Of a stretch of 64,000 nt of DNA, positions 1 to 64,000 are shown piece by piece. The position numbers and the translations under genes are program-made. Under the pieces are notes generated by a model, which saw only the letters and a program-made list of their open reading frames with translations, searched no databases and was not told where the DNA came from. Each line of letters starts with the position of its first letter. Position 1 is the stretch's first letter. Source of the DNA: Bacteroidota bacterium (GTDB lineage: Bacteria > Bacteroidota > Ignavibacteria > Ignavibacteriales > Ignavibacteriaceae); assembly GCA_022564295.1 (NCBI GenBank), contig JADFLR010000004.1:75840-139839 (forward strand), in the 5' to 3' direction.

Positions 1-1
1 C

Positions 2-76
2 TGGGGTAGGGATATGCTCGAAATTATTAAAGACAAGGTGATTAAAAGTAATAAGTTTTTCATAGCTCCTCATTAA
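2..76 (+). CDS. 3' end of an unidentified CDS (partial)
   Basis: An open frame enters from the left edge and ends at TAA 74-76. It reads as 24 residues, beginning WGRDMLEII and ending FFIAPH, followed by about 70 bases with no obvious gene before the convergent neighbour. The composition is plausible for a protein C-terminus, but it is too short to name. It could be a chance open frame; the edge of the window prevents a decision. Confidence 0.45.
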   Translation, partial: WGRDMLEIIKDKVIKSNKFFIAPH

Positions 77-149
77 GAAAAATATTGGAGGAATAATAAT
101 CAAAAATAAGAATTATTAACATAACTTAATTTAGGTCCTAAGAAAAAAA

Positions 150-533
150 TCAAACAGTTTTCGGAAGTATTTGAACTTCAATATATGAAGGAAATAGAGA
201 ATATTCTGAATCAATATAAATACCAATTTTCCCTTCAGTTCCTATTGATTGCAATAAAATAAATCCATTATCTTCATCTACTAATTTAATTGTTACTAGA
301 TCATTTCCTTCCAGAATTTTGAATTTCGCTTTTACAGTTCTTAACGGCACTTCCCAGCCCATTGCATTTATTGGAATAACAGTTACTTTTATTTCGGAGG
401 ATGGGTCTGCAAAAACTTCCTTCGGTCTAACAACAATTTTAACTTCATAAATGCTGAAGATAAAATAATGCAGATTGAATCCCGCTAAAACTATTAAGAT
501 AAAAAATAAGATAAATCTTTTTATGATTTTCAT
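150..533 (-). CDS. hypothetical membrane-anchored protein, Ig-like domain
   Basis: This is a 127-residue protein from the preferred start at 533, which opens MKIIKRFILFFILIVLAG, a clear signal anchor. A start at 596 would add 21 residues in front of the hydrophobic stretch and is less likely. After the anchor, roughly residues 30-127 form a beta-rich segment (VKIVVRPKEVFADPSSEI). It resembles bacterial Ig-like folds that start with a VxVxPxxxxxxPGxxxxV pattern. It probably sits in the periplasm, tethered to the inner membrane. The gene is monocistronic and convergent with the fragment at the window edge. I recognise no specific function. Confidence 0.6.
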   Translation of the reverse strand: MKIIKRFILFFILIVLAGFNLHYFIFSIYEVKIVVRPKEVFADPSSEIKVTVIPINAMGWEVPLRTVKAKFKILEGNDLVTIKLVDEDNGFILLQSIGTEGKIGIYIDSEYSLFPSYIEVQILPKTV

Positions 534-773
534 TTTTGAAAGCAATACAGCACAATTATTTATGAAATCAAATTTAATGAAATATGACCGCTTCAAACAG
601 GATTTGAAAACAATAGCGACAAAATAATTATTAACTTACGGAACGATTTAAAATTAATATTGTATGAAACAAACGGAGTTGATTCCTAAATTACCTTGTT
701 ATTCCGATGTCATAATAATATATTTTTACGATAATTTTTAATATTTATGAAACAAGCCCCGATGGATCGGGAC

Positions 774-810
774 GAGTTCCATCTGACCTTAATTAGAAAT
801 TTTAAACAAA
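774..810 (+). promoter_or_regulatory. leader repeat copy A upstream of TPR lipoprotein gene
   Basis: Bases 774-800 (GAGTTCCATCTGACCTT then AATTAGAAAT) match 25 of 27 bases of a second copy at 52390-52416. Both copies end exactly 9 bases before the chosen ATG. An inverted repeat, CCCGA at 758-762 with TCGGG at 767-771, lies just upstream. The ATG at 747 reads through this element and is therefore a less likely start. The function is unknown; a 5' leader or translational element is an inference. Confidence 0.5.
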
Positions 811-2612
811 TGAAATATCTTTTACACATAGCAATCCTTATTAGTTTACTCGTTGGTTGTTCCGGAACTAAAGAAGTGCACCAGGCAACAACTAATAAAC
901 AATTTGAGGAAGTTGATAATCCCAAAGAGAAGGCACTGGAACACTTTCTTAACGGAAGTATTGCAGAGCAGGAAGGTGATTACCAAACTGCTGTTTTAGA
1001 ATATCAAAATGCATTGAAATATGACATAAGTGGCGGTATCTATTATGCATTGGCAAAATCATATCTGGCTAATAATAAACTATCAAATGCACTTCAAAAT
1101 ATTCGTTTGGCAGTTGAAGATGATCCTAAAGAAACTGAATATTATAATTTGATGGCAGACATTTTCATCACTGCAAGGGAAAATGATTCTGCGGCAGTTG
1201 TGCTTGAAAAACTTATTGAACTTGATTCAACAGATGTTAACACTTATTATAAATTAGCCCGTGTTTATGAAAATTCGAAACCGCTTGAAGCAATAAGAAT
1301 TTATGAACAGTTAATAAAAGTTATTGGTCCAGAATGGAATATATTAATTAGAGTAGCCGAATCATATGAAAAACTTGGTTATAACGAAGAAGCTGCAAAC
1401 TCGCTGGAAAAACTTCTGGCAATAGATCCAAGCAATGTAGCCCTTCAAAAACTTATTATTGAATTTTACCAGCGAACAGAAAATTATGATGCTGCGCTAA
1501 TTATGGTAAATGATATTGTTGAGTCAACACCTGATGATCTTGATGCACGGGAAAAGAAAGCACAAATATTAATTCAAATGGGGGAGTGGGAAGCTGCTTC
1601 TGAAGAATACAATTTTCTTATCCAGCAGGAAGAAATTCCGCTTGAAAGCAAAATTGGGATAGGAGCTTCTTTTTTTGCTAAGGCAATAAGCGATTCATCT
1701 GTCTTACCAGTTGCAAAAGATATTTTTGAAACTATAGATGCTGATACGAACGATTGGCAGGTAAAATTGTATCTTGGAGCAATCGCGTTAAGTGAAAGCG
1801 ATGATTCTACAGCAATTGAATATTTTAAGTACGTTACTGAAAATGCACGCTATAATTCACAAGCATGGATTCGTTTAGGCGGATTGTATTTCGATAACCA
1901 AAAATATGATGAAGCAGAAAAGTTAATGCGCGAAGCAGTTGAAATGTTTCCGAATGATTTTGCCGTTAATTTAATTCTTGGTTTATCGCTCGCACAAAAC
2001 ACTAAAACTTTAGATGCAGAACCCTACTTACTTAAAGCTGTTCAGCTTAACCGGAATGATTTAACAGCGCTCTCGGCTTACGCTTTTACGCTCAGTCGAC
2101 TTGGGCGTGAAGATGAAGCGATTGAGTATCTTAAAATTGCATTAAAGATGGACCCGGATGATGTTAACCTGCTCGGTCAGTTGGGCTTGAGTTATAATAA
2201 TCTAAAATATATGGCTGAAAGTGACAGTGTTTATGAAAAAGCTTTGGAGCTGGAACCTGATAATGCATTAATAAACAACAACTATGCATACTCACTTTCG
2301 GAACGTGCTCTTCAACTTGAACGTGCTTTGAAAATGGTTAACATTGCTTTAGATGCTGATTCAGTTAACTCCTCATATCTCGATACAAAAGGTTGGATTT
2401 TTTATCAACTTGAAGAATATGATAAAGCACAAGAGTATATTGAAAAAGCTATTGAAGCTGACGGAGAGAATTCAGTAATGCTGGAACATTTAGGTGATAT
2501 ACTATTTAAGAAAGGAAAACAATCTCAAGCAATGGAAACATGGAAGAAAGCATTAGATATGGATTCGGATAGTGAAACTCTTATTCAAAAAGTTGAGACG
2601 GGTGTGATTTGA
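810..2612 (+). CDS. TPR-repeat outer-membrane lipoprotein
   Basis: This is a 600-residue protein from ATG 810. That start gives a clean lipoprotein signal, MKYLLHIAILISLLVGCSG, with the lipobox cysteine at about residue 17. An upstream ATG at 747 would add 21 charged residues and spoil the signal. The rest is almost entirely tetratricopeptide repeats, with recurring AxxYYxLA, A..Y..AL and LxPxNxxxxxxLG patterns from about residue 45 to the end. It is most likely a scaffold on the periplasmic face of the outer membrane. The stop overlaps the TTG start of the next gene by 3 bases, so the two are translationally coupled. TPR scaffolds of this size occur in polysaccharide export and Bam-like assembly, but the exact partner cannot be read from the sequence. 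Confidence 0.85.
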   Translation: MKYLLHIAILISLLVGCSGTKEVHQATTNKQFEEVDNPKEKALEHFLNGSIAEQEGDYQTAVLEYQNALKYDISGGIYYALAKSYLANNKLSNALQNIRLAVEDDPKETEYYNLMADIFITARENDSAAVVLEKLIELDSTDVNTYYKLARVYENSKPLEAIRIYEQLIKVIGPEWNILIRVAESYEKLGYNEEAANSLEKLLAIDPSNVALQKLIIEFYQRTENYDAALIMVNDIVESTPDDLDAREKKAQILIQMGEWEAASEEYNFLIQQEEIPLESKIGIGASFFAKAISDSSVLPVAKDIFETIDADTNDWQVKLYLGAIALSESDDSTAIEYFKYVTENARYNSQAWIRLGGLYFDNQKYDEAEKLMREAVEMFPNDFAVNLILGLSLAQNTKTLDAEPYLLKAVQLNRNDLTALSAYAFTLSRLGREDEAIEYLKIALKMDPDDVNLLGQLGLSYNNLKYMAESDSVYEKALELEPDNALINNNYAYSLSERALQLERALKMVNIALDADSVNSSYLDTKGWIFYQLEEYDKAQEYIEKAIEADGENSVMLEHLGDILFKKGKQSQAMETWKKALDMDSDSETLIQKVETGVI

Positions 2613-3397
2613 AAATTGTTCTAACATTTATTCAAATGATAAGTATTGTTCTTACGTTATCCTTTTGGGGATGTGTTCCTTCTAAACCACTTGATGAAGT
2701 TGAAATTCTTCCTTCGGAAAGATTGATAAATAAACTTGAAGCGAACCGAAGAAAAATAAGAAACTTTGAAGGTGTTGGTGTACTAAAAATCGAATCGGAG
2801 CAGTACAATAACAGTGCAAACTTTAGAGTAGTTATGCAAAAACCGGATTCAATTTATCTTACCATTCTCGGTCCATTTGGAATAGAGCTTGCCCATGCAT
2901 TAGTTACAAATGATAACTACATTTTTTATGATGCTCTTGAAAATACAGCATACACGGGAGAAGTGAATGACGATATTCTGAAAAATATTTTTAAGATCAA
3001 TTTATCGTTCAGTGATCTGTTAGATGCTTTTGTCGGTTCGGTTAATCTTACAAAAAATCTTTACAAGCAGCCGGATTATTACGAAGTTGTTTATGATAAA
3101 TATGTATTAACCTATATTGATTCGATTAATGGAATGACAACAACTTATAAAGTTGATATAAGGGAATTGAGTATTACCGATTACCAATTAATATCAAATG
3201 ACGGCTCGGTGAATATTAAAGGGAAGTATTCAAGTTTTGAATTGCTGGATAATGTAGCAGTACCGTTTACCATTGAGATAGAAAATAAGTTAGCCGATCA
3301 GAAATTAAGTATTGATTACAGAAATATTGTTGCTAACCAAAGAGATGTTTATATCGATTTTATTCTGCCGAAAGATGCCACAATTATTTCCTGGTGA
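2609..3397 (+). CDS. DUF4292-type lipoprotein (LolA/LolB-like fold)
   Basis: This 262-residue protein starts at TTG 2609, overlapping the upstream stop. It opens with a signal sequence and lipobox (LTLSFWGC at about residues 16-23). The segment IRNFEGVGVLKIES near residues 51-64, followed by alternating beta strands with motifs like ANFRVVMQKPDSIYLTILGPFGIELA, is typical of DUF4292 lipoproteins. These are distantly related to LolA/LolB lipoprotein carriers. It is probably a periplasmic or outer-membrane lipoprotein that binds acyl chains; this is an inference from fold similarity. It is coupled to the TPR lipoprotein upstream and to the LytM protein downstream, which suggests a shared envelope function. 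Confidence 0.75.
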   Translation: MKIVLTFIQMISIVLTLSFWGCVPSKPLDEVEILPSERLINKLEANRRKIRNFEGVGVLKIESEQYNNSANFRVVMQKPDSIYLTILGPFGIELAHALVTNDNYIFYDALENTAYTGEVNDDILKNIFKINLSFSDLLDAFVGSVNLTKNLYKQPDYYEVVYDKYVLTYIDSINGMTTTYKVDIRELSITDYQLISNDGSVNIKGKYSSFELLDNVAVPFTIEIENKLADQKLSIDYRNIVANQRDVYIDFILPKDATIISW

Positions 3398-4659
3398 TGA
3401 CAACCGCACATAAAATATTAATCCTTACCTTACTTTTATCTTCATTTCTATTTCCGCAGGATGAGGATCAAATTGAAGAAAAAAAATCACAGCTCTTTCT
3501 TTTAAGGAATGAAATTGCTCAATTAGAAAATGAACTTTCCCAAAAAACACAAAAAGAAAAAGAATCATTCGAAGCATTAGAAAATTATAATAAGCAGGCA
3601 TTCCTCTTAAATAAAGTTATAAACAAACTTAGAAAAGAAGAAGCAATTCAGCAAAAAGAAATTACCAACCTCGAAAAAGAAATAAAAAGTATTGAAAAAG
3701 AGATTAACTTGCTGAAAGATAATTATGCAAAGTACGTTGTGGCGTTGTACAAAAAAGGCACATACAATGAGTTGGAGAGCATAGTTAATGCAGAATCGTT
3801 AAGACAGGCGGTTGTACGAATTCATTATCTTCATAAGTTTTCTGAAAGAAGAAAATTTGATCTTGAAGAATTTAAATTTAAAAAGCAAAAACTGTTTTCA
3901 GCTAAGTCCAGAATGGAGTTTGAGAAGAGAAAAAAAGCACAATTAGTAGCAGAAAAGAAATCGGATGAAGGGCAGTTAGAGAATAAACTTGATGAGCGCA
4001 GGAGAGTTTTATCATCCATTAAAAAAGATAAAGCAGAACTGCTAAAAACATTAACTGTTAAAAAACAATCGCAGGAACAAATAAAGTCTTTAATTGCAAA
4101 ACTTGTTGAAGAAGCGGAAAGAAGAAAAAGAGAAGAAGAATTAAGGGGAAATCAGTTGCTAGCTTCAAAAGACGGAGAAATTGTAAGTGAAACCGACTTA
4201 ATTGAAGAAAGCGATGTGGGAGTTGAATATTCATTAAACACCTCAACTTTTTCATCTTTTACCGAGCTTAAAGGTAATATGCTCTGGCCATTACATAACG
4301 GAAAAATTGTTAAGCGATTCGGGCAAAACAGAAATGCTGAACTGAAGACGGTCACAGTAAATTATGGTGTAGATATTTCTTTAAAAAAAGATCCAAATGT
4401 ACGATGTGTTGCAGAGGGAATTGTGTCTGCAATTGATTGGCTCCCCGGTTATGGAAGCGTAATTATAGTTACACATAGAGGTGATTACAGAACGGTGTAC
4501 GGTCACCTTGCCGAAATATATATTGATGAAGGTGATAAAGTAGCAACAGGAAAAGTGATTGCAAAGATTGGTGAAAGTGTTGACGGCAAAGTGTTGCATT
4601 TTGAAATATGGAACTCGAGAACCAATCAAAACCCTGAAAAATGGCTGGCGAAAAAATAA
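3397..4659 (+). CDS. EnvC-like coiled-coil LytM/M23 protein
   Basis: This is a 420-residue protein. The ATG at 3397 overlaps the previous TGA by one base (TGATG); a GTG at 3394 is the alternative. Order: signal peptide (residues 1-20), a long charged coiled coil (about 22-255), then a C-terminal M23/LytM domain (about 293-418). From memory of the LytM family, the zinc motif HxxxD reads NYGVD here and the HxH motif reads VLH. One zinc ligand and one catalytic His are therefore missing, while the Asp, the YGHL His and the last His remain. This is the pattern of non-hydrolytic EnvC/NlpD-type activators that switch on cell-wall amidases during division. It would act in the periplasm. The next gene begins 22 bases downstream. 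Confidence 0.8.
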   Translation: MTTAHKILILTLLLSSFLFPQDEDQIEEKKSQLFLLRNEIAQLENELSQKTQKEKESFEALENYNKQAFLLNKVINKLRKEEAIQQKEITNLEKEIKSIEKEINLLKDNYAKYVVALYKKGTYNELESIVNAESLRQAVVRIHYLHKFSERRKFDLEEFKFKKQKLFSAKSRMEFEKRKKAQLVAEKKSDEGQLENKLDERRRVLSSIKKDKAELLKTLTVKKQSQEQIKSLIAKLVEEAERRKREEELRGNQLLASKDGEIVSETDLIEESDVGVEYSLNTSTFSSFTELKGNMLWPLHNGKIVKRFGQNRNAELKTVTVNYGVDISLKKDPNVRCVAEGIVSAIDWLPGYGSVIIVTHRGDYRTVYGHLAEIYIDEGDKVATGKVIAKIGESVDGKVLHFEIWNSRTNQNPEKWLAKK

Positions 4660-4681
4660 CAACTTTATGTCGGTTAACTAA

Positions 4682-5959
4682 TTGATACAACTTCCGAAAA
4701 AATTAAAACCCTATCAAAGATTAATACAAAATTTTACATCTCTTTCAATTTTACAAATTGCAAATTATTTATTCCCATTAATCGTACTGCCGTATGTTGT
4801 GCGTATACTCGGTCCTGCAAAGTATGGTTTAATTAATTTCGCTGCGGCATTTATTGCATACTTCAATTTAATAAGTGATTACGGATTTAGTCTTTCCGGC
4901 ACAAAAGAAATATCGATCATCAGGGATGATAAAGAAAAACTCTCAAAAACTTTTTCAACAATTATTACAATTAAACTTCTTCTTTCCATATTTTCCTTTC
5001 TTATCTTCATTGTCATAGTTTATTTTATACCTTTCTTCAAGAACAACTGGGAAGTTTACGTTTTGAGTTACGGGTTTGTTATAGGCGGAGTCCTCTTCCC
5101 AGGCTGGTTTTACCAGGGAATGGAGCAGATGAAATACATAACAATAATTCAAGTTGTTATTCGCAGCATTGTAACTGCACTTATCTTTATACTGATTAAG
5201 AAAGAGGATGATTACCTGCTGCTTGTTTTATTAAATTCAATAGCTCAAATAATGATTGGAATATTAGGAGTAATCATAGTGTTGATCAAATTTCAAATAG
5301 AATTCAGGCTACCTACAATTAATGAAATTAAGTTTCAATTAAAATCCGGCTGGAACATTTTCCAGTCGATGATTGCAATAAACGTTTATACTACATCCAA
5401 CACATTTATCCTTGGATTGTTTGCAAGCGAAACAATTGTTGGATATTATGCAGCGGCTGATAAAATAAGAATAGCATTTCAGGGAATTCAATCCGTATTA
5501 TCGCAGACAGTATTTCCTTATGTTAACAGCCTGGTAAAGGAATCTTATGAAAAGTTTATTTTATTCATAAAGAGATTATTGAAGTTAGAATTTGCAATAG
5601 GTTTTTCAGCAAGTTTAATATTATTTATTTTTTCGTATCAACTAACTGATCTTATACTCGGAAATAAATTTGAAGTATCTGGAGAATTGTTGAGAATTAT
5701 TGCAGTTCTTCCGCTATTAATATCTTTGAGCAATGTATTTGGAATTCAATTAATGCTTCCGCTCGGCTATGATAGAGCATTTAACAGAATAATAAGTTCT
5801 GCTGCATTGGTGCATATACTTTTATTGATAGTAATTGTGCCTGCATATTTTGCAGTTGGTGCGTCAATTGCGGTAGTTATAACTGAGTTTGTTGTTACAC
5901 TTTTAACATATTTGTTTGTTCAGAAAAAGAAAATTTTATATAGTAATAATGAAATATGA
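4682..5959 (+). CDS. oligosaccharide flippase (Wzx / RfbX family)
   Basis: This 425-residue polytopic membrane protein is typical of the polysaccharide transporter branch of the MATE-like (MOP) superfamily. The opening segment, with NYLFPLIVLPYVVRILGP at about residues 23-40, is the family signature. About 12-14 hydrophobic segments follow. It should flip undecaprenyl-linked repeat units across the inner membrane. The start is TTG 4682 with a weak ribosome binding site, 22 bases after the LytM gene. Its end overlaps the start of the glf gene by 11 bases. It opens the surface polysaccharide cluster. The linked glycan is unknown, but the adjacent UDP-galactopyranose mutase suggests it contains galactofuranose. 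Confidence 0.88.
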   Translation: MIQLPKKLKPYQRLIQNFTSLSILQIANYLFPLIVLPYVVRILGPAKYGLINFAAAFIAYFNLISDYGFSLSGTKEISIIRDDKEKLSKTFSTIITIKLLLSIFSFLIFIVIVYFIPFFKNNWEVYVLSYGFVIGGVLFPGWFYQGMEQMKYITIIQVVIRSIVTALIFILIKKEDDYLLLVLLNSIAQIMIGILGVIIVLIKFQIEFRLPTINEIKFQLKSGWNIFQSMIAINVYTTSNTFILGLFASETIVGYYAAADKIRIAFQGIQSVLSQTVFPYVNSLVKESYEKFILFIKRLLKLEFAIGFSASLILFIFSYQLTDLILGNKFEVSGELLRIIAVLPLLISLSNVFGIQLMLPLGYDRAFNRIISSAALVHILLLIVIVPAYFAVGASIAVVITEFVVTLLTYLFVQKKKILYSNNEI

Positions 5960-7040
5960 TTACTTAATAGTAGGTGCAGGATTTGCAGGTTCAGTGATGG
6001 CTGAAAGATTAGCTACTCAATTAGATAAAAAAGTTTTAATTGTTGAAAAGAGACCTCACATTGGCGGTAACGCTTACGATGAATATGACGAACACGGAAT
6101 CTTGGTTCACAGATACGGACCTCATATATTTCACACAAACAGTAAGAAAGTATTCGATTATCTTTCTCAATTTACTGAGTGGATTCCTTACGAACATAAA
6201 GTTTTAGCGAAATTAGATGGCAAGTTGTATCCAATCCCAATTAACAGAATTACGTTGAACAAACTGTATAACTTAGAATTTCAAACAGACAAAGATGTGG
6301 AAGAATTTTATAAAAAAGTAAAAGAGAAAAGATATCCTATAAAAAACTCCGAGGATATAATAGTAAATCAAGTCGGAACTGATTTATTTGAAAAATTTTT
6401 CAAGCATTACACAAAAAAACAATGGAACTTAGAACCAAAGGAACTCTCCGCATCAGTTTGCGGCAGAATTCCGGTAAGAACGAATGATGATTGCAGATAC
6501 TTTACTGATAAATATCAATTTATGCCAAAGGATGGATACACAAAAATGTTTGAGAGAATTTTATCTCATAAAAATATTGAAGTTGTGTTAAATACCGATT
6601 ACAAAAAAATAACAAATGATATTAAATTTAATAAGTTAATTTACACCGGACCCATAGATTACTTTTTCGATTATGAATTTGGCAAGCTACCTTATAGGTC
6701 TATCAGGTTTGAATACAGGAATTTTGATATGGAATATTATCAAACAACGGCACAAGTGAATTATGTTAATCATTCGGAAGAATACACCCGTGTAGTTGAG
6801 CATAAATATTTATCCGGACAAAGAGCAAAAGACACAACTGTAAGTTTTGAATATCCGCAGAGTGATGGCGAGCCGTTTTATCCTATTCCCACAGAAAAAA
6901 ACAGGCAAATTTATTTGAAATATTCGAATCAGGCAAAAAACCTACAAAATGTTCAATTCGTAGGAAGACTTGCAGAATACCAGTATTATAATATGGATCA
7001 GGTTATAGCAAATACGTTGAAGAAGTCTGAAGAGATTTGA
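5949..7040 (+). CDS. glf: UDP-galactopyranose mutase
   Basis: This 363-residue flavoenzyme converts UDP-galactopyranose to UDP-galactofuranose. The N-terminal FAD-binding motif (YLIVGAGFAGS, residues 5-15) is followed by the second dinucleotide signature RPHIGGNAYDE. The UGM hallmark RYGPHIFHTN follows, and the C-terminal FAD contact is QFVGRLAEYQYYNMDQ. The length fits the bacterial family (about 360-390). ATG 5949 is chosen because a TTG at 5916 would add 11 residues before the beta strand of the Rossmann fold. The gene overlaps the flippase gene by 11 bases and abuts the next glycosyltransferase directly. It implies a galactofuranose-containing glycan. Confidence 0.95.
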   Translation: MKYDYLIVGAGFAGSVMAERLATQLDKKVLIVEKRPHIGGNAYDEYDEHGILVHRYGPHIFHTNSKKVFDYLSQFTEWIPYEHKVLAKLDGKLYPIPINRITLNKLYNLEFQTDKDVEEFYKKVKEKRYPIKNSEDIIVNQVGTDLFEKFFKHYTKKQWNLEPKELSASVCGRIPVRTNDDCRYFTDKYQFMPKDGYTKMFERILSHKNIEVVLNTDYKKITNDIKFNKLIYTGPIDYFFDYEFGKLPYRSIRFEYRNFDMEYYQTTAQVNYVNHSEEYTRVVEHKYLSGQRAKDTTVSFEYPQSDGEPFYPIPTEKNRQIYLKYSNQAKNLQNVQFVGRLAEYQYYNMDQVIANTLKKSEEI

Positions 7041-7994
7041 ATGAAGAATAAAATTCCCATTTTTCTTATTACTCATGATAGACCTTATCTTTTACCAAAA
7101 GTATTAGATAGACTTATCAAATTTACAAATTTAGACGAATTTGAGATTTGGATTTTGGATAATGCTTCGAAGGCTTCTACTAAGAAAATCATATCAGCAT
7201 ATACTGAAAAATATAAATTCATTAATGTTTTTACACAGGAATTTAATCAAATCTCGATAATTCAAAATTCAATTGTAAGCAAATTAAAAAGAGATCTTTA
7301 TATTAAAATTGATGATGATATCTTAGTTACAAAAAATTGGCATGATAGCTTTATAAATGTTTATCAGAGAAATAATAAGGATATAAGTATTGGATCAGTT
7401 ATTATACCTATTAATGGATTTGGTTGGGTACCCTTTCTAGAAATAATGAATTTGAAAGAAGAGTTTAAATCAAAGTTTAATGGTATTGAATTAATTCAAG
7501 GATGTACTGAACCAGCAGTTTGGAATAATCCTAAAGTCTGTGAATTTATTTGGGGCAAATGTCTATCATTAGATAAAACTGCGCAATCATTTCTTGATAT
7601 TCAGAATAATGATTATACTGATTTGTTAGTGCCTCATAGATATTCTATTGGGGCAATAATTTTCGCACATAAATTTTGGGAAAAGATGGGCGGTTGGAAT
7701 GTAGATGAGAATTTTAATAAGAGATTGAATATTTTTAAATTTCTCTCTAAGACAAACAAGTTTATCGCTAGAATCAGAATTAAAGAAGAACAGAGAAGAG
7801 CCCAGGAAATTATAAGGGTACTGACTAAAATTAATGTTTCAGCTTTAGGAATTGAAGAGGAGCGTTTGTTTAGATTTTCGATGGAGAACGGTCTTAAACA
7901 ATATGTTACTACGGAAGGAATCGTTTATCATTTTTCGTTTCATCCCGTAGAAGAATATTTGATGAGAAAAATATATTTGGAAATAAATTATTGA
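7041..7994 (+). CDS. GT2-like glycosyltransferase
   Basis: This is a 317-residue cytoplasmic protein with an N-terminal GT-A domain. It opens with the nucleotide-binding strand IPIFLITHDRPYLLPKVLD, then WILDNAS at about residues 36-42, and the metal-binding DDD motif in IKIDDDILV near residue 94. The C-terminal half shows no membrane segments. It starts with ATG immediately after the glf stop, so the genes are coupled. Donor and acceptor sugars cannot be inferred. It matches the looser GT2 types that handle LPS or capsule sugars. The AT content is visibly higher than in the housekeeping genes, as across the whole glycosyltransferase stretch. Confidence 0.75.
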   Translation: MKNKIPIFLITHDRPYLLPKVLDRLIKFTNLDEFEIWILDNASKASTKKIISAYTEKYKFINVFTQEFNQISIIQNSIVSKLKRDLYIKIDDDILVTKNWHDSFINVYQRNNKDISIGSVIIPINGFGWVPFLEIMNLKEEFKSKFNGIELIQGCTEPAVWNNPKVCEFIWGKCLSLDKTAQSFLDIQNNDYTDLLVPHRYSIGAIIFAHKFWEKMGGWNVDENFNKRLNIFKFLSKTNKFIARIRIKEEQRRAQEIIRVLTKINVSALGIEEERLFRFSMENGLKQYVTTEGIVYHFSFHPVEEYLMRKIYLEINY

Positions 7995-8077
7995 AGATAC
8001 ACAATATTTCTGAATTCAAAATTTAAATATCATTAAATGAATAAGATTATAATCTATTTGTTGAAGACATTTAGAAA

Positions 8078-8983
8078 ATGCTTAATATGAATGAAGAACC
8101 ATTAGTAACAGTAAATATTTTATCATACAACAGAAAAGATGAATTACGCCAGACACTTAAAAAAGTGTATGAACAGAGCTATAAAAACATTGAAGTAATA
8201 GTTGTTGATAATGCTTCTTCAGACCGTACCCCTGAAATGGTGGAAGAAGAATTCCTGGATGTAAAACTGATAAAATTAGATAAAAACATTGGTATTGCAG
8301 GGTGGAATAAAGGATTTGAAATAGCTAACGGTGAATATGTTTTAGTTTTGGATGACGATAGCTATCCTGATCTTATGTCAATACAAAAAGCTCTCGATTG
8401 TACAATGAAAGATGAAAATATAGGTATTATATATATGCCAATATATAACCTTTATCATAATAAGCTTGAAGGTAATAATATTGATGTAAATAATCCACGA
8501 ACATTTATTGGGTGTGGTGGACTTATAAAATCTGAGGTCATTAGTAAAGTTGGGCTGTATAATGATTTATTATTTCTATATGAACACGAAATAGAATTTT
8601 CAATGAGAGTTTATAACGAAGGATTTGTTATTAAGTATTGTCCTGATGCTGTAATTTATCATGAAAATTCTCTCAAGAATAGAAAAGTAATAAATAAGAT
8701 TGATCAAAGGAAGATATATTTCATCTCTAGAAACTATATTATTATACTATTCCTTCATTTTAGCTTAGGTAATTTTATATTCTTTGTACCTCAGTTAATT
8801 ATAGGACGAATTATTCCCTCCTTATTTCAAGGGGCATTTTATAATACTGTTAAAGGATTCACAATATCGATATTATTATTACCCAGCTTAGTAAAAAAAC
8901 GAACTGTTCTTAAAAAAAGTATCCGACGGTTCTATAATTTAGGAAATTATATGGGGCGTTTCGTCGTAGAAAAAAATTATTGA
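8078..8983 (+). CDS. GT2 family glycosyltransferase
   Basis: This 301-residue protein has a canonical GT-A core: VTVNILSYNRKDEL (about 10-23), VVDNASSDRT (about 39-48), and the DxD motif LVLDDDSYPD (about 89-98). The acceptor-side segment ELLFLYEHEIEFSMR-like (residues about 160-180) is typical of rhamnosyl- or galactosyl-transferases of the WbbL/Rfb type. A hydrophobic stretch around residues 217-240 suggests membrane association. ATG 8078 is used; ATG 8087 is an in-frame alternative. It follows the previous gene after 83 bases. The sugar specificity is unknown. Confidence 0.87.
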   Translation: MLNMNEEPLVTVNILSYNRKDELRQTLKKVYEQSYKNIEVIVVDNASSDRTPEMVEEEFLDVKLIKLDKNIGIAGWNKGFEIANGEYVLVLDDDSYPDLMSIQKALDCTMKDENIGIIYMPIYNLYHNKLEGNNIDVNNPRTFIGCGGLIKSEVISKVGLYNDLLFLYEHEIEFSMRVYNEGFVIKYCPDAVIYHENSLKNRKVINKIDQRKIYFISRNYIIILFLHFSLGNFIFFVPQLIIGRIIPSLFQGAFYNTVKGFTISILLLPSLVKKRTVLKKSIRRFYNLGNYMGRFVVEKNY

Positions 8984-9035
8984 TAAGAAGTCTGATCATT
9001 AAATGACAATTTATCTTTTATCTCGAAATTAACTA

Positions 9036-9983
9036 ATGATATCAATATTATTAACTACTTATAATGATGCGCTTAATTTACCAAATGCTATTAGATCTAT
9101 AATGGGGCAAAAATATAAAAATTTTGAACTTCTAATCATTGATGATGGCTCAACTGATGAAACACAATCGGTTGTTGATAAATTCAATGATCAAAGAATT
9201 AGATATATTAAAATTGAGCATCGAGGTCGTTCAGGAGCTTTAAATTATGGCTTAAACGTAGCAAAGTATGAATGGGTATTTCTTATTGATGCTGATGATC
9301 TAATCCTTCCTGAAACATTAAATAAATATTCGAACTATATTACTTATCCACAAAACACTGTGATATCAAGTTTTGCTTGCTTTTGTGAAAATGATAAAAT
9401 AGTTTTTTATCTTGATTATCCAACTCAAGACAGCGATGTAAAAGACTTCTTGTACTTGCATTCAATTAATAACACTGTACTTTATAATCGTAACTTTATT
9501 CTTCATCGATTAAAAGGTTATAACGAGACCATCATTGATTCTGAAGAAGATTATGAATTGTGGTTAAGAAATTATGACCAAATCTCATTTATTATCATAC
9601 CAGAATATCTTGTAATCAAAGGATTTCGTTATGATTCATTTTCTATGAGGACATCAATCTTAAAAAGGGAAAAAGTATATTTACTCCAGATAAATTTTTA
9701 TGATAGAATGAATTTGTCGAAGCTTAATCAAGATTATGAATTGCTTGGTTGGAGGGAATTGTTTTACGGAAGTAAATCGAAAGCCAGGAAAACATTTTAT
9801 AAACTTGGATTTCAAATTCTAAAGAAGCCAAAGATATTTTTAGCAATACTCATTTCTAATCTGCCTGATAAATTGCTAAGCAGAATACTAGTGTTTAATT
9901 ATTATCCGAGAATTTTGTATAGACTTAAATACTTTTCCGAAAGATTTAGCAATGTTCGTTTACAATTAAAAAAGTTGATTTAG
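9036..9983 (+). CDS. GT2 family glycosyltransferase
   Basis: This is a 315-residue GT-A enzyme. It begins ISILLTTYNDALNLPNAIRS, with the nucleotide-binding motif LLIIDDGSTDET at about residues 32-43 and the DxD motif FLIDADDLILP at about 83-93. The C-terminal 80 residues are basic and contain an amphipathic segment (IFLAILISNLPDKLL), which suggests peripheral membrane attachment. It lies between two other glycosyltransferase genes in one direction, with gaps of 52 and 63 bases. It probably adds one sugar of the repeat unit. Specificity cannot be read from the sequence. Confidence 0.87.
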   Translation: MISILLTTYNDALNLPNAIRSIMGQKYKNFELLIIDDGSTDETQSVVDKFNDQRIRYIKIEHRGRSGALNYGLNVAKYEWVFLIDADDLILPETLNKYSNYITYPQNTVISSFACFCENDKIVFYLDYPTQDSDVKDFLYLHSINNTVLYNRNFILHRLKGYNETIIDSEEDYELWLRNYDQISFIIIPEYLVIKGFRYDSFSMRTSILKREKVYLLQINFYDRMNLSKLNQDYELLGWRELFYGSKSKARKTFYKLGFQILKKPKIFLAILISNLPDKLLSRILVFNYYPRILYRLKYFSERFSNVRLQLKKLI

Positions 9984-10046
9984 CTAAATATGAGTTTCCA
10001 AACTGTACAATTAAAAGGTATTCATAAGCGAGAATATGAATTATAA

Positions 10047-11132
10047 ATGAATATTCTGATTATTTCGCCAGGTTTTAATTTTGCCTGTGGCGTAAGTAAA
10101 CATGTATTTGAACTATTAAAACATTTTGATAGTAAAAAAGAATATACTGTTTATTTTATCACGAATGGTGGAGACGCATTATCAAAGTTAGATAAACATA
10201 GCATAGAATACACTCTGCTCCGTTTTTCAAAAGGTTGGAGAAATATCTTTTATCTCGTCTATAATTATTTTCGATTAAAGTCATTTTGTATTAAAAACAA
10301 AATTGATATGATCCACACACATCACCGTTACCCCGAACTACTTTCAACCATTATAGCAAAAAGGTTAAATATTAAAACAATAACTACCGTTCATAGTTTA
10401 GTGGAAGGTTATAAAAATCTAAGTTTCAAATCTGATAAAATAATTGCAGTTAGTAACGCTGTAAAACAAACATTGTTAGACTATTTTAATGTGTCGAGTA
10501 ATAAAATTTGCACAATGTATAATTGTTTGATGCCATTGAAAGAAACAGATGAGAAACAAATTAAAAAATTAACAAAAGAATTAAACTTAAAAGAAAATGA
10601 TTTCGTAATTCTATTTTTAGGCAGAATTAATAAAGTTAAAGGCATTGATGTTTTAATTGAATCTTTTTTGGAAATTCGTTCAGTATATTCTAATGTAAAG
10701 TTAATTCTACTTGGAAGTATAATGGACAAAACTTTATATAAAATAAATACTGATTTTAATGAAAATATTTTTGTTTTATCAGAACAATCACAAGTCAGTT
10801 TTTACTATAAAATAAGTGATATAGTAGTTTTACCATCTCGTGTTGAATCTCTTGGTTACACAATGCTTGAATCTGGTTATTTCAAAAAACCATTCATAGG
10901 TTCACGAACCGGTGGGATAGCAGAATTTATTGATGATGGAGTAAACGGTTTCTTGTTTGAACCAAGTAACGCTAATGATTTGGCTGATAAGATTAAATTT
11001 GTAATCAACAATCCTGAAAAAGCAAAATCTGCTTCTGAAGAGTTGCATAAAAAAGTAAAAAAATATTGCAATTGTGAAGAATATTTTGAAAAACTTACCA
11101 ATATTTATAATGAACTGTTAAATGAACAATGA
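10047..11132 (+). CDS. GT4 family glycosyltransferase (GT-B fold)
   Basis: This is a 361-residue GT-B protein. The N-terminal domain starts MNILIISPGFNFACGVSKHV and carries IHTHHRYPELLS near residue 90. The C-terminal domain has the family core ILFLGRINKVKGIDVLIES (about 190-208) and the retaining-GT EX7E motif in ESLGYTMLESG (about 268-278). GVNGFLFEP follows at about residue 300. These are standard GT4 features. The end overlaps the following GT26 gene by 4 bases (ATGA), which indicates coupling. The sugar donor is unknown. Confidence 0.9.
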   Translation: MNILIISPGFNFACGVSKHVFELLKHFDSKKEYTVYFITNGGDALSKLDKHSIEYTLLRFSKGWRNIFYLVYNYFRLKSFCIKNKIDMIHTHHRYPELLSTIIAKRLNIKTITTVHSLVEGYKNLSFKSDKIIAVSNAVKQTLLDYFNVSSNKICTMYNCLMPLKETDEKQIKKLTKELNLKENDFVILFLGRINKVKGIDVLIESFLEIRSVYSNVKLILLGSIMDKTLYKINTDFNENIFVLSEQSQVSFYYKISDIVVLPSRVESLGYTMLESGYFKKPFIGSRTGGIAEFIDDGVNGFLFEPSNANDLADKIKFVINNPEKAKSASEELHKKVKKYCNCEEYFEKLTNIYNELLNEQ

Positions 11133-11836
11133 TTTTTGATAAAATTATTAAAAATGAAAATGGGGTTAAGTTAATAGTTAAAGAATCTTTAAATAAAAAT
11201 ACCAACCTATTATTAACATATTTCAATCAAAATTGCTATAGTCAATATATTTTACATTCTAAATACAGAAAATTAATTGATAAAAGATTTACAGTCTATT
11301 TAGATGGGATTGGCATGTATTTTGCCTTAAAGTATCTTGGTTATAAATCAGTTGAAAAATTTAATGCCTCAGATTTTAATTATAGTTTATTTGATTTATT
11401 TGCAATAGAGAGCAAAAGAATATTTTTAATCGGAGGCGATTTTTCAGAAAAAAGAATTTTTAAAAAGGCAAAAACTAATTGTGTTAATATAGTCGGCTAT
11501 TTAACTGGTTTTTTTGAGAATAAAGACTTTGAAAATTTAATTAATTCAATTAGAAGCACTGTACCGCACTTTGTGATTATTGGAATGGGAGTACCAAAAC
11601 AAGAACTATTAGCGGTGGAATTATCCAAATATATAACTGTTGATCAAATAATATGTGTTGGTAATTTTTTAGAATTTTACTTTGGCACCAAGCCCAGAAT
11701 TCCAAGTATATTAAGAAACCTTGGTATTGAATGGCTTTTTAGATTAATAAGTGAGCCCAAAAGGTTATGGAAAAGATATTTATTGGGGATTCCCAAATTT
11801 ATTGCAAATATTTATCGATTAAAGAAATTAGTGTAA
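11129..11836 (+). CDS. WecG/TagA/CpsF family glycosyltransferase (GT26)
   Basis: This 235-residue protein has the GT26 signatures: the VYLDGIGM strand (about residues 54-61), NASDF at about 79-83 with the conserved Asp, and VGMGVPKQE-type motif (IIGMGVPKQELLA) at about 148-160. The basic C-terminus (EWLFRLISEPKRLWKRYL) is the usual membrane-docking end of the family. Members transfer ManNAcA or ManNAc to a lipid-linked GlcNAc (WecG, TagA). In extracellular polysaccharide clusters they often make the second sugar linkage. It overlaps the upstream GT4 gene by 4 bases and is the last gene of the polysaccharide cluster. A 91-base gap follows. Confidence 0.9.
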   Translation: MIFDKIIKNENGVKLIVKESLNKNTNLLLTYFNQNCYSQYILHSKYRKLIDKRFTVYLDGIGMYFALKYLGYKSVEKFNASDFNYSLFDLFAIESKRIFLIGGDFSEKRIFKKAKTNCVNIVGYLTGFFENKDFENLINSIRSTVPHFVIIGMGVPKQELLAVELSKYITVDQIICVGNFLEFYFGTKPRIPSILRNLGIEWLFRLISEPKRLWKRYLLGIPKFIANIYRLKKLV

Positions 11837-11927
11837 TCTCTTATATTGAATAGTAACAGTAATTACATTTTGGGTTGCCAAATCTTCAAATTGTTAAGAA
11901 ATTAGACAACAGTTTTAAAAAATTCTT

Positions 11928-14900
11928 ATGAGCATGAACTACATTCTTAAAATAGTACTTATAACATTATTTATTTTAATTGCGAATCTCTTTCCACAAG
12001 CGAATGATATTAATTATTCATCTGATGGTTTTATCTGCACATTAAATATTGGTAAGGAACCTTACATAATTGAAGGACATCAGAAAAGAATTATTGATTA
12101 TTATAACTTTGTGGATGAAACTAAGCCCGGCTCGCCTGTATTACCTTCAAAGACTTTTATTGTTGCGTTACCACCTTATAGTAACCTCAAAGTACAATTG
12201 ATAAATCAAAAATTTGATTTTATTAAAAACGTAATACCCAGGAGCAATCCTAAAATTAGTTTGGCAAGCGATTCTAGTCTAATTTATAGTGAAACTCAAA
12301 TTGCGCAAAAACATTACAAGTCTAAATTTTTCCCTTCACAACTATTTGAAATAACTGGTTATACCTGGATAAGAGATTATTACTGTGCAACCATTAAAAT
12401 AAATACGCATCGTTACAACTGGCAGAAAAGGCAAGTTGAAATTCTTAACACTGCAAAGTTAAAAGTTCAATTTGATGAACAAAGACCTTTTAAATTGAAT
12501 ACATCGGGTGAAGGTGACTTCGATGAATCGTTAAAAGATGTGATAATTAATTATGAACAAGCAATAAATTTCAGATCATTTCAACCGTTGCTTACCCAGG
12601 ATGATTCAACCGGAAACTGGATAGATTATTCAAAGGAGTATGTGAAATTAAAAATACCTAACGATGGAATTTACAGGATTTTTTATGATGATGTTATCGA
12701 TTATGGTTTAAACCCCGCTCAGATTAATCCTTTAACTTTTAAAGTGTATTGGAAAGGTCAGCAAATCTCAATATTTGTTTTTGGAGAGAATGATAATTCA
12801 TTTGATCCTGGTGACTACATAGAATTTTGGGCAACTAAGAATTATGGTTCAACGGATTACAGGACGCTTGTGCCTATAGGTGAGGAATATTTAGAATATA
12901 TGAATAGATATACTGATACTACGATTGTTTGGTTGACCTGGGATGGTGAGAATGGTGAACGAATGCTCATTCATAATACTTACACTCCGGGATTAACCGA
13001 TTCTATTACTACTCACTTGGTTAAAATTCATTTAGAGCAGAATAAATTATTGTGGTATTATGGTTTCGTTCAACCAAGAGTACAATTGCCATTTTGGCAG
13101 GAAAATAAATATTGGAAATGGCTTCAAGTTAGGAATACTAGTAATACTCCATTTGATTTCAGTGCAGAAGCAATCGTTCCAAATACGCCTGTTTATACAT
13201 TATCACACCTTAGCAGCTGGTTTGTTGATACACAAATAATCCGGAACAATGCACATAAGTATGGTGCTAAAATGAACTCCACGGATATTCAAGACAGTGT
13301 GATTTTTGATTGGGAAGACCAAGGTAGCTTGGAAGCTATCTTTAACTCAAATGATTTGGTTGAAGGTATAAATCAATACAGAATTGTAGGAATGCCTAAT
13401 GATTCTAATTCTACCAATAAGGCATTAGTTGATTGGGTCGATATAGATTATTATCGATATAATAATTCTACTAATGATTCAATTTTAATTAACATTCCGG
13501 ATTCAGCATCAACCGGCTTGCGAAAAATAAAAGTTAATAACATTACTGTCAATAATACATCTTTATTGGTTTATAAAATCAATCCAATAATGAAAAATAT
13601 TGTCAATTTTCAGTTGATTAATAATATTTTAACTTTTACAGATACTGTTAGTGGGGGTGATAGATATTATATAATTAGTGATGATTATTTGCAAAGCCCT
13701 GTTTTCATAAAGAAAAAACAATTTATTAATTTAAGAGACGAATCAATACAAGCAGATTATGTATTAGTATCAAATAAAATACTTGAACAGTCAGTTTCTG
13801 AATACAAAAATTTTATCAGCAGCAATTATGATGTTAATATTCAAACAGTTTTTGTAGAGGATATTTATGATGAATTTGGGTTTGGTTATTTGAGCCCTGA
13901 ATCAATTCAGGAATTTTTACAATACGCTTACAATTATTGGCAGTCACCGAAGCCATCTTATTTAACTTTAATTGGTGATGCAACGTATGATTATAAAGAT
14001 TATTTTGTCGGAGTTCCATCACCCAGGAAACAAATATTAGTACCCTCTTATGGCAATCCGGTAAGCGATGTATGGTTTACAATGTGGGATACCTCGCAGG
14101 TTAATATTCAGCAGATGTTTGTTGGTAGAATCCCTGCGAATAACAATGAAGAAGTTTATCGTTATCTAGATAAACATCAAACTTACTTTAATCGAGACTT
14201 CGATGACTGGAATAAGAAGTTTTTATTGTTTAGTGGCGGAGATCCGAATCTGATATCAGAACTTAACCTGATAAAACAAGCAAATGATCGTGTCCTAAAT
14301 AATATTGTTGAACCGTCACCCGTAGGTGGCAGCGGCATACATTTTTACAAAACAGTCGATCCTCCAACAAACTTCGGACCTTTTACTTTTGAAGAAATAC
14401 AAGATGGTTTAGACGAAGGAGGTTTGTTTATCTCCTACGTTGGACATAGTGGTACTCGCACATGGGACAACGGGATTACAGATGTTGATGATCTTGAAAA
14501 TGCGTATGATGATAGATTGCCGTTAGTTTCAGATAACGGATGCTCTACAGCCAAGTTTGCTGAACCCGATGTTGATGCATTTGGAGAGTTGTTCATCAAT
14601 CAGGATGAAAGAGGACAGGCAATCATATATTTGGGGAATACAAGCTTAGGTTATACATCCACTGCATTTAGGATGCCGGAACTGTTTTATAATCGTTTGG
14701 TTGCAAACCCGTCGGAGAGCGTTGGAAAAACTCATTTCCTTACCAAGATGGACAATTTTAATCAGTATGGTTTCGGTACAGTAAATAGACTTTATAACTA
14801 TACTAACCTGTTATTAGGTGACCCAATAATAAAGTTTGCTACGCCAGAAAAACCCAACTTTGTAGTTAAACCGGATTTTATTAAAATTTTGGAATCAGTG

Positions 14901-17324
14901 CTGACTGAAAATGATGATTCTGCAAATGTTGAATTAATAGTTACAAATCTGGGTAGAGCGGATGTTGATTCATTAAATATTCTCCTAACTGGTATTTATT
15001 CGGATTCAACTCTTTATAGTATTCTGTATAACCTATCTGCACCGTTGTTTAAAGATACAATGGATTTTATGATACCAATCTTTGGGTTGGTTGGTGAGCA
15101 TATACTTCGTGTTGAGATGGACCCCAATAATTTGATCGATGAGATATCTAAAGATGATAATATAGCCAGTATAAACTTTCTAGTCTCTTCAACTAACCTT
15201 CGCCCGATTGAAGCGGAAAAGTTTTATACATCTAGCCGCTCCATAATTACTTTGTTAAATCCAACCATTCAAAGTGGAGAAAATCCGGATAAAATTGAAT
15301 TTGCGTATGCACCTAATGATTCTTTTGTGAATCAAACTGTTCAATTAAAGAACTTGGATACTCTAATTACACAAATATCATTGAATGGATTAATCCCGCA
15401 GCAGCGATATTATTGGCGAACGCGATTGAACTCCGAACAATTTGAATGGGGTGCAACTTACTCTTTTTATAACGGAATGAATTACAAATGGTTATTGAAT
15501 AAATCATTTAAAAAATCCGATATAATTGAAAATAAAGTTATGTTTGATTCTTTAACTTCAAAATGGGAACTGGTTGACCAATCAAATATTCTTAAAATCA
15601 CCTCTGCAGGGTTTAATGATGGTTTTTTTGCTTCGATACAGTATAACCTTATCGAATATGTTCCCAACACTTTCTTTAGAGGTTTTGCTACAGCAATAAT
15701 TGATACAGTCACTTTGCAACCGCAAGATGTACAAATATTTAATTACTGGGCAGGAGGACAACAAGAAGAACTTATAGGTTATTTGAACTCATTAAGTTTA
15801 GGTACTGTATTAGCGTTTGCAGCAGCAGATGAAGTCTCGGTTTATTTTAGTGGTACTGTTGGTGATAGTCTCAGGCAGATTATTAAGTCTTTTGGAAGTG
15901 AGCTGGTTGATAGTATTGGATGGCGTGACTCCTGGTGTATGATTGGTATTAAAGGGTCTCAAATTGGTTCAGTGCAAGAAGACTTTTCAAAAAGTTCCAC
16001 AGGAACAGCTACTATAGATACATCAAAAGAATTATTAGCAACTAATGGTTTTATTCAACTTCCGAAGATATCTAATTCAGTTAAATGGCAAAGTGTTTTC
16101 AAATCAGATTCACTTGCTGTGGGTTCAAGTTTAGATTATTATGTTCGTGGTATTAAATCAGATAACACTGTAGACACTCTGGGGATGGTTACGTTTGCTG
16201 GCGATTCTGCGGATCTATCTTTTATTGATGCAAATGTTTATCCGCAAATTGATTTCTTTGTGAATTTTACTGCTAACAGTTCTTTCGAATCGCCAAAATT
16301 CAAATCATTAGGTGTTAATTTTGTCCCACCACCAGAACTCGGAACAAACTACCAAGTAGTTACATCAACAGCAGATACAGTAACAATTGGCGAGGATGTT
16401 GGACTTAACTTTTATGTTTATAATGTGGGCGAAAGTACCGCCGATAGTTTTAATGTTAAAGTGGAGATCATTAATGATGATAACTCACGTAATACTATCT
16501 TTGAACAAATTGTGGATTCACTCAGTTCAGAACAGCGAAAATTTTTTGAAATCAATTACAATACATCTTCCGGTACAGGAGCTAAAACATTCCTGATTTA
16601 TATAGACTCTGATAAACAAATTACAGAGCTTTATGAGGATAATAATTTCTACACAGTTCCTTTCTTTATTAAACAGGAGACTACAAGCCCGACGCTTAAA
16701 ATTTCGTTTGATGGAAATGATATTTTAGATGGTGATTATATTTCTCCCAAACCCGAAATTAAAATTGAGATGTCGGATGAATCTCTTATTCCAATAACGG
16801 ATACATCAGCTGTTACAATCTTCTTAAATGATGAACCGGTTTATTATGCAAATAATCAAACTACACTTTCAATCGAGTTTAATGAGGAGAATCCAAAAGC
16901 AGTTGTAACTTACACTCCTGAACTTGAAGATGGTGAGTATTTCTTAAAAGTGTTCGGACAAAATTCGCTTGGTAATATTGTAGATTCAAGCGGACTTGAA
17001 AAACACTTCCTCGTTTCGAATGAAGCAAAGCTTCTGTATGTTTACAATTATCCTAACCCAACGAGCGGTGAGACACACTTTACTTTTAAGCTCACTCAAA
17101 TTCCCGATGAAATGAAAATTAAAATATACACTATTGCAGGCAGATTAATCAAAGAAATTAAAATTCCCGCAGTAGATCTTAGTTATGATTTTAATAAAAT
17201 TTATTGGGATGGCAGGGATGAAGACGGCGATATTATTGCAAATGGCGTTTATCTCTACAAAGTAATTTTAACTGTCGGGGATAAAACAGAAGATGTAATC
17301 CAAAAACTTGCGATTGTTAGATAA
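11928..17324 (+). CDS. secreted C25 (gingipain-type) peptidase with T9SS tail
   Basis: This is a 1,798-residue secreted protein. Order: signal peptide (residues 1-25), a long N-terminal beta-rich region, then a C25 cysteine peptidase domain (about 615-985). Its catalytic His is in YVGHSGT (His840) and its catalytic Cys in DNGCSTA (Cys872). The 32-residue spacing is close to that of gingipain R. CARDB-like beta domains follow (about 1000-1100 and 1490-1590, LDYYVRGI and VTIGEDVGLNFYVYNVGES regions). The C-terminus is a T9SS sorting / FlgD-like domain starting YNYPNPTSGETHF and ending in IANGVYLYKVILTVGD. It is related to PorU, the T9SS sortase, but much longer, and it could equally be a cargo protease. 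It lies in the same orientation after the polysaccharide genes. Confidence 0.85.
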   Translation: MSMNYILKIVLITLFILIANLFPQANDINYSSDGFICTLNIGKEPYIIEGHQKRIIDYYNFVDETKPGSPVLPSKTFIVALPPYSNLKVQLINQKFDFIKNVIPRSNPKISLASDSSLIYSETQIAQKHYKSKFFPSQLFEITGYTWIRDYYCATIKINTHRYNWQKRQVEILNTAKLKVQFDEQRPFKLNTSGEGDFDESLKDVIINYEQAINFRSFQPLLTQDDSTGNWIDYSKEYVKLKIPNDGIYRIFYDDVIDYGLNPAQINPLTFKVYWKGQQISIFVFGENDNSFDPGDYIEFWATKNYGSTDYRTLVPIGEEYLEYMNRYTDTTIVWLTWDGENGERMLIHNTYTPGLTDSITTHLVKIHLEQNKLLWYYGFVQPRVQLPFWQENKYWKWLQVRNTSNTPFDFSAEAIVPNTPVYTLSHLSSWFVDTQIIRNNAHKYGAKMNSTDIQDSVIFDWEDQGSLEAIFNSNDLVEGINQYRIVGMPNDSNSTNKALVDWVDIDYYRYNNSTNDSILINIPDSASTGLRKIKVNNITVNNTSLLVYKINPIMKNIVNFQLINNILTFTDTVSGGDRYYIISDDYLQSPVFIKKKQFINLRDESIQADYVLVSNKILEQSVSEYKNFISSNYDVNIQTVFVEDIYDEFGFGYLSPESIQEFLQYAYNYWQSPKPSYLTLIGDATYDYKDYFVGVPSPRKQILVPSYGNPVSDVWFTMWDTSQVNIQQMFVGRIPANNNEEVYRYLDKHQTYFNRDFDDWNKKFLLFSGGDPNLISELNLIKQANDRVLNNIVEPSPVGGSGIHFYKTVDPPTNFGPFTFEEIQDGLDEGGLFISYVGHSGTRTWDNGITDVDDLENAYDDRLPLVSDNGCSTAKFAEPDVDAFGELFINQDERGQAIIYLGNTSLGYTSTAFRMPELFYNRLVANPSESVGKTHFLTKMDNFNQYGFGTVNRLYNYTNLLLGDPIIKFATPEKPNFVVKPDFIKILESVLTENDDSANVELIVTNLGRADVDSLNILLTGIYSDSTLYSILYNLSAPLFKDTMDFMIPIFGLVGEHILRVEMDPNNLIDEISKDDNIASINFLVSSTNLRPIEAEKFYTSSRSIITLLNPTIQSGENPDKIEFAYAPNDSFVNQTVQLKNLDTLITQISLNGLIPQQRYYWRTRLNSEQFEWGATYSFYNGMNYKWLLNKSFKKSDIIENKVMFDSLTSKWELVDQSNILKITSAGFNDGFFASIQYNLIEYVPNTFFRGFATAIIDTVTLQPQDVQIFNYWAGGQQEELIGYLNSLSLGTVLAFAAADEVSVYFSGTVGDSLRQIIKSFGSELVDSIGWRDSWCMIGIKGSQIGSVQEDFSKSSTGTATIDTSKELLATNGFIQLPKISNSVKWQSVFKSDSLAVGSSLDYYVRGIKSDNTVDTLGMVTFAGDSADLSFIDANVYPQIDFFVNFTANSSFESPKFKSLGVNFVPPPELGTNYQVVTSTADTVTIGEDVGLNFYVYNVGESTADSFNVKVEIINDDNSRNTIFEQIVDSLSSEQRKFFEINYNTSSGTGAKTFLIYIDSDKQITELYEDNNFYTVPFFIKQETTSPTLKISFDGNDILDGDYISPKPEIKIEMSDESLIPITDTSAVTIFLNDEPVYYANNQTTLSIEFNEENPKAVVTYTPELEDGEYFLKVFGQNSLGNIVDSSGLEKHFLVSNEAKLLYVYNYPNPTSGETHFTFKLTQIPDEMKIKIYTIAGRLIKEIKIPAVDLSYDFNKIYWDGRDEDGDIIANGVYLYKVILTVGDKTEDVIQKLAIVR

Positions 17325-17334
17325 CTTGTTTTTC

Positions 17335-17362
17335 GTTGTCATTTCCGAGAAAATGGAAATCC
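17335..17362. repeat. GTCATTCC-type hairpin repeat, copy 1
   Basis: The sequence TTGTCATTTCCGAGAAAATGG followed by AAATCC forms a small hairpin (ATTTCC 17341-17346 with GGAAAT 17355-17360). It lies between the convergent C25 peptidase and HAD genes. Similar elements occur at 49179 and 54522. A dispersed REP-like family is likely, and a bidirectional terminator role is possible. Confidence 0.5.
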
Positions 17363-17426
17363 AGATGTTCTAAAATAAAAGAGATTCCTGCGCCGGCGAA
17401 TTGGTTGAAAGAAACACAAAGAATTA

Positions 17427-18074
17427 TCAAGTATTCGTAACCAAAAACCTCTTCAACTCATCAACAGTATGAAAATAATAATCACTCCCAAGGGTTTTAA
17501 CTTTTTCAGCGGCATAACTATCCCACAAAACGGATGCAATTCTTATCCCTGCTTCTTTAGATGCTCGTACGTCAGCAACCGAATCACCTATCATTAATAT
17601 TTCATCCTTTTTTAGATTGTACTCATTTACAAATTTCATAATTCCTTCGGATGATGGTTTATGATTTGCAACATCATCGCCCGTAACTATTATATCGAAA
17701 TAATTTATAATGCTTAATTCTTCTAACGTAATTAAAGATGCCTGCCTTCCTTTGCCTGTGAATACAGCTAACAGAACACCTTTTGTTTTTAAATAATCTA
17801 ATAGTTTCTTTATTCCAGGATAAAGATTTGCAATGTGGTGATGGGATTTATAAAACTCATAATAATCTTTTTTTGCAGATTCAAAGTTTTTACCGCACCA
17901 TTCTTTTAAGATCACATCTTCAGTCGGACCGAATAGTACAATTATCTCCTTTTCAGTGAATGTCCTATCCAAATATTTTTTTGCAATATGATTGAACGAC
18001 TTAAAGATAAGTTCATTGGTTGAAGTTAATGTGCCGTCAATATCGAAAATAACCCCTTCAAATTTTTCTTTCAT
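17427..18074 (-). CDS. HAD-superfamily phosphatase, phosphoglycolate phosphatase-like
   Basis: This 215-residue cytoplasmic HAD hydrolase has motif I FDIDGTLT (nucleophile Asp11, Asp13). The cap domain spans residues about 18-85, motif II is FTGKGR near 103, and motif IV GDSVADVRAS is near 142-151. It resembles Gph/PpaX enzymes, which remove phosphate from 2-phosphoglycolate or release phosphate from pyrophosphate; the substrate is not determinable here. The ATG at 18074 overlaps the stop of the upstream PQQ-propeller gene (ATGA), so the two are co-transcribed. A hairpin repeat lies just beyond its 3' end. Confidence 0.85.
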   Translation of the reverse strand: MKEKFEGVIFDIDGTLTSTNELIFKSFNHIAKKYLDRTFTEKEIIVLFGPTEDVILKEWCGKNFESAKKDYYEFYKSHHHIANLYPGIKKLLDYLKTKGVLLAVFTGKGRQASLITLEELSIINYFDIIVTGDDVANHKPSSEGIMKFVNEYNLKKDEILMIGDSVADVRASKEAGIRIASVLWDSYAAEKVKTLGSDYYFHTVDELKRFLVTNT

Positions 18075-19918
18075 TTAGTTTCTTTCGGCAGGTTGAGTAA
18101 GGTAATGTTTCCATCATAATCAGTAACGAGCAGGCTGTTGTTAAATTTATCAAGTGAAATAATCGGCGCAAATCCTAAAAAAATATTTTTGGTTGTTTTG
18201 CTTATTTCATAAACCGAACCGTTAGTAAAACCAATGAATAAATTTTTATCAATTGATAAAATATTTGTTGCAATTTCATCCTTTAGCTCATAAGGAAGTT
18301 TAACTTTCTTCATTACTTTTTCTTTTTTTAATGAGACAGTAAGCAATTCATTTTTTGACGAATGAAGAAGCAATTCACCTTTTAATTTGTTAAGCTCCAT
18401 TAGAAAGGTTGCTTCAATATTCCTTATGTGCCATTTGTCTGTTCCAAGCAGCAGATCGATGCAATGCAGGTCACCATCAAAATCTAAAAAGTAAATGCTA
18501 TTATTGTTTATTACCAATTCTGATTTGAATAATGGATTATATACTTTCGTTTTTGTCCCCCACTTCCATAGCAATACGCCATTATCCGAACTAAGGCAAT
18601 AGAGAGTTCCTTCTTTATCCTGGAACAGTACTTTTCCTTTTGTTGAAATAACGGAAGAGTTAATCAATTTTTTTATGCCATTGTTCCACCAGATAAGTTC
18701 AAGTGAGTAAAGTTCGTAGCAATAAAAATTTCCTTCAGCAGTTCCAAAGCATATTCCTTTTGTCTGCATGCCTTTATACTCAATATCCACAAGTGCAATA
18801 TCTGATGTAATTGTTTCACCAATTCCAATTACCTGGAAAAGATTGCCGGTATTAATGTTTATCGTAAAAAGATCTCCTTCATTTGTCGCAGCAACAACGA
18901 GGTCTTTTTCAATAATTGGGAAGGAATAAATTGTGCCGTTAGTTTCGAATTCCCACAATATCTTCCCATGATTATCCAGGCAAATAATTGAGCCATACTT
19001 ACTTGTTAAGCAAATTTTATTGTTATTTATGGAAGGTATTACTGCAATAGATTTTTGAAGTTTAATATTCCATATTGCCGTTGCAGAATTTTGAAATTCT
19101 TTTTCTTCATTAACCTGTGTTGATCTTATTGGTAATCTTTCCGAAATGTTCAAAACTTCTTCTTTAACTTTTATCCCGTCCTTCAATTTATATACTTCGA
19201 GTTTACTCAATCCGCTTTTTTTAATTTTTATCAAAAAATATTTCCACTCTTCTTTATCCCCAAAAGAATTGCTCAGAGCGATATATGGCATTTCAGTTTT
19301 ACGCTTAGCTTTATCTTCATCTATTGCTATGAGATTTATGGAGTTTGAAGATTTTTTACGAGATGGAATAGCCAAATAATCTACTATTTCTTCCCAGTTG
19401 GATATTTGCTTAGAATAATTATAATTTCTAATTAGAATAATTTGTCCATTCAAATGCTCATTCATTATTTGATGCAGAAAGAATCTCGTCTCAATATCAT
19501 AATATCCTTTGGAATCGTAAACAGGATTAAATGTATTCAAGCCAATAAATACATCCTTGTTTACATAGTGAAAAAATTTATCATCTCCCCAAATTAACTT
19601 TATCTCATTCCCTTTGCCCTCACTCAAAGTATAATCTTTTTCACCACCAATAACATTGTAAGGTACACGTAATCCATCCAGAATTTCCTGTGCCCAGAGG
19701 AATTCATCAAACTTTCCGTTAGCAGTGATGTTGCCCATTACTACTACAAGGGAAATGCTATCTCTATTATTAATGTCTTCAACCACTTCAATTAATTTCT
19801 CAGCATTTGTTTCAAGACCAATTTGAGGATTGGTTATGATGGCAGTTAAGGATTCTTGTGGAAGGATAAATCCAGTGGCACAAAGTAAAAAGGAAAACAG
19901 ATAAAAGATTGATTTCAT
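18071..19918 (-). CDS. PQQ-type beta-propeller with degenerate phosphoesterase domain
   Basis: This is a 615-residue exported protein with a signal peptide (residues 1-20). Residues about 24-180 follow the layout of calcineurin-type metallophosphoesterases, but the metal-binding residues are replaced. The DxH motif reads TNPQ (Asn30, Gln32), GD reads GN (Asn63) and GNHD reads GEKD (residues 92-95). From about residue 275 it has repeated PQQ/beta-propeller blades (GSIICLDNHGKILWEFETNG, LYCLSSDNGVLLWKWGTK). In related Bacteroidota proteins the same fusion has an intact phosphoesterase. This copy looks like a non-catalytic periplasmic binding or scaffold protein. It is coupled to the HAD gene. 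Confidence 0.75.
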   Translation of the reverse strand: MKSIFYLFSFLLCATGFILPQESLTAIITNPQIGLETNAEKLIEVVEDINNRDSISLVVVMGNITANGKFDEFLWAQEILDGLRVPYNVIGGEKDYTLSEGKGNEIKLIWGDDKFFHYVNKDVFIGLNTFNPVYDSKGYYDIETRFFLHQIMNEHLNGQIILIRNYNYSKQISNWEEIVDYLAIPSRKKSSNSINLIAIDEDKAKRKTEMPYIALSNSFGDKEEWKYFLIKIKKSGLSKLEVYKLKDGIKVKEEVLNISERLPIRSTQVNEEKEFQNSATAIWNIKLQKSIAVIPSINNNKICLTSKYGSIICLDNHGKILWEFETNGTIYSFPIIEKDLVVAATNEGDLFTININTGNLFQVIGIGETITSDIALVDIEYKGMQTKGICFGTAEGNFYCYELYSLELIWWNNGIKKLINSSVISTKGKVLFQDKEGTLYCLSSDNGVLLWKWGTKTKVYNPLFKSELVINNNSIYFLDFDGDLHCIDLLLGTDKWHIRNIEATFLMELNKLKGELLLHSSKNELLTVSLKKEKVMKKVKLPYELKDEIATNILSIDKNLFIGFTNGSVYEISKTTKNIFLGFAPIISLDKFNNSLLVTDYDGNITLLNLPKETK

Positions 19919-20060
19919 TTAAAACTATTGATTTTTTCAATTATAAATTAACACTAAAATATTACTTTTTCTAAATTTAAACATCAATAATAACGCTTAA
20001 CATAGAGAATATCCCCATCATCCCAAACATAAATAGGAGACTAAAAGTATTCTTGATTAA

Positions 20061-20112
20061 GAAACTCAACATATTTAAGTTTCGAGCCGTCAAATCTTAA
20101 TTGGTTCCAATT
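20061..20112 (+). promoter_or_regulatory. palindromes in the leader of the bat operon
   Basis: The 225-base divergent gap holds an inverted repeat GAAACT/AGTTTC (20061-20066 with 20078-20083). It also holds the interrupted palindrome AATTGGTTCCAATT (20099-20112), which ends 32 bases before the TTG start of the MoxR gene. The latter has the size of a repressor or activator operator. No factor can be assigned. Confidence 0.3.
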
Positions 20113-20144
20113 TAATTTTATATAACTAATTGTGAGGTTCTACT

Positions 20145-21128
20145 TTGGATATTGCTGAATTGAATGAGAAAATTAAAAACGAAAGCGCTTTTATCGATCT
20201 GTTGCTTGGTGAGATCAGAAAAGTGATCGTCGGGCAGAAAGAGATGATTGAACGGTTGATTGTCGGGTTGCTCGGCAACGGGCATATTCTTCTTGAAGGT
20301 GTACCTGGTTTAGCTAAAACGCTTGCTATTACTACACTTTCTTCTGCTATGAAAGCAAAATTCCAGAGGATTCAATTTACTCCCGACCTTCTCCCTGCGG
20401 ATTTGATTGGCACTCAAATTTATAATCAAAAAGATGGTAACTTTTTAATTAAAAAAGGACCCATATTTGCGAACTTTATCTTGGCTGATGAGATTAACCG
20501 CGCTCCTGCAAAAGTGCAAAGTGCTTTATTGGAGGCAATGCAGGAAAGACAAATAACAATCGGGAAGGAAACTTTCAAACTTGAAGAACCGTTTCTCGTT
20601 CTTGCAACTCAAAACCCGATAGAGCAGGAGGGAACTTATCCGCTTCCTGAAGCACAGGTTGACAGGTTTATGTTGAAGGTGAAAATAACTTACCCTGCAC
20701 GGGATGAAGAGTTAGCTATAATGCGGCAGAACATTAATAATACTGCAAAGCAAGTTCAACCGGTTATTTCTCCGAATGATATACTTAGAGGAAGAGAACT
20801 GATTAAGCAGATATATATTGATGGAAAGATTGAAAAATATATACTCGATATAGTCTTTGCATCCCGTAATCCGGCTGAATTTGGATTGAATAATCTTGTT
20901 GATATGATAAATTATGGCGGTTCACCACGCGCAACTATTAATCTAGCTTTGGGTGCTAAAGCAATGGCATTTATAAAACGCAGGGGTTATGTGATTCCCG
21001 AGGATGTTAGAGCAATTTGCCATGATGTATTGCGCCACCGTATTGCTGTGACTTACGAAGCAGAAGCAGAGAACATCACTCCGGAATACATTATTAATGA
21101 AATACTTAATAAAGTTGAAGTGCCGTAA
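20145..21128 (+). CDS. moxR: MoxR-type AAA+ ATPase
   Basis: This is a 327-residue AAA+ ATPase. Walker A is EGVPGLAKT (about residues 47-55), Walker B ILADEINRAP (about 108-117), and sensor 1 VLATQNPIEQEGTYPLPEAQ (about 147-166). The C-terminal lid contains the family segment GASPRA-like (GGSPRATINLA). It starts at TTG 20145 after a GTGAGG ribosome binding site. MoxR proteins act as chaperones that insert cofactors or assemble complexes together with von Willebrand A proteins; here these would be the BatA and BatB products. It is the first gene of an eight-gene operon, followed by DUF58 after 3 bases. The operon leader carries a palindrome at 20099-20112. Confidence 0.95.
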   Translation: MDIAELNEKIKNESAFIDLLLGEIRKVIVGQKEMIERLIVGLLGNGHILLEGVPGLAKTLAITTLSSAMKAKFQRIQFTPDLLPADLIGTQIYNQKDGNFLIKKGPIFANFILADEINRAPAKVQSALLEAMQERQITIGKETFKLEEPFLVLATQNPIEQEGTYPLPEAQVDRFMLKVKITYPARDEELAIMRQNINNTAKQVQPVISPNDILRGRELIKQIYIDGKIEKYILDIVFASRNPAEFGLNNLVDMINYGGSPRATINLALGAKAMAFIKRRGYVIPEDVRAICHDVLRHRIAVTYEAEAENITPEYIINEILNKVEVP

Positions 21129-21131
21129 TAG

Positions 21132-22007
21132 ATGTTAACAAAAGAACTGCTTAAACAAGTAAGACAGATTGAGATTAGAACTAAGGGGTTGGTTAATCAT
21201 CTCTTTTCCGGTGAATACCATTCGGTATTTAAAGGAAGAGGAATGGAATTTTCAGAAGTGAGGGAATATCAATATGGTGATGATGTAAGAAATATTGATT
21301 GGAATGTTACAGCCAGGTTTGGTCATCCTTTTATTAAAGTGTTCGAAGAAGAGCGTGAACTTACTGTAATGCTGATGGTGGATATAAGCGGTTCATTGAT
21401 GTTTGGCTCAGTTTCAAAAACTAAACAACGAGTTGCTGCAGAGCTTAGTGCTATTCTTGCTTTTTCTGCATTAAAGAATAATGATAAAGTCGGATTAATC
21501 CTTTTTACAGATAAGATTGAAAAATTCGTCCCACCGAGAAAAGGCAATATACATGTTCTTCGAATAATAAGGGAAGTGCTTTCATTTGAACCTGAAGGGA
21601 ACGCAACCGATATAAAAGCAGCATTGGAATTTATGAACAATGCAATAAAGAAGCGATCAATTATTTTTCTCTTATCGGATTTTCTTGATGAAGATTACGA
21701 AGAAATTTTAAGAGTTGTTGGTAAGAAAAATGATTTGATTGGGGTTGTTTTGGATGATAGAAGAGAAAACGAAATCCCACCCATTGGATTAATTAAATTT
21801 ACCGATGCTGAGACAGGTGAAGAAAGGTGGATAGACACAAGCAATAAGCGTGTAAGAAGAGTGATGAAAGAGGCAAGGAGGGAAGCAATTGCCAAAAGAA
21901 ACACGATGTTCCTTACATCAAAATTAGACAGGATTCATGTTCAAACAGGTGTAGATTATATAAAACCGTTAGTTCAATTTTTCAGAATGCGTGAGAAAAG
22001 ATGGTAA
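21132..22007 (+). CDS. DUF58 family protein
   Basis: This 291-residue protein has the DUF58 hallmark FSEVREYQYGDDVRNIDWN at about residues 40-58. A von Willebrand A-like segment follows, with LMVDISGSLMFG (about 84-95), so the DxSxS metal site is intact. DUF58 genes almost always follow moxR and are thought to work as the ATPase's partner or substrate adaptor. The ATG at 21132 lies 3 bases after the moxR stop. The end overlaps the next gene by 7 bases. There is no signal peptide, so it is cytoplasmic. Confidence 0.93.
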   Translation: MLTKELLKQVRQIEIRTKGLVNHLFSGEYHSVFKGRGMEFSEVREYQYGDDVRNIDWNVTARFGHPFIKVFEEERELTVMLMVDISGSLMFGSVSKTKQRVAAELSAILAFSALKNNDKVGLILFTDKIEKFVPPRKGNIHVLRIIREVLSFEPEGNATDIKAALEFMNNAIKKRSIIFLLSDFLDEDYEEILRVVGKKNDLIGVVLDDRRENEIPPIGLIKFTDAETGEERWIDTSNKRVRRVMKEARREAIAKRNTMFLTSKLDRIHVQTGVDYIKPLVQFFRMREKRW

Positions 22008-22945
22008 GATTTCTGTTAGGAGCAATTTGCATCTTTATAGTTGTGAATGTACAAGCACAAACAATTTCTGTGGCTGCTTATACCGATACTACTGATTATC
22101 TAGTTGGTGATTTTATTAATTATGAGATTGAAGTTGTTACACGAAAAAACATCAAAGTTATTTCACCAATCTTACCTAATACTTTAACTCAATTAGAATT
22201 AATCACACGCGAAGAATCGATTTCAACTGAAGATGAAAAATCGAAAACTACGATTTATAAATTTATAATTGCCGGATATGATTCTGTCCGAGCAGTAATT
22301 CCACCTGTAGTCGTAAAGTATCGCACTGCGGATGATACTTCTTTTAAAAAGATAATTACCGATTCCGTTGTTATTCACATTCACACAGTACCTGTTTCAA
22401 CAGCCGAGGAAATTAAAGATGTAAAATCACCTATTACAATTCCATACAATTGGAAATGGTTATTGCTGTGGGCTGCTATAGTACTATTAATAATAGTAGC
22501 AGGTTATTATTCATACAAAAAATACAAACAGAAAAAATCGGAACGACCGGTTGAGAAAAAAATAATTATTATTCCGCCGTACGTTAAAGCGCTTATAGCA
22601 TTAGAAAATCTTGAAAGCGAACGGTTATGGCAGAAAGGGTTTGTTAAAGATTATCATTCCCGTATTACGGAAATTATAAGGAATTATTTTGAAGAAAGAT
22701 TTGATCTTCCTGCAATGGAATTAACAACTACTGAAACAATTCATCACTTGAAGAGTATTAAAGAAAAGGAAAAAATTCTTGATATAACTTATGACTTTTT
22801 ATCAAACGCAGATTTAGTGAAGTTCGCTAAGTTTCAACCGCTCGAGCAAGTGAATGAGAAAATGATGAAACAAGCCAAGGAAATTATTCATTCTACCATT
22901 CCTCAAAAACCTGTGATTACAGAGGAGGAAATTGTAAATGCTTAA
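22001..22945 (+). CDS. BatD-like Ig-domain membrane protein of the bat operon
   Basis: This 314-residue protein has a signal peptide (residues 1-19, ending VQAQ) and a periplasmic beta-domain (about 20-130) resembling the first Ig-like unit of BatD. One transmembrane helix (WKWLLLWAAIVLLIIVAGYYSY, about 150-170) is followed by a basic cytoplasmic tail. The tail has an alpha-helical domain (about 190-300) with the motif YHSRITEIIRNYFEERFDLPAMELTT, also seen at the C-terminus of BatD proteins. It overlaps DUF58 by 7 bases and BatA by 8. In Bacteroidota bat operons a gene of this type commonly sits here. It probably helps assemble the BatA/B complex. Confidence 0.8.
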   Translation: MVRFLLGAICIFIVVNVQAQTISVAAYTDTTDYLVGDFINYEIEVVTRKNIKVISPILPNTLTQLELITREESISTEDEKSKTTIYKFIIAGYDSVRAVIPPVVVKYRTADDTSFKKIITDSVVIHIHTVPVSTAEEIKDVKSPITIPYNWKWLLLWAAIVLLIIVAGYYSYKKYKQKKSERPVEKKIIIIPPYVKALIALENLESERLWQKGFVKDYHSRITEIIRNYFEERFDLPAMELTTTETIHHLKSIKEKEKILDITYDFLSNADLVKFAKFQPLEQVNEKMMKQAKEIIHSTIPQKPVITEEEIVNA

Positions 22946-23933
22946 CAACGTTACATTTGCTTATCCATGGGTTTTATACTTTCTTCTTATAATACCTTTG
23001 CTGCTTGTTTGGTATTTCATTAAAGGAAAAAAGAATTACGCTTCTGTGATATATTCTTCAGTTAATCTTTTTAAGGATGTACCTGTTACTTTGAGAGAAA
23101 GATTGAAACATTTTCCGTTTTTACTAAGGATGATTGCTCTTGGATTGTTAACTATAGCTCTCGCCCGACCTCAAAGTTTTACAGAGGGAGAGAATATTAG
23201 TACTGAAGGAATTGACATAGCAATGGTGCTTGATATTTCGGGAAGTATGCTTGCGGAAGATTTAAAACCCAACAGGTTGGAAGCCGCTAAAAATGTTATT
23301 GATGAATTTACTGAAGGAAGAGTTTCGGACAGGATTGGTTTAGTTATTTTTTCAAGAGAAGCATTTACGCAGTGTCCGCTTACCATCGATTATAACGTGT
23401 TAAGGAATTTACTTCTTGAGATAAGAAGCGGTATGATAGAAGATGGAACGGCAATTGGTAACGCAATTGCAAACGGTGTAAACAGGTTAAAAGAAAGTGA
23501 TTCAAAAAGCAAAATAATTATTCTTGTTACAGATGGAGTGAATAACAGCGGTGAAGTTGATCCGATTTCTGCAGCGGAAATTGCGAAAACTTTTGGTGTA
23601 AGGATATACACAATTGGAGTTGGTACAAGAGGGCAGGCGCCTTATCCTGTGCAAACTCCTTTTGGTACTCGTTATCAAATGGTTCCCGTTGAAATTGATG
23701 AAGAAGTTTTGAAAGAAATTTCAAGTATAACTGACGGTCAATACTTTAGAGCAACAAATAATCGTGCACTAAAAGAAATTTATAAAAATATTGATAAACT
23801 GGAAAAAACAAAAATCGAAGTAACATCTTACAGAAATGCAAAGGAATTATACCTTAGCTGGTTAAGCGGCGGAGTTCTCCTTCTGTTATTAGAGCTTGGA
23901 TTATCGAGAACAATTTTTAGAAAGTTACCGTGA
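22938..23933 (+). CDS. batA: BatA, von Willebrand A membrane protein
   Basis: This 331-residue protein has two N-terminal membrane helices (about 10-27 and 56-75), a periplasmic or cytoplasmic vWA domain (about 90-290) and a C-terminal helix (about 308-325). The metal-ion-dependent adhesion site is intact: MVLDISGSM at about residues 95-103, with the Thr/Asp contacts TDGVNNSGE further on. It has a good ribosome binding site (AGAGGAGG) and overlaps the upstream gene by 8 bases. It is paralogous to BatB. The Bat proteins are linked to aerotolerance and envelope stress resistance in Bacteroides. Unlike the other junctions of this operon, the next gene is 168 bases away. Confidence 0.93.
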   Translation: MLNNVTFAYPWVLYFLLIIPLLLVWYFIKGKKNYASVIYSSVNLFKDVPVTLRERLKHFPFLLRMIALGLLTIALARPQSFTEGENISTEGIDIAMVLDISGSMLAEDLKPNRLEAAKNVIDEFTEGRVSDRIGLVIFSREAFTQCPLTIDYNVLRNLLLEIRSGMIEDGTAIGNAIANGVNRLKESDSKSKIIILVTDGVNNSGEVDPISAAEIAKTFGVRIYTIGVGTRGQAPYPVQTPFGTRYQMVPVEIDEEVLKEISSITDGQYFRATNNRALKEIYKNIDKLEKTKIEVTSYRNAKELYLSWLSGGVLLLLLELGLSRTIFRKLP

Positions 23934-23936
23934 AAA

Positions 23937-24031
23937 AGATGAATGATTGAATGATTGAATGATTGGATGATTGAATGGCTTGGTCCGGTAAATTTTTACT
24001 AATTTTCATACATTCATATAATCATCCATTC
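23937..24031. repeat. octamer tandem repeat with distal inverted arm
   Basis: GAATGATT is repeated three times, followed by one GGATGATT and a partial copy (23941-23978). About 30 bases later CATTCATATAATCATCC (24010-24026) is an imperfect reverse complement, so the transcript could fold into a long hairpin. It lies in the only sizeable gap of the bat operon, between batA and batB. No coding role is visible. Confidence 0.75.
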
Positions 24032-24101
24032 AGTGGTTTGATTAGTAACGTAACTTTGGGAATAATTATTAGAACAAGTAGTAACATTAAGTACAAAAAT
24101 T

Positions 24102-25139
24102 ATGATAAGATTCGCACATCCGGAATATTTAAACGCATTGTATTTGCTGCCACTCCTGGTAATAATATTCTATTTGTTATATAAGAATAAAAACAGACTG
24201 CTTGAAAAGTTTGCTGATAAGGAACTTCACTCAGTTATTGTTTCATCGTACAGCAATGTTAAAAATTACGTAAAATTCGGAATAGTTCTTCTTGCTTTTG
24301 CTTGTCTTATAATTGCTGCTGCTAATCCGCAAGTAGGTACAAAGCTGCAGGAGGTTAAGCAGACAGGTATTGATGTTTTCATTCTTTTAGATGTATCGCG
24401 GAGTATGAGTGCGGAAGATATTAAACCTAACAGACTTGAAAAAGCAAAATATCAGATATTAAATCTAATACAAAAATTACATGGCGATAGAATAGGTTTA
24501 ATAATTTTCGCTGGTAAAGCTTATATTCAGTTTCCATTAACCACAGATTATTCCGCAGCAGGTTTGTTCCTTTCCGCTGTTGATGTAAATTCCGTACCTC
24601 AGCAGGGAACATCAATCAGATCAGCCATAAATCTTGCTGTCGAATCGTTTGATTCTTCTTCAACAGAGAAAGTAATTATTACTATTACTGATGGTGAAGA
24701 TCACGAAGGTGATGTAATGGATGCGGTTGATAAAGCAGTTTCTAACGGAATTAAAATCTATACTATCGGTTTAGGTTCTACAGGTGGAGTGCCGATTCCT
24801 GTTTACAATAGCCGCGGTGATATGATTGGATTTAAGAAGGATAATGAAGGAAACTCTGTACTCACCAAACTTGATGAAGAATCGTTAAAGCAAATTGCGT
24901 CAGCAGGCAATGGAGAATATTTCAGAGGGAACAATTTCGAAGATTATTTAGACAAAATATATAACGATCTGTCGGAACTTAAGAAGTCTGAATTCGGTGT
25001 AAAAAAAGTAACTGGTTACGAAGACCGTTTTTATTATTTTTTAATTCCAGCAATATTATTATTATTAATTGAACTTTTTATATCAGAAAAGAAATCACCG
25101 TTGTACAGCAGAATAAATAAGAAGTTAGGACTGGAGTAG
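24102..25139 (+). CDS. batB: BatB, von Willebrand A membrane protein
   Basis: This 345-residue paralogue of BatA has membrane helices at about 11-27 and 60-76, a vWA domain (about 90-300) and a C-terminal helix (about 312-330). The metal site reads LLDVSRSMSAED, keeping the DxSxS pattern with Arg in place of Gly; TDGEDHEGD supplies the acidic loop. The segment NRLEKAK is characteristic of both Bat paralogues. It is preceded by a 168-base spacer with tandem octamer repeats. The next gene (batC) starts one base after its stop. It probably forms the membrane complex with BatA and the MoxR ATPase. Confidence 0.93.
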   Translation: MIRFAHPEYLNALYLLPLLVIIFYLLYKNKNRLLEKFADKELHSVIVSSYSNVKNYVKFGIVLLAFACLIIAAANPQVGTKLQEVKQTGIDVFILLDVSRSMSAEDIKPNRLEKAKYQILNLIQKLHGDRIGLIIFAGKAYIQFPLTTDYSAAGLFLSAVDVNSVPQQGTSIRSAINLAVESFDSSSTEKVIITITDGEDHEGDVMDAVDKAVSNGIKIYTIGLGSTGGVPIPVYNSRGDMIGFKKDNEGNSVLTKLDEESLKQIASAGNGEYFRGNNFEDYLDKIYNDLSELKKSEFGVKKVTGYEDRFYYFLIPAILLLLIELFISEKKSPLYSRINKKLGLE

Positions 25140-25880
25140 ATGGAAATGAAAAATTTTAAATTTATTTTCGTTCTATTTATGTTAATATTGTTTGCAGTTG
25201 GTTCACAGGAATCATTTTCACAATCATTAAGAGGATTGGTGAATGAGGGAGTTGAAAACTATAATGAAGGAAATTTCTCTGATGCTGAAGTGAATTTTAA
25301 AAAAGGAGTGGAAAAATCTCCGGAAAGCTTTGAAGCAAAATTTAATTTAGGAGATGCATTCTTTAAACAAGAAAGGTATGATGAGGCAATAAAATCATAT
25401 AATTCCGCTTTGGCATTTGCAAAAAATGATTTGGAGAAGGCAAGGGTTCATTACAATATCGGCAACTCTCTTCTGAAAGCACAAAAAATAAAAGATAGTA
25501 TCGAAGAGTATATAAAATCACTTAAGTTAAATCCTGGTGATCAGGAAGCAAAGTATAATCTTTCTTATGCGTTAGAGTTATTGAAAAATAAGGATGATCA
25601 GCAACAGCAAAAGAATGATAAGGACCAAAATAAAGATAAAAACGGGGATCAAAATAAAGACCAGGATAAAAAAGACCAGCAGAAAGATCAACAAAATAAG
25701 CAGGATCAGCAAAAGCAAGATCAACAGGATAAAAAACAACAACAGCCGCAACAGCGACAAAAAATATCTAAAGAAGAAGCCGAAAGAATACTCGAAGCGT
25801 TAAAAGACAACGAAAAAGATCTTCAAAAAGAATTGAGGAAAATTAAAGGGAAAAGAGTTAAGACCGACAAGGATTGGTAA
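25140..25880 (+). CDS. batC: BatC, TPR protein with Q/K/D-rich tail
   Basis: This 246-residue exported protein has a signal peptide (residues 1-28, ending ESFSQ) and three TPR units (about 32-140; AEVNFKKGVEKSPESFEAKFNLGDAFF, VHYNIGNSLLKAQK). A low-complexity stretch of Gln, Lys and Asp follows (about 153-207), then a charged helical end. The low-complexity tail differs between species and explains spurious open frames on both strands here. The ATG directly follows the batB stop, with an AGGACTGGAG ribosome binding site. TPR domains of BatC and BatE are thought to bring together the Bat complex in the periplasm. Confidence 0.88.
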   Translation: MEMKNFKFIFVLFMLILFAVGSQESFSQSLRGLVNEGVENYNEGNFSDAEVNFKKGVEKSPESFEAKFNLGDAFFKQERYDEAIKSYNSALAFAKNDLEKARVHYNIGNSLLKAQKIKDSIEEYIKSLKLNPGDQEAKYNLSYALELLKNKDDQQQQKNDKDQNKDKNGDQNKDQDKKDQQKDQQNKQDQQKQDQQDKKQQQPQQRQKISKEEAERILEALKDNEKDLQKELRKIKGKRVKTDKDW

Positions 25881-25882
25881 AA

Positions 25883-27697
25883 ATGAAAAAATTATTGATA
25901 ATATTATTCCTCTTTTTACCCCTGCACATTTTTGCGCAAAGTTTTGTTGCTTCGGTTGGTCAAACTACTGTGGAGGATAATCAACACTTTGAAGTTTCGT
26001 TTACATTCTCAGGCAAAGATATCAAGGGGGTGAGAAACTTCAAGCCCCCCGCATTCAGTAATTTTTTGGTTCTTTCCGGACCAAACCAATCAACGAGTAT
26101 TCAAATCATAAACGGAGTACAATCTGCTTCGCTAAGTTATAACTACATTATCCAGGTGAAAAGGATTGGAACATTTTCAATCGGTACAGCTTCCATTGAA
26201 TATAACGGTGAAGCGTTTAAGACAAAATCAATTAAGATCACTATTGTTAAAGGTTCTTCTAAGCCCAAAAGACAAAAACAGGATGCAGATATTTCGGATG
26301 AAGAAATTGCAAAGAATTTATTTATACGTGCGGTTGTAGATAAAAGGAAAGCTTATTTGGGTGAGCAGGTTACTGTTACTTATAAACTTTACACACGTTT
26401 AAACATAGCAGCTCAAATGTCTATCAGTAAACTTCCGCAGTACCAGGGCTTTTGGGCTGAAGAGCTGGAGACCTCGAGTAATATTACATTTGCTACAGAA
26501 GTAATAGACGGAAAACAGTATAGAGTCGGGATATTAAAAAAAGCTGCTCTCTTTCCAACACAAACAGGAAAACTTGAAATCACTCCTTTTGAATTAACCG
26601 TTCCGATTCAATTAAGAAGAAACCGGAACCGGAATAATTTTTTCGATGACTTCTTTAATGATCCATTTGGTTTCAATCAAACCGTTGAATACAATGCTAC
26701 TTCAAATAAAGTTACTATTAATGTTCTCTCTCTTCCAACCGAAGGTAAGCCGGATTCATTTCACGGTGCAGTGGGTGAGTTTTCTTTAAACGTGGATATA
26801 GATAAAACAACTGCAAAAACAAATGAAGCGGTTACACTTAAAGTTATATTAAGCGGGAAAGGAAATCTTGAATTACTTGAAATGCCCGAACTGAATCTTC
26901 CATCGGGATTTGAAAAATATGAACCGAAGACCTCGGAAAATATTATTAAACGAAATATAATTTCCGGTTCTAAAACAGCCGAGTATTTAATGATTCCGCG
27001 TATTGTGGGTATAAGGGAAATTCCGCCGGTTGAGTTTAGCTATTTTAATCCAACTAAAAAGAATTATGTTACTCTTCGTTCGAAATCATTTAAACTAAAT
27101 ATTACTCAAGGCGAACAGTTACCTGAGGTTCAATATACTGGAAAAGAAGACGTACAGCACTTAGGTTCCGATATAAGATTTGTTAAAACTTCCTTTGAAG
27201 ATATTTATAAAAAAGAAGAAAGTGTTTTATTTACAACTTTCTTTTGGGTTGGCGGAATTGTTCCTATGTTAATTCTTTTTGTCGCAGTAGGGTGGAAGAG
27301 AAGAACTGATAAGCTTGCGGGTAACGTTGCATTGTTTCGGTACAGTAATGCACAAAAGGTTGCTAAGAACCGTTTGAAAAAAGCAAAGAAGCTTATGCAG
27401 GGGAATAATTATAAAGAATTTTATACTGAAGTTTCTCAGGCTTTATTCGGTTATCTTGAAGATAAATTTCATATACCAAAAGCTGAGTTTACAATTGAGC
27501 GTGCGATGGATGAACTTCGAAAAACAGGAGTTGAAGAGAGTTTGATTAACGATGTTAAAAAAGCGGCAGAGGAATGTGAGTTTATAAGGTTTGCACCCGG
27601 TGCTGAAAAAAGTACTGCTATGCAAAATATGTACGATCAGCTAACTATGGTTATCATTGATGTTGAAAAAAATATTGCAGGGGGAAATGACAAGTAA
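25883..27697 (+). CDS. batD: BatD, oxygen-tolerance family protein
   Basis: This 604-residue protein has a signal peptide (KKLLIILFLFLPLHIFAQ, to about residue 19) and three or four Ig-like periplasmic domains (about 20-430). The classical BatD opening is VASVGQTTVEDNQHFEVSFTFSGKD. One transmembrane helix lies at about 450-472, followed by a cytoplasmic helical tail ending near GGNDK. ATG 25883 is preferred over an in-frame TTG at 25874 that overlaps the batC stop. It overlaps the batE start by 11 bases. An Ig-domain membrane protein with a cytoplasmic helical tail is typical of the Pfam BatD family. It is probably a structural part of the Bat complex. Confidence 0.92.
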   Translation: MKKLLIILFLFLPLHIFAQSFVASVGQTTVEDNQHFEVSFTFSGKDIKGVRNFKPPAFSNFLVLSGPNQSTSIQIINGVQSASLSYNYIIQVKRIGTFSIGTASIEYNGEAFKTKSIKITIVKGSSKPKRQKQDADISDEEIAKNLFIRAVVDKRKAYLGEQVTVTYKLYTRLNIAAQMSISKLPQYQGFWAEELETSSNITFATEVIDGKQYRVGILKKAALFPTQTGKLEITPFELTVPIQLRRNRNRNNFFDDFFNDPFGFNQTVEYNATSNKVTINVLSLPTEGKPDSFHGAVGEFSLNVDIDKTTAKTNEAVTLKVILSGKGNLELLEMPELNLPSGFEKYEPKTSENIIKRNIISGSKTAEYLMIPRIVGIREIPPVEFSYFNPTKKNYVTLRSKSFKLNITQGEQLPEVQYTGKEDVQHLGSDIRFVKTSFEDIYKKEESVLFTTFFWVGGIVPMLILFVAVGWKRRTDKLAGNVALFRYSNAQKVAKNRLKKAKKLMQGNNYKEFYTEVSQALFGYLEDKFHIPKAEFTIERAMDELRKTGVEESLINDVKKAAEECEFIRFAPGAEKSTAMQNMYDQLTMVIIDVEKNIAGGNDK

Positions 27698-28463
27698 AAA
27701 ATTATTCCCTGTTGTTTTAATTTCATCTCTGTTTTTGATAATTGGTTGTTCTGTTGTAATTGCTTCGGATGAAGAAAATTCTTTGCAGAAGGGTAATACT
27801 TATTACAAGGAAGGTGCGTATGATAAAGCAATTGAGGAGTATAAAAAATTAGTTGATAAAGGATATGTTGGAACATCTCTCTTCTATAACTTGGGGAATG
27901 CAAATTACAGAATGGGAAAAATCGGTTATGCAATTCTATATTATGAAAAAGCACTCGAACTTTCTCCGTCGGATGAAGATGTAAAACACAACCTCGACTT
28001 TGCACATCTTAGCACAGTGGATAGAATACAACCGCTGCCAAGATTTTTCCTGTTTGATTGGTGGGAAGCTTTGCTTGGATTATTTTCGGATAACGGTTGG
28101 GTGTATGTTGTTTTTGTTCTCTACTTGTTAGTCATTTTGCTGGCAGGTGCGTATTTATATTCAAAAACAGTAAAGCAGCAAAAAATATTTTTCTTTTCAG
28201 GTATTTCAGGTGTATTCCTTTTAGCATTCTCAATTTCTCTTCTTGTTATAAAAGTTAACCGTGAGGTAACATTAAAAAGTGGTGTAATTGTTGAACAGTT
28301 TGTCACAGTTAAATTCTCTCCCGATCCCCAAAGCACAGACGCATTCGTGATCCACGAAGGACTGAAAGTTAATCTTGAAGACCAGTTTGATAAATGGATA
28401 AAGATTAGATTAGCAGATGGCAAGGTTGGATGGGTTGAACAAACTTATGTGGAGCAGATATAA
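27687..28463 (+). CDS. batE: BatE, TPR plus SH3b protein
   Basis: This 258-residue protein starts at ATG 27687, just after a GCAGGGGG ribosome binding site; a start at 27657 inside batD is not credible. It has a signal or lipoprotein-like sequence (LIIGC near residue 20) and TPR units (about 30-105, KGNTYYKEGAYDKAIEEYKK). Two membrane helices follow (about 135-155 and 168-188), then a bacterial SH3-like domain (about 200-257, KVGWVEQTYVEQI at the end). TPR and SH3b in one protein is the usual BatE architecture. It closes the bat operon; a 142-base gap follows. Confidence 0.88.
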   Translation: MTSKKLFPVVLISSLFLIIGCSVVIASDEENSLQKGNTYYKEGAYDKAIEEYKKLVDKGYVGTSLFYNLGNANYRMGKIGYAILYYEKALELSPSDEDVKHNLDFAHLSTVDRIQPLPRFFLFDWWEALLGLFSDNGWVYVVFVLYLLVILLAGAYLYSKTVKQQKIFFFSGISGVFLLAFSISLLVIKVNREVTLKSGVIVEQFVTVKFSPDPQSTDAFVIHEGLKVNLEDQFDKWIKIRLADGKVGWVEQTYVEQI

Positions 28464-28605
28464 TTATAGCCATTCCTTTGTGTAAAAATAATTGCAACTA
28501 ATTTCACAAATTAACACGAATTAAGTAAAAGTCCTTAATCGTCAAAAACTTTTTACTTTTTTAACCAAATTGCTTACCAAAACCCATATAACTATTTTTA
28601 CAACT

Positions 28606-29727
28606 ATGGATGCGAAAAGATATAACAACATTAAACTTGGAATTGGAATAGGTAAAGCTGTATTTAGTTTTGTTCTTATTTTGCTATTTGTTTGGCTTGG
28701 TTACAGCTTGCTTATGGAAAATTATATCTCATCTTACTTTGAAAATAAATATCTGGTTTTTCTTGCCTTTGCTCTAGTAACAGGTGTAACAGCTTCATTT
28801 TTATTTGCGCCGGTAAATTACTACACAGGATTTTATCTTGAGCATAAGTATAATTTATCAAATCAAACTTTTGTTAGGTGGATTTGGGAGAATTTCAAAA
28901 GCTTGTTAGTTTCTCTTGCAATTGGAGTGCCGATAATGCTGATGTTTTATTTCACACTTAATCAATTTGGTGAAATGTGGTGGCTGCCATTCGCAATATT
29001 AATGTTTTTTGCATCAGTAGTTTTATCACAAATATTTCCTGTATTAATACTGCCCATCTTTTACAAGTTAACTCCTTTTGAAAATGAAGAGCTCAAAAAC
29101 AGAATTGAATCTATGGCATTTAATGCCGGAATAAAAATAGAAAACCTTTACAAGTTTGATATGAGCAAGAACACTAAAAAAGCTAATGCCGCATTAACCG
29201 GGTTGGGAAAAACAAAAAGGATTATCCTTGGTGATACACTTATCGATAACTATTCAAATGAAGAAATTGAAACAGTAATTGCTCACGAACTCGGACATTT
29301 TAAAAAGAAACATATTATTAAAAATATTGTCATCGGAACAGTAACAAGTTTTCTCACTTTATTTGTGATAGCATATCTTTATCAAAATTCTTTAGGATGG
29401 TTTGGTTTTTCATCGATTACACAAGTAGCTGCTTTACCATTGCTGGCTTTGTGGTCAATGTTGATTGGTGTTATACAATCACCGTTGGGAAATATTCTCT
29501 CACGAAAATTTGAATACGAAGCAGATGAGTATGCTGTTAAAGAAACTGGTAATCCGGCAGCATTTATAAAAACGCTGGAAAAATTAACAGACCAAAATTT
29601 AGGAGATAAAGAACCACATCCGTTTGTCGAGTGGTTTTTCTATAGTCATCCTTCAATTAAAAACAGGATTAATGGAATAAGAAAATATGAGAGTCAAATT
29701 TCGCAAGGGCATTCCGAGCTTGTGTGA
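28606..29727 (+). CDS. M48 zinc metalloprotease, Ste24/CAAX protease 1 type
   Basis: This 373-residue polytopic membrane protease has about six or seven hydrophobic segments. The catalytic zinc motif is IAHELGHFKKKH at about residues 224-235 (HExxH). The third ligand region EYEADEYAVKETG lies at about 303-315. It resembles eukaryotic Ste24 and bacterial relatives, including an N-terminal membrane domain, rather than the shorter HtpX. ATG 28606 gives the family-like opening; an in-frame TTG at 28570 would add 12 residues. In bacteria such enzymes cut membrane proteins under stress. It stands alone between the bat operon and kdsB, with a hairpin (29736-29764) downstream. Confidence 0.9.
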   Translation: MDAKRYNNIKLGIGIGKAVFSFVLILLFVWLGYSLLMENYISSYFENKYLVFLAFALVTGVTASFLFAPVNYYTGFYLEHKYNLSNQTFVRWIWENFKSLLVSLAIGVPIMLMFYFTLNQFGEMWWLPFAILMFFASVVLSQIFPVLILPIFYKLTPFENEELKNRIESMAFNAGIKIENLYKFDMSKNTKKANAALTGLGKTKRIILGDTLIDNYSNEEIETVIAHELGHFKKKHIIKNIVIGTVTSFLTLFVIAYLYQNSLGWFGFSSITQVAALPLLALWSMLIGVIQSPLGNILSRKFEYEADEYAVKETGNPAAFIKTLEKLTDQNLGDKEPHPFVEWFFYSHPSIKNRINGIRKYESQISQGHSELV

Positions 29728-29735
29728 ATATTAGA

Positions 29736-29764
29736 GTTCTGCATTAAACTATGGTAAGCAGAAT
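29736..29764. repeat. small inverted repeat
   Basis: GTTCTGC (29736-29742) pairs with GCAGAAT (29758-29764) across a 15-base loop, with one G-T pair. There is no T-run, so a rho-independent terminator is not supported. The position between the M48 gene and kdsB would fit a transcript 3' end. Confidence 0.3.
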
Positions 29765-29851
29765 TGATTCGGAATAAGGAAGACTTTAAAACTAACTCTG
29801 CAGACATTGTTAATTTTCAAAAAGAATCTTAGATATTATTAAGTTTTATTT

Positions 29852-30616
29852 ATGATAGTTGGTATCATCCCTGCGCGTTTTGCATCAACAAGGTTGATGG
29901 GTAAACCTCTTGCTGATATAGGCGGGAAGCCCCTTATTCAGCACACTTACGAAAGTGCGTCCAGATCAAAACTCATAAAAAAAATTATTATTGCAGTAGA
30001 TGATGAAAAAGTAGAAGAAGTTTGCCGTGGGTTTGGTGCAGAGGTCGTTCTGACTTCAAAAGATTTTGAAACCGGTTCTGATAGAATTGCTAATGTTGTT
30101 AAAAATATGGAAGAGGCAGAAGCAGTTGTAAACATACAGGGAGATGAGCCATTCATTAGCGGTATAATGATTGATCAGGCAATCGAACCGCTTCTTTTTG
30201 ATAAAAGTGTAAACATTGCTACGCTTGTAAAAAGAATCGAATATGTTAAGGAATTGAAATCTCCTGATGTTGTTAAAGTAGTTTTCGATTATAATAATTA
30301 TGCAATGTACTTTTCGCGTGCGGTAATTCCTTTTGTAAGAGATGTTTCGTCTAAAGCGATTGCAATTGAGAAAACTGAATATTATAAACATATCGGGTTG
30401 TATGTTTACCGCAGAGATTCTCTATTAAAGTTTACCAAGATCAAACCTACCGATCTTGAAAAAACAGAAAAGCTTGAACAGTTAAGAATGTTGGAGAACG
30501 GTTTTAAAATAAAAGTTGTAGTTACAAATATCGAAAGCATCGGTGTTGATACACCAAAAGATTTAAAGCGCGCAAGAGCCTATTATCATTGGCTGCAAGG
30601 GAGGAAAGAAAAATGA
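29852..30616 (+). CDS. kdsB: 3-deoxy-manno-octulosonate cytidylyltransferase
   Basis: This 254-residue cytoplasmic enzyme activates Kdo with CTP to make CMP-Kdo for lipopolysaccharide. The signature IIPARFASTRLMGKPLADI opens the protein, followed by the NIQGDEPFI motif at about residues 94-102. The C-terminal IESIGVDTPKDLKRAR is typical of the family. The length matches known KdsB proteins (about 250). It implies a Gram-negative outer membrane with Kdo-lipid A. Its stop overlaps the ATG of the following PLP enzyme by 4 bases. Confidence 0.96.
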   Translation: MIVGIIPARFASTRLMGKPLADIGGKPLIQHTYESASRSKLIKKIIIAVDDEKVEEVCRGFGAEVVLTSKDFETGSDRIANVVKNMEEAEAVVNIQGDEPFISGIMIDQAIEPLLFDKSVNIATLVKRIEYVKELKSPDVVKVVFDYNNYAMYFSRAVIPFVRDVSSKAIAIEKTEYYKHIGLYVYRRDSLLKFTKIKPTDLEKTEKLEQLRMLENGFKIKVVVTNIESIGVDTPKDLKRARAYYHWLQGRKEK

Positions 30617-31575
30617 ACATGCCAAACAAAATTAATTTAGCACATCTTCCAACACCTTTGGAAAAACTGAAATTCAGAAATAAAAAATTTTTAATCAAAC
30701 GGGATGATTACTCTGGTCTAGATTTTTCAGGGAACAAAATTAGAAAGCTTGAATATCTCCTTTACCGTGCAAAGAAAAGGAGAGCGGAAATAATATTTAC
30801 CTGCGGAGGTGAGCAATCTAATCATTGCAGAGCTACGGCTTCGGCTGCGGCAAGAGTTGGTATTAAAACTAAATTATTTCTTTGGGGTAATGATTCTAAC
30901 AGCTCCGAAGGAAATTTATTTTTGAATAAAATGTACGGCGCCGAAATATCCTTTCTGAATAAGAAAAACTATAACAACGTTAATGAAATAATGCTGGAAG
31001 AATGTGCAAGTTTAGTTAATAAGGGAAAGATGGTTTACGTTATTCCTGAAGGTGGTTCAACAGTTTTAGGAATCTGGGGATACATTTCTTTTATTAATGA
31101 ACTGAGTGAGCAGGTTGATTTAAGAAAGATAAACGGAATACTTTCTGCATCCGGCTCAGGTGGCACTGCAGCAGGAATGCTTGTGGGTGCCGCGCTGAAT
31201 AAATTAAAGCTCAATATTTATGCTGTTGCAGTACTTTATTCAAAACAAGAGTTGTGGAAAAAAATAATGTTTCTTGCTGAAGGTGTTATTGAAGAATATA
31301 ATCTTAATTGCGCTATAGATGAATCAAACCTTGTTATCATTGATGGTTATTCAAGAGAAGGTTATAAAAACATTAACAATAATAAATTAAAATTAATTGC
31401 AAGCTTAGCAAAAGAAACAGGAATTTTGTTAGACCCAACCTATACGGGAAAAGCATTTGCTGCTTACCACGATAATTTTCTAGGTATAGGCAAAGGGAAT
31501 AAAGTAATCTTTTTACACTCCGGCGGATTATTCGGTACATTTGCAAAAAGGAGAAAGTATTTACTTAACTTATAA
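30613..31575 (+). CDS. PLP enzyme, D-cysteine desulfhydrase / ACC deaminase family
   Basis: This is a 320-residue fold-type II PLP enzyme. It opens LPTPLEKLKF with the PLP-lysine segment FSGNKIRKLEYLL at about residues 36-48. The substrate-contact segment CGGEQSNHCRATA is at about 63-75, and the phosphate-binding glycine-rich loop ASGSGGTAAG is at about 183-192. This is the ACC deaminase/DcyD pattern: it breaks D-cysteine into pyruvate, sulfide and ammonia, or opens 1-aminocyclopropane carboxylate. ATG 30613 is chosen because of the GGGAGGAAAG ribosome binding site; a TTG at 30589 is weaker. It is coupled with kdsB, without an obvious biochemical link. Confidence 0.85.
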   Translation: MNMPNKINLAHLPTPLEKLKFRNKKFLIKRDDYSGLDFSGNKIRKLEYLLYRAKKRRAEIIFTCGGEQSNHCRATASAAARVGIKTKLFLWGNDSNSSEGNLFLNKMYGAEISFLNKKNYNNVNEIMLEECASLVNKGKMVYVIPEGGSTVLGIWGYISFINELSEQVDLRKINGILSASGSGGTAAGMLVGAALNKLKLNIYAVAVLYSKQELWKKIMFLAEGVIEEYNLNCAIDESNLVIIDGYSREGYKNINNNKLKLIASLAKETGILLDPTYTGKAFAAYHDNFLGIGKGNKVIFLHSGGLFGTFAKRRKYLLNL

Positions 31576-31648
31576 TTAAATCAGCTTTATAAATTAGAAA
31601 ATGCCTAAATACTTTGCCTAAATGATTTTTTAACATTATTTTTAAACT

Positions 31649-32083
31649 ATGGAATGTATTTTCTGTAACATTGTTGAAAAAAAATCTGAAGCCGAAATAT
31701 TATTCGAGGATGACAAAATTGTTGCATTCCTCGATATCCAACCTATTAATTACGGGCACACTCTTGTTGTACCCAAAAAACACTACGATAATTTTTTAAC
31801 CGTACCCAGAAATGATTTAGCAGACATAGTAAAGGCAACACAATTTATTGCTGGTGCAGTTAAAAGAAGTGTTAAGGCAGATGGCTTCAATGTGATTACT
31901 AACAATGGTGATTCTGCAGGGCAAACAGTTTACCATTTCCACTTTCATATAATTCCACGTTTCAATGAGGACTTTACTTTCAAACCAAGGATTAAAAACT
32001 ACGGCACTGGGGCACTGAGAGAATATGCCGATAAAATCCGTTCAATAATTTCTAAGTATAAGGATGTTTATAATGGAAAATAA
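31649..32083 (+). CDS. HIT family nucleotide-binding protein (Hint-like)
   Basis: This is a 144-residue protein. The N-terminal CIFCNIV motif supplies zinc-binding cysteines as in the Hint branch. [22 protein letters not shown] (about 27-48) and the catalytic triad motif [12 protein letters not shown] (about 96-107, HxHxH) complete the family pattern. HIT proteins hydrolyse adenosine phosphoramidates, dinucleoside polyphosphates or similar nucleotidyl substrates through a histidine-AMP intermediate. The end overlaps the start of the B12-binding protein gene by 11 bases. Confidence 0.93.
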
Positions 32084-32480
32084 AATTAGAGTATTAGTCG
32101 CAAAAGCAGGATTAGACGGGCACGATAGAGGTGCGAAGGTTATTGCTGCTGCATTGCGCGATGCTGGTATGGAAGTAATTTACACCGGGTTGAGACAAAC
32201 TCCTGAAATGATCGTTGAAGCTGCAATTCAGGAAGATGTAAATGTTATTGGAATTAGTATTTTGTCTGGTGCGCACATGACTATCTTCCCAAAAATTAAA
32301 AAGCTGATGGATGAGAAGGGGATTGATGATGTTCTGTTAACGGGTGGGGGTATAATTCCCAAAGAAGATATTGAAGAACTTAGAAAACTTGGCGTGGGTG
32401 AAATATTTACACCTGGAGCTTCTACAACTGAAATCGCCGATTATATTAAAGATTGGATTAGGAAACACCCGCGCAATTAA
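32073..32480 (+). CDS. stand-alone cobalamin-binding domain protein (mutase small-subunit type)
   Basis: This 135-residue protein is essentially the C-terminal domain of methylmalonyl-CoA mutase. It opens [20 protein letters not shown] with the B12-ligating DxHxxG motif (residues about 14-19). [10 protein letters not shown] (about 65-74) and LTGGGIIP (about 90-97) follow. It should bind cobalamin with His as the lower ligand. Split mutases have a separate large subunit that is not in this window. ATG 32073 is preferred; an in-frame ATG at 32064 adds three residues. It overlaps the HIT gene by 11 bases. Confidence 0.9.
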
Positions 32481-32512
32481 TATTTTTTTAACAATATTCA
32501 AGAAGGTAAACT

Positions 32513-32746
32513 ATGAAAACATTGTTTACTTTCGTTACAAATCTTTTATCTACTCTCAGCTTTTCACAAACATTACTGGAAACAGTTGATTTACCAATCG
32601 GTACTTGTTTGAATTCCGGTTATGGGATGGTTTACAGTAATTCAAAATACTGGATTTCCTCAAGCTCATTTTCTATAGGAGGCGGAATTATAAAAGCCGT
32701 TGATAATACCGGCACTGAAGTTATGCTTTGTAAAAATTCTAAGTAA
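32513..32746 (+). CDS. short secreted protein, possibly a truncated remnant
   Basis: This 77-residue product has a signal-like start (MKTLFTFVTNLLSTLSFSQ). About 55 residues of beta-propeller-like sequence follow (GYGMVYSNSKYWISSSSF, IIKAVDNTGTEV), then a stop. The beginning resembles longer secreted proteins of this group, so it may be the surviving 5' end of a larger gene. Further degraded open frames follow downstream (see 32777-32925). A ribosome binding site (AAGAAGGT) precedes ATG 32513. Confidence 0.5.
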   Translation: MKTLFTFVTNLLSTLSFSQTLLETVDLPIGTCLNSGYGMVYSNSKYWISSSSFSIGGGIIKAVDNTGTEVMLCKNSK

Positions 32747-32776
32747 TAGAAGGAGGATTCAATCGACCGCCTTTTC

Positions 32777-32925
32777 TTATTCTTTAATTAATAATCCCTT
32801 CACTTGACCTATATCATCTTCCGGTATCAACGAGGTTAGTTCTTCTTTTGAATTATCTTGATCACAATACTCATAAAATTTAATTCCGGATTTTCTAATC
32901 TTATCAACCGCATAGTTTTTAATTG
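32777..32925 (-). pseudogene. possible coding remnant without start codon
   Basis: On the minus strand, an open frame of about 48 codons reads with protein-like composition. It includes KIRKSGIKFYEYCDQD and EELTSLIPEDDIGQ, and ends ...LLIKE before TAA at 32777. It has no ATG, GTG or TTG start. It lies one base out of frame with, and directly behind, the lipoprotein gene at 32919-33338. It may be the frameshifted tail of a longer gene or a leftover fragment. Chance cannot be excluded. Confidence 0.35.
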
Positions 32926-33338
32926 TTGTTTAAAATTCCAAAACTTCCACTGGAGTTAAACTCTTCCGGGTTATTACTGCTTACTACTTTAATGCTGTAA
33001 TGAACAGAATTATCAATCGTATCGGGTATTTGCCAGAAATAACTACCCGTGTTTTGAGTAGCTTTAATAATGGTTCTCTGTAAAACGCTTTTCCTGTAAA
33101 GAAAGATGTTCAGTTTGCTCACAGAAGAAAAAGAAGTTAACCACTTTATTTCTATCAAATCGCCGGGAGCATAAATATCGCCTCTAACAGGAGAAGTGAC
33201 TATGATTTTTTCTACAGGTTCAAAATCTGTTGTAATAATTCCAGGGTCGTTTGCTCCTTCAAGTAATTGTCTGCACCCGGTAAACAATGCAATAAAAATT
33301 AATGCAGAAATAACAACGTTATATAGTTTGCATTTCAT
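32919..33338 (-). CDS. lipoprotein with Kre9/KNH-like Ig domain
   Basis: This 139-residue protein has a lipoprotein signal (ISALIFIALFTGCRQ, lipobox Cys at about residue 22). One Ig-like domain follows (about 43-139), with the opening IIVTSPVRGDIYAPGDLIEIKW and GSYFWQIPDTIDNSVHYSIKV typical of the Ser-Thr-rich GPI-anchored (Kre9/KNH) domain family. These domains occur in bacterial cell-surface proteins of unknown role. The gene stands alone. A possible out-of-frame continuation lies directly downstream, and a hairpin related to the 774 leader repeat lies upstream. Confidence 0.75.
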   Translation of the reverse strand: MKCKLYNVVISALIFIALFTGCRQLLEGANDPGIITTDFEPVEKIIVTSPVRGDIYAPGDLIEIKWLTSFSSVSKLNIFLYRKSVLQRTIIKATQNTGSYFWQIPDTIDNSVHYSIKVVSSNNPEEFNSSGSFGILNNN

Positions 33339-33360
33339 TTGTTAAATACTATTAATTTTT

Positions 33361-33393
33361 GTCCCGATGAATCTGGACTCATTTCATCTCATA
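33361..33393. repeat. diverged hairpin resembling the leader repeat
   Basis: GTCCCGATGAATCTGGAC (33361-33378) is an imperfect inverted repeat followed by TCATTTCATCTCAT. This resembles the arrangement at 757-790 (hairpin, then AGTTCCATCTGAC). The similarity is weak, so membership in the family is uncertain. Confidence 0.3.
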
Positions 33394-33581
33394 TCAAATA
33401 AATTATATCTCAATAAATGAAATTCAAATCATTAAGTCAATAGCTGTAGCATTTTTAAAGAAAATTCTTTTGAACTCTTACGTATTTATAATTATTTGAG
33501 GCATATTTCTCACTATAATTCATCACTTGTAAATGAACTAATGAATAGAACATAAATTTTCAAAAAAAAAGATTATTTTAG

Positions 33582-33597
33582 TGGCATAAGAATTGCA
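33582..33597 (+). promoter_or_regulatory. sigma-54 (-24/-12) promoter
   Basis: TGGCATAAGAATTGCA matches the sigma-54 consensus TGGCAC-N5-TTGCA at all key positions, with the GG and GC doublets exactly spaced. Transcription should begin about 12 bases after the GC, near 33608. Inverted repeats ATTCAT/ATGAAT (33518-33523 and 33541-33546) upstream are placed like an activator site. The promoter lies about 130 bases before a strong terminator, with no gene between. Confidence 0.65.
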
Positions 33598-33607
33598 AAA
33601 GAAGACC

Positions 33608-33730
33608 GAGTGCGATTCTCCTGTATAGAAATTACTTGATCTTGCTATTAAATGGCACAGATAAAGTAATACGCATCATATGTTCTCTCCTTAACCTCTG
33701 GATCATTTGCCTGATTCAGAGGTTTTTTTT
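33608..33730 (+). ncRNA. candidate small RNA under sigma-54 control
   Basis: The roughly 123-base stretch between the -24/-12 promoter and the terminator has no convincing ORF; the only ATG frame is five codons, at 33652. It contains complementary segments ATTACTT (about 33628-33634) and AAGTAAT (about 33664-33670) that could form an internal hairpin. The 3' half is the terminator stem. The organisation is that of an independently transcribed small RNA. It sits in an otherwise empty 670-base gap (33339-34009). Confidence 0.55.
33693..33730 (+). terminator. rho-independent terminator
   Basis: AACCTCTGGATCA (33693-33705) pairs with TGATTCAGAGGTT (33712-33724) around the loop TTTGCC. This gives a 13-pair stem with one G-T pair. 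A run of eight T bases (33723-33730) follows. It is the clearest terminator in the window and belongs to no protein gene. Confidence 0.9.
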
Positions 33731-33969
33731 ATCTCTTTTCTGTGATAATCTATTACACAACCAAAATTTCTTATAAAAAAAGATTAAGAACGTTAATAAT
33801 AAAGCCTTTTAGAACGATTATTTTTTATCGGATCAGAATATCAGTTTGACAACAACAATTTATATATAAAATAGTTTTGAATTATAAAATCTTATCAGTA
33901 AAAGTCCCTCATTATTATAAAATGTGATTTTTACCCATTTCCTGGCTTTTTATTCAAAACTCATTTACA

Positions 33970-33977
33970 TATATTTG
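33970..33977 (+). promoter_or_regulatory. possible Bacteroidota-type -7 promoter element
   Basis: TATATTTG fits the TAnnTTTG -7 consensus known from Bacteroidota. It lies 33 bases before the ATG of the UvrD-type helicase gene. No good TTTG -33 element is seen at the expected distance. Whether Ignavibacteria use this consensus is an assumption. Confidence 0.3.
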
Positions 33978-34009
33978 CACTCTTATTTTTCAACACTATT
34001 TAATAAACG

Positions 34010-36205
34010 ATGGGTAAAATGGTAGATTTAAAGAATTTGAATGATTCTCAGCGAAAAGCTGTTGAATATGTTGGTTCACCGCAGATGATAATTGCTGGTG
34101 CCGGCTCGGGTAAGACACGCGTGCTTACATTTAAAATTGCATATCTAATACAAAAAGAAAAATATAAACCGGAATCTATTCTTGCGTTAACCTTTACAAA
34201 TAAAGCTGCTAACGAAATGAAGGAGAGAATAAAGGAACTGATTGGGAAAAAAGCAGATAATTTGTGGATGGGTACTTTTCATTCTATTTTCGCCAAAATA
34301 TTAAGAATAGAAGCTAAGCACACCGCCTTCCAAAGAAATTTTTCTATTTACGATACTGAAGATTCATTATCGCTCGTAAATAATATCATTAATAATTTTG
34401 ATATTGATATTGAAGGAATTACGCCAAACTCGATAAGACATCGCATAAGTTTCATGAAAAACCACATGGTTATGCCAAAGGAATATCGCAAAAATCATGT
34501 TCATTCTTTTGATGATGAAAAGATAGCTGATATATATGATGAGTATCAAAAAAGACTTGTTGCAAATAATGCAATGGATTTTGATGATCTTCTTTTAAAA
34601 CCTATAGAATTGTTTAATGCAAAACCCAACATCCTGCAAAAGTATAAGAAGAAATTCAGTTACTTACTTGTTGATGAATTTCAGGATACAAACAAGGCAC
34701 AATATGAACTATTAAAATTATTTGTATCGCGTAGTTGTAAAATAACAGTTGTTGGCGATGATGCACAAAGCATCTATAGCTGGCGCGGTGCTAACTTGGA
34801 TAACATGCTTAACTTCGGAAAGGATTATCCAAAGCACAAAATATTCCGCTTAGAACAGAATTACAGATCTACCAAAACTATTCTTCAGGCGGCAGATTCT
34901 ATTATTAAAAATAATAAAGAACAGTTGGTTAAAACATTATGGACTGAGAACAACGACGGCGAAAAATTATCCGTGATTAAATGTGCAGATGAAAAAGATG
35001 AAGCTCTTCAAATTGCAAGACATATTAAAAGAGAGATCACAAAGAAAAAGTTAAGTCATAAAGATTTCACTGTTCTATACAGAACAAATGCTCAATCGCG
35101 TGTGCTGGAAGATATTTTCAGAAAGGAAAAACTGCCTTATGCGATAATAGGCGGGGTGGAATTTTACAGAAGAAAAGAAGTGAAAGATATAATTGCATAT
35201 CTTCGTGTAGTTGTTAACCAGAACGATGAAGAAAGCTTGCTTAGAATTATGAATTTTCCGCAAAGAGGTATTGGTAACACTACCGTTACACGGATGATCG
35301 CTTTTGCAAGGAAACATGAAATTTCGCTCTTCCAAACAATGGCAAGAGTTTTTGAAGTAATAGAAATAAAAGAAAGAATACAAAAGAATGTAAAGGGTTT
35401 CCGCCTTCTGTTAGAAAAATATATTGGATTGAAAGATAAACTTTCAGTTGGCGAGCTATCGAGAGCACTTGTTGATGATTTGAGCTTGATAAAAATGTTC
35501 AAAAATGAACGCACACAGGAGTCTATGCAAAGGTTGGAGAACATAAATCAATTACTTGCAGCGCTTACTGAATATTCTGAATCCGCAAAGAGTGTAAAGT
35601 TAGAAGACTTTCTTGAGGAAGTTTCTCTTGTTACAGGTGTAGATGCTTATGAAGATGATAAAAATGTTGTCACTTTAATGACGCTGCACAGTGCAAAGGG
35701 ACTCGAATTTCCTGTAGTATTTCTTTCAGGGTGCGAGGAGGATATCTTCCCTCTTTCAAACAGGTTTAGCTCCGACGCAACCGTTGCTGAGGAAAGAAGA
35801 TTATTTTATGTCGGTTTAACACGCGCGCAACAAAAGGTTTTTATCTGCCATGCAAGGTCAAGATATCGTTTTGGTGAAGTTGCATATCAAAGCAGATCGA
35901 GATTTATTGATGAGTTGGACCCCGAAACCTTCCAGGAAGTGAACGGCGGAATAGGCAGGAAATCCAACAGAAAAACCAGAAAAGAAATTTATTACGAATA
36001 TTTCGATACAGTTGATTATGCAGATTTTGATCATGATAATCTTGATATAAGACCCGGTAGCCGTGTGATGCATGAAAAGTTTGGATTAGGCAAAGTAACT
36101 GATATAACCGGTTCGGGAGAAATGGTAAAAGCAACTGTTCAGTTCGAAGGGAATAATATTAAAAACCTAATGCTAAGATTCGCAAAGCTTAAAATTCTTA
36201 ATTGA
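34010..36205 (+). CDS. uvrD: UvrD/PcrA-type superfamily 1 DNA helicase
   Basis: This is a 731-residue SF1A helicase. Motif I/Walker A is IIAGAGSGKTRVL (about residues 27-39), motif Ia LALTFTNKAANEMKER, and motif II VDEFQDTN (about 223-230). Motif III is VVGDDAQSIYSWRGA, motif IV HKIFRLEQNYRS, and motif V/VI VTLMTLHSAKGLEFPVVFLSGCEE with EERRLFYVGLTRAQ. The C-terminal end carries a small Tudor-like domain typical of PcrA (RPGSRVMHEKFGLGKVTDITG). It acts in nucleotide excision and mismatch repair, unwinding DNA 3' to 5'. A second in-frame ATG lies at 34019. The PFK gene starts 44 bases downstream. Confidence 0.95.
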   Translation: MGKMVDLKNLNDSQRKAVEYVGSPQMIIAGAGSGKTRVLTFKIAYLIQKEKYKPESILALTFTNKAANEMKERIKELIGKKADNLWMGTFHSIFAKILRIEAKHTAFQRNFSIYDTEDSLSLVNNIINNFDIDIEGITPNSIRHRISFMKNHMVMPKEYRKNHVHSFDDEKIADIYDEYQKRLVANNAMDFDDLLLKPIELFNAKPNILQKYKKKFSYLLVDEFQDTNKAQYELLKLFVSRSCKITVVGDDAQSIYSWRGANLDNMLNFGKDYPKHKIFRLEQNYRSTKTILQAADSIIKNNKEQLVKTLWTENNDGEKLSVIKCADEKDEALQIARHIKREITKKKLSHKDFTVLYRTNAQSRVLEDIFRKEKLPYAIIGGVEFYRRKEVKDIIAYLRVVVNQNDEESLLRIMNFPQRGIGNTTVTRMIAFARKHEISLFQTMARVFEVIEIKERIQKNVKGFRLLLEKYIGLKDKLSVGELSRALVDDLSLIKMFKNERTQESMQRLENINQLLAALTEYSESAKSVKLEDFLEEVSLVTGVDAYEDDKNVVTLMTLHSAKGLEFPVVFLSGCEEDIFPLSNRFSSDATVAEERRLFYVGLTRAQQKVFICHARSRYRFGEVAYQSRSRFIDELDPETFQEVNGGIGRKSNRKTRKEIYYEYFDTVDYADFDHDNLDIRPGSRVMHEKFGLGKVTDITGSGEMVKATVQFEGNNIKNLMLRFAKLKILN

Positions 36206-36248
36206 GGAGTGATTTTTTTATAATTGTAATAATTATAGAGATAAATTG

Positions 36249-37637
36249 ATGTCTATTGCACCCAAAAAATTGGCAATCCTTGTTGGCGGTGGTCCTGCAC
36301 CCGGAATAAACAGTGTGATCGGTGCGGCAACTATCAGGGCTGCTGTAGAAGGGATTGAAGTTATTGGGGTTAAGGATGGATTTAAGTGGATAATGGATGG
36401 TGACATAACTCGTGTGAAAGAACTTACGATTAAAAATGTCAGCAGAATTCATTTTCGTGGCGGTTCATTCATAGGTATTGCACGTGCCAATCCAACCTTG
36501 GATGAAAAACTCCTTGAAAATACGGTTACATCGTTATTAAGATTAAACGTAGATAAATTAATTACGATCGGTGGAGATGATACTGCGTACAGCGCACTTA
36601 AGGTAAATGAAATGGCGGCGGGAAGAATTTCGGTTGCACATGTTCCCAAAACAATAGATAATGATCTAGATCTTCCTCACGGCATTCCTACATTTGGGTT
36701 TCAGACAGCAAGGCATATAGGAGTTGAAGTTGTTAAAAACTTAATGGTTGATGCACAAACTACATCACGATGGTACTTTGTTATTTCGATGGGAAGGAAG
36801 GCAGGTCATCTTGCGCTTGGTATTGGAAAAGCGTCTGGTTCAACCTTAACTCTTATCCCCGAAGAATTTCCAGGAGATGAGATTAAATTAAATCACATTG
36901 TTGATGTTTTGGTTGGTGCAATTATAAAACGGCTTAGTTATGGAAGAACGGATGGTGTCGCAATAATTGCTGAGGGATTAGTCGAACGGCTAAATGCTTC
37001 TGATCTTGAAAACTTAGCTGATATAGAAAGAGATGCACACGATAATATAAGAATTGCCGAGGTGAACTTTGGCGAAATACTAAAAATGAAAGTACAGGTG
37101 AGGTTAAAAGAATTTAATCTAAAGACCACCATCGTCTCAAAAAATATTGGTTATGAGTTGAGATGTGCAGACCCTATACCGTACGATATGGAATATACAA
37201 GAGACCTTGGTTTTTCTGCATCGCAATTTTTATTAAATGGCGGCAGCGGAGCCATGATTTCAATTCAGGGCGGCAGATTTGTACCGTTATATTTTAAAGA
37301 CATATTGGATCCGAAAACAAACAGAACCAAAGTTAGAATGGTTGATCCAAGTTCGGAATCATTTTATATAGCAAGAAGATATATGCTAAGATTAAATCAG
37401 GCAGATTTTGATGATCCGCACGAACTTGCAAAACTTGCTGCAACTGCAGGACTTTCAATTGATGAGTTTGAAAAGAGATTTTATTATTTAATTGAGAATG
37501 ATCTTTTGTATAAACATATAAAAGACGGAAGTATTCTCTTAACCAGTTCGGAAACAAACATAGCTCACGAACCTTTGGGAGAAGTAACCGATCATAATCC
37601 AAACGACATTGAACATCCAAAAATTCATTCGGAGTAA
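36249..37637 (+). CDS. pfp: phosphofructokinase, pyrophosphate-dependent type
   Basis: This 462-residue enzyme phosphorylates fructose 6-phosphate. The donor-binding loop reads LVGGGPAPGINSVI (about 10-23). The key site GGDDTAYSA has Asp where ATP-dependent enzymes have Gly (GGDGS), and PKTIDNDL has Lys where they have Gly. Both changes are established marks of the PPi-dependent group. MGRKAGHLALG and PEEFPGDEI are conserved. The reaction is then reversible and spares ATP, which suits fermentative growth. The length exceeds that of short bacterial PFKs and fits the longer PPi clade. ATG 36249 is used; a TTG at 36246 is also in frame. Confidence 0.9.
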   Translation: MSIAPKKLAILVGGGPAPGINSVIGAATIRAAVEGIEVIGVKDGFKWIMDGDITRVKELTIKNVSRIHFRGGSFIGIARANPTLDEKLLENTVTSLLRLNVDKLITIGGDDTAYSALKVNEMAAGRISVAHVPKTIDNDLDLPHGIPTFGFQTARHIGVEVVKNLMVDAQTTSRWYFVISMGRKAGHLALGIGKASGSTLTLIPEEFPGDEIKLNHIVDVLVGAIIKRLSYGRTDGVAIIAEGLVERLNASDLENLADIERDAHDNIRIAEVNFGEILKMKVQVRLKEFNLKTTIVSKNIGYELRCADPIPYDMEYTRDLGFSASQFLLNGGSGAMISIQGGRFVPLYFKDILDPKTNRTKVRMVDPSSESFYIARRYMLRLNQADFDDPHELAKLAATAGLSIDEFEKRFYYLIENDLLYKHIKDGSILLTSSETNIAHEPLGEVTDHNPNDIEHPKIHSE

Positions 37638-37640
37638 GAA

Positions 37641-39917
37641 TTACTGTATGGGAATATTTGCATAAACCTTGCTGTAAAGGTTAAGCAATACCTTTTCAGG
37701 AGTGATTGGTGCAGAGATGTTAAAACGTGCATCGGGACGGAATTGTTTTAATGCATTCATAATGGCAAAGTAGCTGCCTATGCCATACATAAGAGGCGGC
37801 TCGCCAATAGCTTTTGATTTGAAAATTCCAAATGGGTTTTCAGAGTTCTTTAAAAATTCAATTTGAACATCCGGTGTAAAATGGATATCAGGCACTTTAT
37901 AAGTTGAAAGTGCATCAGTTAACAGTTCGCCTTTCTTATCATAAATAATTTCTTCAATTGTCATCCATCCAAGTCCCTGCATTATTGCACCTTCCGCCTG
38001 TCCGAGATCGATTATTGGAGTTATTGATTTGCCAAAATCGTGAATAGCTTTCACAGAATCTATTTTATAAATTCCGCGAAGACAATCAACAGTTACTTCT
38101 ATTACTGCTGTTCCATAAACGTGATAAGCAAAGGGTTTGCCTTTCTCTATTTCTCTGTCGAAATGGATACCCGGTGTTGCATAAAAAGCATGTGATGACA
38201 AATTAACTCTTTTTAAATGTGCCGTTTTAATTAATTTATTCCAAACCAAATTAGTTTTAGTGCCATCCTGATAAACTATTTCATCCTTAATTACAATGTG
38301 CGATGAGGATGAAGCGTTTAATATTTCTGCGGCAGTAACTTTAAGATGAGCAAGAATATTTAAGCAGGCACGTTCGGTGGCTTTACCGTTAAGATCAGCA
38401 GAGCTACTTGCAGCTGTGGGAGAAGTATTTGCAATTCGGGTTGTGTTCGTAGTTTCTGTTTTAACTCTTTCGATATTAACTGAAAAAACTTTTGATGCAA
38501 CCTGCCGGATTTTTTCATTCACACCCTGCCCCATTTCAACTGCTGCTGTGCTTACGCTAATACTTCCATCAGTGTAAACATGCACGAGTGCACTTGCCTG
38601 ATTCATCGAAGTGTTTGTAAAAGAAATACCAAAACAGATCGGCATAAACGCAATGCCTTTTTTATAAATGTTGTTATTATTGTTAAACTCATTTACACTG
38701 TTTCTTATTTCCGTAATATTATATTTTTCTTCCACTCTTCGCCATGTTATTTTCGCGTGACAATTTTCTGTTTTTTGTCCATACGGAAATTCATCACCTT
38801 CATCTAAAAGATTCTTATTCTGAATTTCCAAAGGATCGATTCCCATTTCCTCTGCAGCTTTATAAATTGCAGATTCAATCACAAACATTGCCTGCGGACC
38901 ACCAAACCCTCTGAATGCAGTATTGGGCGGAAGATTTGTTTTACAACTTATTGCAGTTGCCTTTACGTTTGGAATGTAATAACTGTTCGTGCAATGGAAT
39001 AATGTTCTTTCCAGAACGGCAGGTGAAAGATCAGCTGCCGCGCCAGCGTTTTGGTAAAACGTAACTTCGTAACCGATTATCTTACCTCCTTTATTTAAAC
39101 CGATCTTAAAATCAGATGAGTAAGGATGACGTTTACCTGTCATTATCATATCCTCCTGTCGCGGTAAGATTAATTTAACCGGCTTATTCAGTTTGAACGA
39201 TGCTAATGCAGCCATAACTGCCCAAGCAGTTGCCTGATCTTCTTTACCACCGAATGCGCCGCCGAGTCGTAATACATCAACTTCAACTTTGTGCATTGGG
39301 AGATTTAATATTCTTGCTGTAACTCGCTGTACAGCCGTTGGAGATTGAGTGGATGAAATTATTTTTACACCGCCACCTTCAACAGGAAATGCAAATGCAC
39401 CTTGAACTTCTAAATAAAGGTGTTCCTGCCCGCCTGATTCAGCACTTCCCTCAATTATATATTCACATTGATGCCAACATTCATCAATATTACCTAAGTT
39501 AAATGTGCGCGGTGGAACTATTAACTGATCTGCTTTGAATGCTTCCCGCGGATCTGTAATAACGGGAAGTTCATTAACTTCAATTTCTATTTTACGAGCT
39601 GCTTCCATTGCAATTAATTGAGAGTCTGCAACAACAATTGCAATTGGCTGTCCAATGAATTCTACTCTATCTGTTGCAAATAATACTTCATCGGGTACAA
39701 TTCCGCCAATTTGGTTTTCGCCGGGAATGTCCCTTACAGTATAGATTCCCCTTACACCCTTAATTTTGATTGCATCTTTGATATTGATGTTTATTAATTC
39801 TCCATGTGCAATCTTTGAATAACTTACAGATGCGTATAACAAACCTTCAGGAACTAAAATATCATCTACAAATTGTGATTCGCCTTTAACGTGTCTTATT
39901 AGATCGTAATTTTTCAT
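37641..39917 (-). CDS. xanthine dehydrogenase-type molybdenum-binding subunit
   Basis: This is a 758-residue subunit that binds the molybdopterin cofactor and oxidises an N-heterocycle. Marks include VRHVKGESQFVDDI near the N-terminus, LGGAFGGKEDQ (about 215-225), AFRGFGGPQAMF (about 322-333), EMGQGVNEKIRQVA (about 453-466), and the catalytic glutamate in IGEPPLMYGIGSY near residue 712. It starts at 39917, overlapping the FAD/iron-sulfur subunit gene by 4 bases. The length matches XdhB-type large subunits. The substrate is most likely hypoxanthine or xanthine, but related hydroxylases act on other purines and nicotinate. Confidence 0.9.
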   Translation of the reverse strand: MKNYDLIRHVKGESQFVDDILVPEGLLYASVSYSKIAHGELININIKDAIKIKGVRGIYTVRDIPGENQIGGIVPDEVLFATDRVEFIGQPIAIVVADSQLIAMEAARKIEIEVNELPVITDPREAFKADQLIVPPRTFNLGNIDECWHQCEYIIEGSAESGGQEHLYLEVQGAFAFPVEGGGVKIISSTQSPTAVQRVTARILNLPMHKVEVDVLRLGGAFGGKEDQATAWAVMAALASFKLNKPVKLILPRQEDMIMTGKRHPYSSDFKIGLNKGGKIIGYEVTFYQNAGAAADLSPAVLERTLFHCTNSYYIPNVKATAISCKTNLPPNTAFRGFGGPQAMFVIESAIYKAAEEMGIDPLEIQNKNLLDEGDEFPYGQKTENCHAKITWRRVEEKYNITEIRNSVNEFNNNNNIYKKGIAFMPICFGISFTNTSMNQASALVHVYTDGSISVSTAAVEMGQGVNEKIRQVASKVFSVNIERVKTETTNTTRIANTSPTAASSSADLNGKATERACLNILAHLKVTAAEILNASSSSHIVIKDEIVYQDGTKTNLVWNKLIKTAHLKRVNLSSHAFYATPGIHFDREIEKGKPFAYHVYGTAVIEVTVDCLRGIYKIDSVKAIHDFGKSITPIIDLGQAEGAIMQGLGWMTIEEIIYDKKGELLTDALSTYKVPDIHFTPDVQIEFLKNSENPFGIFKSKAIGEPPLMYGIGSYFAIMNALKQFRPDARFNISAPITPEKVLLNLYSKVYANIPIQ

Positions 39918-41338
39918 GCTAATTCCTTCACATTCATTTTATCAGGAAACAGCGTAATAAAATGTGCGTAAAAAAGTTGGCGTAACAGTAAGCTTTTATA
40001 GTCTGCCGACCCTCGTGCATCTGTAATTGGTGAAATTTCTGTTTGTGATATCGCAGCTGCTTCTGTTACGTTATCAGCAGTGATGGTTTTACCATTCAAA
40101 AACTCTGAAGTCTTTTTAAGAAAAAGTGGAATAGGTGCAACTCCACCTGCAGATAGATGAGCAGTAATTATGCTATCATCTGTAATTTCCAAATAGATTG
40201 AAGAATTTACGCTTGCAATATCGAGATAAGTACGCCGAGAAACTTTTTCAAAATTGAAGTGAGAATTTCCTGCAGGATAATCAAAACTTATACAGTCAAC
40301 CAGTTCACCCTCCTTAAGATCAAGTGTTTTATATCCTTTGTAAAAATCTTTCAGAAAAAGTTTTCTTTCGTTATTTTCTTTTTTAAGATGAACAACTACA
40401 TTAAGCGCAAGTAAAATGATTGTGATATCGGCTATTGGTGAAGCATTTACAATATTTCCTCCTACTGTTGCGGTGTTTCTGATCGGCAGCGAACCGAAGA
40501 GTTTTAACTGCTCTTTCAAGTGAGGTAAATATTTTGATATTATATCTGAATTGATAAGATCTGATACAGTAGCCGCTGCACCGATAATGCACTTTCCGTT
40601 CTCTTCTATTATTGTTGAAGAAATTCCGTTTGATGATAATAACTTAACATCATTCTTTAAAACATCCTCCCACTTTTGAACGAAAAGATCTGTTCCGCCG
40701 GCGATATAAAAATTAGGGACAACCTTTTCCTCTTCAGATATCTTTTCCTGTTTTAATTGTTTTAATCTTTTAGGAATTTCTGAAAAGTAATCAGGAATTA
40801 AACCTGATTTAATCAAAGCGCTAATATGATCGATGTGATTTGTAATATTGCCTGATAAAATTTCAGCGCTCTTTTGTGCTGCTCTAATTATTGAGGAATG
40901 ACCTGTGCAACGACAAATATTTCCATCCATTGAATCAATTGCATCATTTGGATTGTAAATTTTATTACTTAAGAAATATCCTGTCAACGAAACAATAAAT
41001 CCGGGTGTACAGAATCCGCATTGCGATGCCCCCTCTTCCACAAAAGATTCTTGAACAATGGTAAGTTCATCTGTGTTAATCCCTTCTACCGTTACAACGT
41101 GTTTTCCATTCACGTCACCGATTGGAAAAAGGCATGAATTAACAGAGTAGTAACTAATTTCTTTTCCACCGAACTCGCCTATAAGAACTGTACACGCACC
41201 GCAGTCACCTTCACGGCATCCTTCTTTTGTTCCGGTAAGCGCAAGGTTTTTCCGAAGAAAGTCTAATAATGAAAGTCCAGGATGAACTTCAGCGCTAACA
41301 TTTTCGCTGTTACAAATAAATTTAATTTTTGTTTTCAT
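39914..41338 (-). CDS. xanthine dehydrogenase-type FeS/FAD subunit
   Basis: This 474-residue subunit carries two [2Fe-2S] clusters and FAD. The plant-type cluster is at GCREGDCGACTVL (about 40-52). The helical second cluster is at QCGFCTPGF and ICRCTGHSSI (about 102-146). The FAD-binding site starts at IAGGTDLFVQ (about 215), with IRNTATVGGNIVNASPIAD (about 286-304). Fusing the FeS and FAD domains into one subunit is the XdhA layout of proteobacterial enzymes. Electrons pass from molybdenum to NAD+ or another acceptor. It is transcribed with the molybdenum subunit and divergent from the DUF1028 gene. No XdhC-type maturation factor lies next to it. Confidence 0.9.
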   Translation of the reverse strand: MKTKIKFICNSENVSAEVHPGLSLLDFLRKNLALTGTKEGCREGDCGACTVLIGEFGGKEISYYSVNSCLFPIGDVNGKHVVTVEGINTDELTIVQESFVEEGASQCGFCTPGFIVSLTGYFLSNKIYNPNDAIDSMDGNICRCTGHSSIIRAAQKSAEILSGNITNHIDHISALIKSGLIPDYFSEIPKRLKQLKQEKISEEEKVVPNFYIAGGTDLFVQKWEDVLKNDVKLLSSNGISSTIIEENGKCIIGAAATVSDLINSDIISKYLPHLKEQLKLFGSLPIRNTATVGGNIVNASPIADITIILLALNVVVHLKKENNERKLFLKDFYKGYKTLDLKEGELVDCISFDYPAGNSHFNFEKVSRRTYLDIASVNSSIYLEITDDSIITAHLSAGGVAPIPLFLKKTSEFLNGKTITADNVTEAAAISQTEISPITDARGSADYKSLLLRQLFYAHFITLFPDKMNVKELA

Positions 41339-41509
41339 CTTTTACTTCAAATAATATTTAAAAATAAATTTATCTGAGTCTAATAACAAGCACATTCATG
41401 TGCCAATCACTATTTTGATAATTGAGATAGGGGAACTTGAACATGGTGGAATGAACAATCAAATTGTTATTTTTAACTATATGATATTTCATTTATAAAG
41501 GAATTAATT

Positions 41510-42502
41510 ATGAAATCAAGATATTTGTCACTGTTATTTGTTTTCATCATGGGGGATTTAATATTCGCACAAAAGACTTTCTATTCCGAACCATTCGCAC
41601 ACACATATTCAATTGTTGCGAGAGATCCTGAAACAGGTGAGATGGGAGTAGCTGTTCAATCGCATTGGTTCTCCGTCGGCTCGATAGTGGCGTGGGGAGA
41701 GGCGGGTGTTGGTGTAATAGCAACTCAATCTTTTGTAAATGTCTCTTTCGGTCCACGCGGATTAGCATTATTAAAACGTGATAAAACAGCACAACAAGTT
41801 ATCGAGGCATTAATTGCTTCGGATGAAGGCAGAGATGTAAGACAATTAGCTGTTCTAAGTGCAAACGGAAGTGTTGATGCATATACAGGAAAAAATTGTA
41901 TTCCTGATGCAGGCCATTATGTGGGAGAAAACTTTTCGGTGCAGGCAAACCTGATGATGAATGATAAGGTATGGTCTGCAATGGCTGAAGCGTTTGAAAA
42001 TACAGGAGGACCGTTGGCTGAAAGAATGATTACCGCTCTTGAAGCTGCTCAGGAAGTTGGCGGCGATATAAGAGGAAAGCAATCGGCGAGTATATTAATT
42101 GTTAGAGGCGAATCAACCGGCAATGTATGGGAAGACAGGTTGATTGATCTTCGTGTTGAAGACCATCAGCATCCTGTTAAAGAACTGAAACGTCTGCTCC
42201 GCGTACATCGTGCGTATGAACATATGAATAACGGTGATCTTGCTGTTGAACATAATAATATGGAATTGGCTATGAAAGAATATTCTGCTGCAGAAGAAAT
42301 GTTTCCGGATAACGAAGAAATGAAATACTGGCATGCAGTTACGCTTGTTAATAATGGAGGACTGGAAGAAGCACTGCCACTTTTTAAAGAAGTGTTTGCA
42401 AAAAATGAAAACTGGAAAATATTAACTCCAAGATTAGTTCCGGTTGGTCTATTGAAAGTGAATGATAAACAATTGAAAAAAATATTATTAATTAGTGAAT
42501 AA
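41510..42502 (+). CDS. secreted DUF1028 protein with C-terminal TPR
   Basis: This 330-residue protein has a signal peptide (residues 1-20, ending FAQ). The DUF1028 domain (about 28-225) is recognised by SIVARDPETGEMGVAVQSH, the segment GVGVIATQSFVN and DIRGKQSASILIV. Two TPR-like units (about 240-310) follow. DUF1028 has an Ntn-hydrolase-like fold and is suspected of amidase activity, but this is unproven. Genes of this family frequently neighbour purine or ureide metabolism genes; here it is divergent from a xanthine dehydrogenase-type pair. The ribosome binding site AAAGGAATT precedes ATG 41510. Confidence 0.85.
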   Translation: MKSRYLSLLFVFIMGDLIFAQKTFYSEPFAHTYSIVARDPETGEMGVAVQSHWFSVGSIVAWGEAGVGVIATQSFVNVSFGPRGLALLKRDKTAQQVIEALIASDEGRDVRQLAVLSANGSVDAYTGKNCIPDAGHYVGENFSVQANLMMNDKVWSAMAEAFENTGGPLAERMITALEAAQEVGGDIRGKQSASILIVRGESTGNVWEDRLIDLRVEDHQHPVKELKRLLRVHRAYEHMNNGDLAVEHNNMELAMKEYSAAEEMFPDNEEMKYWHAVTLVNNGGLEEALPLFKEVFAKNENWKILTPRLVPVGLLKVNDKQLKKILLISE

Positions 42503-42522
42503 CAAATGTGATAAATCTATTA

Positions 42523-42530
42523 TAAATTTG
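42523..42530 (+). promoter_or_regulatory. possible -7 promoter element
   Basis: TAAATTTG matches the TAnnTTTG pattern and lies 35 bases before the ATG at 42565. There is no clear -33 partner. It is weak support on its own. Confidence 0.25.
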
Positions 42531-42564
42531 CGGTAGTAATTTTTTATTTATTCGGTGATATTAG

Positions 42565-43098
42565 ATGAAATACATTAATTCCATAATTCTGCTTTTGCAG
42601 ATTATCAGCATTACTGCCTGCGAATCTAAGACAGATGATGATTTAAACCATAGAGAAAATCAGGTTCCCCAGGTGACTATTCAAAATTTACCAAACCAAC
42701 AAAAAATAGAGGTGATGGTAAACTTTACGCCTGATGAGGAGATTATTAAAAATGAGATATTGAAGGTGCTGCAAAAAAATTTGGATGCAACACAAAATGA
42801 AAATGTTGCAGGTGTCTTAGAAACAATTCATGAAGATAGTCCGCAGCTATCTTCAACCAAGGGGGGGATGGAATATGTTTTTAATAATTTCGATATGAAA
42901 TACAAACTTGAGGATGTTAAATTTATCTCTATTACAAATGAAGAAGTAAAAGCTATATACCAGCAAACTACAAAAGCAGTAAGTGGTGGCGGCTTTGCTA
43001 ATTCACGTTCCATCGGTATTCACACGTTAAAAAAATCCAAAGACGGTAATTGGAAGATATTTAAGACGGAATATATTTCTTCGGGTCCAATTCAATAA
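42565..43098 (+). CDS. lipoprotein with NTF2-like (SnoaL-type) domain
   Basis: This 177-residue protein has a lipoprotein signal (LLLQIISITACES, Cys at about residue 19) and a charged linker. The domain at about 58-177 has alternating helix and strands typical of NTF2/SnoaL-like folds: IIKNEILKVLQKNLDATQNENVAGVLETIH, then DVKFISITNEEVKAIYQQ and GNWKIFKTEY at the end. Such domains can bind small ligands or serve as calcium/calmodulin-association-type dimers; the function is unknown. A terminator-like hairpin follows at 43171-43201. Confidence 0.65.
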   Translation: MKYINSIILLLQIISITACESKTDDDLNHRENQVPQVTIQNLPNQQKIEVMVNFTPDEEIIKNEILKVLQKNLDATQNENVAGVLETIHEDSPQLSSTKGGMEYVFNNFDMKYKLEDVKFISITNEEVKAIYQQTTKAVSGGGFANSRSIGIHTLKKSKDGNWKIFKTEYISSGPIQ

Positions 43099-43170
43099 GA
43101 TCTTTTGAATTGTACAAATTTATAACTTCAGTTAGCATGTGCACAGGATACTATCCGCGTAACGTTCAAT

Positions 43171-43201
43171 TATCTTATTCCAAGGAATTCAAGATAGTTT
43201 T
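43171..43201 (+). terminator. terminator-like hairpin
   Basis: TATCTTATTCC (43171-43181) can pair with GGAATTCAAGATA (43184-43196), with a two-base bulge. A short T-run follows within AAGATAGTTTTTG. It would end the transcript of the lipoprotein gene. The stem is AT-rich, so strength is uncertain. Confidence 0.4.
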
Positions 43202-43306
43202 TGAATGCTCTCCGAATAATTCGACGCTATTGCCAACCATTTAATTGTACTTTTTCTCTCGCAATAATGGAAAAAGGATGTTGTATTCCTCCCTCTTTTC
43301 ATCTAT

Positions 43307-43555
43307 TTAAATTATTTTTGCAAGATTATCATGAATATCGGAAGCGAGTTTTTTATGGCACAACGGGCACTTGAATTCCAAGTGTTCACCATTCTCATAA
43401 AAGAATAATGGATGTTTTGTAACTTCATAGTTTCCAAGTTCGGTATGAAGTAGAAAAATGCCGGATTCACCCAGATTATTTTTCACTGTGAATACTATTC
43501 TCCCCTCAACATTTACATAACCTCTGCAATGCGGACATAAAAAATACTCTTTCAT
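43307..43555 (-). CDS. small zinc-ribbon protein
   Basis: This 82-residue protein has two Cys pairs: CPHC at residues 7-10 and CPLC at about 64-67. They are likely to bind one zinc ion, with a beta-rich segment between them (VEGRIVFTVKNNLGESGIFLL). The ribosome binding site AAGGAGGG is near-perfect and supports the ATG at 43555. It has no neighbour in the same direction. Possible roles include nucleic-acid or protein binding; I cannot be more specific. Confidence 0.7.
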   Translation of the reverse strand: MKEYFLCPHCRGYVNVEGRIVFTVKNNLGESGIFLLHTELGNYEVTKHPLFFYENGEHLEFKCPLCHKKLASDIHDNLAKII

Positions 43556-43893
43556 TTTATACCCTCCTTTAATATTATTGTTTAATATGAGATATTTAAT
43601 GACATATTTAAGAAAAATTTGATTTTTTCGCTCTCAATTAACAAATAATTATCATTGAACATCGTTACTTATATCATTGTATGAATCGACTATTTATTTA
43701 ATTTATGGCATTCGTTAATAAAATAGAAATATCTTCAATTAAATAATTTTCTAAATCTATTATTACAATCGTGCTTCTTTTATCACTCTATTATTTTAAT
43801 TACTGACATTTCTATTGAGTTAACACAGCCTTTTTTTGTTTACTCTCTTTTTTAATATCATTATATTGAAGTAGAAGTTTTAAGAATCTGGCA
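43556..43893. other. 338-base intergenic region, no feature recognised
   Basis: This very AT-rich gap between the minus-strand zinc-ribbon gene and the plus-strand propeller gene holds promoters for both directions by position. I see only the zinc-ribbon ribosome binding site at its left end, and no repeat, hairpin or small ORF worth naming. Confidence 0.6.
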
Positions 43894-46137
43894 ATGAAAA
43901 AGTTAATTTGTTTTCTTTATCTAATTTTGCTTTCCTCTCCAATTAGTTATTCGCAATTGGATCTAGCATATCCTGATATTCCCACTGATCATATTAACGA
44001 TTTAGTTTTTCTGGATGAATTTAAGGGGTTCTGTGTTAATGAAGCCGGAGATATTTTATCAACAAGTGATGGTGGCTCTAAATGGGATGTAGTCAAATAC
44101 TATTCTGAGCATTCAATTGAGGAACTTAAGTTTATTAGTAATTTAAATGGTTTCGGTTTTGTTAATAAAAATGTTATCAGGCAAGGAGACACACCTTTTA
44201 TCTACACAACTGATGGTGGAAGTTCATGGGAAGAAGCTCAAATTTCTATGTACGATGCTAGAACATTTCTCCCTCTCTCTCTCAGCCAAATGATCAAATC
44301 TGTAGATGATGGTATTAAGAAGCTAGATAATTTCTTTAATGAATGGAGGTATACTTATAACATTCCGACTTTCCTTGTAGGTGATAGTATGTATCAATGG
44401 GAAGAACTTTATGGTAGCATACATCAATTCCAAAAATTGAATAGTGGAAGATTATTAGCAATGGGAAGTAGCTGGAATGCACTTTATTACGGAATTATTT
44501 CTGATTCAGTTTCTTTTATTCTTAAAAGTGATGATTCTGCTGATAGTTGGGATACTGTTTGGTGTGATTTACCATACGATCTTGTTACAATGTCATTTGT
44601 GAATGACTCGGTAGGTTTCATTGCAGGGGAGGATGAAAGAATTTATAAAACTAGTGATGGAGGATTATCGTGGATGATAATTCATCCACCCAATTCATAC
44701 ATGGACATTAATCACATTTTTGCGTTAGATGAGACAAACATTTATGCAGTCGCGGTGAACAAGGTTATTTTTTCTAGTGATGGTGGAGTGAATTGGCAGG
44801 AGAGTCTTATATCCTCATATGGCAATTTTAAACTCTTTTTTAAAGACACTCAAAATGGATTTGCATATGGCTCAGATTTACTGTTCACTACAAATGGCGG
44901 AATAAGCTGGGAGCGGGTAAGTAATTCGATTGATGATAATATAGCCAAAATAGATTTTGTAACTCCTCTGATTGGATGGGCTTTAAGCTACTATTCTATT
45001 TATAAAACAAACGATTGTGGCTATAATTGGACCAATCAACTCGATTTTTTAGGAGGTTACAATTCTCTTATGGGACTTGAAATGTTAGACTCATTGATAG
45101 GGTTTATGCTAACACCTGAGAATGTGTTTACAACAGTGGATGGAGGAGCAGAATGGGATTCTCTTGATTTAGGAAATAGAATTAATTTTTACGGTGGTAT
45201 TACATTTTTTGATGATCAGCTTGGGATTATCTTTGGAGCCTGGGAGGAAGAAGTTCCAGGATCTAATAACTACAATGTTCCATCAAATTTTGTAACCAAT
45301 GATGGTGGAATTTCCTGGCAGAAAATTACTTATCCAATAGGCTCTGAACATATTCAGGCTCAAAAAATGAAATTTACTGATCCAAAGCATTTGTGGTCTG
45401 TAAATAGACATGGAATCTGGCTATCGAAAGATACTGCTCGAACCTGGCAGCCGGTTTGGAATGTTAATTATTTAAGCGGTGGATACAGTTTTGATTTTAT
45501 CGATTCATTAAATGGAGTACTAGCTCACAGCTATGGTGAAATTGCTTTAACATCGGATGGGGGTGAAACTTGGGACAATAAGTCCCTCACAAGAGGGATC
45601 CAGTTTCGTGATGTTCAAATGGTGGGTACTGATATATTTGGCAGATACCGAATATTTTTAACCGGAGATAAGGGTAGAGTCACCAAATATGTTCCAGATG
45701 TTATGCCATATGAGCAACATTATACAACTTTTACAATGAGAAAGCTTAATTCTATTAGCTTGTTTATGGAAGACAGATTACCATATCTCTGGTTTGCGGG
45801 TGAAGGATTTACCCTACTAAAAGGAAATACTGAACTAGTCGTTGATGTTGAAGAAATTGAAAATGATTTTATCACAGATTTCGAATTAAACCAAAACTAT
45901 CCAAACCCATTCAACCCAACAACAACAATCAAATTCCAAATTCCAGAATCAAGTTTTATTACTATTAAAATTTATGATGTACTAGGGAATGAAATTACTA
46001 CTTTAATTAATGAAGAAAAACCCGCAGGTGTTTATGAAGTAGAATTCGATGCTTCTGTGTATTCAAGCGGAGTATATTTTTATAACTTACAAGCAGGTAA
46101 TTTTATTGATGTGAAGAAAATGATTTTGCTAAAATAA
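43894..46137 (+). CDS. secreted beta-propeller (YCF48/BNR-like) protein with T9SS tail
   Basis: This is a 747-residue exported protein with a signal peptide (residues 1-20, ending ISYSQ). About eight to ten propeller units recur with the pattern TSDGGxxW (STSDGGSKWDVV, YTTDGGSSWEEA, KTSDGGLSWMII, FSSDGGVNWQES, LTSDGGETWDNK). This is as in BNR/Asp-box and Ycf48-type proteins. The T9SS sorting domain (about 660-747) follows with NQNYPNPFNPTTTIKFQIP and GVYFYNLQAGNF. It should be exported to the surface by the type IX system. The cargo function is unknown. A palindromic hairpin (46149-46166) follows. Confidence 0.85.
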   Translation: MKKLICFLYLILLSSPISYSQLDLAYPDIPTDHINDLVFLDEFKGFCVNEAGDILSTSDGGSKWDVVKYYSEHSIEELKFISNLNGFGFVNKNVIRQGDTPFIYTTDGGSSWEEAQISMYDARTFLPLSLSQMIKSVDDGIKKLDNFFNEWRYTYNIPTFLVGDSMYQWEELYGSIHQFQKLNSGRLLAMGSSWNALYYGIISDSVSFILKSDDSADSWDTVWCDLPYDLVTMSFVNDSVGFIAGEDERIYKTSDGGLSWMIIHPPNSYMDINHIFALDETNIYAVAVNKVIFSSDGGVNWQESLISSYGNFKLFFKDTQNGFAYGSDLLFTTNGGISWERVSNSIDDNIAKIDFVTPLIGWALSYYSIYKTNDCGYNWTNQLDFLGGYNSLMGLEMLDSLIGFMLTPENVFTTVDGGAEWDSLDLGNRINFYGGITFFDDQLGIIFGAWEEEVPGSNNYNVPSNFVTNDGGISWQKITYPIGSEHIQAQKMKFTDPKHLWSVNRHGIWLSKDTARTWQPVWNVNYLSGGYSFDFIDSLNGVLAHSYGEIALTSDGGETWDNKSLTRGIQFRDVQMVGTDIFGRYRIFLTGDKGRVTKYVPDVMPYEQHYTTFTMRKLNSISLFMEDRLPYLWFAGEGFTLLKGNTELVVDVEEIENDFITDFELNQNYPNPFNPTTTIKFQIPESSFITIKIYDVLGNEITTLINEEKPAGVYEVEFDASVYSSGVYFYNLQAGNFIDVKKMILLK

Positions 46138-46148
46138 ATACGTGCTTA

Positions 46149-46166
46149 TTGTAGATTGATCTACAA
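46149..46166 (+). terminator. perfect palindrome, likely transcript end
   Basis: TTGTAGATTGATCTACAA is an 18-base palindrome (7-pair stem, 4-base loop). It starts 12 bases after the propeller gene stop and is followed by a short T-rich tail (TTTATC). A weak terminator is the most likely reading. Confidence 0.45.
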
Positions 46167-46341
46167 TTTATCAAAGTAGTATTTAAAAACTTCAGTAGAA
46201 GTTAGGGGATATTTTATTAATCCTGATTATTTAATTTAATATTTTAGCTTTAAATATTCTTTAAAAAAGGGGATAGTCCTGTATCTTACCAATTTTTCTG
46301 TCTAATCATTAAACACTCCATAATTTTCATATCAATCTGAT

Positions 46342-46411
46342 ACAATATTAAATAATGTTTTTTACCAATATTGTTTATTTTTAGAATAATTTTGTTGGCA
46401 TATAGATTGGT
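46342..46411 (+). promoter_or_regulatory. possible sigma-54-like promoter with upstream inverted repeat
   Basis: TGGCATATAGATTGGT (46396-46411) fits the -24 element and spacing of a sigma-54 promoter, but the -12 element has GG instead of GC. ACAATATT (46342-46349) and AATATTGT (46367-46374) form an exact inverted repeat, 17 bases apart. It lies at roughly -80 to -48 from the predicted start, where an enhancer-binding activator would sit. It lies 197 bases before the ATG of the next gene. The rest of the 470-base gap (46138-46607) shows nothing else. Confidence 0.35.
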
Positions 46412-46607
46412 GGAAATACCCCTTATAATAACGAGAGGGAATTATTAAAATTACAAAGTTATTATTATCGTCTTATTTAATCACTTCAGATAATTGTTTT
46501 TAGTTGAGGCGTTGATGTAAATGCTAAGGGTTAAATACCTCTGATTTATATCTTCAATTTATTATATGCTGGAGTAATATTATTATTTTAATTAAGAATA
46601 GGAAGCT

Positions 46608-47870
46608 ATGTTGAGAGGCATTTTGTTATTTTCTTTTCTTTTCATTTCCTTTTTTTCGCACTTTAACTATCCCCAGGAATCAGGGGATTCAATTACAGCA
46701 GTTAGTTCAAGATTTGATGTAGTTGTTTCAGGATTTATCCCTAAGCATGATGAAGATGTTTTGCAATCATTTTTAGAGGGCTACTCAAGTTATAACGGGG
46801 TTCAATTTTCAGGCAGGGCTTATATTCATAATAGTATACATATTTTCAATTCATTATCGTTTGCTAACGAGAATGAATATGAATTAGTTATTCGTTCATA
46901 TACAGGTTTACTCGAAGCAATAGAATTGGCAGATAATTTTCCGGAACTTCAGATAATTATGCCATCGGGCAGCAATAGTTTTATTGAATCATTCTCAGGA
47001 GATATTATTAGCTGTCCTGTAATTGTAACTGGTGCAGGTATTTCACACAATGTAACCGGTTATACATTAGAATTCTTTTCTATTGATCCAATTGGGAAAA
47101 ATTCATCGAGTTTCTCTAACGGCTATATAGCAGGAGAAATTGCGTTTTTAGCAGATTATCTTGGATTAAGTTACGATGAAGCTCGTATGCTTGCACGCAA
47201 CACAGCTTCTTTGCATGGTAAGTATGATTATTTTAATGGATTTGGTAGTATTAATCTTGATGAAGCTATCAAAGTTACTTTGCCAGTTGAATTAACTCTG
47301 TTTACAGCAACTATACAAATGCAAAATGTAAACTTAGTCTGGCGTACAGAGACAGAGATTAACAATCTTGGTTTTGAGATTGAGAGAAAAGTCTCTTCGA
47401 ATTTATCACAAAATGGTATTGATAGTGGTTGGTTAAAAATTGGATTTGTTCCCGGTAATGGCACAACATCTGATCCACAGGAATATTTTTATCTTGATGA
47501 TATTAGAGTGATATCATCAACTACTCTTGCTTATAGATTGAAACAAATAGATTTCAATGGCACCTATGAATATAGTGATGAAGTTTTGGTAGAAAACATT
47601 TCGCCAGGAGATTTTGAACTCAAACAGAATTATCCAAACCCGTTTAATCCATCAACCAATATCCAGTATGCAGTAGGCAGTCAGAAATTTGTAGTGTTGA
47701 AGGTTTATGATGTTTTAGGAGAGGAAATGGCAACATTAGTTAACGAGGAAAAATCTGCAGGAACTTATGAAATTATGTTCGATGCTCAAGTACTTACGAG
47801 CGGAGTTTATTTCTATACATTAAAAGTTGGTAGCTATATCGAAACGAAGAAGATGATTTTCCTTCGTTAG
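46608..47870 (+). CDS. T9SS-exported protein with half subtilisin domain
   Basis: This 420-residue protein has a signal peptide (to about residue 22). Residues about 30-225 align with the second half of a subtilisin (S8) domain. IIMPSGSNSF is at the position of the Asn (AAGN) region. SSSFSNGYIAG fits the GTSxSSPYVAG catalytic serine motif with Ser168. ARNTASLHGKYDYFNGFGSINLDEAI is the usual end of the fold. The Asp and His motifs are absent, so it is probably not an active protease. An FN3-like domain (LVWRTETEINNLGFEIERK, about 240-340) and the T9SS sorting domain (QNYPNPFNPSTNI, about 342-420) follow. A good ribosome binding site (AGGAAG) precedes ATG 46608. Confidence 0.7.
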   Translation: MLRGILLFSFLFISFFSHFNYPQESGDSITAVSSRFDVVVSGFIPKHDEDVLQSFLEGYSSYNGVQFSGRAYIHNSIHIFNSLSFANENEYELVIRSYTGLLEAIELADNFPELQIIMPSGSNSFIESFSGDIISCPVIVTGAGISHNVTGYTLEFFSIDPIGKNSSSFSNGYIAGEIAFLADYLGLSYDEARMLARNTASLHGKYDYFNGFGSINLDEAIKVTLPVELTLFTATIQMQNVNLVWRTETEINNLGFEIERKVSSNLSQNGIDSGWLKIGFVPGNGTTSDPQEYFYLDDIRVISSTTLAYRLKQIDFNGTYEYSDEVLVENISPGDFELKQNYPNPFNPSTNIQYAVGSQKFVVLKVYDVLGEEMATLVNEEKSAGTYEIMFDAQVLTSGVYFYTLKVGSYIETKKMIFLR

Positions 47871-48108
47871 AACGAAACTAACTAAGCTAATTTTAATTTA
47901 CAGTATGATTAAAGAGCAATCTCTCAAATCGTCTTTATTTTTATAGGAAAAGTTTTAGCACTCAAAAAACACCTTAACTCTAAAAAGTTCCTCTCTGATC
48001 TACAGAATATCATCGTAATACACCGCTAATCAATAATAGCAAATATTCACCGTTTCCTTTCTTAAATTCGTCACTATGTTTTTATCAAATAATTAACCGG
48101 AGGTTACC

Positions 48109-49164
48109 TTGTTTAACTATAAAACATTTAGCAGGGGAATATCAGTATTTATACTAGCAATGTTGTTTATTCTGCCAAACTTTGCACAGCAGAATTTAAC
48201 ACGGCCGAGAGCAAGTCAACAGGCATCTGTTTCTCAAAGAGTTGGTCTTACGGATATCACGATTAATTATCACAGACCTGGTGTAAAGGGAAGAGAAATT
48301 TGGGGTAAGCTTGTTCCTTACGATCAGATCTGGCGTGCTGGTGCAAACGAAAACACTACAATTTCATTCAGCACCAGAGTAAAGATAAATGGAAAAGAAG
48401 TTCCGGCAGGCAAATATGGTCTTCATATGATACCCACAGAAAAAAACTGGACTATAATCTTAAGTAAAGATAATGCTGCCTGGGGAAGTTTCTTTTATGA
48501 TGAATCACATGATCAAATGAGATTTTCATCTACACCGACTGCAACAGATTTTCAGGAATGGCTCAGTTATACTTTCGGTGATGTAACACCAAACTCATCA
48601 ACTGTTGCTCTAAGATGGGAGAATCTTAGCATAGCATTTACTGTTGATGTAGATGTTAATCAGATAGTTGCTGAAAATATGGAAGAGCAATTAACAGGAC
48701 TTGCAGGATTTGGTTGGCAAGGATGGAACCAGATTGCAAATTATTATATGCGTAATAATATAGATGTGAATCAAGCACTTGCTTTTGCAGATAGATCAAT
48801 AGGAATTAACAAAAATGTTACAAATTCTTTTACAAAAGCAATTATCCTTGAATCATTAGGTAAAAATGATGAAGCTGAAGTACTGAAAAAGGAAGCTTTT
48901 GTAAACGCTAATGAAAATGATATCAACACACTGGGATACCAATTTCTGTTTGCTGGTAAAATTGATAACGCTATGGTGATATTTAAGAAGAATGTTGAAA
49001 TGTATCCGGATTCCTGGAACGTATATGACAGCTTAGCCGAGTGTTACGCTGCTGCAAAGGATAATGATAATGCAATTGAGTATTATACAAAGGCATTGGA
49101 AAATGCACCTGAAAATCAGAAGAATAGAATAATAGCATCAATCGATAATTTAAAAGGAAGTTGA
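48109..49164 (+). CDS. DUF2911 protein with TPR
   Basis: This 351-residue protein starts at TTG 48109, with a strong CCGGAGG ribosome binding site. It has a signal peptide (to about residue 27, ending FAQ). A DUF2911 domain follows (about 32-180), recognised by RPRASQQASVSQRVGLTDI, ITINYHRPGVKGREIWG and WRAGANENTTISFS. TPR-like helices lie in the C-terminal third (about 215-345). DUF2911 proteins are widespread periplasmic proteins of Bacteroidota with no known activity. The gene is followed by a GTCATTCC hairpin repeat and by the convergent beta-barrel gene. Confidence 0.85.
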   Translation: MFNYKTFSRGISVFILAMLFILPNFAQQNLTRPRASQQASVSQRVGLTDITINYHRPGVKGREIWGKLVPYDQIWRAGANENTTISFSTRVKINGKEVPAGKYGLHMIPTEKNWTIILSKDNAAWGSFFYDESHDQMRFSSTPTATDFQEWLSYTFGDVTPNSSTVALRWENLSIAFTVDVDVNQIVAENMEEQLTGLAGFGWQGWNQIANYYMRNNIDVNQALAFADRSIGINKNVTNSFTKAIILESLGKNDEAEVLKKEAFVNANENDINTLGYQFLFAGKIDNAMVIFKKNVEMYPDSWNVYDSLAECYAAAKDNDNAIEYYTKALENAPENQKNRIIASIDNLKGS

Positions 49165-49178
49165 ATAAGATTTGCTTT

Positions 49179-49230
49179 ATGTCATTCCGATCCCGCCAGA
49201 CCTGTAAAAGGGAATCTTGGCGGGAGAAGA
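49179..49230. repeat. GTCATTCC-type hairpin repeat, copy 2
   Basis: ATGTCATTCCGATCCCGCCA followed by a loop and TGGCGGGA (49218-49225) gives an 8-pair GC-rich stem (49191-49198 with 49218-49225). An inner ATTCC/GGAAT pairing is also possible. It lies between convergent genes, as does copy 1. It is more GC-rich than its surroundings and may act as a two-way terminator. Confidence 0.65.
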
Positions 49231-49300
49231 ATCTTTTGTTATCAACGGATAAAAGATCATTTGTTAGCGCACAGTGCAGGTTAGCGATTTTTAAATACGA

Positions 49301-50152
49301 TTATTTCGTAAAGAATACTCCAATATTAAATACAGGCGTGGATATTATATTTTTACCGTTAGTCCCACTTTCATAATAACCATTAATTCCAAAACTATCT
49401 GAAATTTTATAAACAAGCGCTGCATTATAAGCAATGTATTCCTGGTTGTTAGAAAATATTCCGAAACCGCCTTGTACACTTGGATCGCCATTCTTAAATG
49501 ATACCACTCCGTGAAACCGTAGTGTTAGTGATAATTTTTTTGTGAATTTATAACCTCCTTCAATGATATACTTGAACTCATCAGAAAACCCGTTGGTTCT
49601 ATTATTGAATGCAATTCCACCAGACAAATAAATCGGGAGGGGATAGAAAGAATGACCAACTTCTACTCCCAACAACTGATTAAAATTTCCACTTCCTGTC
49701 CACAGTCCACCATCGGGAGTTGATAAACCGGTTGGTAATCCTAAAATAAGTTTAACACTAATAACAGTTTTTCCAAAATTTGCCAATCTGTATTTAAAAC
49801 CAATGTCCAGATCCCCAATATTTTTAACATCATTATCAGAACCAAAGGCTGATGAAAGAGAATCGAGACTAACAGTTTTGAAAGCATTAATATTGACGAA
49901 CGTTGTTAGATTATCAGTAATTCCGTAAGACCCGAATATTCCAATTGTCACATCAGTAAATTTAGGTATTGATTCTTTCACTCCAACCGAGTCATAAATT
50001 TTAGTGGCACTCAGATACCTGAATTCCACTTTATAATATCCTCGTCCTTTTTTCTGGGTCCACGCACCTGCTGCCGCAGTTGATTGGATCAAAAAAATAA
50101 TTAAGATAGATAGAAGGATTAAGTTATTTTTAATTAGTGATATATAATTCAT
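49301..50152 (-). CDS. outer-membrane beta-barrel protein
   Basis: This 283-residue protein has a signal peptide (to about residue 29, ending AAAGA). About twelve alternating strands follow, with glycine and aromatic residues at strand ends (TIGIFGSYGITDNLTTFVNI, DLDIGFKYRLANFGKT, LSLTLRFHGVVSFK). It ends in a typical barrel terminus (PVFNIGVFFTK). The proportion of YGI/DNL-type turns resembles barrels of the MetA/phenol-degradation type. Which molecule it conducts is unknown. It is convergent with the DUF2911 gene and divergent from the rhomboid gene. Confidence 0.75.
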   Translation of the reverse strand: MNYISLIKNNLILLSILIIFLIQSTAAAGAWTQKKGRGYYKVEFRYLSATKIYDSVGVKESIPKFTDVTIGIFGSYGITDNLTTFVNINAFKTVSLDSLSSAFGSDNDVKNIGDLDIGFKYRLANFGKTVISVKLILGLPTGLSTPDGGLWTGSGNFNQLLGVEVGHSFYPLPIYLSGGIAFNNRTNGFSDEFKYIIEGGYKFTKKLSLTLRFHGVVSFKNGDPSVQGGFGIFSNNQEYIAYNAALVYKISDSFGINGYYESGTNGKNIISTPVFNIGVFFTK

Positions 50153-50246
50153 ATTGAGATTTCCTACTTCAAAAATTTTTGAATTTTATTTGAATGAAAA
50201 AAAATACAAATTTTTAGTTTAAATTGATAAACAATTATATTTCTTT

Positions 50247-50906
50247 GTGCAGAAGCAATTATTAAATAAAAAATTTTACCATAGTATATTTATTCCACTC
50301 ACATTCCCAGTGATTCTGTGGATGGTGTACTTTATCTCATTGTCTCTAAATCTTGATCTTAGCAGAATGGGAATTCTTCCAAGGGATATGTTTGGAATTT
50401 TGGGTATTATTAGCGGACCCATCGTTCATGCAAATTTCTCTCATCTTTTATCGAATACAATACCTTTAATAATTTTAGGATGGATAATATTTTTCTTCTA
50501 TTCCAAAGTTTCATTTAAAACGTTTCTACTTATTTATGTGTTAACCGGTTTATTAGTATGGGTGTTTGCAAGAGAGGTTTATCATATTGGGGCCAGTGGA
50601 ATTGTATACGGGATTGTAAGTTTTTTATTTTTCAGTGGGATCTTTCGGAGAGATAACAAATCAATTACCATTGCACTGATCGTTACATTTTTATACGGCG
50701 GAATTGTTTGGGGAATATTGCCGGGTCAGAAAGGAATTTCGTGGGAGTCTCATTTGTTTGGCGGAATTGCCGGTATAATAACAGCATTCATTTTTAGAAA
50801 AATTGAACCGCCAAAAAAATATGATTGGGAGGATGAAGAAGATGATTTTGATGTTAATGAACTCGAAGTGTCTTATGATCCCGAAAAAAATAAATTTAAT
50901 CTATAA
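50247..50906 (+). CDS. rhomboid intramembrane serine protease
   Basis: This 219-residue protein has six hydrophobic segments. The conserved HANFSHLLSN loop is at about residues 55-64. The catalytic serine lies in HIGASGIVYG (GxSx, about 114-123) and the catalytic histidine in SWESHLFGGIAG (about 167-178). The hydrophilic, acidic C-terminal tail (about 190-219) is typical of small bacterial rhomboids of this group. It cleaves transmembrane segments of substrates in the inner membrane. The GTG at 50247 is the best start. A short leader ORF and the amidohydrolase gene follow. Confidence 0.9.
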   Translation: MQKQLLNKKFYHSIFIPLTFPVILWMVYFISLSLNLDLSRMGILPRDMFGILGIISGPIVHANFSHLLSNTIPLIILGWIIFFFYSKVSFKTFLLIYVLTGLLVWVFAREVYHIGASGIVYGIVSFLFFSGIFRRDNKSITIALIVTFLYGGIVWGILPGQKGISWESHLFGGIAGIITAFIFRKIEPPKKYDWEDEEDDFDVNELEVSYDPEKNKFNL

Positions 50907-50923
50907 CTTTTAAGAAAGAATTT

Positions 50924-50998
50924 ATGAAAAAAAGTATATCCGAGACTAAAAAATACAGAATGGATGACATAATTATCGAAACAGAAAATGAACAATAA
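50924..50998 (+). CDS. possible 24-residue leader peptide
   Basis: The open frame MKKSISETKKYRMDDIII continues to ETENEQ and ends at TAA 50996-50998. It overlaps the ATG of the amidohydrolase gene by 11 bases, so its translation could couple to it. It has an A-rich region with a weak ribosome binding site (AAGAAAG). No similarity is recognised, and chance is possible. Confidence 0.4.
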   Translation: MKKSISETKKYRMDDIIIETENEQ

Positions 50999-52331
50999 CA
51001 ATATAATCATCCCAAAAAGAATTGTAACTGTTGATAAGGATGATCTTATTCTCAGTAACACCGCGGTTGAAATTATTGATAGCAGAATTACATCCTTTAT
51101 TCCTTTTGAAAAGATCGATTGGCAGGGCTACGAAGGTAAGATTTATGATTACCCAGATTTAACATTAATTCCCGGTTTTGTTCAAACACATATTCATCTT
51201 TGTCAAACACTCTTTCGCAGTTTGGCTGATGATCTTCAGTTGCTTGAATGGCTTCAGAAAAAAATATTCCCTTTTGAAAATGCTCACGATAAAAAATCGT
51301 TAGAGATTTCAACTAAACTTGGAATAAATGAATTACTGCTCGGCGGCACCACAACGTTACTTGATATGGGAACTTTAAGGCATCAGGAAGTTGTATTTGA
51401 AGAAATGATCAGTTCCGGCATAAGGGGATATTCCGGCAAATGTTTGATTGATGAAAATGAACTATATCCTTTATTCAAATCATCAACCGAAAATGAATTA
51501 AAATATATGAACGAACTTGCAAATGAATTTCACAATGTTGAAGAGGGAAGAATCAGGTATGGTTTTGCACCGAGGTTCGTTCTTTCCTGCAGCGAAGAGC
51601 TATTAAAAGAAACGAAATCTATGATGAATGATTTTCCGGGTTCTGTCTATCACACTCATTCATCCGAAAATAAAAACGAAATTGCTGAAGTAAGAAAAAA
51701 GTATGATAAAGAAAACATAGAATATTTCGAATCAATTAATGTATTGGATGACCATACTATACTTGCACATTGTATTCATCTAAATGAAAATGAAAAACAA
51801 ATTTTAAAAAATAGAAATGTTAAAGTTGCTCACTGTCCTTCGGCTAACTTAAAACTTGGTTCGGGAATAGCGAACATACCGGAGTATATTGAAAGAGGGA
51901 TCTCTGTTTCAATTGGTGCCGATGGTCCTCCCTGCAACAATAATTTATCCGTATTTACTGAGATGAGATTAGCTGCGCTGATACAAAAACCTATTCATGG
52001 TCCTGAAGCGATGGATGCAAAGACGATATTTAAACTTGCCACCATTGAAGGAGCGAAAGCATTGCACCTTGAAAATGAAGTCGGCAGTATTGAAATTGGG
52101 AAGAAAGCGGATCTTGTACTAATAGATTTAAACACACATGAAAATTCAGTTTTGGATAATGATGAGCAGGTTTACTCTAATCTTGTATATTCTTCAGGTA
52201 CAAATAATGTGCGTTCTGTAATGATTGATGGGAAATGGGTTGTAATGAATAGTGAATCACTTATTTATGATAAAAATAAACTGAGAGTAGACAGCATCGA
52301 TGAACTAAAAAAATTATTGAAAAGAATGTAA
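50988..52331 (+). CDS. amidohydrolase, MTA/SAH deaminase-chlorohydrolase group
   Basis: This is a 447-residue metal-dependent hydrolase. The metal ligands appear in order: HIHLCQTLFRS (HxH, about 63-75), YHTHSSENKNE (about 220-230), LAHCIHLNENE (about 257-267) and SIGADGPPCNNN (about 303-314, metal Asp). The last is close to the MTA/SAH deaminase and TrzA/AtzA pattern. Related enzymes deaminate methylthioadenosine, S-adenosylhomocysteine or guanine, or remove chlorine from triazines. I cannot choose among them, though the xanthine dehydrogenase-type genes 10 kb upstream favour a purine substrate (inference). It precedes rdgB. Confidence 0.85.
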   Translation: MNNNNIIIPKRIVTVDKDDLILSNTAVEIIDSRITSFIPFEKIDWQGYEGKIYDYPDLTLIPGFVQTHIHLCQTLFRSLADDLQLLEWLQKKIFPFENAHDKKSLEISTKLGINELLLGGTTTLLDMGTLRHQEVVFEEMISSGIRGYSGKCLIDENELYPLFKSSTENELKYMNELANEFHNVEEGRIRYGFAPRFVLSCSEELLKETKSMMNDFPGSVYHTHSSENKNEIAEVRKKYDKENIEYFESINVLDDHTILAHCIHLNENEKQILKNRNVKVAHCPSANLKLGSGIANIPEYIERGISVSIGADGPPCNNNLSVFTEMRLAALIQKPIHGPEAMDAKTIFKLATIEGAKALHLENEVGSIEIGKKADLVLIDLNTHENSVLDNDEQVYSNLVYSSGTNNVRSVMIDGKWVVMNSESLIYDKNKLRVDSIDELKKLLKRM

Positions 52332-52389
52332 AGGATTAGATGAAACGAGCATGAAAAACCATTTACAAACAAGGAGATGATTATAATGC

Positions 52390-52426
52390 GAGTTCCATAT
52401 GGCCTTAATTAGAAATCATAATCATA
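52390..52426 (+). promoter_or_regulatory. leader repeat copy B upstream of rdgB
   Basis: Bases 52390-52416 repeat the element at 774-800 with 25 of 27 identical bases. As there, they end 9 bases before the true ATG (52426). The ATG at 52399 lies inside the element and should not be used. See the entry at 774. Confidence 0.5.
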
Positions 52427-53007
52427 TGAATAAAATAGTTTTTGCATCGCAAAATAAATGTAAAGTAAAAGAAGTAGTTCAAATATTAAATGGTTTGGAT
52501 ATTGAGATAATCTCTCTCGCAGATATGAACGAACAAATTGAAATAATAGAAAACAGTGATTCGTTTGAAGCCAATGCGCTTATTAAAGTAAAACAGGTTT
52601 ATAATATATTTAAACTTCCAACGATTGCCGATGATTCCGGTCTAATGGTTGAACAATTAAACGGTGCACCGGGAATTTATTCTGCGCGTTATGCGGGTGA
52701 AGATGGAAACGATAAAGCCAACAATAAAAAATTGCTTGATGGATTGAAAAATTACCCGAAACCTCACATCGCAAAATTTGTATGTGCTGCTGTTTATTAT
52801 GATGGAGAAAAAGTTCACACAGCAATTGGTGAATTTAATGGTAGAATAATAGATGAAGAACACGGTTCTTACGGTTTTGGTTATGATCCTCTTTTTGTTC
52901 CAGATGGCTATTCTATTACATCAGCAGAAATGAAACCTGCATTAAAAAATTCAATCAGTCACAGATTTAATGCTTTTAATAAATTAAAAAAAATACTTAA
53001 TAAATGA
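52426..53007 (+). CDS. rdgB: non-canonical purine NTP pyrophosphatase (RdgB/HAM1)
   Basis: This 193-residue house-cleaning enzyme hydrolyses dITP, ITP and XTP to monophosphates and pyrophosphate. The opening is KIVFASQNKCKVKEV (SxNxxKxxE). TIADDSGLMVEQLNGAPGIYSARYAG lies at about 66-91, and the GYGFGYDPLFVPDGYS-type segment and KNSISHRFNAFNKL mark the C-terminus. ATG 52426 gives the normal family start; ATG 52399 only extends into the shared leader repeat. The stop overlaps the start of the following lipoprotein gene by 4 bases. Confidence 0.96.
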   Translation: MNKIVFASQNKCKVKEVVQILNGLDIEIISLADMNEQIEIIENSDSFEANALIKVKQVYNIFKLPTIADDSGLMVEQLNGAPGIYSARYAGEDGNDKANNKKLLDGLKNYPKPHIAKFVCAAVYYDGEKVHTAIGEFNGRIIDEEHGSYGFGYDPLFVPDGYSITSAEMKPALKNSISHRFNAFNKLKKILNK

Positions 53008-53783
53008 ACTCCCTATTTAAACTGCTATCTTTTATTTTAGCCGGATTACTTTTTGTTTATTCTTGCACAGAAGAAAACAGTACCAACCCTCCGGGTGAAG
53101 AAAATCTTCCAGTTTACTTTCCCAACAGCGAAGGTACATTTTATAAGTATGAAATTATTCAAACTGATACGAACGGAGTTGCCTCAATGGGAATCAGGGA
53201 TGTAGTTTATCTTGAAGATACTTTAATAAATAGCACAAGATATAAACTTCAGATTGATTCCATTCAAACTAATTTACAATTGTCGGTTTCTTCATCTTAT
53301 TTCCGAACAACTGAAACAGGCGTATTTTATTTCGTGGATACAACCGGATTCACAAACACCTTGCCCGATTCACTTCAATCATCAGTTGAATTACAGGATG
53401 AATTGAGAGCATATTTGTTCCCACTTTCTGAAGGAACGTTTTGGACTGTTTACAGGATAAGCATTGAAGTAAATGAGTTTCTTAGTTTTAATCTTGTTAA
53501 TATTACAGGGAAATATATATCTGATGAAACATTAATATTAGATATATCAGATGGAACACAAACTATTAATACTAAGAAAGTGGAAATCGTTTTTAAATTG
53601 CAAACCGGTGCGGCTGATTCTGTAATTACGTTTAATGCAAACACATGGCTCACTGAAGATATTGGAATTGTTAAAATGGAAGGCAGTGCAGTTGTATTAA
53701 GTTTGTTTAGTGGCGGCGGATTAAATTTATCAGACACATCTATAATCGTAACGCAAAATCTAATCGATTATGATGTTAAGTAA
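53004..53783 (+). CDS. hypothetical lipoprotein
   Basis: This 259-residue protein has a lipoprotein signal ending LLFVYSC (Cys at about residue 21). The rest is beta-rich, with the segment YFPNSEGTFYKYEIIQTDTNG near residues 38-58 and long stretches of alternating strands. Proteins with this opening are common in Bacteroidota and Ignavibacteria, but no domain is recognised. It overlaps rdgB by 4 bases and is convergent with the MenG/UbiE gene, whose stop lies two bases beyond its end. Confidence 0.65.
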   Translation: MNSLFKLLSFILAGLLFVYSCTEENSTNPPGEENLPVYFPNSEGTFYKYEIIQTDTNGVASMGIRDVVYLEDTLINSTRYKLQIDSIQTNLQLSVSSSYFRTTETGVFYFVDTTGFTNTLPDSLQSSVELQDELRAYLFPLSEGTFWTVYRISIEVNEFLSFNLVNITGKYISDETLILDISDGTQTINTKKVEIVFKLQTGAADSVITFNANTWLTEDIGIVKMEGSAVVLSLFSGGGLNLSDTSIIVTQNLIDYDVK

Positions 53784-53784
53784 T

Positions 53785-54468
53785 TTACTTTGTAGCAATA
53801 ATAATTTGTACTGTACCGAAAGTTAAAATATGTCGCTCAACGCTTTTAAATCCTGCTGCTTTCAGCAATCCCGGTAAATTTACTTTCTCATCAAACTCTT
53901 CAACTGAAGAAGGTAGATATTCATATGCTTCCTTATCGCCTGATATTATTCCTCCTACTTTTGGAAGTATCTTTTTAAAGTAAAACTTATACAAAGCTTT
54001 TAAAATTTTATTAGATGGCAATCTGAATTCTAAAATAGTTGCCTTACCACCGGGAGTTAAAACTCCGTGAAAGGATTTAAATCCTTCAATAATATCATAA
54101 AAGTTTCTCACACCGAAAGCGACTATGACATTTGTTACAGAATTTTTTTTAAACGGCATTGTTTCGGCAACCATTTGTACTGTTCTTCCGGTAATCCAAT
54201 CGGATTTTTTAAAAAAAAGCTGGAGCATATTTTTTGAAAAGTCAGCACCGAAGATATTTTCAACACCCATTTTTTTAGCTGCAATGGCAAAATCCCCTGT
54301 ACCACAGGCAACATCAAGTAACACACTATCGGCGGTCATTCCTGTTAGTTTCAGAGCCTTTTTTCGCCAATAGAAATCCAGACCGAAGCTTAATAAATGA
54401 TTAAGGAGATCATATCGATATGCGATTGAATCAAATATTCTTTTTACGGAAGCTTTTTTTTCACACAT
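53785..54468 (-). CDS. ubiE: demethylmenaquinone / ubiquinone C-methyltransferase
   Basis: This 227-residue SAM-dependent methyltransferase has the UbiE/MenG opening IFDSIAYRYDLLNHLLSFG (about 11-29). The SAM loop is LLDVACGTGDFA (about 50-61), and further family segments are VAFGVRNFYD and PGGKATILEF. It carries out the last methylation of menaquinone (the likely quinone here) at the cytoplasmic face of the membrane. The start at 54468 leaves a 254-base gap before the next gene that holds a GTCATTCC repeat. Confidence 0.93.
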   Translation of the reverse strand: MCEKKASVKRIFDSIAYRYDLLNHLLSFGLDFYWRKKALKLTGMTADSVLLDVACGTGDFAIAAKKMGVENIFGADFSKNMLQLFFKKSDWITGRTVQMVAETMPFKKNSVTNVIVAFGVRNFYDIIEGFKSFHGVLTPGGKATILEFRLPSNKILKALYKFYFKKILPKVGGIISGDKEAYEYLPSSVEEFDEKVNLPGLLKAAGFKSVERHILTFGTVQIIIATK

Positions 54469-54521
54469 TATTTACTTGACTAACATATTATAAGTTTGGT
54501 CTAAAGAGCAAATATTCTTGA

Positions 54522-54548
54522 TTGTCATTCCCACGAAAGTGGCAATCC
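54522..54548. repeat. GTCATTCC-type hairpin repeat, copy 3
   Basis: TTGTCATTCCCACGAAAGTG followed by GCAATCC. The stem CCAC/GTGG is closed by a GAAA tetraloop, with flanking ATT/AAT bases pairing. It is the best-formed copy and lies between two minus-strand genes, so here it is not between convergent genes. Confidence 0.6.
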
Positions 54549-54722
54549 ATTAAAATTTCAATCTTATTGATTCTTATTTTCACCAAGATTACTTTCTTAA
54601 AGTGGAATCTATTACTATTTCTTAAAAAAAAACAAACCTTAAAAATCAAACAACAAATAAATTTCAATAGTCAAATAGATTGGATTTTTTATTATTGATT
54701 TGAATTAAAAAGTTTTGGTGTA

Positions 54723-55673
54723 TTAACTTTTCCCATATTCAAATTCCGGTTTACCAATTTTTCTTCTCCACCAGTTAAAAATATACTTAGCCGACCAAAC
54801 CGCAAAGATCATAAATACTAGCCCGCCGAAAAGATCGATTACATAGTGGTACCATAAATAAACAGTGGAAAAAATAAGCAAAGAACCGACCGGAACGAAA
54901 AAATATTTTGATCTACTCTTCAATTTAACAGAAAGAAAAATAACAATTAATGTTATCATTGTGTGCCCGCTCGGAAAGACATCTCTCTGCACAACTTCTG
55001 CGGGGTTTGGTGTGCCGGAAGGAATTGATTCACCCGAATTAACTAACTCCCTTAAAAAATTTGTTAACCATAATCCGGGAAGTTGTTCATTAATAGTTGA
55101 GAAATCATGCAATGTGAACCGCGGACCGATACCCGGCAAAGTAAAGTAACCCAAATATGATAAACAAAATCCGTAAAAAATTGTAAACAGTGCAAAATCC
55201 ATTGCAACAAATCTTTTTTTTCTTAACAAGGATAACCCGAGAATAAGTGGCAGCAGGTAGAACATTCCGTAAATAATTTGTAAAATTTCAGTAAGCACTG
55301 GATTAGCAAGCTGATGAAGCCAATGTGTCGGGTCGGTGCCGAACATCCATCTATCAATTGCAATAAACAGGTTATCGAAATCATAAGTTCTTATCGGCTT
55401 TACCATAAAATAAATTTCTTTAAATGTAAGAAGTACCAGCGGAGCTATATACCAGTAATGCAGTGCTCTCCACAATTTATTATCATTCTTTGTTTCGAGA
55501 TAGGCTAATGAAAAGGCAAGGAGTATTATTCCAATGTTAACAAGAATCCAAATCCACCAGGTAGCAATCTCATTATAAAAAATAATATGCAGAAGAGTAA
55601 GGATGAGATAGAAAACTACAACAACCAAATCAAATGCTTTAAGATGTCTGATGTATTCTTTAGCTTTAATCAT
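54723..55673 (-). CDS. PAP2 superfamily membrane phosphatase (PAP2_3 type)
   Basis: This 316-residue protein has about six or seven hydrophobic segments. The phosphatase signature PSGHTMITLIVIFLS is at about residues 232-246, and the last motif YHYVIDLFGGLVF is at about 271-283, with the catalytic His. LHDFSTINE and GPRF-like motifs fit the Aur1/Ipt-type (inositol-phosphotransferase-like) subgroup rather than plain PgpB. It may dephosphorylate or transfer phospholipid head groups in the membrane. The start at 55673 is 36 bases from the rsmA stop, so the two are likely co-transcribed. Confidence 0.8.
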   Translation of the reverse strand: MIKAKEYIRHLKAFDLVVVVFYLILTLLHIIFYNEIATWWIWILVNIGIILLAFSLAYLETKNDNKLWRALHYWYIAPLVLLTFKEIYFMVKPIRTYDFDNLFIAIDRWMFGTDPTHWLHQLANPVLTEILQIIYGMFYLLPLILGLSLLRKKRFVAMDFALFTIFYGFCLSYLGYFTLPGIGPRFTLHDFSTINEQLPGLWLTNFLRELVNSGESIPSGTPNPAEVVQRDVFPSGHTMITLIVIFLSVKLKSRSKYFFVPVGSLLIFSTVYLWYHYVIDLFGGLVFMIFAVWSAKYIFNWWRRKIGKPEFEYGKS

Positions 55674-55709
55674 TCAGAAAATTTTTGATAATATAAAAAG
55701 CGGAAATCA

Positions 55710-56495
55710 TTAACCAGTTTGATTGAGTGCAAATTCTGTCAGTACTAAAAAATCTTTTACGTCTAATTGTTCCGCTCTCAAAGAAAGGTCGATATAGCTA
55801 TCGGAAAAATTTAATTCTCTAAATATACTATTACTAAGGGAATTTTTTAAGATTTTTCTTCTATTTCCGAAACAAGCTTTTACAATACCAATAAACATTT
55901 CCCTTTTTTCTTTGGAGATACTTAATCCCTTCAAGTGTAGATGAACAACTGCAGATGTTACTTTTGGTTTGGGATAAAATGCGTTTGGTGAAACTTTAAA
56001 ACAAACTTGGGTATCTGAAAAGTAATTTAATAGTACTGTAAGAATTCCGTAATCTTTATTTCCCTTTTTGGCTGTCATTCTTTTTGCGACTTCATTTTGT
56101 ACCATAAGAACTGCATCTTCAATCAACTCAGCATTGCGTATTATTTTAAAAATAATTGAAGACGTAAGATTATAAGGTATGTTGCCGATGATTCTCAACT
56201 TCTTTTTATTCGAATCATATATTGTGCTGATATCAACTTTAAGAAAATCTTTTTGAATTAATTGAAATTTCGGAAATTTTGATTGTAGATCTTCAATGAC
56301 TCTTGTGTCTATTTCAACAGCGATAAAATTTTCTGTTTTACCATATATTAGTTCTGTAAGCGCACCTCTTCCCGGACCAATCTCCACTATTGTATCATCC
56401 GGCTGAGGATTGATTTCACCAACAATTTTTTTAATTATGTTTTTATCGTGAAGATAATTCTGCCCGAACCGTTTTAATGGTTTAACTTTTTGCAT
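55710..56495 (-). CDS. rsmA: 16S rRNA dimethyladenosine transferase (RsmA/KsgA)
   Basis: This 261-residue enzyme dimethylates two adjacent adenosines near the 3' end of 16S rRNA. Family motifs: PLKRFGQNYLHDKNI (about 6-20), VEIGPGRGALTELI (about 37-50), and the catalytic segment GNIPYNLTSSIIF (about 112-124). FYPKPKVTSAVVHL near residue 173 is conserved. The length is normal for bacteria. It is followed on the same strand by the PAP2 gene and separated from the O-methyltransferase gene by a divergent 129-base gap. That gap contains a hairpin (CGAAGC/GCTTCG, about 56552-56563). Confidence 0.96.
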   Translation of the reverse strand: MQKVKPLKRFGQNYLHDKNIIKKIVGEINPQPDDTIVEIGPGRGALTELIYGKTENFIAVEIDTRVIEDLQSKFPKFQLIQKDFLKVDISTIYDSNKKKLRIIGNIPYNLTSSIIFKIIRNAELIEDAVLMVQNEVAKRMTAKKGNKDYGILTVLLNYFSDTQVCFKVSPNAFYPKPKVTSAVVHLHLKGLSISKEKREMFIGIVKACFGNRRKILKNSLSNSIFRELNFSDSYIDLSLRAEQLDVKDFLVLTEFALNQTG

Positions 56496-56624
56496 AAAAT
56501 AAAGTTATCAACTACCAAAGTGATTTCCAATTGTTTGATCAAAAGAATTCCTCGAAGCTAGCTTCGGGGTTGTTCATCTAATTATCCTTATATTTAATTA
56601 AATAAAAACAAAATTATAAAAGAA

Positions 56625-57266
56625 ATGAGCAAAATATTTTACCCGGCACAGGAAAAATATATTTCATCCTTCCGTAAAGAACAGGATGATCTGATAAATG
56701 AGATGGAAGCATTTGCAAAAGATCATAATGTTCCCATCCTTTCGTGGCAATCGGCTGAGTTTATTGAACAATTAGTATTAATGACTAATCCCAGGAGAGT
56801 GCTAGAAATAGGAACGGCAATCGCATATACTACAATCCGCGTTGCAAGAAATCTTAAAAAGAAATCCGTTGTTCATACAATAGAACTAAGTGAAGAAAAT
56901 ATTGAAATGGCAAAGGAATACATTGGGCAATCCGGTGTTGGAGATATAATAAAGCTGATTGAAGGCAATGCACTTAGTGTTATGCCGCGATTGAAAAAAA
57001 AATACGATTTAATCTTCCTTGATGCCGATAAAGAAGATTACAAAAGATTGTTCGATTATTCAATGGTACTTTTGAAAAGAGGAGGCGTGATTGTCATCGA
57101 TAACCTTTTATGGCAGGGTTATGCAGCAGCAAGCAAAGTTCCTTCTAAGTACAAGGAATCAACAAAACATATACGCGAGTTTAATAAAATATTTATTGAA
57201 CAGCCGAATTTACGTACAACCATCCTTCCGATTGGAGATGGAATTGGATTAGGAGTGAAGGCATAG
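56625..57266 (+). CDS. class I SAM O-methyltransferase (family 3)
   Basis: This 213-residue enzyme has the AdoMet-binding loop RVLEIGTAIAYTTIR (about 58-72). The acidic motif VHTIELSEENIEMA is at about 84-97, YDLIFLDADKEDYK is at about 125-138 and VIVIDNLLWQGYA is at about 150-162. The LDADK and DN motifs bind the divalent metal that activates the acceptor hydroxyl, as in caffeoyl-CoA/catechol-type enzymes. Bacterial members include the tRNA wobble-uridine methyltransferase TrmR, which is one option; small-molecule acceptors are another. A CTG-start hypothetical gene follows after three bases. Confidence 0.88.
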   Translation: MSKIFYPAQEKYISSFRKEQDDLINEMEAFAKDHNVPILSWQSAEFIEQLVLMTNPRRVLEIGTAIAYTTIRVARNLKKKSVVHTIELSEENIEMAKEYIGQSGVGDIIKLIEGNALSVMPRLKKKYDLIFLDADKEDYKRLFDYSMVLLKRGGVIVIDNLLWQGYAAASKVPSKYKESTKHIREFNKIFIEQPNLRTTILPIGDGIGLGVKA

Positions 57267-57269
57267 CAA

Positions 57270-57701
57270 CTGAAAATTCCAATAAATAAAAATATATTAT
57301 ATGATGTTGAGGTTTTTTCAGATTCTATACTAAAAAGAAAAGCCGATATTCAAATAATTATTAATGAATCATTACAGAATAATTTTATAGCAAATTTTGA
57401 AGAATTAACTTTTACTGGAAAGTATGTTCAAGGGCTTAAAAGGGTACTGCAAAAAGGTGCAGATTTTCAGGAGATTGATAGTCTTGATCACGTTAAAAAA
57501 GATTTAACCGAAACAATGAAAAAAGTTATTGGGAATATTAGGGCGTTATTAATTCATTCCCCCGAAACAAATAAAAAATATTTTGAAGATACTTATCTAT
57601 CGCTTACCCCAAATTGTTTTCAGAATCTCAATGATTTATTAGAAGACCTTGAGTTGGTTAAAAAGTATTTAAATTATATAAAACGTTCTAACAAGAATTA
57701 A
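57270..57701 (+). CDS. hypothetical protein with probable CTG start
   Basis: From CTG 57270 there is an unbroken 143-codon frame. It reads as a coherent, mainly helical protein, for example KADIQIIINESLQNNF, GKYVQGLKRVLQKG, LDHVKKDLTETM and ending YIKRSNKN. The first conventional start in frame is ATG 57516, which would remove the first 82 residues. The frame is continuous with that of the O-methyltransferase, separated only by its TAG stop (57264-57266) and one codon. GGAG at about 57252 could serve as ribosome binding site. Translation by CTG or readthrough is inferred; the coding character is visible. Function unknown. Confidence 0.65.
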   Translation: MKIPINKNILYDVEVFSDSILKRKADIQIIINESLQNNFIANFEELTFTGKYVQGLKRVLQKGADFQEIDSLDHVKKDLTETMKKVIGNIRALLIHSPETNKKYFEDTYLSLTPNCFQNLNDLLEDLELVKKYLNYIKRSNKN

Positions 57702-57769
57702 CAACCCCAAATCAATCCTTATCAAAACGTAATTGATAAAATTTTAAATATCACAAACAAAATTTCTTT

Positions 57770-58219
57770 TTATTCAGTTTTCTTAAGCCACTTTTCAAGC
57801 GCTTCTAACAAATGCGTCATAGCCATTATAAGCTGTTCGTGCTGTGAAGGATTGATATCCTGCAATATTTCCTTATGAATATCCACATAATCTTTATTAA
57901 GTTGTTGAACAAGTGATTTACCCTTTTTAGAAAGATTTACCCTCATGTTTCGTCTGTCGTTAGGGTCAATTTCTCTACGGATATACCTTTTCTTTACAAG
58001 ACCGTCATTTATCCTTGTTAAACGGCTCGGGCTTAGATTCATTCTCTCAGCAATTGTTTTGTTGTTTAAGCTTTCGTCAGTACCAAATAAACGTAAACAT
58101 CTGAACTCAGCTTGTGTTAACCTATGAAGTTTTGCTAAATGTACTTCCTTTTCCTGGCAATTTGCTAATAAACTGAATGTTAAATTTGCTAGACGTGATG
58201 CTGTTGAATTTTTATACAT
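57770..58219 (-). CDS. MarR family transcriptional regulator
   Basis: This 149-residue protein has the winged helix-turn-helix of the MarR family: LTQAEFRCLRLFGTDE, then NNKTIAERMNLSPSRLTRINDGL (recognition helix about 68-80). The wing is RYIRREIDPNDRRNMRVNLSKKGKSLV (about 87-113). Dimerisation helices are at the two ends. DPNDRR and LSKKG are diagnostic. It should repress or sense a small ligand; target genes are not evident, as its neighbours are unrelated. A possible operator lies upstream (58250-58269). Confidence 0.92.
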   Translation of the reverse strand: MYKNSTASRLANLTFSLLANCQEKEVHLAKLHRLTQAEFRCLRLFGTDESLNNKTIAERMNLSPSRLTRINDGLVKKRYIRREIDPNDRRNMRVNLSKKGKSLVQQLNKDYVDIHKEILQDINPSQHEQLIMAMTHLLEALEKWLKKTE

Positions 58220-58249
58220 AATTTTCGCCGAAAGTATTGATTAAATGAA

Positions 58250-58269
58250 ATATTGTGTATATCAAATAT
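58250..58269. promoter_or_regulatory. possible MarR operator
   Basis: ATATTG (58250-58255) and CAAATAT (58263-58269) form an imperfect inverted repeat with a 7-base spacer. It lies 31-50 bases upstream of the MarR start, within the expected promoter. The spacing suits an autoregulatory operator. It is AT-rich, so chance is a real possibility. Confidence 0.3.
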
Positions 58270-58341
58270 CGATAAATTTTAAAATTAATTCAAGTGATGG
58301 TAAAAAAATATTTGTGCAAATGTTCCTAATTAAATAATATA

Positions 58342-58968
58342 CTATCTATAATAATTTACTTCGGTATCAACTATTTTTATTTCACCCTTTGAGATATCTG
58401 TGAGTTGAAAAGTTATTTTACCCAACTCTGAAGGCATTATGTAACATTCAAAGATTACTTTCTCTTTATATACTGAGTTCTCAATTGTTGCGTTATGGTT
58501 GGATAAAATTCTGTGGATATGACTGATATATTTAAAATCAGCCCGGATAATTACCTTCTGAAAAAGTACTTTTTCTACCTTTTTTGCTTCTTCCAAAACA
58601 TTATATACTGAAGTATAATATGCTTTGCCCAGCGGACCAACCCCTAATTTTGTCCCTCCATAATATCTAATAAGCACAACTATTACGTTTATCAAATTAA
58701 AATGCTTAATTGCATTTAAAATTCTTATTCCGGCGGTACCGTTGGGTTCTCCGTCATCAGAATATTTGAATTGTTCGGTGATTAGTTTAAATGCAAAACA
58801 GTGATGAGTAGCATCGTAATATTTTTTCTTTATCGGTGCCAAAATATTAGCAGCTTCATTTTCCGTTTCGCAATGGTAAACCTGCCCAATAAAAACCGAG
58901 CTTTTTTCTTTGTGAGTAACTTCGGCAAAATTATCCACAGTTAATATTTTTTCAGGGTGATTTATCAT
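58342..58968 (-). CDS. YigZ/IMPACT family protein (UPF0029)
   Basis: This 208-residue protein has an N-terminal UPF0029 domain (residues about 15-120). KSSVFIGQVYHCETENEA, the conserved YDATHHCFAFK and SDDGEPNGTAGIRIL are visible, as is VVLIRYYGGTKLGVGPLGKAY. A C-terminal RWD/DUF1949-like domain follows (about 135-205). The family is ubiquitous in bacteria and related to the eukaryotic IMPACT regulator of the GCN2 kinase; the bacterial function is not settled. It stands alone, divergent from uvrA. Confidence 0.93.
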   Translation of the reverse strand: MINHPEKILTVDNFAEVTHKEKSSVFIGQVYHCETENEAANILAPIKKKYYDATHHCFAFKLITEQFKYSDDGEPNGTAGIRILNAIKHFNLINVIVVLIRYYGGTKLGVGPLGKAYYTSVYNVLEEAKKVEKVLFQKVIIRADFKYISHIHRILSNHNATIENSVYKEKVIFECYIMPSELGKITFQLTDISKGEIKIVDTEVNYYR

Positions 58969-59057
58969 AGAAAAGTGAGAAGGTGTAAAGCTATTTTAAT
59001 TGATTATTAAAACTACTATAAGTAATATAGTTATTTAAATTATTAATTTGGCTAACA

Positions 59058-61880
59058 TTGGAAAAAGAATCGATAATTATAAAGGGTGCAAGAGAGCACA
59101 ATTTAAAAAATATTGATATCGAGATACCGAGAGATTCATTTACTGTAATAACAGGTCTTTCAGGTTCTGGTAAATCTTCGCTTGCCTTCGATACAATTTA
59201 TGCAGAAGGACAGAGAAGGTACATCGAATCGCTTTCGGCGTATGCGCGCCAGTTTTTAGATATGCTTGAAAAACCTGATGTGGATTTTATAGAAGGATTA
59301 AGTCCCGCTATTTCGATTGAGCAGAAATCCACTTCCGGCAATCCTCGTTCCACTGTCGGTACTGTTACGGAAGTCTATGATTATCTTCGTCTTCTTTACG
59401 CAAGATTGGGAATCCCATACTGCTACAATTGCGGAAAACCTGTTGAGAAACAGACCACGACACAAATCATCGATTCAATCCTGACAAAATATAAAGGTAA
59501 AAGGTTAGCAATATTAGCTCCTGTTGTGCGTGGAAGGAAAGGACACTACAGGGAATTGTTTGAAGAAATTCTTTCGGATGGATTTTTAAAAGTAAGGGTT
59601 GATGGTGAGGTTCATGAGATTGCAAAAGGATTTCAGGTTGACAGGTATAAAATTCACAACATTGAAATTGTTGTGGATAGGCTAATCGTTAAAGAAACTT
59701 CGAGAAACAGAATAAGTGAATCGGTTGAAGTTGCACTTAATTATGGCAACGGAATTGTTGTTGTAAATGATGGTAAAGAAGATAAAATATTCAGCCGCCA
59801 TCTTGCCTGCATTGATTGCGGAATAAGCTTTCGGGAATTGGCACCAAACTCTTTTTCGTTCAACTCGCCTTACGGTTCCTGTAAAGATTGTGAAGGACTC
59901 GGAGTAAAAAAAGAACTTGATATTAATCTCATCATTCCTGATTGGAACAAAACGATTAAAGATGAAGGTCTTACACCTTTAGGAAAACCCCGTTCAATCT
60001 GGTTCTTCACTCAATTGGATGAAGTTGCAAAGAAGTACGGTTTCGATTATGATACACCACTCAACAAGTTATCACCCGAGCAGATTGAAGTAATAATAAA
60101 TGGAACTAAAGAAAAGATAGCTTTTTATTATTCATATGGAAGTGGTAGAGCCGTTAAGTACATGCATCGTTTTTCTGGTGTGATAAGACATTTGAAAAAT
60201 TATTATAACTCCACAACTTCATCAAGAGTTAGTGAATGGGTTGAAGCATATATGAACACGATCGTTTGTCCTGCTTGCAACGGTGGAAGATTAAAAAAAG
60301 AATCACTTGCAGTAACATTCCAGGAGAGAAATATTAGCGACATAACCAAACTCTCAATTAAAAGAGCAATGGAATTTTTTGATAATATAAAAGTAACCGG
60401 TAATGTACATATCATTGCAAAACCAATAATTAAAGAGATTAAAGAAAGGCTTCACTTTTTGTTAAATGTTGGATTAGATTATTTAACACTCGATCGTTCA
60501 GCGAGAACTCTCTCGGGTGGAGAATCTCAACGAATTAGGCTTGCAACACAAATTGGAACACAGCTTTCCGGAGTTTTATACGTGTTAGATGAACCGTCAA
60601 TCGGTCTTCATCAAAGCGATAATGTTAAACTTATAAAATCGTTAAAAAAGTTACGCGACTTAGGAAATACTGTTATTGTTGTTGAGCACGACAGAGAAAC
60701 TATAGAAAGCTCTGATTATATGATCGATCTCGGACCAGGAGCGGGAGAACATGGAGGAGAAGTTTGTGCAGAAGGTGAAACACAAAAACTTATTGATTCC
60801 AGCAATGGATTTAATTCATTAACGCTTGCCTATCTCCGCACAAAAGAAAAAATAAAAACTCCTGAAATAAGGCGAAAAGGCAACGGCAAATTTTTAATTC
60901 TAAAAGGGGCAAGAGGAAATAATTTAAATAATCTAAATTTGAAAATACCTCTCGGTACTTTAACACTTCTAACGGGTGTAAGCGGTTCTGGTAAGTCATC
61001 AATACTTAATGAGACTCTGGTAAAAATATTGATGAGAAAAATTTATAAATCCAAAATGGTTCCTTTGCCTTATGATTCGATAGAAGGATTGGAAAACATT
61101 GATAAAATAATTGAGATCGATCAAGCACCAATTGGAAGAACGCCACGATCGAACCCGGCGACTTATACAGGTTTATTTACTTTTATTAGAGATCTTTTTG
61201 CACAGCATCCCGAATCAAAGATACGAGGTTATAAGCCCGGTCGTTTCAGCTTTAATGTTAGCGGAGGAAGATGTGAAGGATGCAGCGGAGACGGGTTGAA
61301 AAAAATAGAAATGAATTTTCTTCCCGATGTTTATGTCCTTTGTGATATTTGCAAAGGAAAGAGATACAACAGGGAAACACTTGATGTGCTTTATAAAACC
61401 AAATCAATTGCGGATGTATTAGAGATGCGTATTGATAGAGCATTGGAATTCTTTTCAGAGTTGCCAAGGTTAAAAAGAAAACTACAGGCAATTCACGATG
61501 TGGGATTGGGTTACATAAAACTTGGGCAGCAAGCCACAACTCTTTCGGGAGGAGAGGCACAGCGCGTTAAATTAGCAACAGAACTTAGTAAAATAAGTAC
61601 GGGTAAAACTCTTTATGTTTTGGATGAACCCACAACCGGGCTTCATTTTGATGATGTAAGAGTTTTACTCGGTGTGCTTAACAAACTTGTGGATAAAGGC
61701 AACACCGTAATTGTGGTTGAACATAATATAGATGTAGTTAAAATGGCTGATTGGGTTATTGATCTCGGACCAGGTGGAGGAGAGTTCGGTGGTGAGATTG
61801 TTGCCGAAGGAACACCTGAAACAATAGCTAAAAATAAGAACAGTTTAACGGGTAAATTTCTTAAGGAAGAATTAATTTAA
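59058..61880 (+). CDS. uvrA: excinuclease ABC subunit A
   Basis: This 940-residue damage-recognition ATPase belongs to nucleotide excision repair. Two ABC cassettes: Walker A GLSGSGKSSLAFDT (about 31-44) and GVSGSGKSSILNET (about 640-653). ABC signatures are LSGGESQRIRLA and LSGGEAQRVKLA, and Walker B is VLDEPSIGLH and VLDEPTTGLH. Zinc-binding cysteines are seen at CYNCGKP, CIDCG with CKDCEGLG, and CEGCSGDG with CDICKGKR. It starts at TTG 59058, 89 bases from the divergent YigZ gene. The length is normal. The UvrD-type helicase that acts in the same pathway is encoded 23 kb upstream. Confidence 0.98.
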   Translation: MEKESIIIKGAREHNLKNIDIEIPRDSFTVITGLSGSGKSSLAFDTIYAEGQRRYIESLSAYARQFLDMLEKPDVDFIEGLSPAISIEQKSTSGNPRSTVGTVTEVYDYLRLLYARLGIPYCYNCGKPVEKQTTTQIIDSILTKYKGKRLAILAPVVRGRKGHYRELFEEILSDGFLKVRVDGEVHEIAKGFQVDRYKIHNIEIVVDRLIVKETSRNRISESVEVALNYGNGIVVVNDGKEDKIFSRHLACIDCGISFRELAPNSFSFNSPYGSCKDCEGLGVKKELDINLIIPDWNKTIKDEGLTPLGKPRSIWFFTQLDEVAKKYGFDYDTPLNKLSPEQIEVIINGTKEKIAFYYSYGSGRAVKYMHRFSGVIRHLKNYYNSTTSSRVSEWVEAYMNTIVCPACNGGRLKKESLAVTFQERNISDITKLSIKRAMEFFDNIKVTGNVHIIAKPIIKEIKERLHFLLNVGLDYLTLDRSARTLSGGESQRIRLATQIGTQLSGVLYVLDEPSIGLHQSDNVKLIKSLKKLRDLGNTVIVVEHDRETIESSDYMIDLGPGAGEHGGEVCAEGETQKLIDSSNGFNSLTLAYLRTKEKIKTPEIRRKGNGKFLILKGARGNNLNNLNLKIPLGTLTLLTGVSGSGKSSILNETLVKILMRKIYKSKMVPLPYDSIEGLENIDKIIEIDQAPIGRTPRSNPATYTGLFTFIRDLFAQHPESKIRGYKPGRFSFNVSGGRCEGCSGDGLKKIEMNFLPDVYVLCDICKGKRYNRETLDVLYKTKSIADVLEMRIDRALEFFSELPRLKRKLQAIHDVGLGYIKLGQQATTLSGGEAQRVKLATELSKISTGKTLYVLDEPTTGLHFDDVRVLLGVLNKLVDKGNTVIVVEHNIDVVKMADWVIDLGPGGGEFGGEIVAEGTPETIAKNKNSLTGKFLKEELI

Positions 61881-62647
61881 AAAACATCTAATAGTTTTAA
61901 TGCTATAATAAAAACGGCGATAATTAACACATATTTTATAAGCCCCTCTCCTTTTTTAATCTGCATTTTTGCACCCCACCATCCACCAAAAATATTTCCT
62001 ATTGCTAAAAATATTCCGAGCAGCCAGTTAACATTATCTGTAAATGCAAAAATCATTAATGCTGGTATTGTATAAATTAATACGATGAAGACTTTGTACA
62101 TATTTACCCTAACGAGGTCCAGCTTCATCAGTAATTGAATTGAAGCCATTAATAAAAATCCAACACCAACCTGAATGAACCCTCCGTAAAAACCGATGCC
62201 TATCATCGATAAATAAATTCCGGTATTAGGTTTATTTGGTTCATCTTTATCATTTGATTTTTTCTTTGGCAGTATCATTGAAATGATTATCCCTATCATT
62301 ATTATTCCAAGAATTACTTTGAATAATTCGTCTTCCAACCTTACAGCCAACAAAGCACCTGCAACCGATCCTGGTAATGTGAAGAAGGAAAGTTTTAAAC
62401 TTGTTTTAAGATCAAAATAATTTTCCTGTTTAAATGATTTAACAGCTGAAACATTTTGCAGAAGAATCGCGATTCGGTTTGTTCCGTTTGCAACCGAAGT
62501 ATCCAAACCGAGAAAGATAAGTGCAGGAAGCGTTAATGTAGAACCGCCGCCAGCATTTACATTAATAAATCCAGCAATAACTCCGACACAAGTTAAAATT
62601 GTTATGGATAAAAGATCTGGCATTAAGTGTGTAGAATATTTAATCAA
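61877..62647 (-). CDS. TSUP family permease (TauE/SafE type)
   Basis: This 256-residue membrane protein has about eight hydrophobic segments. The TSUP opening GVIAGFINVNAGGGSTLTLPAL (about 17-38) and the internal repeat GFYGGFIQVGVGFLLM (about 152-167) are diagnostic. It probably moves sulfite, sulfonates or other small organic anions; specificity varies in the family. The start at 62647 gives eight residues before an in-frame ATG at 62623. Its end overlaps the uvrA end by 4 bases in convergent orientation. Confidence 0.88.
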   Translation of the reverse strand: MIKYSTHLMPDLLSITILTCVGVIAGFINVNAGGGSTLTLPALIFLGLDTSVANGTNRIAILLQNVSAVKSFKQENYFDLKTSLKLSFFTLPGSVAGALLAVRLEDELFKVILGIIMIGIIISMILPKKKSNDKDEPNKPNTGIYLSMIGIGFYGGFIQVGVGFLLMASIQLLMKLDLVRVNMYKVFIVLIYTIPALMIFAFTDNVNWLLGIFLAIGNIFGGWWGAKMQIKKGEGLIKYVLIIAVFIIALKLLDVF

Positions 62648-62751
62648 TAATTAAGATTGAATGAGTTTAATTTATTAAATTTGATACCATTATTTATAAC
62701 GATTAGTAAAAAATAAATTTTAAAAATTTAATAGTAAAAATTGGAGCTTTT

Positions 62752-64000
62752 ATGTCCTCCTGGAACTGGGAAATAGAGAATAAAGATTATTTAGATAAAA
62801 CAATTACACGCTGCAAAAGACAAAAAATAATTCTTCCGACTTTTGAACAGTTAAAAAAACCGGAAACTATTCCCGATCAAATAAAATCAAGATTAAAAAA
62901 TATTGATATGCAGGAATTACATCCGTTAAATCTATTTAGAATAAACTGGAGAAATGATGCGGTTACAGGTGAAATTGGTGATATTAATTATCTTGAAATT
63001 CCCAAAGAAATAACCGGAGTTAAAGCAAGAATAGTTGGTTTAGTGGGAAAGTTTTTTCCAACAGGTGCACATAAAGTTGGAGCGACTTATGGCTGCCTTG
63101 TACCTTATTTAGTTACAGGAAGATTTAATCCCGAATACCATAAAGCGGTATGGCCTTCAACAGGAAATTACTGCAGAGGAGGAACATTTAATTCTGCTCT
63201 TTTTGGTGTTCACCCGGTTGCAATTCTTCCCGAAGAAATGAGTAAAGAGAGATTTGAATGGTTGGAAAAATTAGGTGCAGAAGTTTATGCAACTCCAGGA
63301 TGCGAAAGCAACGTAAAAGAAATTTATGATAAATGCCATGAGTTGGAAGCCGAAAGCGATGAATATTTAATCTTTAATCAGTTTGATCAGTTCGGCAATT
63401 CGGTTTGGCATTACGAAATAACCGGAAGTACGATTGAAACTTTATTTAATGATATTAAATCGGGCAAACAAAGATTAAGTGCTTATGTTAGTGCAACCGG
63501 TTCTGCCGGAACAATAGCCGCAGGAGATTACTTACGTAATGTTAATCCTTCAATTAAAGTTCTTGCAACCGAAGCTTTTCAATGCCCCACGCTTTTAATG
63601 AATGGGTATGGTGGTCATCGAATAGAAGGAATTGGCGATAAACATATTCCATGGATCCACAATGTTAAAAATACTGATACAGTTGCAGCAATTGATGATG
63701 AAGATACTTTGAGAATTCTCCGGCTGTTTAATGAAGATGCCGGAAAAGAAGTTTTAAAAGAAAATGGATTGAATGAAGATGTAATTGAAAAACTATCCTA
63801 TCTGGGAATTTCATCTGCATGTAATTTGCTGGCATCAATTAAACTTGCAAAGTATTACGAGTTAAATGAAAACGATGTCATCTTTACAATCTTCACCGAT
63901 TCTGTTGAGATGTACTATTCACGGTTGGAAGAGATGAATGAGAATTGGGGAAAGTACAATAAAACACAGGCACTTATTGATTGGACTGCGGTTATCAAAA
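62752..64000 (+). CDS. PLP-dependent enzyme, fold type II (partial, 3' end missing)
   Basis: This open frame runs off the right edge after 416 codons. The ATG at 62752 follows TTGGAGC, a clear ribosome binding site. The PLP-lysine motif is FPTGAHKVGATYG (about 102-114), followed by WPSTGNYCRGGTFNSALFG. The phosphate-binding segment is SATGSAGTIAAGDY (about 245-258), and RIEGIGDKHIPWIHN is near 290. This matches a distinct family usually annotated as a pyridoxal-phosphate-dependent beta-subunit-like protein, related to cysteine and tryptophan synthases. The exact reaction is unknown to me. It is co-oriented with uvrA but separated by the minus-strand TSUP gene. Confidence 0.85.
   Translation, partial: MSSWNWEIENKDYLDKTITRCKRQKIILPTFEQLKKPETIPDQIKSRLKNIDMQELHPLNLFRINWRNDAVTGEIGDINYLEIPKEITGVKARIVGLVGKFFPTGAHKVGATYGCLVPYLVTGRFNPEYHKAVWPSTGNYCRGGTFNSALFGVHPVAILPEEMSKERFEWLEKLGAEVYATPGCESNVKEIYDKCHELEAESDEYLIFNQFDQFGNSVWHYEITGSTIETLFNDIKSGKQRLSAYVSATGSAGTIAAGDYLRNVNPSIKVLATEAFQCPTLLMNGYGGHRIEGIGDKHIPWIHNVKNTDTVAAIDDEDTLRILRLFNEDAGKEVLKENGLNEDVIEKLSYLGISSACNLLASIKLAKYYELNENDVIFTIFTDSVEMYYSRLEEMNENWGKYNKTQALIDWTAVIK

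Follow-up and report, generated by a model that had tools for sequence, protein, structure and literature searches.

Among the small RNAs transcribed with sigma-54, the Qrr RNAs of Vibrio are driven by sigma-54 and LuxO, act by pairing in trans and work together with Hfq. In Enterobacteriaceae, GlmY and GlmZ are described as having sigma-54 promoters with upstream sites for the enhancer-binding protein QseF/GlrR, and as being tied to the supply of envelope precursors (PMC6075780, PMC3844500); GlmZ is reported to be Hfq-dependent and to activate glmS, and GlmY to be a decoy for RapZ (PMC6075780). CrcZ and CrcY of Pseudomonas are reported to have RpoN-dependent promoters activated by CbrAB and to antagonise Hfq-Crc (PMC8657755). 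PmaR of Agrobacterium is described as a small RNA that controls cell-wall genes and carries an accessible C-rich loop; in Staphylococcus, the vigR 3'UTR reportedly pairs with the mRNA of isaA, a lytic transglycosylase, and promotes its expression (PMC9217812). The sources consulted on sigma-54 small RNAs deal mainly with proteobacteria, and papers on small RNAs of Leptospira and Borrelia also exist. No report on small RNAs in Ignavibacteria was found in the literature searched, which was mainly that under open licence.

The locus described here lies in a window of 64,000 nucleotides (contig JADFLR010000004.1, positions 75,840 to 139,839) from a member of the Ignavibacteriaceae. It resembles GlmY/GlmZ, as these are described, in being a putative sigma-54 small-RNA gene with a candidate upstream activator site and a predicted link to the envelope; differently from them, its candidate activator site is TCTCA-N6-TTCA instead of the TGTN12ACA given for GlmY/GlmZ, no Hfq was found, and the RNA is predicted to repress a lytic enzyme. 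With the Qrr RNAs it would share the sigma-54 promoter and pairing in trans, whereas here there is no Rfam match and no Hfq found. CrcZ and CrcY are characterized in the cited account as antagonists of Hfq-Crc, while the present RNA has a proposed pairing core and comes from genomes where Hfq was not found. PmaR belongs to another phylum, and the present core differs from its described loop in covering also the start codon. Finally, the vigR/isaA pair, as reported, involves an mRNA 3'UTR that promotes expression, whereas a stand-alone small RNA with predicted repression is proposed here. This RNA represents a new family within an already known kind, the sigma-54-driven small RNAs; as far as our limited searches show, such an RNA is new for this phylum.

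Locus and gene context

The first-pass annotation of the window had proposed a sigma-54-driven small-RNA candidate in a gap of about 670 bases; the gap measures 671 bases (33339-34009) and is flanked by a lipoprotein gene and a helicase gene. The features of the locus are:

32919..33338, minus strand: neighbouring gene for a Kre9/KNH-domain lipoprotein, divergent, outside the small-RNA unit
33508..33523, plus strand: candidate upstream activator site TCTCACTATAATTCAT, consensus TCTCA-N6-TTCA
33582..33597, plus strand: sigma-54 promoter -24/-12, TGGCATAAGAATTGCA, TGGCA-N6-TTG in 11/11 homologues
33608..33730, plus strand: small RNA of about 123 nt, predicted start 33608 (start from promoter geometry, 3' end from the terminator)
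33608..33625, plus strand: 5' module GAGTGCGATTCTCCTGTA, containing a second CU-rich motif, in the window's genus only
33610..33676, plus strand: 5' hairpin as predicted for the window RNA; its outer helix joins 33610-33614 to 33672-33676, its inner one 33631-33637 to 33664-33670
33673..33692, plus strand: 20-nt invariant core GCATCATATGTTCTCTCCTT, the proposed seed, complement of a Shine-Dalgarno (SD) sequence and start codon
33693..33730, plus strand: intrinsic terminator, 13-pair stem 33693-33724 with 6-nt loop, T run 33723-33730
34010..36205, plus strand: neighbouring gene for a PcrA/UvrD helicase, outside the small-RNA unit

The proposal gained support from the presence of rpoN in the host genome and from the conservation of the promoter-terminator pair in 10 relatives, with transcription itself being a prediction. 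Sequence comparison shows that the unit is conserved, promoter, core, terminator and upstream element being all retained in 11/11 homologues; transcription, activator, pairing and direction of regulation are what we infer. To the earlier reading the present analysis adds the upstream element, the core complementary to SD and start, a short form in a second genus and a candidate target. We consider it very likely that this is a real, independently transcribed small-RNA gene of the sigma-54 type. Within a full explanation that also includes activator, pairing and target, and that is rather probable when taken together, 33508-33730 is predicted to be a stand-alone small-RNA gene.

In most genomes having it, the small RNA occupies the gap between these neighbour genes. 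The pcrA gene is found downstream in 9/10 relatives, its alignment beginning 215 to 1981 bp past the core, and in the tenth the contig ends earlier. Genes for HIT and B12-binding proteins are located upstream in 8/10 relatives, the exceptions being L043, with the B12-binding gene only (contig end), and L040, with neither. The KNH-domain lipoprotein gave no tblastn match adjoining the small RNA in 2/10 relatives (L036 and L041), and in both the small RNA and its upstream element are retained. No tRNA was found at the locus.

Promoter, upstream element and sigma-54 machinery

The sequence TGGCATAAGAATTGCA, beginning at 33582 and ending at 33597, has GG-N10-GC spacing, and thus confirms the near-consensus -24/-12 promoter with exact GG/GC spacing that the first reading had described. 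TGGCAC is present in 10/11 homologues; the base at -12 is C only in the window copy, A in 3 relatives and G in 7. TGGCA-N6-TTG has a background of 9 occurrences per 800,000 strand-bases sampled from two relatives, and in the window it occurs 6 times on the plus strand, small-RNA site included, and 0 times on the minus strand. These six matches would agree with a random promoter-like string lying by chance near an ordinary terminator, a coincidence that becomes hardly credible given that 11 genomes from two genera conserve the arrangement and its internal spacing is fixed.

In the 11 genomes, TGGCAC-N5-TTGV was found at 151 sites, 10 of which are the small-RNA promoters, versus 58 for the reversed pattern; therefore, genuine sigma-54 sites exist in these genomes. 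The listed sites have A, G or C at -12, these bases being pooled. As the sigma-54 reading supposed, the host also encodes proteins with the Sigma54_activat domain of enhancer-binding proteins: there were 17 matches in the host (G000), 14 in G001 and 17 in G006, of which 12, 11 and 10, respectively, exceeded 200 bits; weak matches are uninformative, since 14/14 control genomes also give matches. A motif search within the window found no sigma-54 activator.

TCTCA is located 74-77 bp upstream of the promoter in 11/11 homologues (74, 75, 77, 75, 74, 75, 74, 75, 75, 75 and 77 bp), and the columns between the two are not conserved; a fixed TCTCA with diverged intervening sequence thus points to the layout of an activator site. 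The full TCTCA-N6-TTCA is found in 9/11 homologues, with G005 and G006 deviating. Enhancer-binding sites are described as typically lying about 70-150 bp upstream of sigma-54 promoters (PMC3844500), a range that includes the distance of the present element. No second copy of element plus promoter was found in the host. The same search in 80 family genomes returned, beyond 9/11 small-RNA loci, two places (L048 and L054); the control pattern gave one, and their membership in a regulon was rejected as chance.

In the host, 21 TGGCAC-N5-TTG sites (19 stretches) were examined, 10 of them inside open frames of more than 200 codons; near the 21 sites, 4 look-alikes of the upstream element with one mismatch were found at 3 sites, a raw count. 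Some sites precede open frames. At L264 (G000:C26:62954, minus strand), in this genome where no Hfq was found, the gene for a small RNA-binding protein, of the RRM type by eye, has its first start codon 76 nt downstream of the motif. L267, with two sites, and L270 have sigma-54-like sites ahead of related small lipoprotein-like ORFs, which start with MKTLL or MKTIQ and contain a GCAD motif. At L272 (G000:C57:64822), a sigma-54-like site precedes a protein with an RlpA-like motif, ASWYGPRF, and a copy of the upstream element with 1 mismatch is found 103 bp before the site. Finally, at L268 (G000:C43:11092) a sigma-54-like site lies ahead of a pair of small ORFs, both of which have, by eye, a ribosome site.

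RNA extent and structure

The usual geometry of sigma-54 promoters sets the transcript start relative to the -24/-12 elements; the predicted start near 33608 gives an RNA of about 123 nt. The 13-pair stem with eight T, part of the first reading, was found at 33693-33730, the first two T of the run belonging to the stem. The window RNA folds with -35.7 kcal/mol (z -4.57; 1/200 shuffles as good). In the terminator helix, retained in 11/11 homologues with two-sided pair changes between them, 96.1% of cells are paired and 8 cells show two-sided change, with 0/500 shuffles as high.

Two forms of the RNA are present. The long form, in the window's genus, has about 123 nt, with the promoter 89-96 bp before the core; it begins with GAGTGCGATTCTCCTGTA, followed by the hairpin. 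This 5' module is well conserved in 5/5 homologues of the window's genus and absent from 6/6 short forms. The short form, in the second genus, consists of core and terminator for a total of about 60 nt; its promoter lies 27-28 bp before the core, and therefore the RNA would start at the core. In the five long-form sequences, 90.7% of cells are paired, with 4 pairs changed on both sides and 2/500 shuffles as high; in the same five, pairing amounts to 81.7% for the inner 5' helix, where 2 of 12 pairs show two-sided change, and to 92.0% for the outer one, where none does. The 5' hairpin is thus supported in part.

That no real protein-coding frame lies in the unit was borne out: by eye, no reading frame is conserved on either strand across the homologues. 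On the minus strand, peptides starting from the ATG of the core are 5-53 aa long and differ, except that three short forms have residues dictated by the promoter. Read on the plus strand, the core ATG gives MFSP and a stop in 4/5 long forms, and elsewhere the peptides diverge after the first residues.

These data also bear on the idea that the sequence is not a free small RNA, but a leader or attenuator of pcrA, or else the leader, on the minus strand, of the divergent lipoprotein gene. Its position between these genes in most genomes would fit, as would the minus strand of the core, which reads as SD and ATG. However, the pcrA distance ranges from 215 to 1981 bp, 2/10 relatives show no lipoprotein match next to the RNA, the minus-strand peptides are not conserved, and T run, promoter and upstream element are all on the plus strand. 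With distances varying and neighbours lost, a leader of either gene was rejected as very improbable.

Distribution of the small RNA

The core GCATCATATGTTCTCTCCTT was found with 0 mismatches in 11/11 homologues, although 2 were allowed. These represent 11/80 family genomes, namely 5/6 of the window's genus, 6/6 of the second genus and 0/68 of the others; a reversed-core control gave 0 matches in the 80 genomes. A DNA search of 59 genomes (the host and 58 relatives) recovered the unit in 4/5 congeners, and core plus terminator in two genomes of the second genus; the remaining matches were short (E 1e-4 to 0.01) and outside the unit. The sixth congener, G003, has no core; since a strong pcrA match is missing too, its lack of a copy is probably an assembly gap. 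Upstream of pcrA, both the sigma-54 motif and the core are absent from the 26 relatives outside the two genera that offer upstream sequence; of the 27 loci in this comparison, L233 extends only about 12 bp upstream and L232 about 650 bp.

The named records with the core are metagenome-assembled genomes (MAGs) of Ignavibacteriaceae, BMS3Abin03 and one 'Bacteroidetes bacterium'; NCBI taxonomy places the family in Ignavibacteriota. When the initial 18 nt of the core were used to scan GTDB, 12 stretches matched, and 9 of these are MAGs labelled Ignavibacteriaceae/Ignavibacterium (6), BMS3Abin03 (2) and Bacteroidetes (1), taken to be genomes already counted. L076 and L081, from unrelated organisms, were taken as chance, open frames of more than 160 codons spanning the site, as was the viral match L086, inside a 312-codon frame.

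A covariance model, R1, run on 164 genomes of the order, matched at least 89 of them at E <= 0.1; among the matches listed, the high scorers are the 11 known loci only (69.6-80.8 bits), the next having 36.5 bits. TGGCA-N6-TTG was found directly upstream of none of 9 weak matches and 20 stretches around further ones (one repeating L068), and two of the inspected stretches have it elsewhere. L067 and L068 (G046 and G038, from another family of the order; about 1500-1565, minus strand) share TCATATCTACACTCCTTATA and a terminator across two genera. TCATATCTACACTCCTTATA resembles TCATATGTTCTCTCCTTATA of the short form (17/20 by eye) and is complementary to an SD-ATG layout; both loci are without the sigma-54 motif, and their gene contexts differ.

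Rfam, which includes the GlmY and GlmZ families, gave no match at gathering score within the window, and neither of these two families was found in the gap at E <= 5. The short RNA NsiR1 (RF02399) matches weakly at 33681-33730 (19 bits against a gathering score of 39, E 0.36); identity with it was rejected, the score being below threshold and the 9 homologue loci searched having no Rfam match at E <= 1.

One more occurrence of the core was found far from this family. L077, in a Parcubacteria MAG (contig LCEZ01000019.1, 7075-7220, plus strand), has the exact 20-nt core in an intergenic position, with a tRNA cluster on one side and an M17 aminopeptidase gene on the other, and shares 22 identical nt with 6 short forms. 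A sigma-70-like promoter, TTGACA-17-TATATT, with 11/12 bases matching, ends 7 nt before the core, so placed that the RNA would start at the core. In the predicted RNA the core is unpaired and is followed by a long hairpin and a terminator-like hairpin (z -6.63, 0/200 shuffles as good); the locus scores 35.5 bits with R1. The string TGGCACTAGTATTGG, about 130 nt downstream, occurs also once in the host. With uniform bases, the collection scanned should contain an exact 20-mer about 0.5 times, which leaves room for chance; promoter and hairpin make the match suggestive, and a relative in a distant phylum, driven by sigma-70, is possible. L077 could equally be the result of a transfer or a misbinned contig. 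As the core stands there behind a sigma-70-like promoter, it would not be tied to sigma-54 everywhere; L077 argues for the core mattering as RNA and against its being bound to sigma-54. A plasmid search with the L077 RNA (E 0.3) and a phage search with the short form (E 0.6) each gave a weak match only, without core.

Predicted pairing of the core and candidate target

The complement of the core, AAGGAGAGAACAUAUGAUGC, corresponds to an SD sequence followed by a start codon, and this exact complementarity makes translational repression by pairing the likeliest mode of action. The last 10 nt of the core are all unpaired in 6/11 folds, with mean unpaired probability of 0.61-0.96. The compact hairpins of the RNA could instead serve to bind a protein, as for a decoy, and precedents are described in the sigma-54-driven GlmY, which sequesters RapZ (PMC6075780), and in CrcZ, which antagonises Hfq-Crc (PMC8657755). 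However, the most conserved stretch is predicted to be mostly single-stranded and complements an SD-start layout exactly, which fits a pairing seed better; thus, action through protein binding is improbable, and we regard pairing in trans at ribosome sites as likely. Hfq was found in 0/11 genomes bearing the small RNA, some of them incomplete, and in 5/14 control genomes; therefore, pairing would be Hfq-free.

A search for the core complement in 12 genomes, allowing up to 3 mismatches, returned the 11 self-matches and 10 others, while the reversed control gave 3. Three of the ten are inside genes and 7 at start codons, 5 of the latter preceding products that appear secreted or lipoprotein-like by eye. 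The seven comprise a transglycosylase in two genomes; the others, judged by eye, are a small MMHLK protein in two genomes, a protein resembling those of the outer membrane, an FN3-like secreted protein and a lipoprotein without Pfam match. With a shorter pattern and 1 mismatch, 65 matches were obtained, 11 self and 54 off-locus, versus 46 for the control; thus, there is no genome-wide enrichment. Among the start-site matches of this search are housekeeping genes, which by eye look RpoC-like and HU-like, and the transglycosylase start is matched in 4/6 genomes of the second genus (G006, G078 twice, G079 and G080). The candidate target protein has an SLT domain and LysM repeats, with a lipoprotein-like start by eye.

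The transglycosylase was matched in 29/30 genomes, and hybrids were compared between 11 genomes with the RNA and 16 relatives without it, using one start per gene, the SD-bearing one, chosen by eye; the comparison excludes G003 (start codon off contig), G014 (match from residue 39) and G022 (no match). The mean hybrid energy at the transglycosylase start is -18.2 kcal/mol (-28.4 to -11.7) with the RNA and -10.1 kcal/mol (-15.9 to -6.0) without it, one relative without RNA reaching -15.9. This difference was attained by 0/2000 shuffled cores and by 0/2000 cores shuffled in the first 11 nt only; such p-values overstate the case, since the target was picked after the matches in the second genus had been seen and the genomes are related. 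Hybrids are exceptional in G006, G078 and G080, at -25 to -28 kcal/mol; of 334 gene starts sampled, the best reaches -20.5. They are fair in G034, G079 and G081, whereas the genus of the window has modest ones, with -14.5 in G000 and -11.7 in G001; of the sampled starts, 4.0 to 11.6% reach -14 kcal/mol. The 5' module was considered as a second pairing site and rejected, its hybrids with the same start (-9.9 to -11.7, p 0.058) being not clearly stronger than those of relatives without RNA.

A real sigma-54 small RNA could nevertheless have other mRNAs as main partners, be it SD regions in large number or, for the window's genus, some other key target; the transglycosylase match of the second genus may also be a by-product of a strong ribosome site. 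The modest hybrids of the window's genus, the lack of enrichment with 1 mismatch, the unremarkable pairing of the second CU-rich motif and the other start-site matches agree with this possibility. On the other side, the hybrids of three genomes exceed all 334 sampled starts, and orthologues in genomes without the RNA are weaker on average, by a difference that no shuffle of the first 11 nt reproduced. Taken with all its variants, this alternative seems unlikely, although it deserves attention. As to the lytic transglycosylase, the balance tips slightly towards its being a true target in the second genus, while in the window's genus this is doubtful.

Proposed mechanism and significance

The explanation that we favour as a whole, with some but not great confidence, is that of a sigma-54 small RNA repressing the transglycosylase mRNA through its core. 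An enhancer-binding protein would bind the site near 33508 and activate sigma-54 RNA polymerase at 33582-33597; the RNA would start near 33608 and end at the terminator, at 33730. The invariant core, predicted to be mostly single-stranded, would then pair in trans with mRNAs whose SD-to-start region resembles GGAGAGAACAUAUG, blocking ribosome entry and repressing translation without Hfq. The leading target would be the mRNA of the LysM/SLT murein lytic transglycosylase lipoprotein, and the RNA would thus lower peptidoglycan cleavage, and possibly the levels of other envelope proteins, in response to the signal sensed by the activator.

For Ignavibacteriota, a tentative picture that we hold for possible, rather than probable, is that of an envelope response controlled by sigma-54 and an enhancer-binding protein through an Hfq-free small RNA, whose core, complementary to the region from SD to AUG, would silence the lytic transglycosylase and other envelope proteins. 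It would be a separate counterpart of the GlmY/GlmZ type, with a 5'-extended CU-rich module in one genus and the same core under sigma-70 in a Parcubacterium. The locus offers a defined promoter, a candidate activator site, a proposed seed and a candidate target, all in genomes that gave no Hfq match, and with it Hfq-free trans-regulation under sigma-54 becomes directly testable outside proteobacteria.
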